The notes under the pieces: generated by a model
What the model was told of the DNA's origin: nothing
Database searches by the model: none
What the model saw: the letters and a program-made list of their open reading frames with translations, nothing else
Translations under genes and position numbers: made by a program
Shown here: positions 1-64,000 of the stretch, one piece after another
Numbering within the stretch: position 1 is the first letter of the stretch
Layout: the number at the start of each line of letters is the position of its first letter
Source: Actinosynnema sp. ALI-1.44
GTDB taxonomy: Bacteria > Actinomycetota > Actinomycetes > Mycobacteriales > Pseudonocardiaceae
Reading direction: 5' to 3'
Length of the DNA: 64,000 bases
Assembly (NCBI RefSeq): GCF_001984155.1
Contig: NZ_MTQO01000054.1
Span: forward strand, 682,001 to 746,000

Positions 1-548
1 TCCAGGTCAACAAGAACAATCTGGTCAACCTGGTCGTCACGGCCCGCCCCACGCTCGAGGTGCTGGCCAGGTACGCGCCGGAGTACCCGTGCATGCTCGG
101 CCAGATCGCCGACCGGGTGCCCGCGGCGGAGGCGGCGTTCGGCAAGGGCCAGGCACACCCGAACATGATGCGCGTGACGCTGGAGTTCACCGGCAACCGC
201 GGCAAGTACCTGCCCGGTGTGGACACTCCGCGCTTCGACGACAAGCGCGGACCTCGCTGCTACGAACAGGTCAAGCTGCCCGCGGTGTTCCCGCAGTACC
301 CGCCGGGCGGACCGATCAAGGACGGTTCGGTGAAACCACCGCCACCGCGCAACCAGGCCCCGACCAGCATCATCCCCGGGTCGACCTCGCCGCAGGCGGC
401 CGGGGGCGTGGCCAACACGCCGCAGGAGCTCGACCTGGTGTCGGTACTGCTGGCGCAGAAGGTCGGCGTGGCGCCGGAGGACGTGCCCCGGTGGACCAGT
501 TTCCTGATGGCGCCGGTGTACCGGGGCGCGGAGGTGACTGTCGAATGA
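1..548 (+). CDS. mceA: Mce family protein, first of the operon (MceA type), C-terminal part only
   Basis: The frame is already open at base 3 and runs to the TGA at 546-548, so only about the last 180 residues are present; the MlaD domain and N-terminal anchor lie before the window. What remains is the end of the helical region followed by a Pro/Gly-rich tail, as in MceA proteins. Mce proteins form the periplasmic lipid-transfer tube of an ABC-type importer whose YrbE permeases would be encoded upstream. Identity rests mainly on position: it is the first of six consecutive Mce genes and its TGA overlaps the ATG of the next gene. Confidence 0.85.
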   Translation, partial: QVNKNNLVNLVVTARPTLEVLARYAPEYPCMLGQIADRVPAAEAAFGKGQAHPNMMRVTLEFTGNRGKYLPGVDTPRFDDKRGPRCYEQVKLPAVFPQYPPGGPIKDGSVKPPPPRNQAPTSIIPGSTSPQAAGGVANTPQELDLVSVLLAQKVGVAPEDVPRWTSFLMAPVYRGAEVTVE

Positions 549-1576
549 GGAACATCGCCGGGCCGATCGTCAAGATGGCCCTGTTCGCGGTCGTCACCGT
601 CACGTTGACCGCGCTGCTCGGTGCGACGATCGCCAACAGCAACTTCGGGTCGACGTCGGCCTACCGCGCCCGGTTCGCCGACGCCTCCGGCCTCAAGGTC
701 GGTGACGACGTGCGGATCCTCGGGGTGAAGGTGGGCACGGTCGATTCGCTGTCGGTCGTGCAGGACAGGTACGCCGAGGTCCGGTTCGACATCGACGCGG
801 GCAGGCGGCTGCCCGTGTCGGCCACCGCGTCCATCAAGTACCGCAACCTGGTCGGCCAGCGGTACCTCGCGCTCGGCACCGGCACGGGCAGTGCCGAGCT
901 GCTGGCACCGGGCGGGACGATCCCGTTGGAACGCACCAAGGCCGCGCTGAACCTGACTGTGCTGTTCAACGGGTTCCAGCCGTTGTTCCAGGCGCTGAAG
1001 CCGGAGGACGTCAACAAGCTCGCCTTCGAGATCATCCAGGTCCTACAGGGCGAGGGCGGGACCGTCGACGCCATCCTGCGGCACACCGCGACGCTGACCT
1101 CCACCATCGCGGGGCGGGACAAGGTGATCGGTGATCTGGTCGACAACCTCAACAACGTCCTCGGCACCGTCAACGGCCGCACGGACCAGGTGTCCGACCT
1201 GATCATGAGCCTGCAGCAGCTGGTGTCCGGGCTGTCGGCCGACCGGCAGCCGATCGGTGAGGCGGTCTCGGCGCTCGGCTCGCTCACCGACACCACGGCC
1301 GGTCTGGTGCAGCAGGCCAGGCCGTCGCTCAAGCAGGACATCGGCCTGCTCGGCACGTTGTCGGAGAACCTGAACAAGCAGGAACCGCTGCTCGACGGCA
1401 TGCTCAAAGGCCTCGAACAGCGAGCAGACACGTTCACCCGCACGGTCAGCTACGGCAGCTGGCTGAACTTCTACCTGTGCCGGATGTCCGGAAACGTCGG
1501 CATTTCAGGGCTGAACCTGAACATGGCGCTGCTGCCGGTGCCGACGACGCAGATGCCGGAGAGGTGCGGCGCGTGA
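545..1576 (+). CDS. mceB: Mce family protein, MceB type
   Basis: A 343-residue protein starting at the ATG that overlaps the previous stop (ATGA). A membrane anchor covers about residues 8-28, followed by an MlaD/Mce domain at about 36-115 with the family's 'VGDDVRILGVKVGTV' stretch, then a long helical region rich in Leu, Asp and Asn. In the family, six such proteins assemble into a hexamer that carries lipids or sterols across the cell envelope. The ATGA overlaps on both sides indicate translational coupling. The substrate of this particular system cannot be read from the sequence. Confidence 0.93.
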   Translation: MRNIAGPIVKMALFAVVTVTLTALLGATIANSNFGSTSAYRARFADASGLKVGDDVRILGVKVGTVDSLSVVQDRYAEVRFDIDAGRRLPVSATASIKYRNLVGQRYLALGTGTGSAELLAPGGTIPLERTKAALNLTVLFNGFQPLFQALKPEDVNKLAFEIIQVLQGEGGTVDAILRHTATLTSTIAGRDKVIGDLVDNLNNVLGTVNGRTDQVSDLIMSLQQLVSGLSADRQPIGEAVSALGSLTDTTAGLVQQARPSLKQDIGLLGTLSENLNKQEPLLDGMLKGLEQRADTFTRTVSYGSWLNFYLCRMSGNVGISGLNLNMALLPVPTTQMPERCGA

Positions 1577-2604
1577 AGCCCCTCAAGGAACGCAACCAGG
1601 CCACGGTCGGCGCCGCGACGCTGGCGCTCATCGTGCTGTCCTCCCTCGCGGTGTTCTTCTCCGACGACCTGCCGATCATCGGCACCGGCACCACGTACTC
1701 CGCCTTCTTCAGCGAGGCCGCCGGGCTCGCCGACGGCAACGAGGTGCAGATCGCCGGTGTGAAGGTCGGCGAAGTGTCCACTGTGGTGCTGGCAGGCAAC
1801 CAGGTCAGGGTGCGGTTCAAGGTCCGCGACGTCCGGCTCGGCGACCAGACGCGGGCCGCGATCGGCATCAAGACCCTGCTCGGCGAGAAGTACCTGGCCC
1901 TGGAGCCCAACGGCGCCGGTGCGCAGGACCCGGCCGACACGATCCCCCGCGCGCGCACCACGACCCCGTTCGACGTGAACGCCGCGCTGGGCGAGCTGAG
2001 CAAGACGGTGAACAATTTGGACACAGCGAAACTGGCTGACAGCTTCAAAGTGGTCACGGAAGCGCTCAAGGACACCCCGGAGCACATGCGCGGCGCGCTC
2101 GACGGCCTGTCGGCGTTGTCGAAGACGATCTCCACACGGGACAAGGCGCTCGCCGAGCTGCTCGCCAACACCGGCAAGGTCTCCGGCACGCTGGCCGCCC
2201 GCAACGACCAGATCGTCAAGCTGATCACCGACGGCAACCTGCTGCTGGCCGAGATCCAACGCCGCAAGGACGCGATCAACCAGCTGCTCAGGGGAACGCG
2301 CGACCTGTCGAACGAGTTGCGCGGCCTGGTCGCCGACAACCGGACGCAGCTCAAACCCACGCTGCAGCAGATGGAGAAAGTGACCGCGATGCTGCAGCGC
2401 AACCAGGACAACCTGAGCCGTGGGCTCGCCGCGCTCGCGCCGTTCGTCCGGATCTCCACCAACACCACCGGCAACGGCCGCTGGTTCGAGGGGTACCTGT
2501 GCGGCCTGCTGCCGCCGTACATCAACCTCGGGCCAGGCAAGACGAACGGGCTGACGATCAACCCGGATGGCTGTCTGCCGCCGCTCACCGGAGGTGGCCG
2601 ATGA
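1573..2604 (+). CDS. mceC: Mce family protein, MceC type
   Basis: Start chosen at the GTG inside the GTGA overlap with mceB, giving 343 residues (an in-frame start at 1477 would lie within mceB). The N-terminal membrane segment is at about residues 10-30, then the Mce domain with 'LADGNEVQIAGVKVGEV', then a helical region with repeated KLxDSF/LSxT-like turns. The protein ends in a short Pro/Gly tail. It is a subunit of the same heterohexameric lipid importer as its neighbours; third position in the operon gives the C designation. Confidence 0.93.
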   Translation: MKPLKERNQATVGAATLALIVLSSLAVFFSDDLPIIGTGTTYSAFFSEAAGLADGNEVQIAGVKVGEVSTVVLAGNQVRVRFKVRDVRLGDQTRAAIGIKTLLGEKYLALEPNGAGAQDPADTIPRARTTTPFDVNAALGELSKTVNNLDTAKLADSFKVVTEALKDTPEHMRGALDGLSALSKTISTRDKALAELLANTGKVSGTLAARNDQIVKLITDGNLLLAEIQRRKDAINQLLRGTRDLSNELRGLVADNRTQLKPTLQQMEKVTAMLQRNQDNLSRGLAALAPFVRISTNTTGNGRWFEGYLCGLLPPYINLGPGKTNGLTINPDGCLPPLTGGGR

Positions 2605-3779
2605 CCGTGCGAACACAGGGCCAGCTCAACGCCGCCAGGGTGGTCGCGCTCGCCTGCGTGCTCGGCCTGCTCCTGGCAGGCGCGATCTGGTGGCTGCTGC
2701 GGGCACCGAGTGGGACGCGGGTCACGGCGTACTTCGACAAGACAGTCGGTGTGTACTCCGGTTCGGCGGTCCGCGTGCTCGGTGTTCCCGTCGGGGAGAT
2801 CGTCGACGTGCGACCCGAAGGCGAGCAGGTCAAGGTCGACATGGTGCTCGACTCGGGCGTCCAGGTGCCCGCGTCGGCGAAGGCCGTGATCGTCGCGCCG
2901 TCCCTGGTCAGCGACCGGTACGTCCAGCTCGCGCCCGCCTACACCGACGGCCCGGTGATGGCGTCCGGCGCGGTGATCCAGCGCGCCGACACCGCCATGC
3001 CGGTCGAACTGGACGACCTCTACGCCAGCGTGAACAAGCTGAGCAACGACCTCGGGCCCAACGGTGCCAACAAGGACGGCGCCGTTTCGGACCTGCTGGA
3101 CACCCTGGCGGGAACGCTGAAGGGCAACGGGCAGAACCTCAACAACACGGTCCGCCAACTCGCCGCGGCCGCCGACACGCTCGCCGGGTCCAAGGACAAC
3201 CTGTTCGCCACCGTGGACAACCTCGGCAAGTTCACCAAGGCACTGGCCGACAACGACAAGGCGGTGCACGACTTCTACGGACGACTGGCCGACGTCAGCA
3301 CGTTCCTCGCCGACGACCGCGAGGAAGTCGCTGAGGCGCTGAGCTCGCTCGCCGTGGCGCTCGGGGACGTCAAGTCGTTCGTCGCGGAGAACAAGGACCT
3401 GCTGGCGTCCAATGTGGAGAAGCTGACCGGGGTGACGAAGGCGCTCGTGGACCAGCGCGGGGCGATCGCCGAGATACTGGACGTCGCGCCGGTCGGCGCG
3501 ACCAACCTGGTCAACTCCTACGACGCGGCGTCCGGCTCGATCGGCGTCCGCGCGGACCTCAACGAGTTCACCCACCCGCCGATCCTGATGGTGTGCCGCC
3601 TGATCGAGCAGGGCACGCCGAAGGCAATCCCGGCGACGTTGACCGACGTCTGCAAGTCGCTGGCGCCGGTGCTGGACGGCACGCTGAAACTGCCGACCGT
3701 CGCGGAGACCCTGACCGCGCTGCAGAACGGGACACTGCCGCCGCTGCCGGTGCCCTTGCTCGAGGTGCTGCGGAAATGA
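2601..3779 (+). CDS. mceD: Mce family protein, MceD type
   Basis: The ATG at the ATGA overlap with mceC gives 392 residues. It has an N-terminal membrane anchor (about residues 13-32, AALACVLGLLLAG-like), an Mce domain with 'SGSAVRVLGVPVGEIVDV', and an extended alpha-helical region that in the family forms the tube wall. It is translationally coupled to genes on both sides. There is no lipobox, in contrast to the next gene. Family assignment is firm; the transported lipid is unknown. Confidence 0.93.
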   Translation: MTVRTQGQLNAARVVALACVLGLLLAGAIWWLLRAPSGTRVTAYFDKTVGVYSGSAVRVLGVPVGEIVDVRPEGEQVKVDMVLDSGVQVPASAKAVIVAPSLVSDRYVQLAPAYTDGPVMASGAVIQRADTAMPVELDDLYASVNKLSNDLGPNGANKDGAVSDLLDTLAGTLKGNGQNLNNTVRQLAAAADTLAGSKDNLFATVDNLGKFTKALADNDKAVHDFYGRLADVSTFLADDREEVAEALSSLAVALGDVKSFVAENKDLLASNVEKLTGVTKALVDQRGAIAEILDVAPVGATNLVNSYDAASGSIGVRADLNEFTHPPILMVCRLIEQGTPKAIPATLTDVCKSLAPVLDGTLKLPTVAETLTALQNGTLPPLPVPLLEVLRK

Positions 3780-4960
3780 AACGCATCGGCCTTGTCCTCG
3801 TGGCGCTGCTGCTCGCCGGATGCACGGAGGGCGGTTTCGGCGGGCTGTACAACACGCCGCTGCCGGGTGGCGCGGACATCGGCGACCACCCCTACCAGGT
3901 CACCGCGCAGTTCGGTGACGTGCTCGACCTCGTGCCGCAGGCGAGCGTCAAGGTCAACGACGTGGCCGTCGGACGGGTCGCGAAGATCGAGCTGACGCCG
4001 GACAACAAGATGGCGCTGGTGACGCTCGTGGTCAACGGCGCCGTTTCGCTGCCGGCCAACGCGGGCGCCGAACTGCGCCAGTCGAGCCTGCTGGGGGAGA
4101 AGTACGTCCAGTTGCGCGAACCCGTCGGGGAGCAGCCGCAGGGCCGGTTGACCGACGGTGCTGTCGTCCCGTTGAACCGGACGAACCGCAATCCCGAAGT
4201 CGAAGAGGTCCTCGGGGCGTTGTCGATGCTGCTCAACGGCGGTGGCATCGAGCAGTTGCGGACGATCGTCGGTGAGATGAACAACGCGTTGTCGGGCAAC
4301 GAGGCGCAGATCCGGGAGCTGCTGTCCAACGTCAGGACGTTGGTGTCGACTTTGGACGGTCAACGGGACAGCATCGTCCGCGCGATCGACGGTCTGGCCA
4401 AGCTGTCGGGCACGCTCGTCGCGCAGACCGGAAACCTCACCAACGCGCTGGACAACTTGTCGCCGGGGTTGAAGGTACTCGAACAGCAGCGCACGCAGCT
4501 CACCGGCATGCTCACCGCGCTGGACACGTTGTCGGATGTCGCGGTCGACACCGTGAACCGCAGCAAGAAGGACCTGGTCGCGGATTTGAAGCTGCTTGAG
4601 CCGACGCTGCGCAAGCTGGTCGAGACCGGGGACAAACTCCCGGTCGCGCTGGACTACCTGGTGACGTACCCGTACCCGTCGTACGCGGTCAACGCCGTGC
4701 GCGGCGACTACTTCAACGTGGACGCCAAGCTGAGCCTCGACTTCACCGAGATGATCAACAACCTGTCCAACTCCGGGCAGACCCTGCTGGCGCCACCGGG
4801 CCAGCCGTACGGCAACAAGCCAGATGGAAACGGCACCGGTCCGCTTCCGCTGCCGATCCCGGTGCCGATCATCCCCGACCTGATCCCGAAGAACGGCAAT
4901 CCCAAACCCGACCAGGGCCTGCTCGGCGGGTTGCTGGGGACGCTGCTGGGAGGCGGATGA
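3776..4960 (+). CDS. mceE: Mce family lipoprotein, MceE type (LprN-like)
   Basis: A 394-residue protein starting at the ATG that overlaps the mceD stop. The N-terminus is a lipoprotein signal: a basic MKR start, a hydrophobic stretch and the lipobox LAGC with Cys16 as lipidation site. This is the diagnostic property of the fifth Mce gene (LprN in mycobacterial operons). The Mce domain follows at about residues 40-125 ('ASVKVNDVAVGRVAKIEL'), and the C-terminus is a Pro/Asn/Gly-rich tail with PLPIPVPIIP. The start choice is supported by the lipobox position. Confidence 0.94.
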   Translation: MKRIGLVLVALLLAGCTEGGFGGLYNTPLPGGADIGDHPYQVTAQFGDVLDLVPQASVKVNDVAVGRVAKIELTPDNKMALVTLVVNGAVSLPANAGAELRQSSLLGEKYVQLREPVGEQPQGRLTDGAVVPLNRTNRNPEVEEVLGALSMLLNGGGIEQLRTIVGEMNNALSGNEAQIRELLSNVRTLVSTLDGQRDSIVRAIDGLAKLSGTLVAQTGNLTNALDNLSPGLKVLEQQRTQLTGMLTALDTLSDVAVDTVNRSKKDLVADLKLLEPTLRKLVETGDKLPVALDYLVTYPYPSYAVNAVRGDYFNVDAKLSLDFTEMINNLSNSGQTLLAPPGQPYGNKPDGNGTGPLPLPIPVPIIPDLIPKNGNPKPDQGLLGGLLGTLLGGG

Positions 4961-6186
4961 TGCTCACCAGGGGCGTGCGGCTCAGGATCGTCGCGTTCGT
5001 GATGATCGCGGTGGTGGCCGTGACCTACGCCGGGGCCCGGTACGCGGGCCTGGACCGGTTGTTCGGCGGCAGCGGGTACACCGTGACCGTGCAACTGCCC
5101 GACTCGGGCGGGATCTTCACCAACGCCGAGGTCACCTACCGCGGGGTGACCGTCGGCCGGGTCGGGCGGATGCACCTGGTCGACCGCGGCATCGACGTGG
5201 AACTGGTGATGGACTCCGACCAGTCGATCCCGGCGGACACGAAGGCCGTCGTGGCCAACCGGTCCGCGATCGGCGAGCAGTACGTCGACCTGCAGCCGGC
5301 CAGGGACGGCGGGCCGTACCTGGCCGAAGGGTCGGTGATCACCCAGGAGCGCACGAGCATCCCGCCGTCCACCGACACCATGCTGTCCAATCTGGACGGC
5401 CTGGTCCGCAGCGTCCCGGTCGACTCGCTGCGGACCGTGGTGGACGAGCTGAACACCGCCTTCGCGGGGACCGGCACCGACCTGCAGTTGCTGCTGGACT
5501 CGGCCGGTCAGTTCACGACCGCGGCGACCCAACACCTGCCGCAGACGAAGAGCCTGCTCAGCACCGGCCGCACGGTGCTGGAACGCCAGCAGGCCGACGC
5601 GCAGAAGCTGATCGCGTTCAGCTCGGGCCTGCGCAAGCTGTCCGAGCAGCTCAAGACGTCCGACCCGGACATCCGCAAGCTGATCGAGGTCACCCCGGGT
5701 GTGGCGGACGACGTGGTGGACATCCTGCGCAAGTCGGGGCCGGACCTGGGTGTGGTGTTCGCGAACCTGCTGACCACCACGACGGTGACGACCAGCCGGA
5801 CAGCCGCGATAGAGCAGTTCATGGTCGCCTACCCGGTGATCTCCGCCTTCACCCCGAGCACGGCACCGGACGGCACCGGACACCTCGGCATCATGCTGAA
5901 CTTCTTCGACCCGCCGCCGTGCGTGAAGGGCTACGAGGGCACGAAGCAGCGCAACGCCAGCCAGACCGAGCCCAGTCCGGTGAACCGCAACGCGTACTGC
6001 GCCGAGCCACCCAACAGCCCGGTCGGCGTGCGCGGTGCCCAGAACGCGCCCTTCGCGGGCGTACCCAAGCACGTTTCCCCCGGTGGAACGCCGAATCCGG
6101 CCCCGAAGATGCCCGGCGTGCTCGGCCTGAACCGGGGCGGGAGTGGTTTGCAGAACATCGGCCAGTTGCTAGGTTTGCCCGGGTGA
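4957..6186 (+). CDS. mceF: Mce family protein, MceF type
   Basis: A 409-residue protein in the last Mce position, ATGA-coupled to mceE (a second ATG follows immediately). It has a membrane anchor at about residues 8-26, the Mce domain with 'DSGGIFTNAEVTYRGVTVG', a long helical region, and a C-terminal tail with Cys residues and PNSPVGVRG/PNPAPK-type low-complexity sequence, as usual for MceF. It completes the hexamer set. Confidence 0.93.
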   Translation: MMLTRGVRLRIVAFVMIAVVAVTYAGARYAGLDRLFGGSGYTVTVQLPDSGGIFTNAEVTYRGVTVGRVGRMHLVDRGIDVELVMDSDQSIPADTKAVVANRSAIGEQYVDLQPARDGGPYLAEGSVITQERTSIPPSTDTMLSNLDGLVRSVPVDSLRTVVDELNTAFAGTGTDLQLLLDSAGQFTTAATQHLPQTKSLLSTGRTVLERQQADAQKLIAFSSGLRKLSEQLKTSDPDIRKLIEVTPGVADDVVDILRKSGPDLGVVFANLLTTTTVTTSRTAAIEQFMVAYPVISAFTPSTAPDGTGHLGIMLNFFDPPPCVKGYEGTKQRNASQTEPSPVNRNAYCAEPPNSPVGVRGAQNAPFAGVPKHVSPGGTPNPAPKMPGVLGLNRGGSGLQNIGQLLGLPG

Positions 6187-6671
6187 TCGGTCGTATCCTC
6201 GCTGTGCTGGCGGTGCTCGCGGTGGCTGCTGCCGGGTTCACGGGCTGGCGCTGGTGGAACTCGTCGAACAGCGCCGAAGCGGACATCGCCGAGCAACGGG
6301 ACAACGTGCTCGCGGTCGGCGAACGGCACGTGGTCGAGTTGAACACAGTGGACTTCCAGAACCTGGACGCCGACTTCGACCGGTGGCGTGCGGCGTCGAC
6401 CGGGCCGTTGCTCGACCGCCTCGTCCGCAACCGGGAAACCGACCGGCAGACCACGTTGAGCACGAAGACCGTTGCCAAGGCACGGGTTGTCAGCGCGGCG
6501 GTGACCACGATGAACACCTACACGGGGACGGCGAACGTGATCGCCGCGGTCGAGGTGTCCGTGAGCCAGAACGGCGCACAGCCCACCGCGGGCGTTTCCC
6601 GGTGGGACGTGGACCTGTCGAGGACCGACTCGGGCTGGAAGGTCAGCGCGCTGGAGGTGGTCGGGACGTGA
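6183..6671 (+). CDS. Mce-associated membrane protein (Mas), first copy
   Basis: A 162-residue protein starting at the GTG of a GTGA overlap with mceF. One N-terminal membrane helix (about residues 5-22, VLAVLAVAAAGFTGW), then a short helical segment and a compact alpha/beta domain ending in 'SGWKVSALEVVGT', resembling the SnoaL/NTF2-like fold of Mas proteins. In mycobacteria such proteins stabilise or assist the Mce transporter; that role here is inferred from position and topology. Confidence 0.85.
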   Translation: MIGRILAVLAVLAVAAAGFTGWRWWNSSNSAEADIAEQRDNVLAVGERHVVELNTVDFQNLDADFDRWRAASTGPLLDRLVRNRETDRQTTLSTKTVAKARVVSAAVTTMNTYTGTANVIAAVEVSVSQNGAQPTAGVSRWDVDLSRTDSGWKVSALEVVGT

Positions 6672-7150
6672 AGCCGACCGCTGCGGGGATATCGGCGGCT
6701 GTCCTCGTCGTCGGTGTGTGCCTGACCGTGTGGTTCACGGTCGCGAGGCCGCGAGGGCCGGAGAACGTCGCGTTGGTCGACCTGGCCGCGACCAATGCCG
6801 TGACCGATCAGGTCGGTCGGACGCTGCGCACGGTGTTCTCGTACGACCCGAGTCAGATGGACCGGACTGCCGTCGCCGCCCAGGACGTGCTGGTCGGCGC
6901 GGCGATCGAGCAGTACAACACGCAGTTCCAGCAGGCCAGGAAAGAGGCCACGGATAACAAGCAGGTGCTGACGACGGCCGTGCGGTCGGTCGGTGTGGTG
7001 GACCTGCGGCCGGACTCGGCGCGACTGCTGGTGTTCGTCGACCGGCAGTTGGTGAAGGGCGACAAGCACGAGTCAGGCGCGGCTCAGCTGTTGGTGAGCG
7101 CGGTGAAGAGCGGGGACGTCTGGAAGATCAGCGACATCCGGTTCCTGTAG
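6668..7150 (+). CDS. Mce-associated membrane protein (Mas), second copy
   Basis: A 160-residue protein with a GTG start overlapping the preceding stop. One membrane helix lies at about residues 8-25, followed by an extracellular domain ending 'SGDVWKISDIRFL', which parallels the end of the first Mas. Two tandem Mas genes closing an mce operon is a common actinobacterial arrangement. It is the last gene of the operon: a palindromic repeat follows within two bases and the next gene is convergent. Confidence 0.85.
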   Translation: MKPTAAGISAAVLVVGVCLTVWFTVARPRGPENVALVDLAATNAVTDQVGRTLRTVFSYDPSQMDRTAVAAQDVLVGAAIEQYNTQFQQARKEATDNKQVLTTAVRSVGVVDLRPDSARLLVFVDRQLVKGDKHESGAAQLLVSAVKSGDVWKISDIRFL

Positions 7151-7151
7151 A

Positions 7152-7200
7152 CCCTCGTGGGTGTTGCCAGGGTTTGAACCCGGGAAGGTACTCACGAGGG
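7152..7200. repeat. Palindromic intergenic repeat, family B, copy 1 (likely bidirectional terminator)
   Basis: Outer arms CCCTCGTGGGTG (7152-7163) and TACTCACGAGGG (7189-7200) enclose a centre GGGTT-TG-AACCC. It lies between the convergent ends of the mce operon and the IclR gene, and its right arm contains that gene's stop codon. A second element with the same plan is at 40988-41033. Confidence 0.7.
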
Positions 7201-7950
7201 GGTACCGGTGGACAGGTCGGATTCGATTGATTTGGCTGTGGCGAGCAGTGCCGGGAGCAGGTCCGTCTGCACGCTTTCGACCGGTCGGCTGACGTGGGTG
7301 GAGATGTTCACGGCCGCCACCACTTTGCCCTGGTTGTGGATGGGGGCCGCGATGGAGCGCAGCCCGCTTTCCAGTTCCTCGTCGACCATGCACCAGCCCT
7401 GGTCGCTCACCTTGGCCAGTTCCGCGCGGAGTTCGGTCACGTCGGTGATGGTTCGTTCGGTCAACGGGGTGAGCGGTGTCGCGCCGAGGAACGAGTCCAG
7501 CCAGCTCTGGTCCTGGGCGGCGAGCATGATCCGGCCCATGGACGTGGCGTGCGCCGGGAAGCGGGTACCGATGTCGATCATCACCTTCATGATCCGCTTG
7601 GTGGGTACGCGCGCCACGTAGACGATGTCCGCGCCGTCGAGCACGGAGACCGAGCAGGACTCGTGGACCTCACCCGCCAGCTTCTCCAGGTGGGGCTGGG
7701 CCACGTCGGGCAGGCCCAGGCTGGACAGGTAGGAGTAACCGAGGTCGAGCACCTTGGGGCGTAACGCGAACAGTCGCCCGTCGCTGCGCACGTAGCCGAG
7801 GTCCACCAGGGTGTGCAGGAACCGGCGGGCCGCGGCCCTGGTCAGGCCGGTGACCCTGGCGACGTCGCTGAGCGTCATCTCCGGGTGGTCGGCGTCGAAC
7901 GCCCGGATCACCGCGAGACCGCGTTCCAATGACTGCACGAAGTCGCTCAT
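7192..7950 (-). CDS. pcaR: IclR-family regulator of the protocatechuate operon (PcaR-like)
   Basis: A 252-residue protein: winged HTH at about residues 5-65 (LERGLAVIRAF...LSDVARVTGLTRAAARRFLHTL) and an IclR effector domain ending in the usual 'GLRSIAAPIHNQGKVVAAVNIS' block. Start chosen at the ATG overlapping the pcaB stop by 4 bases; the frame continues upstream only inside pcaB. It is the fourth gene of the pcaI-J-B operon. PcaR-type members sense beta-ketoadipate or protocatechuate; the effector here is inferred from context. Confidence 0.88.
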   Translation of the reverse strand: MSDFVQSLERGLAVIRAFDADHPEMTLSDVARVTGLTRAAARRFLHTLVDLGYVRSDGRLFALRPKVLDLGYSYLSSLGLPDVAQPHLEKLAGEVHESCSVSVLDGADIVYVARVPTKRIMKVMIDIGTRFPAHATSMGRIMLAAQDQSWLDSFLGATPLTPLTERTITDVTELRAELAKVSDQGWCMVDEELESGLRSIAAPIHNQGKVVAAVNISTHVSRPVESVQTDLLPALLATAKSIESDLSTGTPS

Positions 7951-9194
7951 CGCCGCAACGCCCGATCCGTCCACTCGTTCGCCGAACCCAGGTACCCGGC
8001 CGGGTCCAGCGCCCTGTCGATGTCCTCTTCGGACAGAGAGATCCGGGGGTCGGCCAGCAGCGCCGCCCGGAACGGCCGCCCGGAGGTGGCCAGTTCGGTG
8101 ACGACCTCGGATGCCGTGGCGCGGCCCATGCTCGGCGCCAGCGCTGTCACGACTGCCTCGGCCATCACCAGGCCACCGGTCATGTCCACGTTGGCACGCA
8201 TCCGGTCGCGGTCCACCCGCAGTCCTGTGATCAGGTCGCGGGTCCGTGCGCATGCTGTGCTCAGCGTTCCGCACAGTGAATTCAGTGTTTCCCATTCCGC
8301 GTGCCAGGCACCCGCCGCGCGCTCGTGCTCCTGCGGCATCGCGGCGAGCATGGTCGCCACCAGCCCCGGGATCCGCTTGGCAGCGGCCGTGATCAGCACC
8401 GACCGGACCGGGTTCTGCTTGTGCGGCATCGTGGACGACCCGCCGCCTGACGACTCGGCCACCTCGCCGACCTCGGTCTGGGCCAGCAACGTGACGTCGA
8501 GGGCGATCTTGCCGAGCACACCGGCGAGCACACCGAACGCCCCGGCCAGTTCGCCCATCCGGGTCCTGTTGGTGTGCCACGGGATCACCGGTTCGTCCAG
8601 ACCCAGTTCCGCGGCGAACAACCGGGGAACAGCGGTGTCGGAGAAGACCGAGAGCGTCCCCACCGCTCCACCCAACTGGGCGGAGAACCGGAGGCGCCGC
8701 AGGTTCTCCGCTGCCTCGTCCAGCGACACAAGCCATCCGGCGCACTTCAGCCCGAACGTCGTCGGCAGCGCGTGCTGCATCAGCGTTCGCGCGATCATCA
8801 CGGTGTCGCGGTGCTCACGAGCGAGCGAAGCACAGGCGTCGGCAGCGGCGCTCAGATCAACCAGCATGCCGTCGACAGCGTTCTTGGCCACCAGCATCGC
8901 CGCGGTGTCCATGATGTCCTGACTGGTTGCACCGAGGTGGACATACCGGCCCGCGTCGGCGGATACGCGTTCGCGTAGCCGGCGCACCAAGGGAACAACG
9001 GGATTGCCCACGCTGACAGCCTGCCTGCCGAGTTCGGCCGTGTCGAAGTCGGCAGGCACGGCGGCGATTTCCGAAGCGGCCTGCCCGGGGATCACGCCCG
9101 CCTCGGCCAACGCCGTGGCGAGCGCTTTTTCGGCGTCCACCAGCGCCGTCAGCCAGGCCTGGGCGGAGGTCGTGCCGAACAGCGCTTCGAACAT
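7947..9194 (-). CDS. pcaB: 3-carboxy-cis,cis-muconate cycloisomerase
   Basis: A 415-residue member of the fumarase/aspartase superfamily. The superfamily signature GSSTMPHKQNP is present near residue 255, preceded by the 'GATSQDIMDTA' block carrying the TSQD substrate loop. The enzyme converts 3-carboxymuconate, made by protocatechuate 3,4-dioxygenase (pcaHG, encoded divergently), to gamma-carboxymuconolactone. It is translationally coupled to the downstream IclR gene and follows pcaJ by only 5 bases. Confidence 0.93.
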   Translation of the reverse strand: MFEALFGTTSAQAWLTALVDAEKALATALAEAGVIPGQAASEIAAVPADFDTAELGRQAVSVGNPVVPLVRRLRERVSADAGRYVHLGATSQDIMDTAAMLVAKNAVDGMLVDLSAAADACASLAREHRDTVMIARTLMQHALPTTFGLKCAGWLVSLDEAAENLRRLRFSAQLGGAVGTLSVFSDTAVPRLFAAELGLDEPVIPWHTNRTRMGELAGAFGVLAGVLGKIALDVTLLAQTEVGEVAESSGGGSSTMPHKQNPVRSVLITAAAKRIPGLVATMLAAMPQEHERAAGAWHAEWETLNSLCGTLSTACARTRDLITGLRVDRDRMRANVDMTGGLVMAEAVVTALAPSMGRATASEVVTELATSGRPFRAALLADPRISLSEEDIDRALDPAGYLGSANEWTDRALRR

Positions 9195-9199
9195 GCGAC

Positions 9200-9916
9200 T
9201 CAGCCTGCCAGTTTCCGCAACGCGGTCAACTCGGCGTCGGTCGGCGGTGGCGTCTCGGTCAGGTCCGGCGAGATCCGCAACTGCCAGCCGGTGGCCTCGA
9301 CCACCTGCGCGACGTCCACGCCCGGGTGCAGCTGGGTCAGCGTGAACTCGCCGTCGACCGGCTGGAGCACGCCGAGGTCCGTGATGATCATCCTCGGCCC
9401 GGCCCCGGTGAAGGCCGACCGGTCACCCAGGCCGACCGAGGTGATGAAGTCGAGCTTGTCGATGAACGTCCGGCGGCTCTGCCGGACGACGATCACGACT
9501 TCCTTGCAGGACGCGGCGATCTCCGGGGCACCACCGGCGCCGGGCAGCCGGACCTTCGGGTCCGCGTAGTCGCCGATCACGGTCGTGTTGATGTTGCCGT
9601 GCTTGTCGAGCTGGGCCGCGCCGAGGAAGCCGACGTCGATCCGGCCGGGCTGGAGCCAGTAGTTGAAGATCTCCGGCACGCTGACCAGCGCGTCCGCCGT
9701 CTCGGCGAGGATCCCGTCGCCGATCGAGAGCGGCAGCCGGTCCGGTTTCGCGCCGACGCAGCCGGACTCGTAGATCAGCACCAGGTCCGGTGCGTGGGTC
9801 GCGCGCGCGAGGTTCGCCGCGGTGCTCGGCAGCCCGATGCCGACGAAGCACGACGTGCCGTCCCGCAGCACGCGCGCGGCGGCGACGGTCATCATCTCGT
9901 CAGTGGTGTAGTTCAT
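9200..9916 (-). CDS. pcaJ: 3-oxoadipate CoA-transferase subunit B
   Basis: A 238-residue CoA-transferase family I beta subunit. The catalytic glutamate lies in 'LIYESGCVGAKP' near residue 50, followed by the glycine-rich 'GFLGAAQLDKHGNINTT' block. With PcaI it activates beta-ketoadipate to its CoA ester at the expense of succinyl-CoA. Start ATG overlaps the pcaI stop by 4 bases, in keeping with heterodimer synthesis from one message. Confidence 0.93.
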   Translation of the reverse strand: MNYTTDEMMTVAAARVLRDGTSCFVGIGLPSTAANLARATHAPDLVLIYESGCVGAKPDRLPLSIGDGILAETADALVSVPEIFNYWLQPGRIDVGFLGAAQLDKHGNINTTVIGDYADPKVRLPGAGGAPEIAASCKEVVIVVRQSRRTFIDKLDFITSVGLGDRSAFTGAGPRMIITDLGVLQPVDGEFTLTQLHPGVDVAQVVEATGWQLRISPDLTETPPPTDAELTALRKLAG

Positions 9917-10716
9917 CGGGCGACCTCTTCGGCGAGCCAGCGCTGGAAGGCGTCCCGGTCACGGCTGATGCCGTCCCACGCCTTGTAGTAGTCGTTGTCG
10001 CGCACGTAGTAGTCGTGCGCGTACGAAGGATGCGCGCCGTTCGGCACCTCCGCCACCCGCGTGAGCACCCAGCTCGGCAGCGTGATCGCGTTCGGCCTGG
10101 GCTCCAGTTCGTCGACGATCTCCTCGACGGTCACCAGCGAGCGCTTCGCCGCGAGCACGGCTTCCTTCTGCACCCCGGTGATGCCCCAGAGCTGCACGTT
10201 TCCCTTCCGGTCGGCGCGCTGGGCGTGCACGATCGCCACGTCCGGGTTCAGCGCGGGCACCGCGGTGAGGGTCTGGCCGGTGAACGGGCACGTGATCGGC
10301 TTGATCGTGTCAGTCTGTTTCGGCAGGTCCGTGCCGGTGTAGCCGCGCATGACGGCGAACGGCAGGCCGGACGCGCCCGCGGCGTAGCGGTTGGCCATGC
10401 CCGCGTGGCTGTGTTCCTCGATCTCCAGCGGTACCGGCCACGCGTGCTGCACGGCGTCGCGGAAGCGGTGCAACGACCCGACTCCGGGGTTGCCGCCCCA
10501 TGAGAAGACCAGCTTGCGGGCGCAGCCCGCGCCGATCAGCTGGTCGTAGATCAGGTCGGGCGTCATCCGCACCAGGGTCAGGTCCTTGCGGCCCTGCCGG
10601 ATGATCTCGTGCCCGGCCGCGAACGGGATCAGGTGCGTGAAGCCTTCCAGCGCGACCTGGTCGCCGTCGTGCACCAGGTCCGCGATCGCCTCGGCCAACG
10701 AGCTCACCGACGCCAT
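9913..10716 (-). CDS. pcaI: 3-oxoadipate CoA-transferase subunit A
   Basis: A 267-residue CoA-transferase alpha subunit with the 'VALEGFTHLIPFAAGHEI' start and 'TGTDLPKQ' and 'ALNPDVAIVHAQRADRKGN' blocks typical of actinobacterial PcaI. First gene of the leftward pcaIJB-pcaR operon. A strong ribosome site (GGGAGGTGG on the coding strand) precedes the ATG, and a 20-bp palindrome sits about 20 bases upstream. The thiolase (pcaF) that would use the product is not in this window. Confidence 0.92.
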   Translation of the reverse strand: MASVSSLAEAIADLVHDGDQVALEGFTHLIPFAAGHEIIRQGRKDLTLVRMTPDLIYDQLIGAGCARKLVFSWGGNPGVGSLHRFRDAVQHAWPVPLEIEEHSHAGMANRYAAGASGLPFAVMRGYTGTDLPKQTDTIKPITCPFTGQTLTAVPALNPDVAIVHAQRADRKGNVQLWGITGVQKEAVLAAKRSLVTVEEIVDELEPRPNAITLPSWVLTRVAEVPNGAHPSYAHDYYVRDNDYYKAWDGISRDRDAFQRWLAEEVAR

Positions 10717-10736
10717 TCCACCTCCCGTTGTGCGCT

Positions 10737-10756
10737 ATACGAACTTAAATTCGCAT
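10737..10756. promoter_or_regulatory. Candidate IclR-family operator upstream of pcaI
   Basis: ATACGAACTTAAATTCGCAT is a 20-bp palindrome with 8 of 10 paired positions, 20 bases upstream of the pcaI start and in a locally AT-rich stretch. Length and position suit an IclR-type dimer site, most simply for the pcaR product. Binding is inferred. Confidence 0.5.
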
Positions 10757-10914
10757 CTCGAACATTGTCGCAGGATGAACCCTGAGTGCCAAATGAGACG
10801 TAGGTCACTGGAATAGGCCGGAATGAAATGGGTACTCCTTACGTCATACGGGTGACAGGTGTACATCGCGTGGGGGTACGCGTGTATACGCTGTGTGAGG
10901 AGGGAGAGGGGACC

Positions 10915-11037
10915 ATGGCAAACGCAACGGTGGCGGGGACGCCCATCTTCGACGAGCTGCGCGAACTGTTCGGGCAACTCGAGATCGAGGAGCTGATCGG
11001 CCACGCCGAAGAGGGCGCTGCCCAGGCCGAGAGCTGA
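10915..11037 (+). CDS. Unrecognised 40-residue protein
   Basis: A short frame beginning at an ATG preceded by a strong GAGGAGGGAGAGG ribosome site. Third codon positions are mostly G or C across its length, as in real genes here. The product is acidic and has no Cys: a short N-terminal MANATVAGTP, a Leu/Glu-rich amphipathic helix 'FDELRELFGQLEIEELI' and an Ala/Glu tail. It lies between the divergent pca and pob units and is convergent with the second IclR gene. I recognise no family. It may be a small regulator or a modified-peptide precursor; neither can be shown. Confidence 0.55.
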   Translation: MANATVAGTPIFDELRELFGQLEIEELIGHAEEGAAQAES

Positions 11038-11054
11038 GTTCGGCCCAGGTTGGT

Positions 11055-11810
11055 TCAGGTCGGGCTCGTTCTGGGGCGCCAGCCCATCGCACGTGAAATG
11101 CCGTGACCCGCGGCTCGAACCGCGGGCACGAGCGTGTGTGCGTCTGTTTCGACAGGCACCACGATGGACAACGCCGCGATGACGGTGTTGTTCGCGTCCC
11201 GGATCGGTGCCGCGATCGACTGGGTGATCATCTCGATCTGCCGGTCGCTGACCACGTACCCGTCGCGCCTGGCCGCGGCGAGAACCTCCCGCAGCCTGCG
11301 GGTCGTGCTGATCGTCCGTTCAGTGAAGCGCTCCAGCGGCACAGCGAAAACACGGTCCCGCACGTCGTCGTCGGCGTGCGCGAGCAGGATCAGGCCGACA
11401 CCGGTCGCGTGCAGCGGCATCCTGCTGCCCACCCTGGTCAGGATGCTGACCGCGCCGCGTGCGGAGATCCGTTCCACGTAGACGGCTTCCAGATCGTCCC
11501 GGACAGCCAGCTGCACGTTCTGCCGTGTGGCCTCGTAGAGGTCCTCGAGAAACGGCATCGCCCGCTCACGCAGGCTCAGGCTGCCCGGTGACAGCGACCC
11601 GATCGCCAGCAGCCGCAGACCGATGCGGTAGCGCCCGTCACCGCCCCTGGTCAGGCCGCCCCAGTCGGTGAGTTCGTTCACCAGCCGGTGCGTCGTGCTC
11701 AACGGCAGCCCCGCCAGTGAGCTGAGCTCGGAGAGCGTCAGTGCCGGCCTGGTCTCGGAGAACGCGTCCAGCAGCCGGAACACCCGGCTGGACACCGACT
11801 CGCCTGTCAT
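11055..11810 (-). CDS. IclR-family regulator next to pobA (PobR-like)
   Basis: A 251-residue IclR protein: winged HTH at about residues 5-65 (RVFRLLDAFSE...LSELSSLAGLPLSTTHRLVNEL) and an effector domain with 'TQSIAAPIRDANNTVIAALSI'. It diverges from pobA with 72 bases between starts, which contain a TTCCG/CGGAA palindrome. Context suggests control of 4-hydroxybenzoate hydroxylase and the pcaHG genes. It is clearly distinct in sequence from the IclR protein at the end of the pcaIJB operon. Confidence 0.85.
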   Translation of the reverse strand: MTGESVSSRVFRLLDAFSETRPALTLSELSSLAGLPLSTTHRLVNELTDWGGLTRGGDGRYRIGLRLLAIGSLSPGSLSLRERAMPFLEDLYEATRQNVQLAVRDDLEAVYVERISARGAVSILTRVGSRMPLHATGVGLILLAHADDDVRDRVFAVPLERFTERTISTTRRLREVLAAARRDGYVVSDRQIEMITQSIAAPIRDANNTVIAALSIVVPVETDAHTLVPAVRAAGHGISRAMGWRPRTSPT

Positions 11811-11825
11811 GAAGATGAGTGTGCC

Positions 11826-11840
11826 TTCCGGTGAACGGAA
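11826..11840. promoter_or_regulatory. Candidate operator between the IclR gene and pobA
   Basis: TTCCGGTGAACGGAA, a 15-bp inverted repeat with 5-bp arms, sits midway between the divergent starts (11810 and 11883). IclR proteins commonly bind palindromes of about this length. Inference only. Confidence 0.4.
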
Positions 11841-11882
11841 ACCAGAGTCCCTGACGTGGTGATTTTCGGTAACCCTTCAGTC

Positions 11883-13058
11883 ATGCGCACTCAGGTGGCC
11901 ATCGTCGGGGCCGGACCGGCCGGGCTGCTGCTGTCCCATCTGCTCTGGCTGGACGGCATCGACTCGGTGATCCTGGAGACCCGCAGTCGCGAGTACGTGG
12001 AGAAGCGAGTCCGCGCGGGCGTCTGCGAACACCCGACCGTCGAGTTGTTGCGCCAGGTCGGGCTCGCCGACCGGCTGGACGCCGAGGGCCTGCCGCACCA
12101 CGGCATCACCCTGCGGTTCGACGGCGAGGACCACCGGATCGCGCTGACCGACCTGACCGGCCGGTCCATTGTGGTCTACGGGCAGCAGGAGATCGTCAAG
12201 GACCTGATCGCCGCCCGGCTCAAGGCGGGCGCGGAGATCCACTTCGAGGTGTCCGACGTCGAGCCGCACGACCTGACCGGCGACTCGCCGAGCGTCACCT
12301 ACAAGGACGCGGACGGTGTCGTGCGCGAGATCCAAGCCGACGTGATCGCGGGCTGCGACGGGTTCCACGGCGTCAGCCGCCCGTCCATTCCGGACAGCGC
12401 GTTGACCGTGTACGACCACGTCTACCCGTTCGCGTGGCTCGGTGTCCTGGTCAAGGCGCCGCCTGCGCACGACGAACTGATCTACGCCAACCACAAGCGG
12501 GGCTTCGCGCTGCACAGCATGCGCACCCCCGAGGTCACCAGGCTGTACCTCCAGGTCGACCCGTCGGACTCGCTGGGCGACTGGCCGGACGAGCGGATCT
12601 GGCAGGAACTGCACGCCCGTCTGGCCGTCTCCGGCGGGTTCGCGTTGCACGAAGGCCCGATCCTGGAGCGGCTGCTGTCGCCGATGCGCAGCTTCGTCGT
12701 CGAACCGATGCGGTACGGACGCCTCTTCCTGGCGGGGGACTCGGCGCACATCGTCCCGCCGACCGGTGCCAAGGGCATGAACCTGGCGATGGCCGACGTC
12801 CTGGTGCTGTCCCGCGCGCTCAAGGCGCTGCTGCGCGACAACCGGACGAACCTCGTGGAGTCCTATTCAGACACCTGCCTGCGCAGGGTGTGGCGTGCCG
12901 AGCACTTCTCGTACTTCATGACCAGCATGCTGCACCGGGCGCACGACGCCGACCCGTTCCAGCAGCGGCTGCAACTGTCCCAACTGCGGTACACCGCGTC
13001 GTCGACCGCCGCCGCCACCAGTCTCGCCGAGAACTACGTCGGCCTGCCGTTCTCGTAG
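11883..13058 (+). CDS. pobA: 4-hydroxybenzoate 3-monooxygenase
   Basis: A 391-residue flavoprotein aromatic hydroxylase, the usual PobA length. It has the N-terminal FAD motif 'VAIVGAGPAGLLLSHLL' and the second FAD motif 'GDSAHIVPPTGAKGMNLAMAD' near residue 287. It hydroxylates 4-hydroxybenzoate to protocatechuate, the substrate of the next two genes. The start is the ATG nine codons into the open frame because it places the FAD motif at residue 6; no strong ribosome site is evident. pcaH follows after 10 bases. Confidence 0.94.
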   Translation: MRTQVAIVGAGPAGLLLSHLLWLDGIDSVILETRSREYVEKRVRAGVCEHPTVELLRQVGLADRLDAEGLPHHGITLRFDGEDHRIALTDLTGRSIVVYGQQEIVKDLIAARLKAGAEIHFEVSDVEPHDLTGDSPSVTYKDADGVVREIQADVIAGCDGFHGVSRPSIPDSALTVYDHVYPFAWLGVLVKAPPAHDELIYANHKRGFALHSMRTPEVTRLYLQVDPSDSLGDWPDERIWQELHARLAVSGGFALHEGPILERLLSPMRSFVVEPMRYGRLFLAGDSAHIVPPTGAKGMNLAMADVLVLSRALKALLRDNRTNLVESYSDTCLRRVWRAEHFSYFMTSMLHRAHDADPFQQRLQLSQLRYTASSTAAATSLAENYVGLPFS

Positions 13059-13068
13059 GAGGTTCCCG

Positions 13069-13773
13069 TTGTATCTACGCGATGCACCTGGCACACACCC
13101 GCCGCTGGACAGCCCGGCGTACAAGTCGACCGCGCTGCGGCACCCGTCGCAGCGACCGGTTCTGCTGCCGCAGAAGCTGACCGAGATCACCGGCCCGCTG
13201 TTGGGCGAAGGCCGCCTCGGCCCCAACGACAACGACCTGACCGCACACCACGCCGGTGAGCCGCAGGGACAGCGGATCATCGTGCACGGCAGGTTGCTGG
13301 ACGACAACGGCATCCCGGTGTCGAACTCGCTGGTGGAGATCTGGCAGGCCAACGCGGGCGGGCGCTACAAGCACGTGCGCGACCGCTGGCCCAGCCCGGT
13401 CGACCCCTACTTCGACGGCGTGGGCCGGACGTTGACCGACGCCGAGGGACGGTACACGTTCACCACGATCAAACCGGGCGCCTACCCGTGGCAGAACCAC
13501 GACAACGCCTGGCGTCCGGCACACATCCACTTCTCGGTGTTCGGCCGGTCGTTCACCCAGCGACTGGTGACGCAGATGTACTTCCCGGACGACCCGCTGT
13601 TCGGCCAGGACCCGATCTTCAACTCGGTACCCGACCCGGCCGCCCGCGCGAGGATGATCTCGTCCTTCGACATGTCGCGGACCGTGGCGAACTGGGCGTT
13701 GGCGTACTCGTTCGACATCGTGCTGCGCGGCAGGGACGCCACGCCGTTCGAGGAAGAGGTGGACGACGAATGA
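13069..13773 (+). CDS. pcaH: Protocatechuate 3,4-dioxygenase beta subunit
   Basis: A 234-residue intradiol dioxygenase subunit. Tyr100, Tyr139, His152 and His154 match the non-heme Fe(III) ligands; their spacing (39, 13, 2) is identical to that of Tyr408/Tyr447/His460/His462 in the Pseudomonas enzyme, and the histidines lie in 'WRPAHIHF'. Ring cleavage of protocatechuate gives 3-carboxymuconate for PcaB. The start is a TTG, chosen because TAGGAGG stands 6-7 bases upstream and no ATG/GTG alternative preserves the N-terminal region. Confidence 0.94.
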   Translation: MYLRDAPGTHPPLDSPAYKSTALRHPSQRPVLLPQKLTEITGPLLGEGRLGPNDNDLTAHHAGEPQGQRIIVHGRLLDDNGIPVSNSLVEIWQANAGGRYKHVRDRWPSPVDPYFDGVGRTLTDAEGRYTFTTIKPGAYPWQNHDNAWRPAHIHFSVFGRSFTQRLVTQMYFPDDPLFGQDPIFNSVPDPAARARMISSFDMSRTVANWALAYSFDIVLRGRDATPFEEEVDDE

Positions 13774-14291
13774 CCACGCCTTCCCAGACCGTGGGGCCGT
13801 TCCTGTCGATCGGTCTTCCCTGGCCGGACGGGCCGACTGTGGTGCCCGAAGGCACGCCAGGCGCCATCAGGATCGTCGGCACGGTGTACGACGGCGCCGG
13901 GCAACCCGTCCCGGACGCGTTGATCGAGACGTGGCAGGCCGACCCGGACGGGCACTTCGACCACCCCGACGATCCGTCTGGCCCGCTGCGCAAGGACTTC
14001 CGGGCCTTCGGCCGGTGCCCGACCGAGCCGGACGGCAGCTACTGGATCCTGACCCTCCCGCCCGGCGCGATTCCCGGGCAGGCACCGCACATCGACGTGT
14101 CGGTGTTCGCCCGTGGCCTGCTCAACCGGGTCGTCACCCGGATCTACCTCGCCGACGATCCCGCGGATCCGGTGCTGGCCAGCGTCGATCCGGCACGGCG
14201 GCACACGCTGATCGCCCAGCCGACCGAGGATGGCTACCGGTTCGACATCCGGTTGCAGGGCGAGAACGAGACGGTGTTCTTCGACCTCTAA
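13770..14291 (+). CDS. pcaG: Protocatechuate 3,4-dioxygenase alpha subunit
   Basis: A 173-residue homologue of PcaH with the short alpha-subunit architecture: 'TVGPFLSIGLPWP' start, 'IRIVGTVYDGAGQPVPDALIETWQADPDG' core region and an 'APHIDVSVFARGL' stretch in which the iron-binding His pair is not conserved, as expected for the non-catalytic alpha chain. ATGA overlap with pcaH couples the two subunits. The operon ends at a palindromic repeat 13 bases after the stop. Confidence 0.93.
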   Translation: MTTPSQTVGPFLSIGLPWPDGPTVVPEGTPGAIRIVGTVYDGAGQPVPDALIETWQADPDGHFDHPDDPSGPLRKDFRAFGRCPTEPDGSYWILTLPPGAIPGQAPHIDVSVFARGLLNRVVTRIYLADDPADPVLASVDPARRHTLIAQPTEDGYRFDIRLQGENETVFFDL

Positions 14292-14303
14292 TCACAGACG
14301 TCC

Positions 14304-14356
14304 GCAACCAATGTGGCTTTCGGTGCGTTCGGCGCAACAAAAGCCACATTGTTTGC
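14304..14356. repeat. Palindromic intergenic repeat, family A, copy 1 (likely bidirectional terminator)
   Basis: Left arm GCAACCAATGTGGCTTT (14304-14320) pairs with AAAGCCACATTGTTTGC (14340-14356) with one mismatch, enclosing a smaller GTGCGTTCGGCGCAAC hairpin. It fills the gap between convergent pcaG and the FAD oxidase gene. A second copy is at 60075-60127. Confidence 0.75.
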
Positions 14357-14360
14357 ACAG

Positions 14361-15743
14361 TCAACCCAGGCCCTGGGGGAACGCGAAGACCCGCTGCGGG
14401 TCGTAGTTCCCGGCCACGGTGAGCAGCCGTGGCAGGTTGGTCCCGTAGTACGCCTGTGCCCAGTTGGGCATGTGCGGGTCGATGTAGTTGACGTACCCGG
14501 TCTGGCCGTACTGCCTGCCCACCTCGTCGCGGACGTGCTCGATGGCTTGGCGTGCGGCGGGTTCGTTGCCGTCGACCTGGTGGACGATCTGCATGCTGGC
14601 GACGCTCTTGCGATACGGGAACGCGGTGTCGGACTCGCCGACGCGCGCGATGGCTCCACCGAAGCGGTCGAACTGCGTGTACAGGCCCGGGGCGCTGCGC
14701 AGCAGCGTTGCCATAGCCGACGTGTCGCGGATCGGTGCGCCGATCATCCGTGATGTGGACACATAGGACCCTCGATCGGGCTGTCCCGCGAAATGCCGCA
14801 TGGCGTCGAAGTAGTCGTATTGCTTGGTGCGCCGGGTGATCGGCTGAGTACCAGCCAGTTTGGCCAGGTTGTCGATGTACGGCTGAACCCGCGGTTCCTG
14901 GCCGACGAAACACCCCGTGACCCACGCGGTCGCATGAGGGTCGCCCGGAACATCCAGGTTGCACCACACCTCGTCCGGGATCGGCCAGGACTGCCAGGCA
15001 CCGAGCAGCACCGACAGCGCTGCGGCCGGGAACTCCAGCTCGAACACCGTGAGGTCGGTGGCAGGCGCGGTGCGGAACGTGAACGAGGTGACGATGCCGA
15101 AGTTGCCGCCACCCCCGCCTCGCAACGCCCAGAACAGGTCTGGTTCGTTCGTGGCTGAGACGGTTCGCAGCACGCCGTCGGCGGTGACGATCCGGGCTGA
15201 GCCGAGCCGGTCGCACGTGAGGCCGTACTTGCGTGCCGTGACACCGATTCCGCCGCCGAGGGTGAGACCGGCGATGCCCACGGACGGGCACGTGCCACCG
15301 GGCAGGGCCCTGCCGGAGCGGGCCAGCGCCGAGTAGACGTCGATCAGCCGGGCGCCCGCGCCGATCGTGGCGGTGCCGTCCCGGTTGACGTCGACGGTGG
15401 ACAGGTCACGGAGGTCGACGACGAGGCTACCGTCCCGTGTGGAGTATCCGGCGTAGCTGTGCCCGCCGCTGCGTGCCGCGATCGGTGCCCCCGTCGCCGC
15501 CGCGAACTCGACGCACGCCTGCACGTCCTCGGCCCGGGCGCATCGGGCGACCGCGGCCGGGCGTTGTCCATCGTGGAGTGTGAAGTAGCCCTGGCTGGCG
15601 TTGGGGTAACCCGGATCCCGCGGCAGGTGCAGCGCTCCGGTCAACCGGGTGCGCAGCCGCTGCCAGTCCGGTGGTGCGGCCGTGCCGAAACCGGTCACGG
15701 CCGCACCGAGTCCGAAAAGGATTCCACGTCGGCTCACTGTCAT
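14361..15743 (-). CDS. Tat-exported FAD-linked oxidase, berberine-bridge-enzyme type
   Basis: A 460-residue FAD_binding_4/BBE protein. The N-terminus carries a twin-arginine signal (SRRGILFG) and hydrophobic stretch. His95 in 'RSGGHSYAGYS' and Cys152 in 'GGTCPSVGIAG' are the two residues that give bicovalently bound FAD in this family. The C-terminal BBE domain ends 'NYDPQRVFAFPQGL'. Members oxidise carbohydrates or alkaloid/polyketide alcohols extracellularly; the substrate is not evident. It stands alone, convergent with pcaG. Confidence 0.88.
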   Translation of the reverse strand: MTVSRRGILFGLGAAVTGFGTAAPPDWQRLRTRLTGALHLPRDPGYPNASQGYFTLHDGQRPAAVARCARAEDVQACVEFAAATGAPIAARSGGHSYAGYSTRDGSLVVDLRDLSTVDVNRDGTATIGAGARLIDVYSALARSGRALPGGTCPSVGIAGLTLGGGIGVTARKYGLTCDRLGSARIVTADGVLRTVSATNEPDLFWALRGGGGGNFGIVTSFTFRTAPATDLTVFELEFPAAALSVLLGAWQSWPIPDEVWCNLDVPGDPHATAWVTGCFVGQEPRVQPYIDNLAKLAGTQPITRRTKQYDYFDAMRHFAGQPDRGSYVSTSRMIGAPIRDTSAMATLLRSAPGLYTQFDRFGGAIARVGESDTAFPYRKSVASMQIVHQVDGNEPAARQAIEHVRDEVGRQYGQTGYVNYIDPHMPNWAQAYYGTNLPRLLTVAGNYDPQRVFAFPQGLG

Positions 15744-15769
15744 GATTCTCGACGGTAACTACGGTTCTC

Positions 15770-16207
15770 TTACTCCGCGAGCGATGCGTCCAGCGTGATC
15801 GTGGTGCCGGACAAGGCCTTGGTCACCGGGCAGGTGCGCTCGGCGGTGGCAGCGAGCTCGGCGAACTTGTCGTTGTCGAGCCCGTCGACCTTGGCGGTCA
15901 GCGTGATCGCGATTCCGCTGATCTGGAAGCCGCCTGCCGGGTCCGGGCCGAGCGTGACCTCGGCGCTGACGTCGAGGCTGGTTGCCGTGAAGCCCGCGGC
16001 CTCCAACGTGCCGGAGAGGTTCATCGCCAGGCAGGACGAGTGCGCGGCGGCGATCAGCTCTTCCGGGCTGGTCTGGCCATCCGGGTTGCCCGCGCGGGTC
16101 GGGAAGGACACCGGGAACTGCCCGGCGTTGGACGAGTCCAGGGTGACGGTGCCCTTGCCCTGCTGCAGTCCGCCTTCCCAGTGGGTGGTCGCGTCGCGGC
16201 TCGGCAT
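15770..16207 (-). CDS. osmC: OsmC/Ohr-family peroxiredoxin
   Basis: A 145-residue OsmC protein with both redox cysteines, Cys59 in 'AAHSSCLAMNL' and Cys126 in 'ERTCPVTKAL'. These reduce organic hydroperoxides. The start is the ATG preceded by AAGGAGAACACTGAC; the frame extends upstream only into the end of ohrR. It is one base downstream of the ohrR stop, so both genes form an operon and the product is the likely target of that regulator. Confidence 0.92.
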   Translation of the reverse strand: MPSRDATTHWEGGLQQGKGTVTLDSSNAGQFPVSFPTRAGNPDGQTSPEELIAAAHSSCLAMNLSGTLEAAGFTATSLDVSAEVTLGPDPAGGFQISGIAITLTAKVDGLDNDKFAELAATAERTCPVTKALSGTTITLDASLAE

Positions 16208-16208
16208 G

Positions 16209-16691
16209 TCAGTGTTCTCCTTCTTGTGGGGGTTCGGCTTGTGGCGGTTCGGCGCCTCGGGCGGATTCGGTGATGCCACGCAGCAGTCGCATCAGGGTGC
16301 TCAGGGACTGTTCGTCCAGACCCATCGCGCACGCGATCGCAGGCGGGATCCGCAACGCGCGTTCGCGCAGTGCGATCCCGTCCGCTGTCAGGCTCACGAC
16401 GACGCTCCGCTCGTCGCCCGCCTGCCGTTCGCGTCGCACCAGGCCGCGCGTCTCCAGGCGCTTGAGCAGCGGGGAGACGGTGCCGTAGTCAAGGTGCAGT
16501 GCGCTGCCGATCTGCTTGATCGGCAGGTTGTCGCGCTCCCACAGCACCAGTAACACGAGGTACTGGGGATATGTGAGGTCCAGTTCGGCCAGCAGCGGCC
16601 GGTACACGTCGGTGACCGCCCTGGACGCCGCGTACAGCGCGAAGCACGCCTGCCTGTCGAGCAGCAGGTCGCGTGGGTCAGGTTCGGTCAT
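16209..16691 (-). CDS. ohrR: MarR-family organic-peroxide sensor (OhrR type)
   Basis: A 160-residue MarR protein. Cys16 in 'DRQACFALYAASR' matches the N-terminal peroxide-reactive cysteine of OhrR, followed by 'YRPLLAELDLTYPQYLVLLVLWE' and a winged HTH with 'LHLDYGTVSPLLKRLETRGLVRR'. Oxidation of this Cys by organic hydroperoxides releases OhrR from DNA and derepresses the peroxidase gene; here that gene follows directly. Confidence 0.9.
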   Translation of the reverse strand: MTEPDPRDLLLDRQACFALYAASRAVTDVYRPLLAELDLTYPQYLVLLVLWERDNLPIKQIGSALHLDYGTVSPLLKRLETRGLVRRERQAGDERSVVVSLTADGIALRERALRIPPAIACAMGLDEQSLSTLMRLLRGITESARGAEPPQAEPPQEGEH

Positions 16692-16711
16692 GCCAAAAAC
16701 ATAGCTCGCGA

Positions 16712-17596
16712 TTACATCGTGCGCAAGGTGTCTCGTTGGAAGTGCCAGACGACCAGCTGCGGCCCCGTCGCGGCGTGCGCCGCCTCCGGGACCAGTGCGG
16801 CGAGCGACCACGGCCACACATCCCACGGACCGATCTGGTCGGCCTTCGGACCTGGCGCCGAGTCCGCCTTCGGCTCCTCGCAGCCGCGCAGCGTGAGACC
16901 AGCGGCCAGCGCCGCGCGCAGGTAGTCGCCCATCGAATGGCGGTAGGTCACCAGCCTGTGCGGTTCGTTGCCGGGGCCGCGGACGGTGGGGATCGAGCCG
17001 CGCAAGATCCCGTCCGGGTGAATGTCGGCGACGACGAGGTGCCCGCCCGGCCGCAGTGCGCGGGCGAACTCGGCGAATATCGGCCGCAGGTCGGGGTTGT
17101 GGGTCAACGCGAGCCCGCACACGATCAGGTCGACGTCCTCGACGGGCAGGTCGTGCAGTTCGCCGTGCCGGAACTCGCTGCCGGGCAAGCGCTTGCGGGC
17201 CAGGTCGAGCATCTCGGGCGAGCTGTCCACGCCGATCACGCGGTGTCCCCGTTCGGCGAGGAACTCCGCGTACCTGCCGGTGCCGCACGCCGCGTCCAGT
17301 GCCGTGCCGACCGGGAGCCGGTCGACGATCCGCCGCACGATCGGCAAGTCGATCGCGAAGGCCGCGTTCGCCGGGTCGTCGTAGGTCGCCGACCAGGTGC
17401 GATAACCGTCCACTGTGTCCACAGTGGTCACGTCGACCGGTCGCGTCAGCCGTTCGTCGGCGAGCAGGTCGCGCACCTCGGCGAGTCTGGCCTCGATGAA
17501 CTCCCGGTCGTGTTCGCCGATGAAACCCTGCAGCAGCGCGATGCCCTCCAAGCCGATGACGTACGCCAACGGGTGTTCGTGGATCTTGTGAGCCAT
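16712..17596 (-). CDS. Class I SAM-dependent methyltransferase
   Basis: A 294-residue protein starting MAHKIHEHP, chosen because the upstream in-frame extension looks non-coding. An N-terminal helical segment of about 90 residues precedes a Methyltransf_11/25-type domain with the SAM motif 'ALDAACGTGRYAEFLAERGHRVIGVDSS' and 'LRPGGHLVVADIHPDG'. Substrate unknown. It diverges from the lanthipeptide synthetase across 455 bases, so it could be co-regulated with that locus, but nothing shows it acts on the peptide. Confidence 0.8.
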   Translation of the reverse strand: MAHKIHEHPLAYVIGLEGIALLQGFIGEHDREFIEARLAEVRDLLADERLTRPVDVTTVDTVDGYRTWSATYDDPANAAFAIDLPIVRRIVDRLPVGTALDAACGTGRYAEFLAERGHRVIGVDSSPEMLDLARKRLPGSEFRHGELHDLPVEDVDLIVCGLALTHNPDLRPIFAEFARALRPGGHLVVADIHPDGILRGSIPTVRGPGNEPHRLVTYRHSMGDYLRAALAAGLTLRGCEEPKADSAPGPKADQIGPWDVWPWSLAALVPEAAHAATGPQLVVWHFQRDTLRTM

Positions 17597-18051
17597 GGGC
17601 CGGATGCTGCCAGCAGCGGGCCGCACTGTCGTGTGAATTGCCGATCACGCGTACGCACTCGGGGTGGTCACGTGTTATCGCACTGTTATCCCGATCGGCG
17701 ACCGAGTATCGGGACGCCGTTGCGCCATGCGCGACATTGCAGGCAGGCTGTGTGAAGGACCAATTCGCCGACACGCTGGCCGGGATATCCCCGGCCGCGC
17801 GTGCCGCGAGACTTTCACCCACAGCAGCTGGATGCGCCATGGGCTGGTGTCACTGACAAACGGGATGGTCACCACGGGGGGCTTTGGTGACCAGCCCGTT
17901 CGTCAAATGGGGCATCGCGCTGGATGATCGGAGTGTTACGCGTCGGTATGAGCAGATGTGAAAAACGCACCGGTAGGCCGTGACAGGTGCGTCGGGGACT
18001 AATGACGGAACTCACTATGCCGCCTGGCTGCTGGTAACAACGATTGCAGCC
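17597..18051. promoter_or_regulatory. Control region of the lanthipeptide locus
   Basis: No convincing gene in 455 bases between divergent starts. It holds three repeats: a direct repeat TGTTATC at 17673-17679 and 17684-17690 (11-base period); an inverted repeat TCCCGAT/ATCGGGA at 17689-17695 and 17708-17714; and a strong inverted repeat with 16-base arms at 17859-17874 and 17885-17900 (15 of 16 paired, core TGGTCACC/GGTGACCA). They lie about 150-380 bases upstream of LanKC. The RamR-like regulator encoded at the other end of the locus is the obvious candidate to bind here. Confidence 0.6.
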
Positions 18052-20634
18052 ATGAACGAGGAGTACGAGGCCTACTGCATGGCGGATCCGTCGTTCTACG
18101 ACGCGATGCACTCCGAGCAGACAGCCGGTGAGTCGTTCGCAAGCGCCGACCGCCCATTGCCGGACGGGTGGACGCTGCACGAGCAGGACGACTGGTTCGT
18201 ACTCAATCCCGGTCCGCGGGACACCCCGCTGCAAGGCTGGAAGATCCACGCGTCGGCCACCGTCGACAACGCCGAACGGGTGATCGACGAGATTTTCGAC
18301 TACTGCGTCCCGCGCGGCATCCAGTTCAAGTTCCTCAGGTCACGCTCCGCACTGATCTCCCGGGTCTCCAAATACGCTCCGCGAGGGTTCAGCGGCAAGC
18401 TGGTCACGATCTACCCGCTCGACGACACCGAGTGCGAACGGATTCTGACCGAGCTGGGCGAACTGCTCGACGGTGAGCCGAGCCCGTACATCCTCAGCGA
18501 TCTCCGCTGGGGCAAGGGCCCGCTGTACGTCCGCTACGGCGCCTTCGCCAACCGGTACACAGTGGACGAAACCGGTGAGGTGGTCGACGCGATCGCCCAG
18601 CCGGACGGGACGCTAGTCGCCGACCGGCGCGGGCCGGTGTTCTACACCCCACCGTGGGTCGCGCTGCCCGGTTTCCTCCAGCCGCACATGGACGCCCGCA
18701 ATGCGGTGACTGTCCAAGGGCTGCCGTACACGTTCGACAGCGTCGTGCACTTCTCCAACGGTGGCGGGATCTACGTCGGCACGGACACCAGGACCGGCAG
18801 CAAGGTCGTGCTCAAGGAAGGCCGCCCGCACGCCGGGCTGGACTCCTGGGGACACGACGCCGTGCGCAGGCTGGAGCGGGAGCACGCCGTCCTCCGCAAG
18901 CTCGCGGGAATTCCCGGTATCCCTGAGGTCTACGACCTGTTCTGGTTGGGCGAGCACCGGTTCATGGTGATGGAGTACGTCGAGGGCGACGTGCTGTCCA
19001 AGGCGATCACCATGCGGTACCCGCTGATCGACCCGGCCGCGACGGACGCCGACTACGCGCGGTTCACCGACTGGGCGGTGAAGATCCACCGCCAGGTCGA
19101 GCAGGCGATCACGGCCGTGCACGAGCGCGGGATCGTCTACGGGGACCTGCACCTGTTCAACATCATCGTCCGCGAGGACGACACGATCGCCTTGCTGGAC
19201 TACGAAGTCGCGGCCGCCGAGGACGAGGCGATCCGACCGGGACTCGGCAACCCGGGGTTCACCTCACCGCGCTCGGTCACCGGTTTCGGCATGGACGACT
19301 ACGCGCTCGCGTGCCTGCGGCTGGCGATGTTCCTGCCGATGACGAACCTGTTCAGCCTGCACCGGGTCAAGGCGCGGCAGTTCGCCGAGATCATCACCGA
19401 GCACTTCCCGGTGTCCCAGGAGTTCCTGGCCAAGGGCGTCGACGTGATCGTCCCGCCGGACACCCCCGCGACACCCAGCCCGGTCCTCCCGACGGACACC
19501 GCCGACTGGCCGGGAGTGCGCGACGACATGGTCCGCTCGATCGTCGCGAGCGCGACGCCTGACCGGGACGATCGGCTGTTCCCCGGTGACCCCAGGCAGT
19601 TCGGCGTCGGCGGTCTCGGCCTGGCGCACGGCGCCGCGGGAGTCCTGTACGCCCTGTCGGTCACCGGTGGGTATCGCGAGGAGCGGTTCGAGCAGTGGCT
19701 CGTCAGCCGGGCGAAGAACCCGGCAGGCGGTTCGCGGGTCGGTCTGTTCGACGGGCTGCACGGCGCCGCGTTCACCATGGAACACCTGGGCTACCGGCAG
19801 GAAGCACTGGACACTCTGGACATCTGCCTGCGGGAGAAGTGGGAGTCGTTCGGCCCCGACCTGCTCACCGGGCTGTCCGGGGTCGGCATCAACCTGCTGC
19901 ACTTCGCCGACCGCACGGGAGAACCGGCGCTGCGCCGGGCCGCGCTCCGGGCGGCCGAGCTGGTCGCGGACCGGCCGGACGACGAGGACGACTCCGGGAT
20001 CAGCGGTGGTGTGCACCCGCATGCCGGGCTGTTGCGTGGCCGCGCGGGGCAGGCCCTGCTGTTGATACGCGCCTACGACGACACGGGCGACACGAACTTC
20101 CTTGACCGCGCCGCCAACGCGTTGCGTCAGGACCTGAAGCGCTGTTTCCTGCGGGACAACGGTGTCCTGGAGATCAACGAGGGCTGGCGGACGATGCCGT
20201 ACCTTGACGGCGGCAGCGTCGGCCTTGGTATGGTCATCGACGAGTTCCTGGCCCGCAGGCACGACGACCAGTTCGCCGAGGCCAACCGCGGCATCGAAGC
20301 GGCCGCCACGTCCACAATGTACATCCTGCCCGGACTGTTCACCGGGCGCGCCGGGATCCTCGCCTACCTGGCCGGCCGGTTGCCCGGCACGGATCCGTTG
20401 GTCGGCAAGCAGATCCGCAACCTGGCGTGGCACGCGCTGCCGTACGCGAACGGGATGGCCTTCCCCGGCACGGCGCTGCTGCGCCTCTCGATGGACCTGG
20501 CCACCGGCACCGCCGGTGTGCTGCTCGCGGTGGGAATGGCTCTGCACAACGAGCCCGCCCACCTGCCGTTGCTGGCACCGAGGCGCCGCACGGCTCCACA
20601 GACCCCCGCGCCGACCGGCACGGGTTCGCAGTAG
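18052..20634 (+). CDS. lanKC: Class III lanthipeptide synthetase LanKC (RamC/AmfT-like)
   Basis: An 860-residue three-domain enzyme. The ATG gives MNEEYEAYCMADPSFYDAM, the start style of RamC/AmfT. An N-terminal phospho-Ser/Thr lyase domain (about 1-220) is followed by a kinase domain with Gly-rich loop near 235, catalytic 'YGDLHLFNII' near 363 and 'LLDYEVA' near 381, then a LanC-like cyclase domain from about 515 with repeated GxxG turns (GGLGLAHGAAG, GLFTGRAGILAY). The Zn-binding Cys/His set of classical LanC is absent, normal for class III. It phosphorylates, eliminates and cyclises the precursor encoded 25 bases downstream. Confidence 0.95.
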   Translation: MNEEYEAYCMADPSFYDAMHSEQTAGESFASADRPLPDGWTLHEQDDWFVLNPGPRDTPLQGWKIHASATVDNAERVIDEIFDYCVPRGIQFKFLRSRSALISRVSKYAPRGFSGKLVTIYPLDDTECERILTELGELLDGEPSPYILSDLRWGKGPLYVRYGAFANRYTVDETGEVVDAIAQPDGTLVADRRGPVFYTPPWVALPGFLQPHMDARNAVTVQGLPYTFDSVVHFSNGGGIYVGTDTRTGSKVVLKEGRPHAGLDSWGHDAVRRLEREHAVLRKLAGIPGIPEVYDLFWLGEHRFMVMEYVEGDVLSKAITMRYPLIDPAATDADYARFTDWAVKIHRQVEQAITAVHERGIVYGDLHLFNIIVREDDTIALLDYEVAAAEDEAIRPGLGNPGFTSPRSVTGFGMDDYALACLRLAMFLPMTNLFSLHRVKARQFAEIITEHFPVSQEFLAKGVDVIVPPDTPATPSPVLPTDTADWPGVRDDMVRSIVASATPDRDDRLFPGDPRQFGVGGLGLAHGAAGVLYALSVTGGYREERFEQWLVSRAKNPAGGSRVGLFDGLHGAAFTMEHLGYRQEALDTLDICLREKWESFGPDLLTGLSGVGINLLHFADRTGEPALRRAALRAAELVADRPDDEDDSGISGGVHPHAGLLRGRAGQALLLIRAYDDTGDTNFLDRAANALRQDLKRCFLRDNGVLEINEGWRTMPYLDGGSVGLGMVIDEFLARRHDDQFAEANRGIEAAATSTMYILPGLFTGRAGILAYLAGRLPGTDPLVGKQIRNLAWHALPYANGMAFPGTALLRLSMDLATGTAGVLLAVGMALHNEPAHLPLLAPRRRTAPQTPAPTGTGSQ

Positions 20635-20659
20635 TCCCCCGACACAAGGAGTAGACGAG

Positions 20660-20812
20660 ATGTCTGTTCTTGACCTGCAGGGCATGGAAGCCGCGCCGCA
20701 GACCGGTGGCCACGGTGGTGGCAGCTCCAACAGCGGCCACAGCTGCCCGAGCAACCTGAGCCTCACCCTGTGCAACGGCGGCTCCGGCCTGTCGCTGCTG
20801 ATCTGCCACTGA
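20660..20812 (+). CDS. lanA: Class III lanthipeptide precursor with three labionin/lanthionine motifs
   Basis: A 50-residue peptide with an AAGGAG site 8 bases before the ATG. The leader starts MSVLDLQGMEA and contains the LDLQ motif that LanKC enzymes recognise (as in RamS and AmfS). A Gly/His-rich linker (about 16-21) leads to three S-x2-S-x3-C units: Ser22/Ser25/Cys29, Ser31/Ser34/Cys38 and Ser42/Ser45/Cys49. Each can form a labionin or lanthionine ring. SapB-type precursors have two units, so a three-ring product is predicted. The hydrophobic rings (LSLTLC, LSLLIC) suggest a surface-active, aerial-growth-type peptide. No protease gene is present. Confidence 0.93.
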   Translation: MSVLDLQGMEAAPQTGGHGGGSSNSGHSCPSNLSLTLCNGGSGLSLLICH

Positions 20813-20840
20813 TTTCCACCAGCGGTAGGTAGCTGAGCAC

Positions 20841-20881
20841 GCGCGACTCCGGGACGACTGTCGCTCGCCCCGGGGTCGCGC
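20841..20881 (+). terminator. Attenuator-like hairpin between precursor and exporter genes
   Basis: GCGCGACTCCGGG (20841-20853) pairs with the stretch ending GGGGTCGCGC at 20881, allowing one G-U pair, with a 15-base loop and no U-tract. It lies between lanA and the ABC genes, where partial termination would raise precursor message over transporter message. Confidence 0.55.
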
Positions 20882-20902
20882 ACCAACTATAGGAGCACCC
20901 GG

Positions 20903-22555
20903 GTGACGACTTTCGGCGCCATCGCCAGGCACGGAGGCCGCTGGCTTCCGTTGATCGGCGCATCCGCCCTGGTCGGCACCGTGGGCATGCTCGCTTTGCC
21001 GACCGTACTCGGCAAAGCCGTTGACGCGATTGTTACCGGCAGCGCGGTCACCACTTGGCTGGTCGCCGCCGCGGTGCTGATCGCGGTCGGGGTCATCACC
21101 GACCTCGTCGATTCCTTCGCTGGCGTGGCGTGCGTCGCGAACACCACAGCGTGGTTGCGCGAACGCCTGGTCCGCCACCTGCTCGCGGCCGGCCCCGATC
21201 GCGGCTTCGACACCGGTGACCTGGTCACCCGTGTGTCCGGGAACGCCGTGGACGCCGCTCAGGCGGGCCCCGCGGTGGTCACCGTGTGGATGGCGGTGCT
21301 GCCTCCTGTCGGCAGCCTCGTCCTGCTCGTGGTGATCGACCCGTGGCTCGCGGTCGCCTTCCTCGGCGGCGTCGGGCTGGTCGCGTTGGTGCTGCGGGCG
21401 TTCACCCGCCGGACAGCCCGCGTGATCACCTCGTACCAGCAGGTGCAGGGCCGGATCGCGGCGCGGCTGACCGAAGCGCTGGCTGGTGCGCGCACGATCG
21501 CGGCGGCCGGAACGCTGCACGATGAGAAGCGCCGCGTGTTGCGCGAGTTGCCCGCGCTGCACGACCAGGGAATGGCAAGCTGGCAGGTGCTCTCGCGTTC
21601 GGTCGGGCAGGCGGGCGTGGTCGGTCCACTCGTGACGGTCTCGGTGCTGGCCGCCGGTGGCGTCTCGTTGCTGAACGGCCGCATCACCCCCGGTGAGCTC
21701 TTCGCCGCGCTGCAGTACGCGGCACTCGGCGCCGGTCTCGGCGGCATGACGAGCGTCTTCAGCCGCCTTGCCAGAGCCAAAGCCGGTGCCGGCCGGGCCG
21801 CCGAGGTGTTCGACGTCCAGCCGCCCGGCCACGGCGAGCTGTGGCTCAGCGAAGGCAAAGGGCGGCTCGAGTTCAGGAACGTCACCGTCCACAAAGGTGA
21901 GACGAAGGTCCTCGACGGCGTCACCATGACGTTGCCGGGTGGCAACGCCATCGCCGTGGTCGGCCGGTCCGGCGCGGGGAAGTCGACCCTCGCAGCGGTG
22001 GCGGCGCGGCTCGTGGACCCGGACGACGGTCAGGTCCTGCTCGACGACGTCCCCATGAAGTACCTGACACACAAAGACTTGCGTACCGCGGTCGGGTGTG
22101 CTTTCGAACGCCCGGTGCTGGTCGGCGGAACAGTCGCCGACGCCGTTGGCATGGGGCGCGACCTGGAGCTTGTCCGGTCGGCAGCCAAGGCGACCCACGC
22201 GCACGAGTTCGTCAGCCGCCTGCCACACGGGTACAACACGCCGCTCGCCGAAGCGCCGATGTCCGGTGGAGAGGCGCAGCGGCTCGGTCTCGCGCGGGCG
22301 TGGAACGCCGAACGCCTGCTGGTGCTGGACGACGCGACGTCCAGTTTGGACATGGTGACCGAGATGCGGATCGGCCGGACGCTGACCGCCGACGACGGCC
22401 ACCGCACCAGGCTGATCGTCACCCATCGGGTCGCCACCGCGGCGAACGCCGACATGGTGGTCTGGCTGGACTCCGGCCGTGTCCGCGCGCTCGGCCCCCA
22501 CGCGAGCCTCTGGCAGGACCCGGAGTACCGGGCAGTGTTCGGGGCGGCGGAGTGA
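20903..22555 (+). CDS. ABC exporter half-transporter, lanthipeptide locus (RamA/AmfB-like)
   Basis: A 550-residue fused permease-ATPase. GTG start with AGGAG 7 bases upstream. An N-terminal six-helix type 1 exporter domain (about 15-300) precedes a nucleotide-binding domain with Walker A 'GRSGAGKST' near 354, signature 'MSGGEAQRLGLARAW' near 452 and Walker B 'LLVLDDATSSLD'. With the next gene it should form a heterodimeric exporter for the modified peptide, as RamAB do for SapB in Streptomyces. Confidence 0.92.
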   Translation: MTTFGAIARHGGRWLPLIGASALVGTVGMLALPTVLGKAVDAIVTGSAVTTWLVAAAVLIAVGVITDLVDSFAGVACVANTTAWLRERLVRHLLAAGPDRGFDTGDLVTRVSGNAVDAAQAGPAVVTVWMAVLPPVGSLVLLVVIDPWLAVAFLGGVGLVALVLRAFTRRTARVITSYQQVQGRIAARLTEALAGARTIAAAGTLHDEKRRVLRELPALHDQGMASWQVLSRSVGQAGVVGPLVTVSVLAAGGVSLLNGRITPGELFAALQYAALGAGLGGMTSVFSRLARAKAGAGRAAEVFDVQPPGHGELWLSEGKGRLEFRNVTVHKGETKVLDGVTMTLPGGNAIAVVGRSGAGKSTLAAVAARLVDPDDGQVLLDDVPMKYLTHKDLRTAVGCAFERPVLVGGTVADAVGMGRDLELVRSAAKATHAHEFVSRLPHGYNTPLAEAPMSGGEAQRLGLARAWNAERLLVLDDATSSLDMVTEMRIGRTLTADDGHRTRLIVTHRVATAANADMVVWLDSGRVRALGPHASLWQDPEYRAVFGAAE

Positions 22556-24366
22556 AGCGAGAGATCCGGTTCGGCACCGCGGCGCTGCGCGCCGGTCCCG
22601 TCTTCGCGTTGATCGGCTGGTCGATCCCGGAGGCGATCCCCGCGGCCGTGTCCGGCCTCGCGGTGGCCCACGCCGTCGACGACGGGTTCCTGGCCGGGCG
22701 GCCGGTTGTCGGGTTCGCCTGGCTGGCCGGGCTGATGGTGGCCGCGGTGATCGGCTCGATCGGGTCGCGCCGGGTCTTCCAGCGGCTCGGCGAGCTGGTC
22801 GAACCCTTCCGCGACGACCTGGTCGGCAGGGTCGTCGGCAGCGCCTTGTACAAGAGCGTTTCCGGGCAGCCCGACGAGGGCGCGCTGGCCCGGCTGACGC
22901 GGCAGGTCGAGATCGTCAGGGACACCTTCGCCGGGTTGATCGTGGTCATCCGGAGTTTCCTGGTGACCCTGGTCGGCGTGGTCATCGGCCTGGTGTCGCT
23001 CGCCCCGGTGATCGTCGTGCTGATCCTGCCGCCGTTCCTGATCGGCTTCGCCGCGTTCCTGGCCACACTCGGGTTCGCCGCGGCCAAGCAGCGCGCGTCC
23101 GTGCTGGCCGACGAGCGGCTCGCCGCCACAGCGGGATCAGTGCTGGCCGGGACGCGTGACGTGGTGGCGTGCGGTGCGGAGACGCACGCCGCCGCCATGG
23201 TGTCCGGTCCGATCCAGGCCCAGGCCGACGCCGAGCGGGCGATGGCCAGGGTCGCCGCGCTGCGCACGGTGTGCTTCGCCGTCGGCGGCTGGCTGCCGTT
23301 GATCGTGCTGCTGGTCGCCGGGCCGTGGCTCGCCGGACAGCACGGCCTGACCGCCGGTCTGATCATGGGTGGACTGACCTATGTCGTGTCAGGCCTGCAA
23401 CCCGCGCTGCAGTCGGTGATCGCGGGGGTCGGCGGCAGCGGTCTGCGGTTCGTGGTCACGCTCGGCCGGATCCTCGACGAGACGACGGCGCCGCCGGTCG
23501 AGTTCCAGCCCCAGGCCGACCGGCGCGGCGACGACCTGATCCTGCGGGACGTGACGTTCGCGTACGGGCCGCACGCCGAGCCGGTCCTGCGTGACCTGGA
23601 TCTGACCGTGCTGGCGGGCGACCACCTCGCGGTCGTCGGTCCGAGCGGTATCGGGAAGTCCACGCTGGCGAGCCTGATCTGCGGGCTGCGTTCCCCGGAC
23701 TCGGGGACGGTTCGGTACGGAGGTGTGCTCGCCACCGAACTGGGCGCGGCCGACCGGGTGCTGATCCCGCAGGAGGCCTACGTGTTCACGGGCTCGTTGC
23801 GGGACAACCTGACCTATCTGCGCAGCGACGCGACCGACAGCATGATCGACAACGCGGTTGACGCCGTCGGCGCACGTGATCTGGTCGAGAGGGTCGGCGA
23901 ACAGCTGGATCCGGCGACGTTGTCGGCGGGGGAGCGGCAGTTGATCGCGCTGGTCCGGGCGTACCTGAGCCCAGCCAGGTTGGTGGTGCTCGACGAGGCC
24001 ACGTGCCATCTGGACCCGGTGGCCGAACGCCGTGCCGAGGAGGCGTTCGCGCGGCGGGGCGGAACGCTGGTCGTGGTCGCACACCGGATCAGCTCGGCGC
24101 GCCGTTCCGAGCGGATCCTGGTCCTCGACGGGGTCAGTGCCGCCGTCGGCGACCACACCTCTTTGGTCCGGCGATCACCGCTGTACCGGGACCTGTGGGG
24201 CAGTTGGGATTCACAACCAACCCGCCTCGCGCACGATCCGGATCGCGTCGATCCGGGTGCGGGCACAGGTTTTGCTCATCACCTTGGACAAGTAGTTCCG
24301 CACAGTTCCCTTGGACAACGAGAGCCGGGACGCGATCTCCGGTCCGGAGGCGCCGTCGGCGGCTAG
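22552..24366 (+). CDS. ABC exporter half-transporter, partner subunit (RamB/AmfA-like)
   Basis: GTGA overlap with the first half-transporter; 604 residues. Membrane domain (about 10-300), then Walker A 'GPSGIGKST' near 363, signature 'LSAGERQLIALVRAY' near 457, Walker B 'LVVLDEATCHLD' and H-loop 'VVAHR'. The recognisable ABC fold ends near base 24210 (SPLYRDLWGSWDS). The frame then stays open for about 50 more residues, running antisense through the end of the convergent regulator gene, so the last 156 bases are shared. Confidence 0.9.
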   Translation: MKREIRFGTAALRAGPVFALIGWSIPEAIPAAVSGLAVAHAVDDGFLAGRPVVGFAWLAGLMVAAVIGSIGSRRVFQRLGELVEPFRDDLVGRVVGSALYKSVSGQPDEGALARLTRQVEIVRDTFAGLIVVIRSFLVTLVGVVIGLVSLAPVIVVLILPPFLIGFAAFLATLGFAAAKQRASVLADERLAATAGSVLAGTRDVVACGAETHAAAMVSGPIQAQADAERAMARVAALRTVCFAVGGWLPLIVLLVAGPWLAGQHGLTAGLIMGGLTYVVSGLQPALQSVIAGVGGSGLRFVVTLGRILDETTAPPVEFQPQADRRGDDLILRDVTFAYGPHAEPVLRDLDLTVLAGDHLAVVGPSGIGKSTLASLICGLRSPDSGTVRYGGVLATELGAADRVLIPQEAYVFTGSLRDNLTYLRSDATDSMIDNAVDAVGARDLVERVGEQLDPATLSAGERQLIALVRAYLSPARLVVLDEATCHLDPVAERRAEEAFARRGGTLVVVAHRISSARRSERILVLDGVSAAVGDHTSLVRRSPLYRDLWGSWDSQPTRLAHDPDRVDPGAGTGFAHHLGQVVPHSSLGQREPGRDLRSGGAVGG

Positions 24367-24876
24367 CCGGAGCACCTGCAGTTCACGGGGGGTGAACGGG
24401 TTGGGCCCCGCGGCCAGTGCGGCGACCGCCAGGTTGACGTCGACGACCTGGGAACCCCGTGCGGCACCCCGGATCGCCGCGAGCAGCCGTTGCGCTGAGG
24501 CGTTCTTGTCGACCAGGCCGAGCACCTCGGCGGTCAGCGCGCGCTGGACCAGACCGGGCGGCCTGGCCGCGGCCAGGGCGACGACCTGGGTGTGCGGCAT
24601 TCGGGAACGCAGCTCCGGAACCATCGTCAGACCTCGCGTGCAGGGCTGGTCGACGTCGATCACCACGACGTCCGGCCGCATCCTGCTGGCGATCGGGACC
24701 ACGTTGTCATCGCATTTCAGGTCGGCGACCACCTCCATGTCGTGCTGGTCTGATAACAGTGTCGCGAGTGCGTCCCGTAACAAGTCCATGTCGACGACGA
24801 GCAGCACTCGGATGACACCCGGCACGTCGGCCGGGCAATCGGTTGTCACTGGGCTGACTTGCGGCTCTGCCGTCAT
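24211..24876 (-). CDS. NarL/LuxR-type regulator of the lanthipeptide locus (RamR/AmfR-like)
   Basis: A 221-residue response-regulator-like protein. The receiver-like domain has 'VLLVVDMDLLRDAL' (one acidic-pocket residue replaced by Met) and Asp74 in 'VVVIDVDQP' at the usual phospho-acceptor site. The C-terminal LuxR HTH has 'FTPRELQVLRLAADGASGPEIASRLSLSKGTVRNYLSKV'. No sensor kinase is adjacent, as for RamR. Codons 33 and 41 are TTA, which is rare in such DNA and suggests bldA-tRNA-dependent translation. It is convergent with, and overlaps, the exporter gene. Confidence 0.88.
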   Translation of the reverse strand: MTAEPQVSPVTTDCPADVPGVIRVLLVVDMDLLRDALATLLSDQHDMEVVADLKCDDNVVPIASRMRPDVVVIDVDQPCTRGLTMVPELRSRMPHTQVVALAAARPPGLVQRALTAEVLGLVDKNASAQRLLAAIRGAARGSQVVDVNLAVAALAAGPNPFTPRELQVLRLAADGASGPEIASRLSLSKGTVRNYLSKVMSKTCARTRIDAIRIVREAGWL

Positions 24877-25197
24877 TCGTCCTCCCTCTCCTGAGCTCCT
24901 GGCGAGCTCCCCACGCGATCCGTAGATACGGGCTGGGCATATGGCCGTTACCGGCGCACCGTTGGGTCGGAACTTGGCTCATACGAACGGAGTAATCAGG
25001 CAAATAATCAACCGGCGATTTGCCTGGCTGGCAGGGGTGCGTAACGCCGATTCGTTGTGCCATTGGTGCATTCGGCGAGGCTCTCCGAACCGGCCGTGAA
25101 TTTGCGCGATGTCGTTGACAACTTGCTTTAGTTAGGGCGTTGAACTTATTATCGCCGCATCTGGCACTGGCGCCAGCTGGAGTGAGGGTGGACAGAC
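24877..25197. promoter_or_regulatory. Intergenic promoter region between the regulator and GH99 gene
   Basis: No gene in 321 bases; it serves two divergent starts. For the rightward gene, TTGCTT (25123-25128) and TATTAT (25147-25152) are 18 bases apart and about 45 bases before the ATG, a plausible sigma-70-type promoter. TTGACA at 25115 lacks a partner at normal spacing. A CTGGCGCCAG palindrome lies near 25163, just before the ribosome site. The regulator side shows no clear boxes. Confidence 0.35.
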
Positions 25198-26325
25198 ATG
25201 CGAACCCTGCGAAGCACTGTCGGCCTGGTCCTACTGCTCACCGCCGTCCTTGCGCAGGCGCCTACGGCGTCCGCGGACGCGGTGGTCCGAGCGGTCGCGG
25301 CTGACGTTCACCTCTTCTACTACCCGTGGTACGGCAGCCCGGCGGTACACGGCGCCTACCGGCACTGGCCGCAAGGCGGCCACACCCCGCCCGACGACGT
25401 CGGTGCGGACTTCTACCCCACGCTCGGCGCGTACGACTCCGGCGACACCGCGGTGATCGACCAGCACATGCGGATGATCCAGCAGTCCGGCGCGGGCACG
25501 ATCGTGACGAGCTGGTGGGGACGAGGCTCCTATGAGGACAGTGCGGTACCCGCGCTGCTGTCCTCGGCGACACGGTACGGCATCAAGGTCGCATGGCACC
25601 TTGAGCCGTACTCCGGCCGTACCGCCGAGTCCACCGTCGCGGACATCGGCTACATCAACTCGAAATACGGGGGCAGCCCGGCGTTCTACCGCGCGGCCGC
25701 CTGGGGGAACCGCGGCGCGTTCTACGTCTTCGAAAGCCTGCGGATCACCGACTGGACCGCGCTGGAGCAGGTCAGGGCGAGCAGTATCGTGCTCGCTCAG
25801 ACGACCGACGCGTCCCGCGTGGCCCACTTCGGCGGTATGTACACCTACGACGGCATCGCCGGGGCGACCGCTCCCGGGTGGAAGAACGCATCGGACTTCT
25901 GCAAGGCCAACGGTTTGGTGTGGGCGCCGTCCGTGGCACCCGGCTACATCGACGACCGCGCCGTGCCGGGCAACACCACCCCGACGGTGGGCCGTGACAA
26001 CGGCGCGATGTACGACAGGCAGTGGGGCAACGCGCTCGGCGTCAGTCCGTCGTGGGTTTCGGTGACATCCTTCAACGAATGGCACGAAGGGTCGATCATC
26101 GAACCGGCCAGGTCGAATCCGCCGTCCGGGCACGGGTATCTGACCTACCAGGGCGCGTACGGCCGGACAGGTGCCGCCGCGGAAACCGCCTACCTGGACC
26201 GTACCCGTCACTGGGTCGGCCAGTTCACCGCCGGAGCTCCAGCAAACCCGTCGCCGCGGACCGCGGCGAAGCCGACCCGCGCAGCGTCACCCCGCGCGTG
26301 GCAGCGGTCGGCCCGAAGCTGGTGA
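25198..26325 (+). CDS. Secreted GH99-like glycosidase
   Basis: A 375-residue protein with a Sec signal peptide (cleavage likely after 'ASADA', near residue 28). The mature part begins 'FYYPWYGSP...HW', contains 'GTIVTSWWGRGSYED' and ends with 'SVTSFNEWHEGSIIEPA', the NEWHEGxxIEP block of glycoside hydrolase family 99 (endo-alpha-1,2-mannosidase/mannanase). It may cut alpha-mannan outside the cell. The last 30 residues (Pro/Ala/Arg-rich, after 'HWVGQFTAG') look unlike the rest: good third-position bias moves to another frame there. Confidence 0.82.
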   Translation: MRTLRSTVGLVLLLTAVLAQAPTASADAVVRAVAADVHLFYYPWYGSPAVHGAYRHWPQGGHTPPDDVGADFYPTLGAYDSGDTAVIDQHMRMIQQSGAGTIVTSWWGRGSYEDSAVPALLSSATRYGIKVAWHLEPYSGRTAESTVADIGYINSKYGGSPAFYRAAAWGNRGAFYVFESLRITDWTALEQVRASSIVLAQTTDASRVAHFGGMYTYDGIAGATAPGWKNASDFCKANGLVWAPSVAPGYIDDRAVPGNTTPTVGRDNGAMYDRQWGNALGVSPSWVSVTSFNEWHEGSIIEPARSNPPSGHGYLTYQGAYGRTGAAAETAYLDRTRHWVGQFTAGAPANPSPRTAAKPTRAASPRAWQRSARSW

Positions 26326-26417
26326 TCGCCGAGTCGCTGGAGAAGGACACTGTCGGCGACGCGATGTTCAGGCCATTGTGGATGAAGCTGCTGCCGCTCA
26401 CCGAGCCAAGACGGTGA
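26243..26417 (+). pseudogene. Possible gene remnant overlapping the GH99 3' end
   Basis: In the frame two bases ahead of the GH99 frame, about 58 codons have very high third-position GC and read as ordinary protein (including 'VAAVGPKLVIAESLEKDTVG') up to a TGA. No start codon or ribosome site fits. It could be the C-terminal stub of a deleted gene. I do not recognise the family. Confidence 0.3.
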
Positions 26418-27285
26418 CGAGGGCGTCGGTCAGTTCGGCCGCGTACCGGCCGTCGGGGTCCAGGTCCGGGTCGTAGATCGCCAGGTTCGCCCCCACGCAC
26501 TTCTCGTGCGCCAGCATCGGCCGCAGCAAGTCGACCAGTTCGCTGTACCGCAGTCCACCCGGGTCCGGGGCGTCGGCGGCTGGCATCACCTCGATGTCCA
26601 GGACATCCACGTCCAGGTGCAGCCAGAACCCGTCCAGCGCGGTGAGATCCGCCAACGCACTGGCCGCGACCGAGCCTGCCCCCTGCGCCTGGATCTGCGA
26701 GGACGTCCACGCCGTGATCCCCGCTTCGGCGAGGTTGGGGACGTCCTCGTCGTCGTCGCGGTGGCCGAGGACCACGATGTCACTGTCCTGGACGTACGGT
26801 CCGTGCCCGTCGATGTCGGTCACGTCCGCCTGGCCGCGTCCAGTGGCCAGCGCCAGCGTTTCCGCTGCGGCGGCACCAATCCGGCCGGCTTGACTCGCCC
26901 GCAGGAAGTCCGCACTGCCGTCGAAGTACGCCAGTCCATAACGGCCACGCTGGCGAAGGGCGAGCACCGGAGCGAGCATGATGCTGCAATCCCCGCCCAG
27001 CAACACCGGGAATTCCCCGTTGTCCAGCAGCCCGGCCACGCGGTCGGCCAGTCGCGCTGTGTACTCGGCGATCCCCGCTGCGTTGAACAGGCCTTGACCG
27101 CTGGACCACTCGGCGATGTCGTAGCGCGGTGGCACCACGTACCCGGCGTCGCGTGCGCCTATCCGGTTGAGCAGTCCCTGGTCCCGGAGCGCGCCCGCCA
27201 TCTTGTAGCAGCCGGGGACCACGCCCGGTGCGGGCATCCTGAGTCCGAGGTTGGACGGTGCGTCCAGGACGGCCACGGGTTTCAT
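26398..27285 (-). CDS. Arginase/agmatinase-fold protein with altered metal site
   Basis: A 295-residue ureohydrolase-fold protein. The family blocks align as 'LLGGDCSI' (Asp99, Cys100), 'YFDGSADF' (Asp122, Ser124, Asp126) and 'HLDVDVLD' (Asp225, Asp227). Compared with the arginase ligand set (H101, D124, H126, D128, D232, D234), the four aspartates are kept but both histidines are replaced, by Cys100 and Ser124. Hydrolysis of arginine or another guanidino compound is therefore doubtful; a different metal or a non-catalytic role is possible. Stands alone between convergent GH99 and an upstream terminator. Confidence 0.8.
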   Translation of the reverse strand: MKPVAVLDAPSNLGLRMPAPGVVPGCYKMAGALRDQGLLNRIGARDAGYVVPPRYDIAEWSSGQGLFNAAGIAEYTARLADRVAGLLDNGEFPVLLGGDCSIMLAPVLALRQRGRYGLAYFDGSADFLRASQAGRIGAAAAETLALATGRGQADVTDIDGHGPYVQDSDIVVLGHRDDDEDVPNLAEAGITAWTSSQIQAQGAGSVAASALADLTALDGFWLHLDVDVLDIEVMPAADAPDPGGLRYSELVDLLRPMLAHEKCVGANLAIYDPDLDPDGRYAAELTDALVTVLAR

Positions 27286-27329
27286 CCACTACCCCCAGTG
27301 CTTCGGTTCGCGCCCGGGGATCATATGCC

Positions 27330-27364
27330 GGAACGGCACTCGCACGCCCGGTGAGTGCCGTTCC
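27330..27364. terminator. Perfect 12-bp hairpin upstream of the arginase-fold gene
   Basis: GGAACGGCACTC (27330-27341) and GAGTGCCGTTCC (27353-27364) are exact complements around an 11-base loop. It is the second of two hairpins after the GH16 gene (leftward) and could back up termination before the arginase-fold gene. Confidence 0.6.
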
Positions 27365-27395
27365 ATGTCGTTCTGGGCAGGACGCCGATGAGAGT

Positions 27396-27434
27396 GGGCG
27401 CTGTGCCCGGTGCAGGGGATCCGGCACAGCGCCC
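27396..27434 (-). terminator. Hairpin terminator of the GH16 gene
   Basis: GGGCGCTGTGCC (27396-27407) and GGCACAGCGCCC (27423-27434) are exact 12-bp complements starting 7 bases after the GH16 stop codon on the minus strand. There is no U-tract, as is common in high-GC actinobacteria. Confidence 0.7.
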
Positions 27435-27440
27435 GGCTCG

Positions 27441-28697
27441 TCACACGGCGGCGTTCCACTTCTGGTTGGCACTGCCGGTGCATTCCCAGAGTTGGAGCCT
27501 CGTACCGTTGGCCGAGTTGTTGCCGGTGACGTCGAGGCACTTGTTGGCCTGGATGTTCACGATGTCGTTGGCGCCGCTGATGGCCCACTGTTGTGCGCCG
27601 GAACCGTTGCAGTCCCACAGTTGCACCAGGGTGCCGTTGGCGGTGCCACCACTGGCGGCGTCAAGGCACTTGCCGAGTGCTTGTAGCTGGTTGCCGTTGC
27701 GAGTCCAGCGCTGTGCGGCCGTTCCGTTGCAGTCGTAGAGCTGGACGGCGGTTCCGTTGGCGTTGTTGGCGCCAGCCACATCCACGCATTTGCCTGCCAG
27801 ACCGGTGATCTGACCTCCGCCGCCACCTCCAGGAGCGTCGGTGACGCGGACGTAGTCGACCACGAGGGTGTTGGGCATCGGTGTGCTCGCGTTCGGGTCG
27901 CCGGGCCAGTACCCGCCGACGGCCAGGTTCAGCAGGAGGAAGAACGGCCGGTTGTTGAACACCCACGTCCGTCCGCCGAGATCGGCGGGGGTGCGGCGCT
28001 GGTACTCCTGACCGTCGACCGACCAGACCAGCAGGTTCGGTGACCAGTCGAGGGTGAACGTGTGGAAGCCGTCGGCGAAGCGCGGACCGTTGTACGCGGC
28101 ACCGATGCCGTCCGCGCCGGAGTAGCCGGGGCCGTGGATCGTGCCGTGCACGGTGTTGGGCTCGAAACCGACGTTCTCCATGACGTCGATCTCGCCGTTG
28201 TCGGGCCACGTGCCGCCGGTGGTGCCCATCATCCAGAACGCGGGCCACATACCCTGGCCGTGGGACATCTTCAGCCGCGTCTCGAAGCGGCCGTAGGTCT
28301 GGCTGAACTTGCCGACCGTGTTCAGCCGGGCCGAGGTGTACTCGCAGCGGCCGTACCAGCAGTTGTAGTTGCCCGGGTTCTCCCGGCGCGCTGTGATGAC
28401 GAGGTTGCCCTGGCCGTCGAGGGCCGCGTTGCTGGTGCGGTTGGTGTAGTACTGCCGCTCGTGGTTGTTGACGTTGTCGCCGACTTCCATGTTCCACTTG
28501 CTGCCGTCCACCGCGGTTCCGGCCGGGCCGTTGAACTCGTCGGCGAACGTGGTCGCGGCGATGCTCATGTCGGGTGCTGGGGCGGCGGCCGCCTGCGTGC
28601 CAAGCGCAGCGCCCACCAGAAGGGAACCGAACAGGGCAGCCGCGGAGACCACAGCTGCCGCCCGGTTTCGCCGTGGGGACAGGCGGATGGACATCAT
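27441..28697 (-). CDS. Secreted GH16 beta-1,3-glucanase with ricin-type lectin domain
   Basis: A 418-residue protein. Long signal peptide ending near 'TQAAAAPAP' (about residue 40). GH16 domain about 45-285 with the catalytic 'GEIDVMENVG' (ExDxxE, near 168) and 'HGQGMWPAFWMM'. A GGGGGG linker leads to a ricin B-type beta-trefoil (CBM13-like) of about 120 residues with three QxW-type repeats (AAQRW, AQQWA, NQKWN). It likely hydrolyses laminarin-like or fungal wall glucan. The ATG 5 bases after GAGAGG is preferred; GTG two codons earlier is possible. Confidence 0.93.
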   Translation of the reverse strand: MMSIRLSPRRNRAAAVVSAAALFGSLLVGAALGTQAAAAPAPDMSIAATTFADEFNGPAGTAVDGSKWNMEVGDNVNNHERQYYTNRTSNAALDGQGNLVITARRENPGNYNCWYGRCEYTSARLNTVGKFSQTYGRFETRLKMSHGQGMWPAFWMMGTTGGTWPDNGEIDVMENVGFEPNTVHGTIHGPGYSGADGIGAAYNGPRFADGFHTFTLDWSPNLLVWSVDGQEYQRRTPADLGGRTWVFNNRPFFLLLNLAVGGYWPGDPNASTPMPNTLVVDYVRVTDAPGGGGGGQITGLAGKCVDVAGANNANGTAVQLYDCNGTAAQRWTRNGNQLQALGKCLDAASGGTANGTLVQLWDCNGSGAQQWAISGANDIVNIQANKCLDVTGNNSANGTRLQLWECTGSANQKWNAAV

Positions 28698-28720
28698 TGT
28701 CACCTCTCGTGCAGGGTTGC

Positions 28721-28732
28721 GAGAGCGTTCTC
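28721..28732. promoter_or_regulatory. Candidate LacI-family operator before the GH16 gene
   Basis: GAGAGCGTTCTC is a near palindrome centred on CG, 24 bases before the GH16 start. It resembles the actinobacterial CebR-type operator (TGGGAGCGCTCCCA), a LacI-family site controlling glucan use. A weaker relative lies at 31986-31999. Confidence 0.45.
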
Positions 28733-29097
28733 ATCCGGGGTGTGCGAGACCCGATTCAGTTGTTCCAGTGGATGAACGAATGGGGTGCGACGGGAGACGT
28801 CAGCAGTATATGCATGGTCTAGACCAAGGCGGCAACACCCGGCGGGTGTGCCCCCGTGGGACGTGTCGTCGGCCCAGATTATTTTAACCTCAAATAAAGA
28901 CGTGAACAAGGCTCTGGCCAGCGTAAGGGCCGCTCGATTTCAGCGAAACGCCGCGCTGTGGGCCTTGACGCACGTCGAGTCGTCGGTGTTTTCCTGCGTG
29001 TGCCCGTGCCACGACCCAATTCACGGAGGAGCGCGAATGGTCCAGTCTGTATGTCCACAATGGATGAACAGGCTGGGCGAGAGACCTCCGGTTGCGG
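28733..29097. other. Gap with AT-rich inverted repeat
   Basis: I see no gene in 365 bases. TTATTT (28879-28884) and AAATAA (28892-28897) form an inverted repeat inside the only AT-rich stretch, similar in composition to sites beside the ROK genes. It may be an operator for a ROK protein acting on the GH16 promoter, but it lies about 180 bases upstream of that start. Confidence 0.35.
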
Positions 29098-30321
29098 CTA
29101 CGCGGCCTCGGTGCTCACGCGCGGATCGGCGCCCTCGTCGAGCAAGGCCGCGACCGGCAGCGTGGCCGCGCCGACGGCGACCGCGTCCGGACCGAGCTGG
29201 CACAGCTCGATCGACGCCACACCATACGGATGCCGCAACGCGTGCGCCTTGGCCACCTGGCGGACTGTCGGGAGTAGACGGCCGCCGATGGACAGACCGG
29301 CCCACCCGCCCAGCACGATCCGCTCGGGGTTGAACAGGTTGATCAGGTTCGCGATCCCCGCGCCGAGGTACCCGGCGGTCTCGTCGAGCACCTTCGCCGC
29401 CGTCTTGGACCGGACGGCCGCCGCGACCAGCGCGTCCAACTGGGACTGTTCGTCGGAGCCGGGGATGTCGCGCCCGCCACGGGCTTTGCGGTACCGGTCG
29501 AGAATGCCCTCGGCGCCGACGTACGCCTCAAGGCACCCGTGTGAGCCGCAACGGCACAGCCTGCCGTCGTAGACGAGCGTGGTGTGGCCCCATTCGCCCG
29601 CGCTGCTGGTGGAACCGCGGTACGTGGTGCCGTCCGCGATCACCGCGGCGCCGACGCCGGAGCCGATCAACGCGATCACGGCGTGCCGCGCGCCGCGCCC
29701 GGCGCCGAACCACATCTCCGCCTGGCCGAGGGTCTTGGCGCCGTTGTCGAAGAACAGCGGCAGGGTGATCCCCCCTGCGCGCAGCAGTTGTTCGAGCGCG
29801 ACGCCTTCCCAGCCGATCGTCTGCGCGTGCACCACGACGGGGTCGCTTTTCTCGACCGTGCCCGGCACGCCGACACCGATGCCGAGGACGGTGCGCTGCT
29901 CGACGCCGGACGCGCGCAGCACCTCGCCGACACCGGAGACGATCTGGGCGGCCACCTCGGCCGGGTCGGGCCGGGTCGAGGCCATCGGGTGCTCGGCCGC
30001 GGCGAGCCGGTTCATCGCCAGGTCGAACAGTTCCACCTTCACGCCGGTCTCACCGACGTCGATCCCGATCACATGGCCGTACGCCGGGTCGACGCGCAGC
30101 AGCACCCTGGGGCGCCCGCCGTCGGACTCGACCAGCCCGGCCTCGATGATCAGCCGGTCGTCGACCAGCTCGCCGGTGACGTTGCTGACCGTCGCCGCGC
30201 TCAACCCGGTGAGCTGGCTGAGTTCGTGTCTGCTCAGGGGGCCGTCGAAGAACAGCTTGGACAGCAGCGTGGAGCGGTTGTGACGGCGCAGGTCCCGGAC
30301 CGTGGTGCGCTTCGGTGCCAT
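29098..30321 (-). CDS. ROK-family transcriptional regulator, leftward copy
   Basis: A 407-residue ROK protein. The N-terminal winged HTH (about 1-75) has 'LRRHNRSTLLSKLFFDGPLSRHELSQLTGLSAATVSNV'. The sugar-kinase-fold domain has 'VIGIDVGETGVKVELFDL' and the ROK zinc motif 'CRCGSHGCLE'. AAGGAG precedes the ATG. ROK regulators answer to sugars or sugar phosphates. It diverges from a second, related ROK gene 153 bases away and neighbours glucan-degrading genes, so beta-glucan-derived sugar is a plausible effector. Confidence 0.92.
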   Translation of the reverse strand: MAPKRTTVRDLRRHNRSTLLSKLFFDGPLSRHELSQLTGLSAATVSNVTGELVDDRLIIEAGLVESDGGRPRVLLRVDPAYGHVIGIDVGETGVKVELFDLAMNRLAAAEHPMASTRPDPAEVAAQIVSGVGEVLRASGVEQRTVLGIGVGVPGTVEKSDPVVVHAQTIGWEGVALEQLLRAGGITLPLFFDNGAKTLGQAEMWFGAGRGARHAVIALIGSGVGAAVIADGTTYRGSTSSAGEWGHTTLVYDGRLCRCGSHGCLEAYVGAEGILDRYRKARGGRDIPGSDEQSQLDALVAAAVRSKTAAKVLDETAGYLGAGIANLINLFNPERIVLGGWAGLSIGGRLLPTVRQVAKAHALRHPYGVASIELCQLGPDAVAVGAATLPVAALLDEGADPRVSTEAA

Positions 30322-30413
30322 GACCGGCTCCTTTCCGGATCCAGCGGTTGTCGAGTGGCCGCCCGGTGGTCACTGTCGGCAACAGCATGCCCCACCAGGC
30401 CAAACGCCTGCCA

Positions 30414-30435
30414 TAAATTAAATTTTCAATTAAAC
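30414..30435. promoter_or_regulatory. AT-rich operator candidate between divergent ROK genes
   Basis: The stretch holds AATTAA twice (30416-30421 and 30428-30433, 12-base period) within TAAATTAAATTTTCAATTAA, in a region otherwise above 65% GC. ROK regulators generally bind AT-rich operators. It lies about 40 bases before the rightward ROK start and 95 before the leftward one. Confidence 0.45.
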
Positions 30436-30474
30436 CAAGTCTCTGCTGATGCCCTGCCGTGGCACAATCCACAC

Positions 30475-31644
30475 GTGCTCCGGCCCACCCAGCAGACAAC
30501 GCGTGACCTGCGCCGACACAACAGATCGGCACTGCTGTCACGGCTCTACCTCAACGGACCGGGGAGCAGGCTCGAGCTGATGCAGGCGTCCGGCCTGAGC
30601 TCGGCGACCGTCAGCAACGTGATCTCCGACCTGATCAACGACGGGATGGTAGCGGAGGCGGGCTCCGTCGACTCGGACGGCGGCAGGCCGAGGACCCTGC
30701 TGCGGGTCCGCTCGGAGTACGGCAGCGTGGTGGGTGTCGACATCGGCGAGACGCACGTCCAAGTAGGCCTTTTCGACTGCACGCTGAACACGCTCGACAC
30801 CGCGACGTACCCGCTGGGAGGCACCGAACTCGACCCCGATCGGGTGGTTGAGCTGGTGACGCGCGGCATCACGGCGGTCACCGCGTCGCTCGGGCCCGTG
30901 TCGCTGCTCGGAGTGGGTGTCGGCGTGCCGGGCGCGGTCATGCCGGACGGTCTGGTCCACGCGCCCACGCTGAACTGGGCAGGCGTGCCGCTGGTGTCGA
31001 TGCTCCGGTCGTCGGTGGCGGCGCCGGTGTACGTGGACAACTGCGCAAGGACGCTGGGACAGGCCGAGATGTGGCGCGGCGCGGGCCGGGACGCCTCCCG
31101 CGCGGTCATCGCGTTGCTCGGCGTCGGTGTCGGCGCGGCGGTGGCGACCGGGTCGGATTCCTGCCGCTCCGCCACGTCCACGACCGCGGAATGGGGGCAC
31201 ACGGTCGTGCGGGTCGGCGGCGCAGCCTGCCGCTGCGGTTCGCACGGGTGCCTGGAGGCCTACATCGGCGCGGAGGCGATCCTGAGCCGGTACGGCAGGC
31301 CGCTGTCCGCTTCGGACACCGAGTCGCGGATGGCCGAGCTCGCCCGCCTGCCGGACCGCGACGCCAGGCGAGTGGTCGAGGAAACCGCGGAGTACCTCGG
31401 GATCGGCATCGCCAACCTGGTCAACATGCTCAATCCGGACAAGGTCGTGCTGTCCGGCTGGGTGTCGGCGGTGCTGGGGCCGGTGGTGCTCCCAGCCGTG
31501 CGGGACACCGTCAAGCGGCACGCACTGCCGTACTTGTTCGCGCAGACCGAGATCGAGCTGGGGAGACTGGGCAACGAGGAGGTCGCGCTCGGCGCGGCCA
31601 CGTTGCCCGTACTGCGGCTGCTGGCCACCGGTGGCCGGGCGTAG
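30475..31644 (+). CDS. ROK-family transcriptional regulator, rightward copy
   Basis: A 389-residue ROK protein sharing the whole layout of its divergent neighbour: HTH with 'LRRHNRSALLSRLYLNGPGSRLELMQASGLSSATVSNV', kinase-like fold with 'VVGVDIGETHVQVGLF', and zinc motif 'CRCGSHGCLE'. The start is a GTG with no visible ribosome site, so a leaderless message is possible. The two ROK genes look like an old duplication by inversion. Likely regulates the oligosaccharide importer downstream. Confidence 0.9.
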   Translation: MLRPTQQTTRDLRRHNRSALLSRLYLNGPGSRLELMQASGLSSATVSNVISDLINDGMVAEAGSVDSDGGRPRTLLRVRSEYGSVVGVDIGETHVQVGLFDCTLNTLDTATYPLGGTELDPDRVVELVTRGITAVTASLGPVSLLGVGVGVPGAVMPDGLVHAPTLNWAGVPLVSMLRSSVAAPVYVDNCARTLGQAEMWRGAGRDASRAVIALLGVGVGAAVATGSDSCRSATSTTAEWGHTVVRVGGAACRCGSHGCLEAYIGAEAILSRYGRPLSASDTESRMAELARLPDRDARRVVEETAEYLGIGIANLVNMLNPDKVVLSGWVSAVLGPVVLPAVRDTVKRHALPYLFAQTEIELGRLGNEEVALGAATLPVLRLLATGGRA

Positions 31645-31742
31645 CAAGCCGGTTGTCCACTCCGCGACAGCTCTGGTCGACGGGAAGTCCTCCGTGGACG
31701 CCGTTCGATGGCGGTCGGCGAAGTCATGCAGGCCGACAGCTG

Positions 31743-31904
31743 GTTGCGGCGGAGGCGTCGCCCTACCCGTTCGTCATCACGGGTACATTGCTGCGCGTGT
31801 TGCCGGTGATCGTCTTGTTCCTGGCCATCCAGCGGTACGGGCGGATCGACCCAGTGAGCGAGGCGGTGGGACAGCGATTACTTTACGCCTTAAATTTAGG
31901 GTGA
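31743..31904 (+). pseudogene. Remnant of a carbohydrate ABC permease (MalG-type C-terminus)
   Basis: After the rightward ROK gene one frame reads 'PFVITGTLLRVLPVIVLF' then 'LAIQRYGRIDPVSEAVGQ', closely resembling the last helix and tail of MalG-type sugar permeases (VAGALLA..PVLLVFLFFQRY). There is no start, no upstream permease sequence and no partner genes. I read it as a decayed fragment of an earlier sugar importer. Confidence 0.5.
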
Positions 31905-32133
31905 TTTCGTAATCTGTTCGTTATTGACGTGACCCGCGCCACGCGGTTGACTCCCATCCATTGGCCGGAGCGCGACCGGCCACCGTGAGAGCGTGTCCAT
32001 GGAGGCCACGCCCCCGAGGACGGCCCAGGGACCGAATGGCCCCGGCACCGCCGAATGCCGGGTTGAGCGTCGCGAGTTGTCTTGTTGTGCCCGTGTAGTC
32101 CCACGACCGAACCAAGACCACGAAGGAGGATCC
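31905..32133. promoter_or_regulatory. Upstream region of the oligosaccharide importer
   Basis: Non-coding. At its left edge a CCTTAAATTTAGGG element (31892-31905) with a TAAATTTA core is another AT-rich ROK-type candidate. TGAGAGCGTGTCCA at 31986-31999 matches 10 of 14 positions of the CebR-type LacI operator. The region ends with the AAGGAGG ribosome site at 32123-32129 for the binding-protein gene. Confidence 0.4.
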
Positions 32134-33807
32134 ATGCGAGCCAAGCGCACTGTCGCCTTAGCCCTCGCTGGCATCCTGTCGATGGCCAGCCTCGCCGCCT
32201 GCAGCAGCAGCAACAGCGGGGCCAACGGCTCGAAGAGCTCGACGTCAGTGCTGAACGTCGGTATGCCCAACGGCCCGCAGACCGAGAACAACAACCCGTT
32301 CGTCAACACCTCGGCTGCCAAGCAGTCGGGTTACATGCGGGCGATCTACGAGCCGCTCGTGATGTACAACGAGGTCAAGACCAGCGACAACACCAAGCCG
32401 TGGCTGGCGACCAAGTGGGAGTGGTCGGACAACTACCGCAAGATCGTCTTCACGATCCGGGACAACGTGAAGTGGTCCGACGGGCAGCCGCTGACCGCCG
32501 ACGACGTGGCGTACACGTTCCAGCTGCTGCGGGACAACCCCGGCCTGAACATCGACAGCGTCAAGTACAAGGACATCAGCGCGTCCGGCAACCAGGTCAC
32601 GCTGGGCTTCGACGGCTCCCAGTTCGTCTACCAGAAGAAGATCCTCGAGCAGTTCGTCGTCCCCAAGCACCAGTGGTCGACGTTCGCCACGCCGGCCACC
32701 GAGACGGTGAAGAACCCGATCGGCAGCGGCCCGTACACGCTCAAGACCTTCACCCCGCAGACCGTCACCCTGGTCGGTCGTGCGGACTACTGGCAGGAAG
32801 CGCCCGCGGTCAAGGAGATCCGCTACACCTCCTACAACGACAACCAGGCGCAGACCACGGCGCTGGCGACCGGCCAGGCCGAGTGGAGCTTCGTGTTCAT
32901 CCCGAACCCGCAGGCGGTCTACACCAGCAAGGACCCGAAGAACTACAAGCTGTGGTTCCCCGGTGTGCTCGGCATCCACGGCCTGATGTTCAACACCAAG
33001 GTCAAGCCGTGGGACAACAAGTTCCTGCGCCGCGCGGTCAACATGGTGGTCAACCGGGACGACATCTTCACCCAGGGTGAGGCGGGCTACTTCTACCCGA
33101 AGGTCGACAACATCACGGGTATCCCGACGCCGACCGGTGATCCGTTCATCTCGGCGGAGTTCAAGGACAAGAAGGCGACCGTCGACGTCGCCGGTGCCAA
33201 GAAGCTGCTGACCGACAACGGCTTCACCTACCAGGGTGACAAGCTGATGGACCCGACCGGCCAGCCGGTCACGCTCAAGACCATCGTGCCGTCGGGCTGG
33301 TCGGACTACGTGACGAACCTGGAGATCATCAAGGACAACCTCAAGGGCATCGGCATCGAGTCCACCGTGGACAAGATCAACCAGGACGCCTGGAGCAAGG
33401 CCATCGACACCGGTGACTTCCAGGGCTCGATGCGGTGGACGAACAACGGCATCACGCCGTACGACATCTACCAGACCATCATGGACGGCGCGTTGTTCAA
33501 GCCGATCGGCCAGGCCGGAACCAACGGCAACTACGGCCGTTACGAGAACCCGGCCGCCACGGCGGCGCTGAACTCGTTCGCCAACGCGCCCGACGAGGCC
33601 TCGCGTACGGCGGCCATGACCGAGCTGCAGAAGATCTTCGTCGACGAGATGCCCGCGGTCATCACCTCGGCGGCCAGCGTCGGCGGCCAGTACTCGACGA
33701 AGAACTGGGTCGGCTGGCCGGACGAGCAGAACTCGTACGCTCCTCTGCAGCCGACGTTGGAGAACGCGCTGGACATCATCATGCGGCTCAAGCCCGCGGG
33801 CTCATGA
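32134..33807 (+). CDS. ABC importer substrate-binding lipoprotein, family 5 (oligopeptide/oligosaccharide type)
   Basis: A 557-residue SBP_bac_5 protein. Lipoprotein signal with lipobox LAAC, Cys23. Family blocks include '[27 protein letters not shown]', '[27 protein letters not shown]' and '[13 protein letters not shown]'. Strong AAGGAGG site before the ATG. First gene of a transporter operon that ends in a beta-glucosidase, which points to beta-linked oligosaccharides rather than peptides; family-5 proteins with cello- or laminari-oligosaccharide specificity are known in Thermotoga and Pyrococcus. Confidence 0.9.
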
Positions 33808-34855
33808 CCGCGAGCGGCACGACGGCTTCGGCCTCCGAGACCACCGAGGTGGTACTGGAGGCCGATGGTCTGACCAAGCACTTCCCGGTCCGCAAGCGCG
33901 GCCGGGAGGTGCTGTCCAAGGTGACCAAGGTGGTCAGGGCGGTCGACGACGTCAGCCTGTCGCTGCGGCGCGGCCGGGTGACCGCGCTCGTCGGCGAGTC
34001 AGGGTCGGGGAAGTCCACTGTGGCGAGACTGCTCGCCCAGCTCCACGAGCGGACCGCCGGGGACATCAAGCTGCACGGCGAGTCGGTCTCGGTGAAGTCC
34101 GGCCGGAAGTTCCGGGCGTACTCCCGGCGCGTCCAGATGATTTTCCAGGACCCCTTCGCGTCGCTGAACCCGGTGCACACCGTGCGCTACCACCTGACCA
34201 GGGCGCTCAAGATCCACGACCGGGCGGGCAAGTCCAAGCAGGACCTGGAGAAAGCGCTGGCTGACCTGCTCACCCGGGTGCAGCTGACGCCGCCGGAGCG
34301 CTACGTCGACAAGTTCCCGCACGAGCTGTCCGGCGGGCAGCGCCAGCGCGTGGCGATCGCCCGTGCGCTCGGCGCGGACCCCGAGGCCCTGCTCGCCGAC
34401 GAGCCGGTGTCCATGTTGGACGTCTCGATCCGGCTCGGCGTGCTGAACCTGCTGCGCGACCTGAAGCAACGCCTGAACCTGGCGATCCTGTACATCACGC
34501 ACGACATCGCGTCCGCGCGGTACTTCGCCGACGAGACGATCGTGATGTACGCCGGGCGTGTCGTGGAAGGCGGCGACAGCGAGACCGTCACGCAGCGGCC
34601 CGCGCACCCGTACACGCGGCTGCTGATCGATTCGGCCCCCGACCCCGACCAGATCGCCGCCCACAAGGCCAAGGCCGGGGACCGGGGGACCGGGGAGCCA
34701 CCCAGCCTGATCAAACCGCCGTCCGGCTGCCGGTTCCACCCGCGCTGCCCGCACGTGATGGACCGGTGTGAGACCGAACTGCCGCCGCGGTTCGACATCG
34801 GTGACGGCGACGGGCACTTCGCCGCGTGCTGGCTGTTCGCGCGGGAGGAGGGCTG

Positions 34856-34856
<1 letters not shown>
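33804..34856 (+). CDS. ABC importer ATPase (OppF/DppF type)
   Basis: A 350-residue ATPase, ATGA-coupled to the binding protein. Walker A 'GESGSGKST', Q-loop '[12 protein letters not shown]', signature '[15 protein letters not shown]' and Walker B '[12 protein letters not shown]'. The C-terminal oligo_HPY region carries the Cys-rich '[15 protein letters not shown]' segment typical of Opp/Dpp ATPases. It pairs with the second ATPase further down the operon. Confidence 0.92.
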
Positions 34857-35836
<980 letters not shown>

Positions 35837-35839
35837 GCG

Positions 35840-36823
35840 ATGGCCACACCGTCCGTCGTCGAGGCGACACCGGTCGCCGCGGCGTCAGTCCCGGCCAAGC
35901 GACGCAGGCTGCGGTTCGTCGCCAACCCGAAGGCCGCGGTCGGACTCGGCATGATGGGTTTCTTCGTCCTGCTGGCGATCATCGGTCCGATCATCGCACC
36001 TTACGACCCGTCGGCGCGGTCCAACGCGCTGATCGAGGGGCCGTCCGCCGCGCACTGGCTCGGCACGACGCACCTCGGCCAGGACGTCTTCAGCCAGGTC
36101 GTCTCCGGGACGCGCAGCGTGATCCTGGTCGGGTTGCTCGCCGGTGTCGTCGCGACGATCCTGTCGCTGCTGGTCGGCGTGACGTCCGGATACCTGTCCG
36201 GCGCCGGTTCGGAGAGCCTGTCCGCGCTGTCCAACGTGTTCCTGGTGATCCCGGCGCTGCCGCTGATCATCATCATCACGTCGATCCTGCCGGAGACCAC
36301 CGACGTCACGATCGCGCTCGTGATCGGGCTGACGTCGTGGGCGTGGGGCGCTCGTGTGCTCAGAGCTCAGACGTTGTCGTTGCGGGGCAGGGACTACATC
36401 GAAGCCGCCCGCGCGACGGGGGAGAAGACCTGGCGCATCATCATCTTCGAGATCATGCCGAACCTGACCGCGGTGATCGCGTCGAACTTCATCGGTACGG
36501 TCATCTTCGCGGTCACATCCGAGATCACGCTGGCCTTCATCGGCGTGAACACCAGCGGCGACAACTGGAACTGGGGCACGATCCTGTTCTGGGCCCAGGG
36601 CCAGCAAGCGCTCGCCCAGGGCGCGTGGTGGTGGTTCGTGCCAGCCGGTCTCGCCATCGCGCTGCTCGGCACCGCGTTGGCGTTGCTGAACTTCGGGATC
36701 GACGAGTTCGTCAGCCCGCGCCTGCGCGGCAGCGGCAAGTCCAAGGTCAAGACGGCCGACGGGCGCACCGTGAAGATGCGCGTCGGTTTCACCCCGGTGC
36801 TCGGCCCGAAGGACACGCCATGA
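35840..36823 (+). CDS. ABC importer permease (DppC type)
   Basis: A 327-residue DppC/OppC permease. A cytoplasmic N-terminus of about 35 residues is followed by the first helix 'AVGLGMMGFFVLLAIIGPII', the motif 'LGTTHLGQDVFSQVVSGTR' and EAA loop 'YIEAARATGEKTWRIIIFEIMPN'. Three bases separate it from dppB. The following gap of 154 bases holds no gene I can support. Confidence 0.92.
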   Translation: MATPSVVEATPVAAASVPAKRRRLRFVANPKAAVGLGMMGFFVLLAIIGPIIAPYDPSARSNALIEGPSAAHWLGTTHLGQDVFSQVVSGTRSVILVGLLAGVVATILSLLVGVTSGYLSGAGSESLSALSNVFLVIPALPLIIIITSILPETTDVTIALVIGLTSWAWGARVLRAQTLSLRGRDYIEAARATGEKTWRIIIFEIMPNLTAVIASNFIGTVIFAVTSEITLAFIGVNTSGDNWNWGTILFWAQGQQALAQGAWWWFVPAGLAIALLGTALALLNFGIDEFVSPRLRGSGKSKVKTADGRTVKMRVGFTPVLGPKDTP

Positions 36824-36977
36824 CACCTCTTGTGTCAACGCCAGGATCGAACGCAGGCCGAGTGGCACCCAACCGCGCCTCAGGGGAACGTGACGCAAGC
36901 CAGCCATCGGTGCGCACTGAACTGGACGGTGCGAGCCAAGGTGACCAAGCGCGAAATTCCGGGGAGGCGGAACAGCG

Positions 36978-37988
36978 ATGAGCGATGCCGTGCTCGAGGT
37001 CAAGAACCTCGACGTCGACTACGGACTCGGCGACGACGCGGTGCACGCCGTGCGCGACGTGAACCTGACGCTGCACCGCGGCGAGGTGCTCGGCCTCGCC
37101 GGTGAGAGCGGCAGCGGCAAGTCGACTCTGGCGTACGGCCTGACCCGGCTGCTGCCGCCGCCTGGCGTGATCGCTGGTGGTGAAGTCGTTTACCACGGGG
37201 AGAACGGCGAGACCGCCGACATCATGCGGATGACCGACGACCAGTTGCGCGCGTTCCGCTGGGCGGAGACCGCGATCGTGTTCCAGGGCGCGATGAACTC
37301 GCTCAACCCCGTGCACAAGATCTCCACCCAGATGACCGACGTCATCAAGGCGCACGACCCCCGCTCGACCCCCCGCTCCCGACTCGACCGCGCCAGGGAG
37401 ATGCTCGCACTGGTGGGGATCTCGGCCGACCGGCTGGAGGCGTACCCACACCAGTTGTCCGGCGGCATGCGCCAGCGCGTCATGATCGGGATGGCGCTCG
37501 CGCTCGACCCGCGGATCGTGATCATGGACGAGCCGACCACCGCGCTGGACGTGGTGATCCAGCGCCAGATCCTCGGCCAGCTCATCGAACTGCGTGAGCG
37601 GCTGGGGTTCTCGGTGCTGTTCATCACCCACGACCTCTCCCTGCTGGTCGAGTTCTCCGACCGGATCGCGATCATGTACGGCGGCCGGATCGTCGAAGAG
37701 GCCCCGGCCGACGAGATCTACCAGGACTCGCTGCACCCTTACAGCGACGGTCTGCTCCACTCGTTCCCCGCGTTGCGCGGGCCACGCAGGGAACTGACCG
37801 GTATCCCCGGCTCTCCGCCGGATCTGCGCGCGATGCCGACCGGCTGCGCGTTCCATCCACGCTGCCCGAAGGCCTTCGACCCGTGTGCGGCGGACCTGCC
37901 GTTGCTTGGCATTCCCGAAAGCCATGCCGATGCCACGACCAACGGACAGCCGCGCACGGTGGCCTGCTGGCTGCACCCCATCCGCTGA
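36978..37988 (+). CDS. ABC importer ATPase (OppD/DppD type)
   Basis: A 336-residue ATPase with Walker A 'GESGSGKST', 'IVFQGAMNSLNPV' Q-loop, signature 'LSGGMRQRVMIGMALAL', Walker B 'IVIMDEPTTALD' and the C-terminal 'CAFHPRCPKAFDPCA' segment. It is preceded by GGGGAGGCGG. Together with the OppF-type protein it completes the transporter. Having the two ATPase genes separated by the permeases is a less common order than D-F adjacency. Confidence 0.92.
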   Translation: MSDAVLEVKNLDVDYGLGDDAVHAVRDVNLTLHRGEVLGLAGESGSGKSTLAYGLTRLLPPPGVIAGGEVVYHGENGETADIMRMTDDQLRAFRWAETAIVFQGAMNSLNPVHKISTQMTDVIKAHDPRSTPRSRLDRAREMLALVGISADRLEAYPHQLSGGMRQRVMIGMALALDPRIVIMDEPTTALDVVIQRQILGQLIELRERLGFSVLFITHDLSLLVEFSDRIAIMYGGRIVEEAPADEIYQDSLHPYSDGLLHSFPALRGPRRELTGIPGSPPDLRAMPTGCAFHPRCPKAFDPCAADLPLLGIPESHADATTNGQPRTVACWLHPIR

Positions 37989-38009
37989 CCGGTTCTGACT
38001 AGGAGACCT

Positions 38010-39431
38010 ATGGATACAACTGCGCCAACCGTCGGAACCCGATCCGAGGCAAGGGAAAGCGAAGATCCGATCGACACGCTGCCATCGTCGTTCCGGTGGG
38101 GTGTGGCGACTTCGGCGTACCAGATCGAAGGAGCGCACGACGAGGACGGGCGAACCCCTTCGATCTGGGACACGTACTGCCGCACACCGGGAATGGTGTT
38201 CGAGGGTGACAACGGTGACGTCGCCTGCGACCACTACCACCGGATGCCGGAGGACGTCGAGCTGATCCGTTCGCTGGGGGTGGACACGTACCGGTTCTCC
38301 GTGGCGTGGCCGCGCGTGCAGCCAGGCGGTCGTGGACCGGTCAACCACACCGGTTTGGCGTTCTACGACCGGCTCGTCGACGAGTTGCTCGACAAGGGCG
38401 TCGACCCGTGGGTCACGCTGTACCACTGGGACCTGCCGCAGGAGCTCGAGGACGAAGGCGGCTGGCCGGTGCGGGACACCGCGTACCGGTTCGCCGACTA
38501 CGCGATGCTGGTTTTCGACCAGTTGAAGGACCGCGTGCAGACGTGGACGACGCTGAACGAGCCGTGGTGCTCGGCCATGCTCGGCTACGCCTACGGCACG
38601 CAGGCGCCCGGCCGCAGGGACCTGCCCGCCGCGATCTCGGCCGTGCACCACCTCCTGCTCGGTCACGGCCTTGCCGCGCAACGGATGCGGGCCGAGGCCC
38701 CGCGGCCGGTCGAGCTGGGCATCACGCTGAACATGGGCACGTCGGATCCGGCGACGGATTCGGAACCGGACGTCGCCGCGGCACGCCGCGCCGACGGGCT
38801 CGGTGTGCGGATCTACATGGATCCGCTCGTGCACGGTCGCTATCCCGCGGACGTGGTCGAGGACCTCGCCGCACGCGGGATCCGGATCCCGGTCCGGCCC
38901 GGCGACCTGAGCGTGATCTCGGCACCGATCGACGTGCTGGGTGTCAACTTCTACAGTGGACACGTCTTCTCCGGCACCGACGAGGACGGCAACGACCGCG
39001 ACGCCGACGGCAACCCCGTCGAGCGTTCCGTCCCGCAGGGCCACCCGGTGACCGCGATGGGATGGGAGATCGTGCCGGACGCGTTCACCAGGCTGCTGAC
39101 GAGGTTGTCCGCGGACTACCCCGGGCTGCCGATGGTGATCACGGAGAACGGGGCCGCTTTCGAGGACGAGGCGGACGCGGACGGGTTCGTGCGCGACTTC
39201 GACCGGGTCGACTACTTCAACACCCACATCGGCGCGGTCGCGCGTGCACGTCAGGCGGGGGCCGACGTGCGCGGGTACTTCGCGTGGTCGTTGATGGACA
39301 ACTTCGAGTGGTCGTACGGCTACGAGAAGCGATTCGGGATTGTCCGGGTGGACTACGACACCCAGGTCCGCACACCGAAACAGAGTGCGCTCTGGTACCG
39401 CGACACGATCAAGCGGGTCCGCGGGCACTGA
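38010..39431 (+). CDS. GH1 beta-glucosidase, intracellular
   Basis: A 473-residue family 1 glycoside hydrolase without a signal peptide. Acid/base Glu184 in 'TTLNEPWCS' and nucleophile Glu379 in 'VITENGAAF'. Also the N-terminal 'FRWGVATSAYQIEGA' and C-terminal 'GYFAWSLMDNFEWSYGYEKRFGI' blocks. AGGAG precedes the start and the gene closes the importer operon, so it should split imported beta-gluco-oligosaccharides to glucose. A strong terminator follows. Confidence 0.95.
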   Translation: MDTTAPTVGTRSEARESEDPIDTLPSSFRWGVATSAYQIEGAHDEDGRTPSIWDTYCRTPGMVFEGDNGDVACDHYHRMPEDVELIRSLGVDTYRFSVAWPRVQPGGRGPVNHTGLAFYDRLVDELLDKGVDPWVTLYHWDLPQELEDEGGWPVRDTAYRFADYAMLVFDQLKDRVQTWTTLNEPWCSAMLGYAYGTQAPGRRDLPAAISAVHHLLLGHGLAAQRMRAEAPRPVELGITLNMGTSDPATDSEPDVAAARRADGLGVRIYMDPLVHGRYPADVVEDLAARGIRIPVRPGDLSVISAPIDVLGVNFYSGHVFSGTDEDGNDRDADGNPVERSVPQGHPVTAMGWEIVPDAFTRLLTRLSADYPGLPMVITENGAAFEDEADADGFVRDFDRVDYFNTHIGAVARARQAGADVRGYFAWSLMDNFEWSYGYEKRFGIVRVDYDTQVRTPKQSALWYRDTIKRVRGH

Positions 39432-39445
39432 GCACGACCGGCGAA

Positions 39446-39480
39446 GGGCCGCCTTCCCCCACCGGGGGAGGCGGCCTTTT
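39446..39480 (+). terminator. Rho-independent terminator of the importer operon
   Basis: GGCCGCCTTCCCCC pairs with GGGGGAGGCGGCC across a short loop and is followed by TTTT. AA pairs at its base on the other side, so it may work in both directions. Confidence 0.9.
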
Positions 39481-39644
39481 GTTGTGTTTACCGCTTCAAC
39501 CAAGTGATATACGAACAAAGATCAAACAGGATAGTTGTCCGGCATTCCACGCCGCCAGTAATTGGGAAACTTCCGATCTGTTCGGAAACTCCGTCCTGTG
39601 TCATGATGCGGACACGAGAGGGGGGAACAGACGGGGGTCGGGCC

Positions 39645-40913
39645 ATGGTGGATACCGTTCTCAGTGTTGTACTGCAGCACCACAACCGGTTGTTCCGTGA
39701 AATGCTGGCCGCGCACCTGGCACGCGAGCCCGATATCGCGATGTTGGGTACGGCCGCGTCGGGGCCGGAGCTGATCCAGTTGTGCGATCTGCGCAGGCCA
39801 ACCGTCGCGTTGTTCGAAGCGGACGCGCCCAGATGGAGCAACGAGCGGTTGGTTTCGTTGCTCCTCCCGCCAGGCCGGTTGATGCGAATGATCGGTCTGC
39901 ACCAGTCTTTGACGACCGCGCACGTGATCCGCGCCTACGAGGCCGGGGTGAGCGCACTCGTGCCGTACTCCGGTGGGCTGGAGCCGTTGCTCGCCGCGAT
40001 CAGGGCGCCGTCGTCGGCAATCGAGACAGCGCGGGCGAAGCGCGGTGGCGGGGACGCGCTCACCCAGCGCGAACTGGAAGTCCTGTACCTGGTCTGCGCG
40101 GGGTACCCGCCTCGGCAGATCGGGCTGGAACTGGGAATCAGCCCGCACACGGTCGAAAACCACAAGCAGCGCATCTTCAACAAGCTCGGCGTGCACAACC
40201 AGGCGCACGCCGCCGCGAGCGCGGTCCGGCTCGGTCTGCTGACCCAGGCGCAGGTCCCCCGCGTGGACAGCGCGGCGCAGGAACGGAGGCCAGGTCTGCG
40301 CGTCGTACTGCCCAAAGCCGAGGGCCCGATTGCCGACCGCGCGCGGGAAGTGCTCGACAAGCACCACATCATCGTCCTGGACCGCGAAACCGCGCCTGCC
40401 CAACGCGCTGACAAGGGTGGTGACGGCGATGGCGAGGGCAAGCGGGAATCCGTGGTGACCGTGTTGATCGACCCGCCGCCGACGAACTGGCGGGCGCAGA
40501 CCGGCCGGGGAATCGTGGTCATCGCCAGCCAGGAACCCAAACAGCACCTGTTGGCGCAGGCGGTGGCCGGTGGTGTCACCATCCTGCCCGCGGCCGTCGT
40601 CGACGATCTGCTGGCGCCTGCGGTCGAGGCGGCGAACACCGGATATGTGCTGATGAGCGCGGCGTACGCGCGGGCGGTGCTCGGCCCACCCGGCGGCGAG
40701 TGGCGCCGCTGGCAACTCGCGCTCACACCACGGGAACAGGAGATCCTGTCGGCGATCGCGCAGGGGCACACAACCAAACAAACGGCGAGGTTGCTGGGAA
40801 TCTCCGTGCGTACGGTGGAGAACCTGCAGGGCAACCTGTTCCGCAAGCTACGGGTGCACCGCAAAGCAGCGGCGCTGGTGGTCGCGCATGAACTCGGCTT
40901 GTTGGAGGAGTGA
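39645..40913 (+). CDS. Regulator with two tandem pseudo-receiver/LuxR-HTH units
   Basis: A 422-residue protein built of two similar halves. First half: receiver-like fold ('VLSVVLQHHNRLFREMLAAHLA') and LuxR HTH near 135-195 ('LTQRELEVLYLVCAGYPPRQIG'). Second half: degenerate receiver-like region (about 210-340) and HTH near 357-420 ('LTPREQEILSAIAQGHTTKQTA'). Neither receiver shows a conserved phospho-acceptor Asp. The start MVDTVLS follows GGGGG; in-frame ATGs at 39603 and 39606 are alternatives. No kinase is adjacent. TTCCGA/TCGGAA at 39571-39587 is a possible operator. Confidence 0.8.
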   Translation: MVDTVLSVVLQHHNRLFREMLAAHLAREPDIAMLGTAASGPELIQLCDLRRPTVALFEADAPRWSNERLVSLLLPPGRLMRMIGLHQSLTTAHVIRAYEAGVSALVPYSGGLEPLLAAIRAPSSAIETARAKRGGGDALTQRELEVLYLVCAGYPPRQIGLELGISPHTVENHKQRIFNKLGVHNQAHAAASAVRLGLLTQAQVPRVDSAAQERRPGLRVVLPKAEGPIADRAREVLDKHHIIVLDRETAPAQRADKGGDGDGEGKRESVVTVLIDPPPTNWRAQTGRGIVVIASQEPKQHLLAQAVAGGVTILPAAVVDDLLAPAVEAANTGYVLMSAAYARAVLGPPGGEWRRWQLALTPREQEILSAIAQGHTTKQTARLLGISVRTVENLQGNLFRKLRVHRKAAALVVAHELGLLEE

Positions 40914-40987
40914 GCGCGTATGCGAGGGCTTCTCCTCGTCGTGCTGTTCTAGGTGGCTCGGCGGATCGGTTCGTGGCGGGGAAGAGT

Positions 40988-41033
40988 GTCGTGAGCGTTT
41001 TTCGGGGTTAGAACCCCGACAACCACTCACGAC
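40988..41033. repeat. Palindromic intergenic repeat, family B, copy 2
   Basis: GTCGTGAGCG...CGGGGTT (40988-41009) pairs with AACCCCG...CACTCACGAC (41012-41033) at 19 of 22 positions around a two-base centre AG. Same plan as 7152-7200 (outer TCGTGAGTG-like arms, GGGTT/AACCC core). It follows the tandem-LuxR gene by 74 bases and may terminate it. Confidence 0.75.
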
Positions 41034-41651
41034 ATTGGTTTTGCTGGTGCTATTCGTGGCCACGCCGTCGCGGGTGACTGAGTCGCATTCGCATTGGCGC
41101 TCGACGTCGTTCATTTCCTCGCTATGTCGGTATGGCTCGCCGTGCTGGCCGCGACCGGCGCGAACCAGCGCGAACCAGGTGGTGATCAACGTTGGTGACC
41201 AACGCGCCGAGTTCGATGTGACCACTGTGGATGCGCGAATCCCCGTTCGGTGCTGTGCTGTGCGGTGGGTCCCGGTGTTCGGGCCGGGACCCACCTCCCC
41301 AGCGTCGTCTCGTCCTGCTCGAGCGCGGTATGTCGCCGGGGAATCGATGCCCGCGTGGAGAGGGCGTTCCGGGACGCCCTCGTGCCCAGGCGAGCGGTCA
41401 GGGGCCGTGCGACGTCCGTGGACATCGCACGGGCGGGTGGGTCCGTGTGCTGCTCCGGGGTCCTGGGGTGAGCCACGCCGGCACACCGACCAGCAATGTG
41501 CCGGCCTGGGAGGACTCCGGGACAGCGACCGCGGGTGGCCCACCCGCCGCCTGGTGGTTCCGCGCTTTTGTATGCAATCCGAATATGTCACCGGCCGTCG
41601 AAGGTCGAAATGACAAGAATCTCTTAGGACTGGCCGAGACCTACCAGGTGG
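41034..41651. other. Long gap, probably degenerate sequence
   Basis: No gene with sound codon bias in about 620 bases; open frames exist on both strands but have poor composition. One short stretch (41406-41470) reads 'RATSVDIARAGGSV' and shortly after 'GVLG', resembling the HTH start of a LacI-family regulator after a frameshift. The right end is locally AT-richer (around 41560-41630). It may be the graveyard of a lost regulator gene. Confidence 0.35.
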
Positions 41652-42809
41652 TCACGGCTTGTGGAACGAGCTGTCGTACGGCTGGTCCAACGCCGCTCGG
41701 CCGATCGTCGCCAGGATGTGGTCGTCGTTGTCGTGCCGGACGTAGAACGTGAGATCGCGCAGGATCCGCTCGACCGGGCTCGGTCGCACCAGGCACCGCG
41801 CGCCGCACGAGCGGACGCAGTGATCCACTGTGTCCAGTGCGAGGTGCTCCATCATGTGCCGAGCCCGGGTGGCCGCCAGCTTGGCCGCTGTGCTCACGCC
41901 GCGGTCCCACAGGTCCGCGACGTGCCGCAGCAGCAAGTGGCCCGTCTCGACCGCGACAGCCATCGATCCGATGCGGTGCTGCACATAGGGATCGGTTGCC
42001 TTGTTCTGCTGGTGGACGTACTCGATCGCGTAGGCGTACGCCGCCTCGGCCGCACCGAGGAAACTCGCGGCGTAGTGCGGTACGAACGCCGACTGCAGAC
42101 CCAGGCGCAGGTAGTCGCCGGGTAGTCCGATCCGGTGACTGTCAGGGATGTATGTCTGGTCGAAGCGTACGACGTGGCTCACCGTCGCCCGCATGCCGAT
42201 CGGGTCCCACCACGAGGGGTCGGTCGACACCGACGGGTCGGCCAGGTCGCACGCCAGCATCAGCACGCCGGTCTGCGAGCCGCGTGCGCCACCGGGCCCG
42301 TCGACGTTCACCAGCAGGACGGCCCAGTCGGCACCGGTCGCACTGGTCGCGAACGCCTTGCTGCCGTTGACGATCCACCCGTCGGCGGTCTGCTCGACGG
42401 ACGTGCCGAACCGCCGTCGATCACCCGGTTCGCCTGTCTGCGGTTCGCCGCTCCACGCCACCCAGCGTTCCCCGTGCCGGACCACACCTTCGAACCACGA
42501 GTCCTTCTGCTCCCGCGTGCCGAGCACGTCGATCATCAGCAACGAGTTGGCGTGGCCTTCCCAGCACCGCGCGAAGGACAGGTCGGCCGCCGCGAACTTG
42601 GTCGTGATCATCCACAGGCCGTGCGCGTCACCCTGGTACGGACCGAGCCCGAGCCCGCCGTAGGAGGCAGGCACGGTCGGCGCGTGCAGTCCGGCCGCGA
42701 ACAGGTCGTCGAAGTTCTCGCCGGGGAAGGACGCTGTCCTGTCGTACTTCTCCGCACGGCGGGCGAACGACTCGGCCAGCGGGTTGATCTCGGTACGCGG
42801 ATCGGTCAT
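41652..42809 (-). CDS. Acyl-CoA dehydrogenase family flavoprotein
   Basis: A 385-residue acyl-CoA dehydrogenase-fold protein: N-terminal helical domain ('FDDLFAAGLHAPTVPASYGG'), beta domain with 'WVAWSGEPQTGE' and 'WIVNGSKAFATSATGADW', and a C-terminal helical domain ending 'ILRDLTFYVRHDNDDHILATIGRA'. I see no clear catalytic Glu at the usual position, so a monooxygenase-like or other role within the superfamily is possible. It overlaps the upstream AroD-AroE-like gene by 4 bases, so the two are expressed together. Confidence 0.82.
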   Translation of the reverse strand: MTDPRTEINPLAESFARRAEKYDRTASFPGENFDDLFAAGLHAPTVPASYGGLGLGPYQGDAHGLWMITTKFAAADLSFARCWEGHANSLLMIDVLGTREQKDSWFEGVVRHGERWVAWSGEPQTGEPGDRRRFGTSVEQTADGWIVNGSKAFATSATGADWAVLLVNVDGPGGARGSQTGVLMLACDLADPSVSTDPSWWDPIGMRATVSHVVRFDQTYIPDSHRIGLPGDYLRLGLQSAFVPHYAASFLGAAEAAYAYAIEYVHQQNKATDPYVQHRIGSMAVAVETGHLLLRHVADLWDRGVSTAAKLAATRARHMMEHLALDTVDHCVRSCGARCLVRPSPVERILRDLTFYVRHDNDDHILATIGRAALDQPYDSSFHKP

Positions 42810-44305
42810 CGCACGTGCTCCAGCGAGTGGGGGTTCGGCATGGATCGGCCGGTCATCAGCCGGAACTGCCGCGCCACCTCGATCCGCAGCACCTCCCAGC
42901 CGTCGATCACCCGCAGTCGCCGCCTGCGCGCCGCGGCGACGAGCGCGGTCGGCCTGCGGCCGTAGGTCAGGTCGACCAGGATGGTGTCACGCGCCAGCTG
43001 CCCCAGCGGGAACAGCAACTCGTCACGGACCGGGGTGGCGTGCACGATCAACGAGTAGTCGCCGGGTACGAAGCGGTTGAGCGGCACGTAGTCGAGACCG
43101 AGCAGCCGCGCCGCCCGCATGCCCCGGTCCGGCCCGCGGTTGACCAGCGTGGGTGTCACGCCGAACCGCAGCAGGCCCGCCGCGGCCCCACGCCCGGCGC
43201 CACCGCAGCCGACGACCGCCGCCTTCCGCCCGGTGAGCCGGATCCCGGCCCGGCCGAGCGCGCCGACGACGCCGATCGGGTCAGTGGTGTGCGCCCGCCA
43301 GCCGGATTCGGTTCGTACCAGCACGTTCGCCGCGCCCGACCCGGCCGCGGCGGCGCTGGTCACCTCGCCCAGCCGCAGTGCGGCCTCCTTGTACGGCGCC
43401 ACAATGGTCGCGCCGTCGAGGGGGAAACCGAGCTCCGCGAGACCGCTTGTCAGGACACGCCAGGTGGTCAGGAAGTCCCTCGTCGCGATGGGCAGGTACA
43501 ACCCCGGGTAACCGATCGCCCGGTACGCGCTGTTGTGCATCCTCGGTGACAAGGAGGTGTGCACCGAACGGCCGACGATGCCGTACAGCCGCCGGACCAG
43601 CGGCACATCGGGGAACGGGTAGTCCCTGATCAGCCGTTCGATCGACGGCGCTTCCTCGGGACGGCCGCCGATCTGGCCGTACACCACCGGTGCGCCGAGC
43701 AACGGCGCCAGCAACCGTCCACATGAGCCGGTCTCGCCCACGCTGAACGCGGTGACGTCGGTCCGGTTGACCGAACGCAGCAGCCGCAGCGGAGCCAGGG
43801 CGTGCTCCGCGGTGGCGGCGTGGGTCACCAGCAAGTACCGCCGTGCCGCTACTTCGGCCATCTGGTTGAACTTGCCGTGCAGCCCGGCGAGGTCCATACC
43901 ACTCGCGCCGCCTGCCGAGCTCAGGCCGTACCACGCGAGAACGCGCTGGTGCGGTGGGATCGCGGACAGCAGCCGCGGGGTGGTGTCCCTGCCGACCTCC
44001 AGTTCGATCAGGTCGTAGTGCTGTGCCGCGGCGATCATCCGCTGTTCGCGCTGCTCGCAGCTGCCCGCGTACACACCGCCAGCGCCCATGCCGCGCAGGC
44101 TGTAGGTCAGTTCGCCGGACACGTGGTCGCGCAGCGTCATCGGGTCGACGTCACCGATGACGTCCGCCCTGACCTCGAGACCACCGCCCACCTTGTTGAG
44201 CAGCCGCAGTTCCTCGGCCGACCGGGACAGCGGACCGGTCAGCGAGGCGACCGGTACGCACGTCCGGCAAGGCCGGATCGGTTCAGGCCTGGACACGTCG
44301 GGCAT
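42806..44305 (-). CDS. Fused type I dehydroquinase-like / shikimate dehydrogenase-like protein
   Basis: A 499-residue fusion. Residues about 10-230 resemble type I 3-dehydroquinate dehydratase ('TCVPVASL', 'GLEVRADVIGD', 'TYSLRGMGAGG', 'RLLAPLLGAPVVYGQIG'), but the Schiff-base Lys appears replaced ('YLLVTHAAT' where 'DIVKIATTAT' is expected) and the catalytic His is not found. Residues about 240-499 form a shikimate/quinate dehydrogenase ('GIVGRSVHTSLSPRMHNSAY', catalytic Lys in 'VAPYKEAAL', Rossmann 'VVGCGGAGRGAAAG'). Layout is that of plant DHD/SDH. Start MPDVSRPEP is only 19 bases from the divergent nitroreductase start. Confidence 0.75.
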   Translation of the reverse strand: MPDVSRPEPIRPCRTCVPVASLTGPLSRSAEELRLLNKVGGGLEVRADVIGDVDPMTLRDHVSGELTYSLRGMGAGGVYAGSCEQREQRMIAAAQHYDLIELEVGRDTTPRLLSAIPPHQRVLAWYGLSSAGGASGMDLAGLHGKFNQMAEVAARRYLLVTHAATAEHALAPLRLLRSVNRTDVTAFSVGETGSCGRLLAPLLGAPVVYGQIGGRPEEAPSIERLIRDYPFPDVPLVRRLYGIVGRSVHTSLSPRMHNSAYRAIGYPGLYLPIATRDFLTTWRVLTSGLAELGFPLDGATIVAPYKEAALRLGEVTSAAAAGSGAANVLVRTESGWRAHTTDPIGVVGALGRAGIRLTGRKAAVVGCGGAGRGAAAGLLRFGVTPTLVNRGPDRGMRAARLLGLDYVPLNRFVPGDYSLIVHATPVRDELLFPLGQLARDTILVDLTYGRRPTALVAAARRRRLRVIDGWEVLRIEVARQFRLMTGRSMPNPHSLEHVR

Positions 44306-44324
44306 CGCGACCACAATCCAAACC

Positions 44325-45014
44325 ATGCTGCCGGAGAACTGGGAGGCCTTCGCCGACGTGCTGGCGCGGAGGCACTGCAAGAGATCCTTTGTGGACATGC
44401 TGGTGCCCGTGGACGTGATCGAGCGGGTGCTCGTCGCGGCAGCGGGCGCGCCGTCGTCGCGCAACAGCCAGCCATGGCGGGTGTCCGTCGTGACCGGGGG
44501 CGTCAAGCAGGCGCTTGCGGACGCGTTGTGCGCCGAGTTCGACCGGGGTGTCCCGCCGCACCCCGGCTACGCCAACAGGCTGCCGGTCACCGACGACGTG
44601 ACCGAACGCCGTGCTCGTGATGCTGCGCAAGGGGTCCTGGCGGCCAAGGGGATCCACCGGTTCGACGAGCCTGCGCGACGCGCCCACCTGCGGGACAACC
44701 TCGCGTTCTACGGCGCACCGGTGGAGATGGTGTTCCACCTGCCCGGCGCGTCCCCGCCCGGCGTGTTTCTCGAGACGGGGCTGTTCCTGCAGAACGTCAT
44801 GCTCGGGTTGGTCGCGTGTGGACTGGGCAGCTGCCCGCAGTTCAGCGTCGCCGGGTACCCCGACGTGATCTCCTCGGTACTCGGCCTGGCAGACGACCGG
44901 GTGGTCGTCTGCGGTCTCGCCGTCGGCTACCCGGACGAGTCCGCCGAGGTGAACCGGTTTCATCCAGCTCGGGCGGAGATCGACGAGTACGTGCGGTGGC
45001 ACGGGGCCGGATGA
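44325..45014 (+). CDS. Nitroreductase-family flavoprotein
   Basis: A 229-residue FMN-dependent nitroreductase-fold protein with 'RHCKRSFVDMLVPVDVIERVL', the FMN-binding 'AGAPSSRNSQPWRVSVV' block and 'VMLGLVACGLGSCPQFSVAGYPD'. It reduces nitro, quinone or enone groups with NAD(P)H in characterised members; no substrate is evident. It diverges from the AroD-AroE-like gene with almost no room for separate promoters, so both must share a tight control region. Confidence 0.85.
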   Translation: MLPENWEAFADVLARRHCKRSFVDMLVPVDVIERVLVAAAGAPSSRNSQPWRVSVVTGGVKQALADALCAEFDRGVPPHPGYANRLPVTDDVTERRARDAAQGVLAAKGIHRFDEPARRAHLRDNLAFYGAPVEMVFHLPGASPPGVFLETGLFLQNVMLGLVACGLGSCPQFSVAGYPDVISSVLGLADDRVVVCGLAVGYPDESAEVNRFHPARAEIDEYVRWHGAG

Positions 45015-45400
45015 CGACATCTGTGTGACATGTGCGCGCGTCAAGGTGCTCTCCTCCAGTTGCAGGGGAACGGGAGTGGTAACGCGCGGCACGTGCTCAC
45101 CCTGTCACGTACACGCGGGGTATGAAGTTGTCGACGACGGCCACGATCGATCCGTGACCCGGAAATGTCTGGCGCAGTTGAGTTTCGCACAGTGTGCGCC
45201 TGTTCGCTTGCTGGGACAAGAACGTCTTTGCTCTACCTAGGTGTGGTGCGAACCCTAGGTGAAACATCCCATGTCCCTATTTTTCGGTCCACTCCTGCAC
45301 TCTGGCCATTATGGACAAATCTGCTCACCCGAGGCCGGCCTCCGGCTCCGTCGCGGTGGCGCCGTACACGATGTGCGGGAGGAATGACTAGGGTGCGGGT
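45015..45400. other. Gap before the adenosine-deaminase-like gene
   Basis: No gene found in 386 bases. CCTAGGTG occurs twice, near 45236 and 45254, as a direct repeat with an 18-base period, in a stretch of normal composition; a regulatory use is possible. The end carries GGGAGGAATG upstream of the GTG start. Confidence 0.3.
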
Positions 45401-46366
45401 GTGGACGATCTCCGCCAGTTGCCGAAAGCGAATCTGCACCTGCACCTGACCGGCTCGATGCGGCCGGAGACCCTGGTCGAACTGGCCGCCGTGCACGGGC
45501 TGTCTCTGCCTCCCCCGTTCCCGATGGGGGAGGCACACCCGTGGGAGGCGTTCCAGACGCGGTACGACACGGCGCGGGCGGCGATCCGCAGTACGGACGA
45601 CCTGCACCGCGTGGTCACCGAGGCCATCGATGACAACCTCGCCGACGGCTGCACCTGGCTGGAGATCCAGCTCGACCCCACCTCGTACGCGCCGCTGCTC
45701 GGCGGGTTCGAGCCGGTGATCGAGACGGCGCTGGACGCGATGGACGGCAAACCGTGCGGCCTGATCGTGGCGTCCAGCTGGGCCAGGTCGGGCGAGCACG
45801 CCACCGAGCTGGCACGGCTGGCGACTCGGTATACCAAAGTGGTCGGGTTCGGTCTGTCCAATGACGAACGCCGTGGCAGCGTACCCGATTTCGTCGAAGC
45901 GTTCCGGATCGCCACCGACGCGGGACTGATCTCGGTGCCGCACGGCGGTTTCTACACGGAATCGTGGCACGTCAGGGCATGCGTCGACCAGCTGGGAGCA
46001 CGGCGGATCGGCCACGGCCTCACCGCGATGCGTGACGAGCGCACAGTACGACACCTGGCGGACAGGCAAGTGGCGCTTGAGGTTTGTCCGACGTCCTATC
46101 CGCCACTCGGCGTAGCGTCTTACGAATCCCTGCCCATCGGCGATCTGCTCAATGCCGGAGTCCCGGTCGCGCTGGCGTCCGACGACCCGCTGCTGTTCGG
46201 TGCGGGGGTCGTGGCCCAGTACGTGATCGCGCGCGAGGTCATCGGGTTGTCCGACAAGCAACTCGCGGCCATCGCGACACACTCCATCAAGGTGTCCGCG
46301 GCGCCGGAGGACGTCAGGCGGAACACGGTCGAAGCCATCGAAAGCTGGTGTGCCACAATCCACTGA
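45401..46366 (+). CDS. Adenosine deaminase-family protein lacking the catalytic Glu
   Basis: A 321-residue amidohydrolase of the ADA family. Metal-site blocks are present: 'KANLHLHLTGSM' at the N-terminus, a His in 'SVPHGGFYTES', 'RRIGHGLTAM' and 'VALASDDPLLFG'. In adenosine deaminases the third block reads HAGE, with Glu as proton donor; here it is HGGF, so that Glu is missing. Deamination of a purine-like substrate is possible but uncertain. GTG start. Probably co-transcribed with the lipoprotein gene 57 bases downstream. Confidence 0.8.
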   Translation: MDDLRQLPKANLHLHLTGSMRPETLVELAAVHGLSLPPPFPMGEAHPWEAFQTRYDTARAAIRSTDDLHRVVTEAIDDNLADGCTWLEIQLDPTSYAPLLGGFEPVIETALDAMDGKPCGLIVASSWARSGEHATELARLATRYTKVVGFGLSNDERRGSVPDFVEAFRIATDAGLISVPHGGFYTESWHVRACVDQLGARRIGHGLTAMRDERTVRHLADRQVALEVCPTSYPPLGVASYESLPIGDLLNAGVPVALASDDPLLFGAGVVAQYVIAREVIGLSDKQLAAIATHSIKVSAAPEDVRRNTVEAIESWCATIH

Positions 46367-46423
46367 CGCCACACAGTGCAGTGGGAACGACTCATGAAAG
46401 CTCTCGCCCAGAAACAGGGGACG

Positions 46424-47341
46424 ATGTATCGCGTTCTGATCGCAAGCGCGCTCCTTCTCGCCGGGTGCAGCACCGCGTCGTCCGAGACGGCGCCGCCGCC
46501 GCCGCGACGCAATCCCGAGCGGGTGGTACGGATGTCCGGTGGTGAGGCACTCAGCTACGTGCACACCGAGACCGCGTCGCAGGTGCTGTGCAACGCGCTG
46601 CCGGAGGACCGGCTGCGTGTGCTGCTCGGCGTGGACAGCGTCGTGCGCGAACGGGATGCCGGTGGTGTCAAGGGTGTTTGCCGGATCGCCGACAGCAGGC
46701 ACTCCGTCGTCGTCGACCTCAGCCTCAAGCCGGTGCCGGGCGACTTCACCCCGACCGAACAGCTCGGCGGCCGTCCCGCCCAGTACGACACGACCGGCAA
46801 GGCCGTCGTGGACGTCGGGATCGCCGAGACCACCGGATACCGCGCGGGCAGCAAGCGCACGCCGGTCCTGCACGCCGAAGCCAAGCCGGGTCTGCGGGAG
46901 ACCGTCCGCAAGCTGGTGGCCGACCTGGTCCCGGTGCTGGCCAAGCAGACCGACACCCTGCCCGATGTGGACAGCCGCGGCGAGGTCGACTTCGCGGTGA
47001 CGTCGGTGGACGTCGCCGAGTTCGTCGATCTGCCGAAGCCGACGCAGGCGTTGCAGCTGTGCACGGCCGCCAAGGACAGCCTCGGGTTCGTGCCGGTCAG
47101 GGCCACCGAGACCGGCACGTGCACGGTCCGGCAGCCCAGCGGCCGGACGCTCGTGCTCGCTGTGGTGGACGGCCTGGCCAACAACGCGAGCTACACCGCG
47201 AAGGTCCTCGGGCGGCCCGCGCACGTCGACGAGTCCACTGTGGCCGTTCGATTGCGTGACGACAGCAGGCTCGACCTGATGATCGGCGACACCGACCCGA
47301 AGGTCGCCGAGAAGCTCGTCCGCGCGTTGGTTCAGGGATAG
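46424..47341 (+). CDS. Lipoprotein of unknown function
   Basis: A 305-residue secreted lipoprotein: MYRVLIASALLLAGC gives the lipobox with Cys15, followed by a Pro-rich spacer. The start is the ATG that positions the lipobox correctly (ATG at 46394 would add ten residues). Two similar halves of about 130 residues each carry a pair of Cys (around 'QVLCNAL...GVCRIAD' and 'LQLCTAA...GTCTVRQ'), as in actinobacterial DUF3558-like lipoproteins. Function unknown. Its last 10 bases overlap the convergent DUF4873 gene. Confidence 0.75.
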   Translation: MYRVLIASALLLAGCSTASSETAPPPPRRNPERVVRMSGGEALSYVHTETASQVLCNALPEDRLRVLLGVDSVVRERDAGGVKGVCRIADSRHSVVVDLSLKPVPGDFTPTEQLGGRPAQYDTTGKAVVDVGIAETTGYRAGSKRTPVLHAEAKPGLRETVRKLVADLVPVLAKQTDTLPDVDSRGEVDFAVTSVDVAEFVDLPKPTQALQLCTAAKDSLGFVPVRATETGTCTVRQPSGRTLVLAVVDGLANNASYTAKVLGRPAHVDESTVAVRLRDDSRLDLMIGDTDPKVAEKLVRALVQG

Positions 47342-47970
47342 GGGAACGGCGGACGTCCGGATCCGGTGATCCGGACGTTGCCCCACGGGTCGAGTTCGGT
47401 GAGCTTGCCCGTGCGGTCGCGGCCACCGGGAATCCGCACCCGCACGTCGGTGTGGCCGTTCCGGTACAGCGCGGCCACCTCGGGATGCGCGGTGACCCGG
47501 CCGTACCAGCGGTAGCTGCCGTCGATGGGCTGGAGGTGACCCATCAGGTGCACCTCGACACCGATCTCCTTGCCGTCGACGGTCAGCACGGCGGGGCCGC
47601 GGTGGGTTTCGTCGACGTCGCTTTCGAACGGCGTGAAGACGTAGTCGTGCGGGTCCGGTTTGCGCCGGTAGGAGATCCGCGCGAACGGCTGGACCTCGAT
47701 GCGCCGCGCGTCCTGCATGCCCATCATCCGCAGGCAGCGGGCGATGTACCGGAAGTTGTTGTCCTCGAAGCGGAACGCGTTCGGGCCGCGGACCGGCCGC
47801 GGGGTCACGATGATCCGCGCCGCGGTGGTCCGGCCGTTGGGCGCGGTGACCGTCCACATGTCGGTCCGCGTGTCGAACTCGTAGCTGGACTCCCCGTCGA
47901 GCAGCACCACGTCGAAACCGGGCAGCTTGCCTGCCAGCCGGTCGGGCAGGCCGATCAGTGCGACCTTCAC
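47332..47970 (-). CDS. DUF4873 protein
   Basis: A 212-residue protein. The second half matches the DUF4873 pattern: 'RGPAVLTVDGKEIGVEVHLMGHLQPIDGSYRWYGRV...HPEVAALY' (only part shown contiguous in the gene). The first half ('VALIGLPDRLAGKLPGFDVVLLDGE') looks like a degenerate Rossmann segment. The GTG start overlaps the stop of the AurF-type gene. DUF4873 domains recur beside oxygenases in actinobacteria; a partner role is inferred. Confidence 0.75.
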   Translation of the reverse strand: MKVALIGLPDRLAGKLPGFDVVLLDGESSYEFDTRTDMWTVTAPNGRTTAARIIVTPRPVRGPNAFRFEDNNFRYIARCLRMMGMQDARRIEVQPFARISYRRKPDPHDYVFTPFESDVDETHRGPAVLTVDGKEIGVEVHLMGHLQPIDGSYRWYGRVTAHPEVAALYRNGHTDVRVRIPGGRDRTGKLTELDPWGNVRITGSGRPPFPYP

Positions 47971-48848
47971 GCGATGAACCCCGCCTGGCGCCAGCGTTCC
48001 CGTGCCTTGCCGCGGAAGATGCCCTGCTCCTCGAAGAAGCGGCGCAGCTTGTCGAAGCCCTCCTGCTTGGCCTTGCGGAAGTGCGGGTTCGCCGCGGCCT
48101 GGCGGTAGGCCTCGTCGGGGTTCAGCCCGGCGCGGGCGTACAGCCTGCGGTGCATCAGCTGATCGTTGAAGAACTGTCCGCCGAAGCCGATCATCCGGCC
48201 GAGTGATTCCTTCTCCCACCACGACGCGTACCGCATCCGCCGTGCGACGCCTTCGCGCGCCCACTGGATGTGCCTGGCCTCTTCGACGACGTGGATGCGC
48301 ATCATCCGGCGGACGGCGGGCTGCATGCCCGGGTCGTCCATGATCCTGCGCTGCCAGACGTCGAAGATCTCCTCGCCGATCAGCGCACCGACCCACAGGT
48401 TCAGACCACGCAGGCGGCCGGGCAGCTTCCTGGTGATCGCCAGCTGCGCTTTCGGCTGGCGGAAGTACGGCGCGTCGATCTTCTCCATCAGCCTGCCGAA
48501 CATCAGCATGTGCCTGCACTCGTCGCCGATCTCGGTCAGCGCGTAGTGCGTGTGCCGCGCCGTCGGGTCCGCCTCGAAGATCATCCGCAGCAGCGCCTGG
48601 TTGAGCACGTTCTCGAACCAGTGGCCGACGCTGAGCAGGTTCGCCAGCTCGTGCCGGGACAGTTCGATCCGCTGCTCGGGCGTCAGCTCGTGCCACAGTG
48701 GAGTCTCGTAGAGCGTGGAGAGGTGTGGTGGCAGGAAGTACTTGCCTTCCTCCAGCGGCGCGTCCCAGTCGATGTCCACAGCGGAGTCGTACGAGCGCCG
48801 GACCGATCCGTTGAGCAACCGCTGTGCGTTCTGCTCGGTGTCCTTCAT
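47967..48848 (-). CDS. AurF-family diiron N-oxygenase-like protein
   Basis: A 293-residue ferritin-like diiron protein. Metal-binding motifs: a Glu in 'HELANLLSVGHWFENV', 'EIGDECRHMLMFG' (ExxxDExxH-type), 'GALIGEEIFDVW' and 'HVVEEARHIQWARE' (EExxH). This is the AurF p-aminobenzoate N-oxygenase family, which turns aryl amines into nitro compounds. Substrate here is unknown. It forms an operon with the DUF4873 gene and diverges from a TetR gene, its probable repressor. Confidence 0.85.
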   Translation of the reverse strand: MKDTEQNAQRLLNGSVRRSYDSAVDIDWDAPLEEGKYFLPPHLSTLYETPLWHELTPEQRIELSRHELANLLSVGHWFENVLNQALLRMIFEADPTARHTHYALTEIGDECRHMLMFGRLMEKIDAPYFRQPKAQLAITRKLPGRLRGLNLWVGALIGEEIFDVWQRRIMDDPGMQPAVRRMMRIHVVEEARHIQWAREGVARRMRYASWWEKESLGRMIGFGGQFFNDQLMHRRLYARAGLNPDEAYRQAAANPHFRKAKQEGFDKLRRFFEEQGIFRGKARERWRQAGFIA

Positions 48849-48870
48849 CGCGCACCCCTTTACGTCTTCC

Positions 48871-48886
48871 GGGTAAACGTAAACCC
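48871..48886. promoter_or_regulatory. Candidate TetR operator
   Basis: GGGTAAACGTAAACCC, an imperfect palindrome in the 77-base gap between the divergent AurF-type and TetR genes; TTTACG (48859-48864) beside it adds an inverted partner to GTAAAC. Placement suits repression of both genes. Confidence 0.5.
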
Positions 48887-48925
48887 AATGGGTGTCCATG
48901 GTCAACCACGCGGAGATAAACTGGG

Positions 48926-49498
48926 ATGATGGCGGACGACCTGAGGGACCGGATCCTGGCAGCCGCCGAGGCGTGCCTGCTGGAGAGTGCACCCGGCGCC
49001 CGGATCCACGCCGCGATCGCCGAACGGGCGGGTGTGTCCCGCCCGACGGTCTACAAACACGTCGGCGACCAGGACGCCATCGTGATGGCCCTGCTGAAGC
49101 GGGACATGGCCCGGATGTACGCCGTGGCCGAAGCGGAGATCACGAAGACCACATCGCTGCGCGACCGGTTCATCGACATGACTGTGTTCGTGGTCGGCTA
49201 CGCCCGCGACCACGCCCTGCTGCGGAAGGCGTTGCGGGAAGAGCCCGGCTCGGTGCTGCCGTGGTTCACCGTGAACGCCGAACCGGTGATCGAACTGGGC
49301 ATCGAACTCTTCAGCCCGCACGTCAAACAGTCCATTGCGGACGGCCAGTTCCCCGACGTCGACCCGAGGGTGATCGTCGAGTGGTGCTGCCGCCTGATCC
49401 TCTCGCTGATCACCACGCCGGGCACGGTCGAGATCGGCGACCCCGAGCGGCTGCGCCGCTACATAGCGGACCTGCTGGATATCGGCGTGCCACGATAG
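48926..49498 (+). CDS. TetR-family regulator
   Basis: A 190-residue TetR protein with HTH 'AIAERAGVSRPTVYKHVGDQDAIVMALL' at about residues 27-55 and a helical ligand domain. The ATG (a double ATG) lies 77 bases from the divergent AurF-type gene. It likely represses the aurF-DUF4873 operon. The methyltransferase gene starts 5 bases after its stop, so they may share a message. Confidence 0.9.
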   Translation: MMADDLRDRILAAAEACLLESAPGARIHAAIAERAGVSRPTVYKHVGDQDAIVMALLKRDMARMYAVAEAEITKTTSLRDRFIDMTVFVVGYARDHALLRKALREEPGSVLPWFTVNAEPVIELGIELFSPHVKQSIADGQFPDVDPRVIVEWCCRLILSLITTPGTVEIGDPERLRRYIADLLDIGVPR

Positions 49499-49502
49499 CC
49501 GT

Positions 49503-50309
49503 ATGGCTGAAACCAATGTCGAACAGTGGAAGGCGTGGAACGGCGCCGACGGGGACTTCTGGGTGCGACGCGCCGACCGGCTGGACGCGGGCATCGCGAA
49601 CTACATGGAACCGTTCCTGGCCGCGGCCGCGATCCAGCCGTCCGACACAGTGCTCGACATCGGATGCGGAACGGGGACGACGACGAGGCAGGCGGCCGAG
49701 CGCGGTGGCGAAGTGCTCGGGGTGGACCTCTCCGCGCAGATGATCGAGCTGGCGAGACAGCGCTCGGAGGGAGTCGCGGGACTGAGGTACGAGCAGGCCG
49801 ACGCCCAGACCCACGAGTTCGCCGAAGCGGCGTACGACGTCGCCATCAGCCGCAACGGCTCGATGTTCTTCGAAGACCCGGTGGCGGCCTTCGGCAACAT
49901 CCGGCGAGCACTCAAACCGGGTGGCAGGCTGGTCCTGCTCGCCTGGCAGCCGTTGGACGACAACGCGTGGATCAGTACGTTCCGGACAATCATGGCGGCG
50001 GGCCGAGACTTGCCGGAACCCCAGCCGGGCGGGGTGCACGCGTTCTCCCTCAGCGACCCGGACAGGGTGAAGGCGCTGCTCACCGAGGCGGGATTCGCCG
50101 AAGTCAGGCTGACCGGCCTGAACGAGACGATGTACTTCGGGCAAGACCCGCACGACGCCGCGGAGTTCATCAGCAGCCAGTTCGAGAAGATGATCGAACC
50201 GGCCGACCGCGACTCGGTCCGCACCGAACTCGAAGCCGACATGGCAGTACACATGACGGAACGCGGCGTGGAGTACGACTCGGCGGCGTGGCTCATCGAA
50301 GCCGCGTAA
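49503..50309 (+). CDS. Class I SAM-dependent methyltransferase
   Basis: A 268-residue methyltransferase: 'WNGADGDFWVRRADRLD' start, SAM motif 'VLDIGCGTGTTTRQAAERGGEVLGVDLS' and 'LKPGGRLVLLAWQPLDDNAW'. The overall pattern is the Methyltransf_11/25 type common in actinobacteria. Five bases after the TetR stop, so probably co-transcribed. Substrate unknown. Confidence 0.85.
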   Translation: MAETNVEQWKAWNGADGDFWVRRADRLDAGIANYMEPFLAAAAIQPSDTVLDIGCGTGTTTRQAAERGGEVLGVDLSAQMIELARQRSEGVAGLRYEQADAQTHEFAEAAYDVAISRNGSMFFEDPVAAFGNIRRALKPGGRLVLLAWQPLDDNAWISTFRTIMAAGRDLPEPQPGGVHAFSLSDPDRVKALLTEAGFAEVRLTGLNETMYFGQDPHDAAEFISSQFEKMIEPADRDSVRTELEADMAVHMTERGVEYDSAAWLIEAA

Positions 50310-50383
50310 TGGACCGGTCCAGGCGGGCCTGCGATGAGTTTCCGCGCGACGAGTGGTCTACCCGGTGACGACGGAGGTGAACG

Positions 50384-50926
50384 ATGGCGAAGACGCTCTA
50401 CTCGGTGTCGATGTCGGCGGACGGCTTCATCGCCGGTCCCGGCGGGGACATGAGCTGGCTCAAGGACTACCTCGGCCCGAACCCCGCGGTCGACGACCTG
50501 GTCGAACAAGTGGGAGCACTCCTGGTCGGCAACCGCACCTTCGGCGGTGACGACCCCAACAAGGGGACCGAGAGCGAAGGAGAGGCGTTCGGCGGCGGCT
50601 GGTCCGGCCCGCAGTTCGTGCTCGCGCACCACCCACCACCAGAGCCGGTCCCCGGTGTGACCTTCGTGCACGACATCCGCACGGCGGTCGAGGTGTCCAA
50701 GGCGGCGGCGGGGGAGAAGTACGTGAACGTCCTCGGCGCCAACGTCGCACGGGGACTGCTGGAGATCGGTGAGCTCGACGAAGTGCTCACGATGATCGCG
50801 CCGGTGATGCTCGGCGACGGAGTCCGGGTTTTCGACCACCCCGGCGGTGCGCACGTCCGGCTCGAGCGGTTCTCGGTGTCACACGCGGAGCACGCGACGA
50901 ACCTCTGGTACCGCGTGCTGCGGTAG
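50384..50926 (+). CDS. Dihydrofolate-reductase-fold protein (RibD C-terminal family)
   Basis: A 180-residue protein with 'YSVSMSADGFIAGPGGDMSWL' at the N-terminus and 'VNVLGANVARGLLEIGELDEV' and 'APVMLGDGVRVFD' blocks of the RibD_C family. Such stand-alone members are NADPH-dependent reductases of unclear substrate. GGAGGTGAACG precedes the ATG. The last eleven codons and stop codon lie inside a long hairpin. Confidence 0.88.
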   Translation: MAKTLYSVSMSADGFIAGPGGDMSWLKDYLGPNPAVDDLVEQVGALLVGNRTFGGDDPNKGTESEGEAFGGGWSGPQFVLAHHPPPEPVPGVTFVHDIRTAVEVSKAAAGEKYVNVLGANVARGLLEIGELDEVLTMIAPVMLGDGVRVFDHPGGAHVRLERFSVSHAEHATNLWYRVLR

Positions 50927-50940
50927 CCAGAGGTTCGTCG
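50895..50940 (+). terminator. Long hairpin spanning the stop codon of the DHFR-fold gene
   Basis: CGACGAACCTCTGGTACCGC (50895-50914) pairs with 50920-50940 (GCGGTA, then CCAGAGGTTCGTCG) around a 5-base loop with a single bulged G at 50926. Fourteen outer pairs are perfect. The left arm and loop are coding, so the terminator is built into the gene end. Confidence 0.7.
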
Positions 50941-50946
50941 GATGCC

Positions 50947-50984
50947 CGGGTGGCCGGAGCGCCGCCAGTTGTCCCGGCCACCCG
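50947..50984. terminator. Second hairpin between convergent genes
   Basis: CGGGTGGCCGG (50947-50957) and CCGGCCACCCG (50974-50984) are exact 11-bp complements. It follows the first hairpin by 6 bases and could stop transcription of the leftward regulator gene as well. Confidence 0.6.
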
Positions 50985-51148
50985 AGCGGTCTTCCCCGGA
51001 TTACCCGATGGACGAACGAGGTGCCACGGAGGTCTCCAGTGCAGGGGTGGGAGGTACGGCGGCGGCTATCTGTTACGACTTTGTTTAAGGCCTAAATTCA
51101 GGCATGTGCGAAGCGTGCTGTCAATGCCCGATCCCGCTCGCCGGGGCA

Positions 51149-54115
51149 TCAATTCCTCAGCTGGATGAACTCCATCGCCTGGGCGGGGGGCATTGCCAGG
51201 CCCGCGTCGTACTCGGCACCGAACGCATGTCGCCCGATCGCGGCCACGGCAGCGGCACGCACCCGCTCGACATCCACGGCCGAGGCGATGGCGACACCGC
51301 GCAACGCCGCCCCCGCGCCGAGCAGCCGCGCCGCGCGATGAGAGTCGCCTGTGGACTGCGCGACGTCGGCCAGTGCTTCCGCCGTCGCGCCTGCCAAAGG
51401 CAAGTGGTTCCACCGCACGGCGTCGCCGATCGCCTCGGACAGCAGTGCCCGCGCCTCGGCCGCGTTGCCTTCGGCACAGGCGACCCGGCCCGCCTCGACG
51501 AGGATCTGCGACCTGATCCAGTCCGGCCCGAACCACCCGCCGTCGACCTCGTCGAGTGCGAGGTCGGCGAGCCGCCGCGCCTCGGCGGTCGCACCGGACA
51601 GCCGGGCGATGGCGGCCTGGCCGATCCGGGCGCCTGCCACCAGCGACGGCGCGGCCAGCCGCTGGGCCAGCGTGACCACCCGGTCGTAGTCCTGCGACGC
51701 ACGCGTGTGGTCTCCGGCGGCGAAGTGGCAGTCACCGCGCCGGGTCAGCATGTCGACGAGGTCCTCGGTCGCGCCGAGCGCGCCGACCAGGTCGATCGCC
51801 TCGTCCAGCATCCCGACGGCCTCGGCGTGCTTGCCGCGCCAGCTGGTGACCGTGCCGAGTTCGCTCAGCGCCTGCATGATCCCCCAGCGCTCGCCGATCG
51901 CGCGGAACCGCGCAAGCGCTTGGCGCCAGTTCTGCTCGGCGTTGTCCACGTCGCCCGCGAAGGAGTCCTGGTAGCCGCGACCGAGCGGTTCGAGCGCATG
52001 GCTCCACGGGTCGTCACCGATCAGCTTGACCGCGACCGCCTCCGACGGTGGACCGACAACCGGCGCCAGCAGCACGGTGGTGAACGGGTGCTTCGGCGGG
52101 CGGTCACGCTGCGAAGACCACTGCTGCAAGGCATCCATGTGCACCTGCCGGGTACCGCCGTCGGTGAACGTGTTCACCACGCACAGCAGGAATTCCTCGG
52201 TCATCTCCGCCGGAGTCACGGAACCGACCCGGGTGATCAGCTCCTGGCACAGCTTGGCGGCGTCGAACCGCCTGCCCCGCATCCACCAGTACGTCGACAG
52301 TTCGCCCACCAGCTTCAGCGCTAGCACCGGATCGGACCGCACCGCCCAGCGGAGCGCGGCGTGCAGGTTGTCGTGCTCGGCGTCCAGTCGTGCCAGCCAG
52401 TCCAGCTGGGTCGCGGTCAGCAGGTGGCTGTTGGCCCGCTTGGCGAACTCGAGGAAGTGCTCGGCGTGCCTGCGTTTGGCCGGTTCGGCGGCGTCGCCGA
52501 GTTGTTCGGCGCAGAAGGCGCGGATCGTCTCCAGCATCCGGTAGCGGTCCGCGGACAGCTCGACCAACGACTTGTCCACCAAGCCGGTCAACAGGTTCAT
52601 GGTGTCCGGCTGTTCGCAGACGGCCTCGGCGTCGCTCAGGGTGGCACCGCCGCTGAACACGGTCAGCTTCGCGGCCAACGCCCGTTCCTGCTCGTCGAGC
52701 AGGTCCCAGCTCCAGCCGACGACCGCGCGCAGCGTCCGGTGCCGGGCGTCGGCGGTGCGGCTTCCCTTGGACAGCAACGTGAAACGGTCGTCCAGGCGGG
52801 CCGCGAGCTGGCTGATCGGCAGCGACCGGGCTCGGGCCGCGGCCAGTTCGATCGCCAGCGGCAGCCCGTCGAGCGCCTGGCAGATGCGGGTGACCTCGTC
52901 GGCCTCGGCAGTGCTGTCCGCCGCCCGGTCGACGAACAGCCGCACCGCCGTCGACATGTCCAATGTGGGCACAGCGAGGATGGTCTCTCCCGTGATACCC
53001 AACGGCTCCCGGCTGGTGGCGAGAATCTTCAGTTGGGGGAGCGCGGTGAGCAGACGGGTCGCGAGCGTGGCGGCGGCTTCGATGACGTGCTCGCAGTTGT
53101 CGAACACGAGCAGGACCTGCCTGGTGCGCAACGCCGCCAGCAGCCTGTGCTCCGGTGTCGCCGGTGGGCGGTTGGCCCGCATCCCCAGCGCGGCGAGCAC
53201 CACTTGCGGGAGGTCGTCGACCACCTCGGCGAGTTCGACGAAACAGACGTCACCGCGGGTCCGGACCGCCTCGATGGCCAGCCGGGTCTTGCCCGTCCCG
53301 CCGGGGCCGGTCAACGTGACCAAGCGCTTCGTGTCCAGCAGGTCGCCCAGCCGCGCCAGCTCGTCCGCACGGCCGAGGAAGGTGCTCACCTGCGCGGGTG
53401 CCCGCCGGGTTTCCGGCTGGCCGGCGTTGAGGATCTCCAGGTGCGTCGCGGCGAGCTCGGCAGACGGGTCCGTGCCGAGTTCGTCGGCCAACGTGCGCCT
53501 GGCGTCCTCATAGGCCGTCAACGCCTCCGCGTTGCGCCCGGCGACGGCCAGCGCACGCATCAACTGCGCCCGCAGGCGTTCCCGCAACGGGTGCTCGGCG
53601 ACCAGTTCCCGCAGCCGTGGCACCAGGTCCTGTCTGTCGAGCGCCAGCTGCGCGTCGACGTGGTCCTCGACGGCGGCGAGCCTGGCCTCGTCGAGTTTGT
53701 GCTTGTACGGCCCGAGTTCGTCCGGTGCGGGGCCGCGCCACAACGCCAGCGCGTCGCCGAGGATCCGTTCGGCTTGGTCCGGCGCGGCGTCGTGTGCTTC
53801 GGCGACCAGTGCGCCGAAGCGGACCGCGTCCACATCGGAGGGATCGACGGCCAGCCGGTAGCCACCCGGGTGCAGTTCGACGCGGTCGCCGCCGAGGGCA
53901 CGGCGCAGTCGGGAGACCTGCGACTGCAACGCGTTCGCCGCGCCGTCCGGCGGTTGTTCGCCGTAGAGGCCGTCGATCAGGCGCTCGGTGGGCACGACCC
54001 GGCCGGGTTCGGTCAGCAGCAGCGCGAGCAGCGCGCGGACCTTCGGCCCACCCAGCTCCACCGCCTGCCCCTGGTCGTCCCGGGCTTGCACCGGGCCCAG
54101 AATCCCGAACCACAC
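51149..54115 (-). CDS. AfsR/SARP-type regulator with NB-ARC and TPR domains
   Basis: A 988-residue protein. N-terminal OmpR-type DNA-binding domain ('FGILGPVQARDDQGQAVELG', 'ALQSQVSRLRRALGG') and bacterial transcriptional activation domain to about 240; NB-ARC ATPase with P-loop 'GPGGTGKTRL' near 270 and 'LLVFDNCEHV'; then a long TPR-like helical region to the C-terminus. This is the large-SARP layout of AfsR-like regulators, often controlling secondary metabolism. GTG start. It is 25 bases downstream of a flavin monooxygenase gene, probably in one operon. Confidence 0.9.
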   Translation of the reverse strand: MWFGILGPVQARDDQGQAVELGGPKVRALLALLLTEPGRVVPTERLIDGLYGEQPPDGAANALQSQVSRLRRALGGDRVELHPGGYRLAVDPSDVDAVRFGALVAEAHDAAPDQAERILGDALALWRGPAPDELGPYKHKLDEARLAAVEDHVDAQLALDRQDLVPRLRELVAEHPLRERLRAQLMRALAVAGRNAEALTAYEDARRTLADELGTDPSAELAATHLEILNAGQPETRRAPAQVSTFLGRADELARLGDLLDTKRLVTLTGPGGTGKTRLAIEAVRTRGDVCFVELAEVVDDLPQVVLAALGMRANRPPATPEHRLLAALRTRQVLLVFDNCEHVIEAAATLATRLLTALPQLKILATSREPLGITGETILAVPTLDMSTAVRLFVDRAADSTAEADEVTRICQALDGLPLAIELAAARARSLPISQLAARLDDRFTLLSKGSRTADARHRTLRAVVGWSWDLLDEQERALAAKLTVFSGGATLSDAEAVCEQPDTMNLLTGLVDKSLVELSADRYRMLETIRAFCAEQLGDAAEPAKRRHAEHFLEFAKRANSHLLTATQLDWLARLDAEHDNLHAALRWAVRSDPVLALKLVGELSTYWWMRGRRFDAAKLCQELITRVGSVTPAEMTEEFLLCVVNTFTDGGTRQVHMDALQQWSSQRDRPPKHPFTTVLLAPVVGPPSEAVAVKLIGDDPWSHALEPLGRGYQDSFAGDVDNAEQNWRQALARFRAIGERWGIMQALSELGTVTSWRGKHAEAVGMLDEAIDLVGALGATEDLVDMLTRRGDCHFAAGDHTRASQDYDRVVTLAQRLAAPSLVAGARIGQAAIARLSGATAEARRLADLALDEVDGGWFGPDWIRSQILVEAGRVACAEGNAAEARALLSEAIGDAVRWNHLPLAGATAEALADVAQSTGDSHRAARLLGAGAALRGVAIASAVDVERVRAAAVAAIGRHAFGAEYDAGLAMPPAQAMEFIQLRN

Positions 54116-54140
54116 CCGATCATGCTCGCATACCCCGGCC

Positions 54141-55304
54141 TCATCGTACGTCGGCGGGCAAGCGGTAGTCCGGCAACGAGATCGCGCTGGCGGTCCTGGT
54201 CGTCAGCTTGTTGAAGAAGCCCGTCAGCAGCGGCTTGGACAACAGCTTGTACGTCCTGTCACGGCGCCGGATCTGGGCACTCGTGCGGGGTGCGAGGAAC
54301 CCACCGGCCCGCCCGGCACCCTTCTGGCAGCCGGTGACGTACGAGCGCACCAGTGATTCGTAACGGGCGAACGCGGTCCGGTAGTCGGCACGCGCCAACT
54401 CCCCGGCGAGCACGTAGGCGCAGACGATCGCAGCGCCCGTCCCCATCCCACCGCAGGTCCCGCCGTACCCGGCGTCACCGAGCAGCACCACCCGGCCGGT
54501 GCTGAACCGATCGAGGTGGACAGTGCTGATCGAGTCGAAGTAGAGGTCCTCGGTGCGCCACATCTCGTCGAGCAACCGCGGTGTCTCCCAACCGACGTTC
54601 GCGTACGCGTCGGCCACCACGCGCTTGGGGTCGGCCACCCGCCCGAGGTCCGGCGAGTGGAACACAAACAGCGCGTCGGTCATCCGGGCGTTCGACGACA
54701 CCGCGACGCCCCGGCCCGGCTCGTTGTACATCAACCCGGCGTTGACCAGACCGGGGAACTCGTCCATCGGGAAACCGGCGAGGTAGTAGCCGTGGTACCG
54801 CCGGAACCGCGACTCCGGGCCGAACGTCAGCGCCCGCACGCCCGAGTGCAGTCCGTCGGCGCCGATCACCAGGTCGTACCGGCCCGACGAGCCACTGGCG
54901 AACTCGACGTCCACCCCTGACGTTGTTTCGTGCAACCCGGTGACGTGGTCGCCGAAGATGTACTCGGTGTGGTCCTTGGTGTGCTCGTGGAGCAATGCGC
55001 TCAGTTCGCCGCGCAGCACCTCGACCTCACCGCTCATGAACTCGGGCGGCAGCGACGCGAGCGGTTCCCCCGACGCGGACACGACGGTCTGGGTTCCCAT
55101 GTTGGTCTGGATCGCGCGAACCTCGTCGAGGATGCCCATCCGGGACAGGACAGCCAAATGCGCCGAGCCGCGGAAGTCGACCGCGAAGCCGTCGACGCGC
55201 AGTTTCGGGGCGCGCTCCACGATTGTCGTCTCGATGCCGTACCGCTGCAGCCAGAACGCGACGGCCGGGCCCGCGACACCCGCGCCGGAGATCAGAATGT
55301 GCAT
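54141..55304 (-). CDS. FAD-dependent monooxygenase
   Basis: A 387-residue group A flavoprotein monooxygenase: MHILISGAGVAGPAVAFWL carries the GxGxxG motif, then 'YDLVIGADGLHSGVR' (DG motif) and 'GRVVLLGDAGYGG' (GD motif). The ATG next to the FAD motif is preferred over an in-frame GTG 13 codons upstream. The family includes tetracycline-degrading (TetX-like) and polyketide-tailoring hydroxylases; the substrate is unknown. Its upstream region holds phased 10-bp repeats. Confidence 0.88.
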   Translation of the reverse strand: MHILISGAGVAGPAVAFWLQRYGIETTIVERAPKLRVDGFAVDFRGSAHLAVLSRMGILDEVRAIQTNMGTQTVVSASGEPLASLPPEFMSGEVEVLRGELSALLHEHTKDHTEYIFGDHVTGLHETTSGVDVEFASGSSGRYDLVIGADGLHSGVRALTFGPESRFRRYHGYYLAGFPMDEFPGLVNAGLMYNEPGRGVAVSSNARMTDALFVFHSPDLGRVADPKRVVADAYANVGWETPRLLDEMWRTEDLYFDSISTVHLDRFSTGRVVLLGDAGYGGTCGGMGTGAAIVCAYVLAGELARADYRTAFARYESLVRSYVTGCQKGAGRAGGFLAPRTSAQIRRRDRTYKLLSKPLLTGFFNKLTTRTASAISLPDYRLPADVR

Positions 55305-55350
55305 GACGCACAAGGTCGTCCGGCGCGCTGACCAGACCCGCACCGACAGC

Positions 55351-55399
55351 TGTCAGGGCCGGTCAGGGCCGGTCAGGGCCGTTCAGAGTTGGTCAGGCG
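55351..55399. repeat. Phased 10-bp tandem repeats upstream of the monooxygenase gene
   Basis: Units of exactly 10 bases: TGTCAGGGCC, GGTCAGGGCC, GGTCAGGGCC, then GTTCAGAGTT and GGTCAGGCG diverging. A perfect palindrome GACAGCTGTC (55346-55355) overlaps the first unit. The array lies 50-95 bases upstream of the monooxygenase start and touches the stop of the DUF3040 gene. Helical phasing fits cooperative binding by an activator, possibly the SARP-type protein of the same operon. Confidence 0.6.
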
Positions 55400-55653
55400 G
55401 CGTCCTTGTGCCGGGCCGCGATCATGCAGCCGCCTGCGACGGCGGCGAGCATCGCGCTGAAGATGAGCATGAACGCGCCGGTGACGAGGCCGAGCAGGCC
55501 CAACGAGCCCGCGGCGACCAGCACGAGCACCTGCGGCGTCGTCGACTTCGATTTCACCGGGCCTGTTCGCAGCGTGCGGGCAAGCTGCGGGTCGTCCTGC
55601 TCGAACCACTCTTCGATCAACCGGAGTTGTCTGCGCTCGTACGGTGTGAACAT
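55393..55653 (-). CDS. DUF3040 small membrane protein
   Basis: An 86-residue protein. The N-terminus 'MFTPYERRQLRLIEEWFEQD' followed by 'DPQLARTLR' is the DUF3040 pattern, then two membrane helices (about 42-60 and 62-80). DUF3040 proteins are common in actinobacteria and have no known function. Its stop lies inside the repeat array. Confidence 0.85.
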   Translation of the reverse strand: MFTPYERRQLRLIEEWFEQDDPQLARTLRTGPVKSKSTTPQVLVLVAAGSLGLLGLVTGAFMLIFSAMLAAVAGGCMIAARHKDAA

Positions 55654-55711
55654 GCTGCGGCTCCCGGGCGTCGTCCGTCTGGCGCCCGGGTACCCCGTCG
55701 AGTCCTTGTTC

Positions 55712-57535
55712 TCACTCGGCCAACGTGTCGAGAACCTGCTGGCCGTACTTGGCGAGCTTGTTCTCGCCGACTCCGTTGACCTTGCCGAGTTCGTCGAGCG
55801 TCTGTGGCTTCGACGTCGCGATCTGCCGAAGTGTTGCGTCGTGGAAGATCACGTACGCGGGGACGCCCTGCTCCTTGGCCGCGGCACCGCGCCACGCCCT
55901 GAGCTTCTCGAACACCGGGAGCGCCTCGGCAGGCATGTCCACCGCGGCGGCCGCGGCCTTCTTCGCGGGCTTGGACGTGGCCTTCGTCACCTGCTCACGG
56001 CGGAGCATCACGGTGCGTTCCTTGCGCAGGACCTGGGCACTCGCATCGGTCATCACGAGCGTGCCGTAGTCGCCCTCGACCGCGATCAGGCCCTGCGCGA
56101 GCAGTTGCCGGACGACGCCGCGCCAGCCGCTCTCGGTCAGCTCCTCGCCGATTCCGAACACTGTCAGCGTGTCGTGGTCGTGCTGGATGACCTTCGCGGT
56201 CTTGCGGCCCAGCAGGATGTCGATCACCTGCCCCGCGCCGAACTTCTGCCGCCGTTCCTTCTGCAGCCGGTACACCGTCGACAGCAGCTTCTGGGCCGCG
56301 ATCGTGCCGTCCCACGACTCCGGCGGCGTCAGGCACGTGTCGCAGTTGCCGCACGCCGTCGACTCCTGGCCGAAGTAGGCCAGCAGCTGCACCCGGCGGC
56401 ACTCGACGGTCTCGCACAGCGCGAGCATCGCGTCCAGGTGCTGGCTTTGCCGACGCCGGTGCGCGTCGTCGCCGTCGGACTGGTCGATCATCTTGCGCTG
56501 CTGTACGACGTCCTGGAGGCCGTAGGCCAGCCACGCGGTCGACGGCAGGCCGTCACGGCCCGCCCGGCCCGTCTCCTGGTAGTACCCCTCGACCGACTTC
56601 GGCAGGTCGAGGTGCACGACGAAGCGGACATCCGGCTTGTCGATGCCCATTCCGAACGCGATGGTCGCGACCACGACCAGGCCGTCCTCGCGCAGGAACC
56701 GCGACTGGTTCTCGGCGCGCACCCGCGATTCGAGCCCGGCGTGGTACGGCACCGCGGCGACGCCGTTGGCCGACAGGAACTCGGCGGTCTTCTCCACCGA
56801 CGCGCGCGACAGGCAGTACACGATCCCGGCGTCACCCTGGTGCTCGGTGCGCAGCAGGTCGAGCAGTTGGCGCTTCGGGTCGGCCTTCGGCGCGATCCGG
56901 TACTGGATGTTGGGCCGGTCGAAGCTCGCCACGAAGTGCCGTGCCTCGTCCAGCTTGAGCCGGGCGGCGATTTCGGCGTGCGTCGCCTTGGTCGCCGTCG
57001 CGGTCAGCGCGATCCTGGGCACGTTTGGCCAGCGCTCGTGCAGGTCGGACAGGCCGAGGTAGTCGGGGCGGAAATCGTGCCCCCACTGCGCCACGCAGTG
57101 CGCCTCGTCGATCGCGAACAACGCGATCTTGCCGCGGTCGAGCAGTTCGAGCGTCGCGGGCACGCGCAGCCGTTCCGGCGCGAGGTACAGCAGGTCGAGC
57201 TCGCCTGCTTGGTACATCGCCTCGGTCAGCCTGCGTTCCTCGAAGTCCTGCGAGGAGTTCAGGAACCCCGCGCGCACCCCGAGCGCGTTCAGCGCGTCCA
57301 CCTGGTCCTGCATCAACGCGATCAACGGCGAGATGACGATGCCGACGCCGGGCCGGACCAACGCCGGGATCTGGTAGCAGAGCGACTTGCCGCCACCGGT
57401 CGGCATCAGCACGAGCGCGTCGCCACCTGCTGCGACGTGCTCGACGATCGCCTCTTGCTCGCCGCGGAAGGAGTCGTACCCGAACACCCGGCGCAGGACC
57501 TCCAACGCCGGGCTCGCGGTCTCGAGCGAAGCCAC
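55712..57535 (-). CDS. recQ: ATP-dependent DNA helicase RecQ
   Basis: A 607-residue RecQ of standard bacterial layout. Helicase motifs: '[12 protein letters not shown]', Walker A 'MPTGGGKSL', '[16 protein letters not shown]' (DEAH plus aromatic-rich loop), 'ALTATAT', '[12 protein letters not shown]' and '[10 protein letters not shown]'. The zinc-binding cysteines are in 'CETVECRR' and 'CGNCDTCL', followed by a winged-helix domain, an Ala/Lys linker and a C-terminal HRDC domain (about 530-607). It unwinds DNA in recombination and repair. GTG start. Confidence 0.95.
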
Positions 57536-57637
57536 CCGGCGATCCTAGACGCCTCGCCGCGCGTGTTGCGCCGGGCTTGCGGGTGCCTGCGTAGAAATGC
57601 CCCCAGAGCGATGTCCAGTGGGGTGAGGAGACGCACC

Positions 57638-58852
57638 GTGAACGCACCGGAAGCCTGGCGGCACCTCGAGCCGAAGATCGAAGCTGTCGGCCAGCGGATC
57701 AGGCAGCTCGAGTGGGACTCCAGCCGCCGCAACAACTTCGTGCCGTACACAGCGGATGGCAACACCCCGTACGTGATGCTGGACGGTGAACGCCTGCTGA
57801 TGATGTCCGGCTACGGCTACATCGGCCTCAACGGCGACACGCGGGTCGTGGCCGCCGCGAAGGCCGCGATCGACGAGTACGGAACCGGTACGCCGGGTGT
57901 CCGTGCGCTGGCGGGCACCATCCCGCTGCACGAGGAGCTCGAAGAGGAGGTCGCGCACTTCCTCGGCAGGGAGAGCGCGCTCGTGTTCAGCTCGGGCTAC
58001 GCGGGCAACGTCGGCACGATCGGCGCGCTGTGCGGGCCCGGTGACACGATCTTCCTCGACAAGCTCGATCACGCGTCCATTGTGGATGGCGCACAGCTGA
58101 CCGGTGCCACCTTGACCCGGTTCCGGCACAACGACCCCGGCCACCTCGACCGCAGGCTGGCCGCGGCCGAGCCGGGCGGGACGCGACTGGTCATCGTCGA
58201 CAGCGTCTACTCGATGGACGGCGACATCGCGCCGCTGCCCGAACTGCGTGAGGTGTGCGACCGGCACGGCGCGTTGCTGATGGTCGACGAGGCGCACGCG
58301 CTCGGCGTGATCGGCGCCACCGGCCGGGGCATCGAGGAGCACTTCGAGTACAAGGTGCGGGCCGACATCAAGGTCGGCACGCTGTCCAAGGCGGTCCCGG
58401 CCAACGGCGGCTGGATCGTCGGCTCCAAGCCGTTCATGGACTACGTCAAGCGGTTCGCCCGGCCGTTCCTGTTCTCCGCGGCGCTCGCGCCCGCCCAGGT
58501 CGGCGCGGCGCTGGAGTCGCTGCGGATCCTGGACCGCGAGCCGGAGCGCGTGACCTACGCCCAGCGCGAGTCGGCGCGTTTCCGTGACATCGTCAAACAG
58601 GCCGGGTTCGACACCGCCGACAGCGAGACCGCGGTCGTGCCGTTGATCGTCGGCTCGGACCAGAACGCGTGGGACTACGCCAGCGCGCTGCGCAAGGCCG
58701 GTGTGATCGGCCTGCCGGTGATCAGCCCGGCCGTGCCGCCGGGCCTGGCCAGGCTGCGGATCGCGATCACCGCCGCGCACAGCCGGGCGGACATCGACTT
58801 CGCCGTCGACGCGTTCGTCAGCGCCGCGCGGCAGACGGGCCTGCTGTCATGA
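57638..58852 (+). CDS. PLP-dependent alpha-oxoamine synthase
   Basis: A 404-residue fold type I PLP enzyme of the KBL/AONS/serine-palmitoyltransferase group. 'YGTGTPGVRALAGTIPLHEELE' covers the substrate loop, 'VDEAHALG' contains the PLP-binding Asp218 and His220, and Lys251 in 'GTLSKAVPANGG' is the Schiff-base residue. These enzymes condense an amino acid with an acyl thioester, with CO2 loss, to an alpha-aminoketone. The GTG start is 8 bases after AGGAG; ATG at 57611 is less well placed. Coupled by ATGA to a ketosynthase gene, which suggests an ACP-bound acyl substrate. Confidence 0.85.
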   Translation: MNAPEAWRHLEPKIEAVGQRIRQLEWDSSRRNNFVPYTADGNTPYVMLDGERLLMMSGYGYIGLNGDTRVVAAAKAAIDEYGTGTPGVRALAGTIPLHEELEEEVAHFLGRESALVFSSGYAGNVGTIGALCGPGDTIFLDKLDHASIVDGAQLTGATLTRFRHNDPGHLDRRLAAAEPGGTRLVIVDSVYSMDGDIAPLPELREVCDRHGALLMVDEAHALGVIGATGRGIEEHFEYKVRADIKVGTLSKAVPANGGWIVGSKPFMDYVKRFARPFLFSAALAPAQVGAALESLRILDREPERVTYAQRESARFRDIVKQAGFDTADSETAVVPLIVGSDQNAWDYASALRKAGVIGLPVISPAVPPGLARLRIAITAAHSRADIDFAVDAFVSAARQTGLLS

Positions 58853-60066
58853 TCGCGATCACCGGACTGGGCGTCGTCAGCCCCGCTGGGTCCACAGTGG
58901 ACGAGTTCTGGACGACCGTGCTCGCCGGGAAGTCGGTGGCGGCGCCGTTGGACGTGCAGGACACGGCCGACAACGACCTGCCGCGCTTCGGCTGCGCGGT
59001 GCGCGGGATCGAGGACCTGAACCTGGTCACCGCCAAGGAAGCCCGCCGGATGGACCCGTTCGCGTGGTACGGCGTGTCGGCGGGCCTGACCGCCTTCGCC
59101 GACGCGGGATCGCCGACGCCGGACCCGGGTCGTACCGCCGTAGTGGTCGGCAACGCGGTCGGTGGCCGCCGGACGACGGACAAGGACGCCCGCAACTACT
59201 ACCTGTTCGGGCCGCAGCAGGTGAACCCGTTGCTGCCGTTGGTGAGCATGCCCAACGCGGCGGCGGCCACGCTGGCGATGAAGCTCGGCTGGCGTGGGCC
59301 CGCGATGACCATCGCCACGACCTGCGCGGCGGGCGTGGACGCGATCGGCCAGGCGGTGCTGATGCTGCGCACCAACCGCGCCGACGTGGTGTTGGCCGGT
59401 GGCGCGGAATCCACCGTCAGCCCGCTGACGCTGGCCGCGTTCGGCAAGTTGAACGCCGTGTCCAACCGGCATGACGCGCCGGACAAGGCGTCGCGGCCGT
59501 TCGACAAGGACCGCGACGGCTTCGTGATGGGCGAGGGCGCGGGTTTCGTCGTCCTGGAACGTCTGGAAGACGCCCAAGCCCGCGGCGCCCGGATTCACGG
59601 CATCGTGGCGGGCTACGGGTGCACGGCGGACGCGTACCACCTGTCCATGCCGTTGCCCGACGGCGCGTCCGCGGTGGCGGCGATGACACAGGCCATCACC
59701 GACGCGGGTCTGCAGGCGTCGGACATCGTGCACGTCAACGCCCACGGCACGTCGACACCGTTGAACGACCGTGCCGAGGCCAATGCGCTGCAGAAGGTCT
59801 TCGGCCCCGGCGGCCCGCCGGTCACGTCGACCAAGGGCGTGATCGGGCACCTGATCGGCGCGGCGGGGGCCGTCGAGGCGATCGCCACCGTGCTGACGTT
59901 GCGCAACGCCACTGTGCCGCCGACCGCGAACCACGAAGAGCTTGAACCGGGCATGGAGATCGACGTGGTGCACGCCCACCCACGCCCGATCACGCCCGGT
60001 CCGGCCCTGTCGAACTCGTTCGGCTTCGGCGGGCACAACGCGTGCCTCGTCGTCACACCTCCCTGA
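58849..60066 (+). CDS. Beta-ketoacyl-ACP synthase II-type ketosynthase
   Basis: A 405-residue FabF-like condensing enzyme with a complete Cys-His-His triad: Cys159 in 'TTCAAGVDAIG', His299 in 'VNAHGTSTPLND' and His334 in 'KGVIGHLIGAAGAVEA'; C-terminal 'SNSFGFGGHNAC'. Being coupled to an alpha-oxoamine synthase and not to fab genes, it probably elongates or delivers an acyl chain for a dedicated pathway. No ACP or acyltransferase gene is adjacent. Family A palindrome follows after 8 bases. Confidence 0.9.
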   Translation: MIAITGLGVVSPAGSTVDEFWTTVLAGKSVAAPLDVQDTADNDLPRFGCAVRGIEDLNLVTAKEARRMDPFAWYGVSAGLTAFADAGSPTPDPGRTAVVVGNAVGGRRTTDKDARNYYLFGPQQVNPLLPLVSMPNAAAATLAMKLGWRGPAMTIATTCAAGVDAIGQAVLMLRTNRADVVLAGGAESTVSPLTLAAFGKLNAVSNRHDAPDKASRPFDKDRDGFVMGEGAGFVVLERLEDAQARGARIHGIVAGYGCTADAYHLSMPLPDGASAVAAMTQAITDAGLQASDIVHVNAHGTSTPLNDRAEANALQKVFGPGGPPVTSTKGVIGHLIGAAGAVEAIATVLTLRNATVPPTANHEELEPGMEIDVVHAHPRPITPGPALSNSFGFGGHNACLVVTPP

Positions 60067-60074
60067 TGTTGGGT

Positions 60075-60127
60075 GCAACCAATGTGGCCTTCGGTGCGCC
60101 AGACGCAACCAAGGCGGCATTGGTTGC
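60075..60127. repeat. Palindromic intergenic repeat, family A, copy 2
   Basis: GCAACCAATGTGGCCTT (60075-60091) pairs with AAGGCGGCATTGGTTGC (60111-60127) with two mismatches, spacing identical to copy 1 (53 bases overall). It lies between the convergent ketosynthase and SDR genes and is a likely two-way terminator. Confidence 0.75.
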
Positions 60128-60179
60128 GTTTCATGCAGGTGCATGGGATGCGCCCCGGTGGACGTGTCCCGTCACAGCA

Positions 60180-60902
60180 CTAGCGCGTGGTGTACGCGCC
60201 GCCGTTGACGTGAATGGTCTGCCCGGTGATGTGCCGTGCTCCTGGTGACGCCAGGAACTCCACGGTCGCGGCCACATCGTCGGGCACGCCGGCGCGCTTG
60301 TCGTGCGTCGCGTCGATCAGCTGAGTGATGCGGTTGTCGCTGAGTTGCCCGTTGAAGAACTCCGTTTCGGCGATGTAGCCGGGCGACACCGCGTTGGCGG
60401 TGACGCCCCGCGGGCCGATTTCTGCCGAGAGCCCGGCCGTCCATGCCTGGACGGCGGCTTTCGCGGCGCCGTAGGCGTGTCCGGCGTACTCGGCGGCGAT
60501 CGAGCCGACGTTGACGATCGCGCCGCCGCCGGGGATCGCGGGCAGCAGCGCGGTGGTGGTCAGGACGGTGCCGAGCAGGTTGGCGTCGAGATTGGCCTGC
60601 CAGGCGGCGGCGATGTCCTCCAGTGCCGCTCCGGCGGCGGGACGGCGGAAGTCGGTGTTCCCGCCTGCCATGTTGACCAGCACGTCGACTCGGTCGCCGA
60701 CCTGTTCGGCCAGTGCACGGATGTCGTCGGGCGAGGTGACGTCGCTGCGCACCGCCCGGACGCCGAGCTCACGGGCGGCGTCGGCCAGCGCGTTCTCGTC
60801 CCGGCCGGTGATCACCACGTCGTCCCCGGCCTTGGTGAAGCGTTCGGCGACCACTCGGCCGATGCCCTTGCTGCCGCCGGTCACGACCACGATTCGGGTC
60901 AC
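60180..60902 (-). CDS. Short-chain dehydrogenase/reductase
   Basis: A 240-residue classical SDR: cofactor motif 'TGGSKGIG', 'NMAGG' in place of NAG, catalytic Ser in 'NVGSIAAEY', and 'YGAAKAA' for the Tyr-x3-Lys pair; C-terminus 'ITGQTIHVNGGAYTTR' resembles FabG-like enzymes. GTG start after TACAGGAGGG. It diverges from a MarR gene and both share a 46-bp palindrome, so it is almost certainly that regulator's target. Substrate unknown. Confidence 0.9.
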   Translation of the reverse strand: MTRIVVVTGGSKGIGRVVAERFTKAGDDVVITGRDENALADAARELGVRAVRSDVTSPDDIRALAEQVGDRVDVLVNMAGGNTDFRRPAAGAALEDIAAAWQANLDANLLGTVLTTTALLPAIPGGGAIVNVGSIAAEYAGHAYGAAKAAVQAWTAGLSAEIGPRGVTANAVSPGYIAETEFFNGQLSDNRITQLIDATHDKRAGVPDDVAATVEFLASPGARHITGQTIHVNGGAYTTR

Positions 60903-60909
60903 GGGTTCC

Positions 60910-60955
60910 CTCCTGTATATTTAGCGCTAAACGTTTAGGTCTAAATGTACAGGAG
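60910..60955. promoter_or_regulatory. 46-bp palindromic operator between SDR and MarR genes
   Basis: CTCCTGTA at the left end and TACAGGAG at the right bound a near-perfect palindrome (about 20 of 23 positions paired) centred at 60932/60933. Inside are TTTAGCGCTAAA (60920-60931) and TTTAGGTCTAAA (60934-60945). The outward AGGAG ribosome sites of both genes are part of the palindrome ends. Composition is typical of MarR-family operators. Confidence 0.8.
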
Positions 60956-60961
60956 ATCGCG

Positions 60962-61513
60962 GTGACCGGTGTCAGGGACGGCTATCCGTTCGACATGCCC
61001 CCCGAGGCCAGCGCCGCCGCCGTGGCCGAGGCCTGGCGCAGGGAACTGCCCGGCGTCTCGGCCGGGTCGATCGAGATCATCACACCGTTGTGGCAGGTGG
61101 CGAAGCTGCTCGCGGACGAGCGCATGCGGACATTGCGCCGCCTGCGCGTGGAACCCGCCACGCTGGACCTGCTCAGCACACTGCGCCGCGCGGGCCAGCC
61201 CTACACGCTGACCACCCGGCAGATCGCCGAGCGCACGTTCGTCACGGCCGGTGCGGTGTCACAGCGAGTCGCCCGCGCCGAGGACGCGGGCCTGGTGACC
61301 CGTTCGAAGTCGTCCGCGTCACGCCGCGCTGTCGCCGTCACCCTCACCCCAGCCGGTCACGAGCTGATCGAGTCGACCGTGCGTGAACTGCTCGAACACG
61401 AGGAAACCCTGGTGGCCGTGCTGACGCGGCACCAGCGCGCAGAGCTGGCCGGCGCGCTCGGCGACCTGGTCAACGGCCTGCGTCAGGTCACCCTGACCAG
61501 GCCTGACTCGTAG
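60962..61513 (+). CDS. MarR-family regulator
   Basis: A 183-residue MarR protein with an extended N-terminus (about 45 residues, 'FDMPPEASAAAVAEAWRRELPG'), winged HTH with 'LTTRQIAERTFVTAGAVSQRVARAEDAGLVTRS' and the wing 'SASRRAVAVTLTPAG'. GTG start 7 bases after AGGAG. Expected to bind the palindrome it shares with the divergent SDR gene. The last 31 bases overlap the convergent response-regulator gene. Confidence 0.9.
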   Translation: MTGVRDGYPFDMPPEASAAAVAEAWRRELPGVSAGSIEIITPLWQVAKLLADERMRTLRRLRVEPATLDLLSTLRRAGQPYTLTTRQIAERTFVTAGAVSQRVARAEDAGLVTRSKSSASRRAVAVTLTPAGHELIESTVRELLEHEETLVAVLTRHQRAELAGALGDLVNGLRQVTLTRPDS

Positions 61514-62139
61514 GCGAAGACGACCAGTTGGGCCCGGTCCCGCGCCCGCAGTTTCACCATCGCCCGGCTGACGTGGGTCTTGGCGGTCGCCGGGCTGATC
61601 ACCATCTGGCCCGCGATCTCCTCATTGGTCAGCCCCTTGGCCACCAGCGTCATCACCTCCTTCTCCCGGTTGGTCAGCTGGTCGAGGCCGACAACCGGGC
61701 CGGGCAGCGGCGCGCGGGCCACGAACTCGCTGATCAGCCGCCGGGTGATGCCAGGGGACAGCAACGCCTCACCGCGGGCCGCCACACGCACGGCGGCGAT
61801 CAGGTCCGCGGGCTCGGTGTCCTTGACCAGGAACCCGCTCGCGCCCGCCCGCAACGCGTTGAAGACGTATTCGTCGAAGCCGTAGTTGGTCACCATGACC
61901 ACGTGCACGTCGGCGAGCGCCGGATCCGACGCGATCTGCCTGGTCGCCTCGATCCCGTCCATCACGGGCATCTGCACGTCAAGCAGCACAACGTCGGGCC
62001 GGTGTTGTCGCGCCAGCGAGACACCTTGCGCGCCGTCGGACGCGTCGGCGACGACGGTGATGTCGTCCTCCGCGCTGAGCAGGGCCCGGAAACCCGCCCG
62101 GATCAAGGCCTGGTCGTCGACAAGCAGGACACGGATCAT
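61483..62139 (-). CDS. NarL-family response regulator
   Basis: A 218-residue response regulator: receiver with 'VLLVDDQALIRAGFRALL', phospho-acceptor Asp in 'VVLLDVQMPVMDG' and Lys in 'FLVKDTEP'; LuxR HTH 'LTNREKEVMTLVAKGLTNEEIAGQM' and 'SPATAKTHVSRAMVKL'. ATG overlaps the kinase stop by 4 bases. Forms a two-component pair with the upstream kinase; target genes are not evident. Confidence 0.94.
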   Translation of the reverse strand: MIRVLLVDDQALIRAGFRALLSAEDDITVVADASDGAQGVSLARQHRPDVVLLDVQMPVMDGIEATRQIASDPALADVHVVMVTNYGFDEYVFNALRAGASGFLVKDTEPADLIAAVRVAARGEALLSPGITRRLISEFVARAPLPGPVVGLDQLTNREKEVMTLVAKGLTNEEIAGQMVISPATAKTHVSRAMVKLRARDRAQLVVFAYESGLVRVT

Positions 62140-63230
62140 CGGACCGGCAACTCCGCTCGTACCAGGAACCCGCCGTTCTCCCGCGGCCGCGCGGACATCG
62201 AGCCGCCCAGCGCGGTGATCCGCTCGCGCATCCCGATCAGGCCGACCCCGGGAACCGGCTGCGCGGCCGGGGTCGCCTTGCCGTCGTCCTCGATCCGCAC
62301 GGTGAGCAGTCGCGGGTCGAAGCCCAGGTGGACGTCGACGGACCCCGCCTCGGCGTGCCGGGTCACGTTGGTCAGCGCCTCCTGCACGATCCGGTAGGCC
62401 GCGCGGTCGATCTCCGCGGGTAGCCGCCGTTGCTTGCCCGTGATGGTCAGCCGGACCGGCAGCCCGGTGCCCCGCGCGCGCTCGATCAGGTCGGTGAGCC
62501 GATCGAGGCCGTTGTCCTCCGGCGCACCGCGCAACGCACCGAGCGTCGCCCTGAGTTCACGCACCGCGTCCCCGCTTGCCTCCTGGATCGCGAGCAACGA
62601 CTCCGGCACCTCCTCGCCTCGTTTCTGTGCTAGGTGCACCGCCACCCCGGCGTGCAGCTTGATCACGGAAATGCTGTGCGTCAGGGAATCATGCAACTCA
62701 CGGGCGATCCGCAGACGCTCCTCGCCCGCCTGGCGGCGCAGCACTTCCTCGTGATTCCGCGCTTGGTCGGCGGCGCGCTTCTCCCGCAGCCGCGCCGCCT
62801 CGCCGAGGATCATGGCCGCGACGAACCAGCCCAGCAGCATGATCCGGTCCTGGATCTCCTCACGCGCGGGGTGCCCCGGCAGGATGAAGACGTTCATCAC
62901 CACCATCGACAGCAGGTACGTGACACCACAAGTGACGCCGATCAGGCGGTGGCCGTAGCGCATCGCGGAGAACAAGGCGCACAGCAACGGCAGCTCGACG
63001 GGGATGCCGGGCCGGTCGACGATGTACACGTTCACTGTGCACGTCAGGCAGAACAGCAGAACGGCCACGGGGAAACGGCGGCGCAACGCGACGGCCACCG
63101 AACTGCTCAGCACGAGCGTGTATGTGGTGACGCTTACATACGTTGGCGCCGTCTCGATCAAGGCGACCAGCAACGCCGTGACGGCAAGGGCCACACCCAC
63201 GTCCACTGCCCATTGCCGATAGCTGCTCAC
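62136..63230 (-). CDS. NarL-type sensor histidine kinase
   Basis: A 364-residue kinase. About five membrane helices fill residues 5-145, followed by a coiled dimerisation helix, the HisKA_3 box 'RIARELHDSLTHSISVIKLHAG' with the phospho-accepting His, and a HATPase domain with 'VQEALTNVTRHAEAGS' and 'GVGLIGMRERITALGG'. No extracytoplasmic sensor domain, as usual for this actinobacterial group, which often senses envelope stress. GTG start. Confidence 0.93.
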   Translation of the reverse strand: MSSYRQWAVDVGVALAVTALLVALIETAPTYVSVTTYTLVLSSSVAVALRRRFPVAVLLFCLTCTVNVYIVDRPGIPVELPLLCALFSAMRYGHRLIGVTCGVTYLLSMVVMNVFILPGHPAREEIQDRIMLLGWFVAAMILGEAARLREKRAADQARNHEEVLRRQAGEERLRIARELHDSLTHSISVIKLHAGVAVHLAQKRGEEVPESLLAIQEASGDAVRELRATLGALRGAPEDNGLDRLTDLIERARGTGLPVRLTITGKQRRLPAEIDRAAYRIVQEALTNVTRHAEAGSVDVHLGFDPRLLTVRIEDDGKATPAAQPVPGVGLIGMRERITALGGSMSARPRENGGFLVRAELPVR

Positions 63231-63366
63231 CTGCGCAGACTATCCGTCAGGCGGCTCGTTGACTGTACTTCGGCAGTCGTACGGGCACGGCCACGTACCT
63301 CCACGGGAGTACCTCCGGAAGACGCCCGCCGCCAGATGGCGTGGCCGCCCGGAAGCTCCAGGATCT

Positions 63367-63738
63367 GTGTTCGTGAAGAAACAACCGTGGATATGGGTGT
63401 TACGCGGGGCTGGGGTGCTGTTCCTGCTCACTGTGCTCGGCCAGGCGCTGCTGGCGGGCCTGTTCGTCACCGGGGACATCGGATTCCTGGCCATGCACGA
63501 GGTCAACGGCTCGATCGTCGGGCTCGCGGCGATGGTGTGGGTGGCCGCCGCTTTGGTGCTGCGGGCGCCACGCCGGATGGTCCTCGTGGGGCTCGGGGCG
63601 TTCCTGGCGACCGGTGCGCAGATCGGCCTCGGTCACGCTCGCGGTCTGCAGCTGCACATACCGTTGGGAGTGTTGTTGTTCGGTGCGGCTGTCGCGCTGA
63701 CCACGATGTCCTTCGCCTATCGTGCGGAGCTGACGTGA
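63367..63738 (+). CDS. Small four-helix membrane protein
   Basis: A 123-residue protein with four predicted membrane helices. Conserved-looking histidines lie in 'FLAMHEVNGSIVG' and 'GLQLHIPLGVLLFG', an arrangement seen in DUF6220-like and heme-binding membrane proteins. The start is a GTG (VFVKKQPW); upstream in-frame sequence is Arg/Pro-rich and looks non-coding. GTGA overlap with a multicopper oxidase gene suggests a joint role, for example electron transfer or membrane association. Confidence 0.7.
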   Translation: MFVKKQPWIWVLRGAGVLFLLTVLGQALLAGLFVTGDIGFLAMHEVNGSIVGLAAMVWVAAALVLRAPRRMVLVGLGAFLATGAQIGLGHARGLQLHIPLGVLLFGAAVALTTMSFAYRAELT

Positions 63739-64000
63739 CGACGCGGAGGGGATTTCTCGGGTTGCTGGCGGGTGCCGCGGGGCTGGGGACGGCCGGTTTC
63801 GTGGTCGGGGGACAGGCAGGCAACAACGGCTTGCTCCGCAGTCGCAGGCCACTGCCGGAGCCGTTCACTGTGCCGCTGCCGATCCCCCAGGTGAAACGAC
63901 CGACCAGGGTGGACGGTGGCGTCGAGTACTACACGGTGGTGCAGCGAGCAGCCGACGTGGAGATCCTGCCCGGCGCGCGGACCAAGATCTGGGGGTACGA
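63735..64000 (+). CDS. Multicopper oxidase, N-terminal part, cut by window end
   Basis: The frame opens at the GTG of a GTGA overlap and has no stop before the end of the window (about 88 residues seen). It starts with a twin-arginine signal (TTRRGFLGLLAGAAG), then 'PLPEPFTVPLPIPQVKRP' and 'YYTVVQRAADVEILPGART', followed by 'KIWGY'. This is the usual N-terminus of CotA/bilirubin-oxidase-like multicopper oxidases. The copper-binding HxH motifs would lie beyond the window. Confidence 0.75.
   Translation, partial: MTTRRGFLGLLAGAAGLGTAGFVVGGQAGNNGLLRSRRPLPEPFTVPLPIPQVKRPTRVDGGVEYYTVVQRAADVEILPGARTKIWGY

Follow-up and report, generated by a model that had tools for sequence, protein, structure and literature searches.

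The gene lanA, which lies in a window of 64,000 nucleotides from Actinosynnema sp. ALI-1.44 (the window being the whole stretch of DNA that was analysed), very probably encodes a stackepeptin-type class III lanthipeptide precursor with a core of three S-x2-S-x3-C units. The explanation which we favour overall is that the operon makes a stackepeptin-type class III lanthipeptide with three rings, a SapB-like peptide that would be exported, and we put the probability of this reading at roughly 0.9. Under this assignment the lanA product belongs with a known compound, stackepeptin, and no longer to the new class that had been supposed.

The lanA precursor and its operon

The translation of lanA is MSVLDLQGMEAAPQTGGHGGGSSNSGHSCPSNLSLTLCNGGSGLSLLICH*, and the LDLQ motif and unit residues named by the first-pass annotation (Ser22/Ser25/Cys29, Ser31/Ser34/Cys38 and Ser42/Ser45/Cys49) are found in it at exactly those positions (Table 1). 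The precursor scored 50.7 bits against the Pfam RamS profile (PF19402, cut-off 24.3) and 47.5 bits against the NCBIfam profile SapB_AmfS_lanti (NF033212, cut-off 25), while the adjoining lanKC, whose open reading frame ends 25 bases upstream of lanA, scored 1062.7 bits against NF038151 (cut-off 575), confirming the proposed placement of a class III precursor beside a LanKC gene. The description of the first ring as polar and of the second and third as hydrophobic was likewise borne out by GRAVY values of -0.98, 1.01 and 2.05 for units 1, 2 and 3. The annotation had allowed for at most six water losses, a figure that proved too low since residues 22-50 contain eight serines and one threonine, so that up to nine losses are possible. 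The calculated monoisotopic mass of the core is 2857.316 unmodified and 2749.252 after six water losses if the core begins at S22, or 2914.337 and 2806.274 if it begins at G21.

Table 1. Features of the lanA locus, with positions in the window, and the precursor of Stackebrandtia nassauensis.
Feature	Position	Strand	Basis
lanKC, class III lanthionine synthetase (RamC_N, Pkinase, LANC_like)	17980..20634	+	Pfam, NF038151
Ribosome-binding site of lanA, AAGGAG	20646..20651	+	sequence
lanA precursor, 50 aa, SapB/AmfS family (very probably stackepeptin-type), three S-x2-S-x3-C units	20660..20812	+	sequence, Pfam and NCBIfam profiles
Leader, residues 1-21 (end putative); LDLQ synthetase-recognition box, residues 4-7; variable spacer, residues 11-21	20660..20722	+	precursor comparison
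Unit 1, S22-S25-C29 (SSNSGHSC), polar	20723..20746	+	sequence, conservation
Unit 2, S31-S34-C38 (SNLSLTLC), hydrophobic	20750..20773	+	sequence, conservation
Unit 3, S42-S45-C49 (SGLSLLIC), hydrophobic	20783..20806	+	sequence, conservation
Hairpin, 13-bp GC-rich stem, between lanA and the first transporter gene	20844..20884	+	stem search
ABC transporter 1, RamA/RamB-like	20903..22555	+	profile match
ABC transporter 2, RamA/RamB-like	22552..24366	+	profile match
LuxR/NarL-type response regulator, convergent with the operon	24211..24876	-	profile match
S. nassauensis precursor, MALLDLQGLESPADLSATRGGSSGSGHSCPSNLSATLCGGTSGLSVLICH	L169:6071-6220		

An open reading frame of just 50 codons, rich in Ser and Gly, might be thought to yield three such units by chance. 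Three non-overlapping S..S...C units appeared at most 3 times in 200,000 shuffles, however (0 for residues 2-50, 3 for residues 14-50 and 0 for residues 22-50, with 200,000 shuffles of each), the precursor family models match above their cut-offs, and three strict units recur in 35 of 43 loci picked through the synthetase alone. A chance pattern, rejected by the shuffling and refuted by the conservation, is left with virtually no probability.

The start of lanKC is probably the ATG at 18052, because the aligned stretch of two Kibdelosporangium-type relatives (L042 and L043) is broken near its beginning by a stop codon that lies upstream of this ATG. Residues 520-884 of LanKC contain two cysteines and no CHG, the zinc-ligand motif, so that the cyclase part lacks this motif, as expected for the SapB/AmfS family. 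LanKC also matched the solved class III synthetases 9wop (E 5.6e-83) and 8sap (E 7.9e-75). The order lanKC-lanA-ABC-ABC with a convergent regulator is the ram/amf (SapB) layout, a similar order recurs in relatives, and the same gene set is reported, in passages of two papers, as ramCSAB/ramR and amfTSAB/amfR (PMC13380574, PMC4255298). From its position we infer a RamR/AmfR-like role for the response regulator. The open reading frames of ABC transporter 2 and the regulator overlap tail-to-tail by 156 bases (24211-24366), and the matches to these two proteins overlap in L040-L043 also. A scan for consensus promoters found none, a search for terminator-like sites gave one, inside lanKC, which is below the shuffled mean, and Rfam gave no match in 17400-25300.

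A perfect stem of 10-19 bp was present 3' of the precursor in 31/31 loci with an in-register three-unit precursor, and stems of 10 bp or more also followed 82 of 101 other family precursors. Where a locus carried more than one precursor (17 loci), stems behind the final precursor averaged 13.1 bp, with 11 bp or more in 13/17, and those behind the 21 earlier ones 7.2 bp. Several base pairs of the hairpin covary (28 rows), and the hairpin may determine how much precursor mRNA there is relative to transporter mRNA.

Three-unit relatives and the synthetase clade

Stackepeptin was reportedly described by Jungmann et al. (2016, ACS Chem Biol 11:69). Its source is given as S. nassauensis in a passage of PMC6429369, and part of a 2024 survey groups it with SapB in one class III subfamily having two to three cysteines (PMC11251773). 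The S. nassauensis genome (G828) contained a single class III synthetase above the cut-off, a second match of 287.5 bits falling under it, and one SapB/AmfS precursor, which adjoins the class III synthetase. This precursor has the same three S-x2-S-x3-C units as lanA, in the same register. As the synthetase is the only one over the cut-off and the precursor the only one in the genome, elimination links the pair to stackepeptin, and we identified the three-unit precursor by strong inference as the stackepeptin precursor, StaA.

Overall identity between the S. nassauensis precursor and lanA was 66%, with 24 of 29 core residues identical, although just 9 of 21 leader residues match, five core positions are substituted and the host belongs to another genus. 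The gene order is the same at both loci, where the S. nassauensis proteins show 61% (LanKC), 59% (ABC1), 56% (ABC2) and 34% (regulator) identity to those of the window. The first-pass annotation had named, as evidence against its proposal, the existence of close homologues whose product is characterised; by strong inference, stackepeptin supplies such a case. The annotation had considered lanA the strongest candidate for a new compound; a new congener of stackepeptin remains probable, while the claim to novelty of kind does not hold, given that the producer of a named product has a three-unit relative. Its statement that relatives carry two units was incomplete, S. nassauensis and a conserved actinobacterial subgroup having three. 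The idea that only two-unit relatives exist was rejected, as three-unit precursors were found in other genomes.

The lanA gene was found in 8/8 genomes of the genus from which the window comes, counting the window's own genome. Within the window's family 17 of 390 genomes matched a three-unit alignment (E at or below 2.7e-19), and three full units were present in 16 of these 17, the other (G118) having an altered unit 1. A class-wide draw gave 26 of 394 genomes with any match; a pattern search of the class-wide loci fetched found a third unit at none except that of the window's own genome, and at one of them (L133) it found no precursor. Scanning named genomes yielded 49 loci, and three full units were present at 25 of these, from Kibdelosporangium, a record labelled 'Rhodococcus', Actinophytocola, Herbihabitans, Amycolatopsis, Actinocrispum, Glycomyces, Phytomonospora, Actinorhabdospora and a Catenulisporales MAG. 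The 'Rhodococcus' record (L043, JOAA01000001.1), which appears to belong to a 12.4 Mb genome of the window's genus (G006), is labelled Rhodococcus rhodnii NRRL B-16535 and is probably a mislabelled Kibdelosporangium. The 33 pattern-picked precursors include one (L114) falsely, which has two units. Of 101 genomes drawn from the Glycomyces salinus family, 39 had a RamS-type match, and the loci read there showed further forms, for example first units SSNSKHSC and SSSSTGC. A literature search by title found no Kibdelosporangium paper on such a lanthipeptide.

Searches with LanKC alone matched 206 of 390 genomes in the window's family and 85 of 200 in the Glycomyces salinus family. The best 30 loci of each search (60 in all) were read, and precursors were recognised by the leader box only. 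Synthetase identity among these showed a gap, 43 loci lying at 59% or more and 17 at 56% or less. A single precursor was read at each of the 43 loci, with three cysteines in 41 and three strict units in the 35 referred to above; none of the 17 had three strict units. The first unit is dispensable, as among the 43 it was lost in the two-unit exceptions L231 and L253 (Glycomyces xiaoerkulensis type) and altered in L207 (Actinophytocola algeriensis type). The first unit was shifted or altered, with three cysteines kept, in L173, L235, L237, L238 and L251. Two-unit precursors also accompanied two incomplete synthetases close to the border of the clade: L072, with 61% identity across 443 residues, and G804, which is split between two contigs (57% and 63%) and has the precursor L153.

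A quick tree of 65 synthetases was built under LG+G4 with SH-aLRT support only, its rows coming partly from precursor searches, in which two-unit members may be under-sampled. Left out were L072 and L081, whose aligned portions were too short, L187, with 487 aligned residues, and L171, which has the precursor of L066. All 35 rows labelled three-unit fell in one 38-row clade (SH-aLRT 100) that holds the synthetases of both the window and S. nassauensis, two of the 35 (L170 and L173) having a shorter first unit, S-x2-S-x2-C. The clade was completed by Glycomyces xiaoerkulensis, which has lost unit 1, Actinophytocola algeriensis, in which unit 1 is altered, and G844, with two units. The three-unit label needed 4 changes on the tree vs 21.9 in shuffles, and one gain and three losses of unit 1 would be the simplest account of them; the outgroup joins involve long branches. 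The three-unit peptides are thus a conserved subgroup that goes with a single synthetase clade and is found across several actinomycete families. They offer a natural series (three units, a shifted or altered unit 1, a lost unit 1) in which the effect of the extra ring can be tested.

Several other precursors and synthetases were observed. Two Actinomadura precursors have a polar, SSHSKSC-like first unit and one hydrophobic unit, and a Sinosporangium precursor is similar (L076, 7182 on; L082, 8001 on; L087, 8001 on); the synthetases of these loci lie outside the three-unit clade. The window's own genome has a second class III synthetase (L184, G000:C50:54207-56651, 883 bits), near which a pattern search saw no precursor. 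It also has, at G000:C47:552099-552568 (L185), LanKC fragments beside the remnant of a SapB-like precursor with Tyr at the place of a unit Cys, which looks like a decayed two-unit locus.

Conservation of the first unit

The first-pass annotation had raised the doubt that unit 1 might be leader. Conservation was assessed in 38 distinct three-Cys precursors, that of the window included, which had been sampled by synthetase alone. The mean share of the top residue was 0.83 for unit 1, 0.82 for unit 2 and 0.79 for unit 3. Of the nine positions that precede unit 1, six scored 0.16-0.29 and the Gly adjoining it 0.89, while the spacer from the leader box to unit 1 varied in length (9-15) and in sequence. 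Unit 1 is conserved like units 2 and 3, and most of the preceding spacer is not, indicating that unit 1 belongs to the core.

Within unit 1, S23 and C29 were kept in 38/38 precursors, S25 in 37/38 (Thr in the other), S28 in 34/38, S22 in 32/38, H27 in 30/38 and G26 in 29/38. The six precursors without S22 (L173, L207, L235, L237, L238 and L251) were the same six that have Ser at the G26 position, so that the S-x2-S spacing is preserved with a shift of one residue (S23 and residue 26), leaving two residues instead of three ahead of the Cys. As few lineages are involved, the six losses of S22 are not six independent events. The pN/pS values of units 1, 2 and 3 (0.92, 0.55 and 1.00) are misleading, because AGY<->TCN swaps between serine codons score as non-silent.

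If residues 22-29 were leader, or an unmodified N-terminal tail, the product would be a two-ring, SapB-like peptide. The polar character of unit 1, its placement at a point where the leaders of other members end in Gly/His-rich sequence, its loss in L231 and L253 and its alteration in L207 all fit such an arrangement. Against it stand the conservation in the 38 precursors, at the level of units 2 and 3 and unlike most of the spacer, and the pairing of S22 loss with a gained Ser, by which S-x2-S was kept in 6/6 cases. We consider it very improbable that unit 1 is leader or tail, and treated it as part of a three-unit core.

Conservation of S23, S25 and S28 equals or exceeds that of S22, the serine which S-x2-S-x3-C needs. 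It is conceivable, if distinctly unlikely, that unit 1 is a specialised polar head and more than a third copy of the same ring. Were this so, unit 1 may have a different ring pattern (for example via S23), extra dehydroalanines or a His-assisted role in metal or surface binding that would separate these peptides from SapB.

The predicted product and known systems

The gene set, units, homology and conservation described above were computed here, and the ring chemistry, processing, export and function proposed for the product are taken from the family. By analogy, the LDLQ leader would be bound by LanKC as a helix, and core serines would be phosphorylated and then dehydrated by the same enzyme, with three labionin or lanthionine rings closed thereafter, a polar one at residues 22-29 and hydrophobic ones at 31-38 and 42-49. 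In a Bacillus class III enzyme, as part of one report describes it, the leader binds the kinase lobe as a helix, the LELQL motif is critical and labionin forms without zinc (PMC10604976). The choice between labionin and lanthionine is described in a passage of PMC13380574 as hard to predict from the synthetase. The two ABC proteins would export the peptide, and the leader would be trimmed by peptidases encoded elsewhere; class III leaders are trimmed by unlinked peptidases according to a section of one review (PMC10885120). The product may then be an amphiphilic, SapB-like surface peptide, released as aerial hyphae form and switched on by the adjacent response regulator.

The layout of the locus, the genus-wide presence of lanA and the hydrophobic rings are consistent with a SapB-like morphogen, to which we would give about even odds; no evidence of a morphogen role for stackepeptin itself was found. 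Class III peptides have varied activities, the labyrinthopeptins being antimicrobial or antiviral members, and the hydrophobicity of rings 2 and 3 is high enough to suit membranes, so that the product could instead be a defensive peptide (antimicrobial or antiviral) and not a surfactant morphogen. This we judged unlikely, given that the gene is kept in all eight genomes of the genus, that 0/10 proteins scanned around lanA resemble an immunity protein and that the locus has the ram/amf layout. The SapB-like surface peptide remains the function which we propose.

Compared with SapB/RamS and AmfS (NF033212, PF19402), lanA shares the leader box and two hydrophobic C-terminal units, and its locus shares LanKC, two transporter genes and a response regulator, whereas lanA has one extra, polar, N-terminal unit. 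Durhapeptin and two-motif Streptomyces peptides, as portions of PMC13380574 present them, resemble lanA in an LLDLQ-type leader, the SXXSXXXC motif and a ram-like cluster, but have two motifs where lanA has three and differ in hydrophobic pattern.
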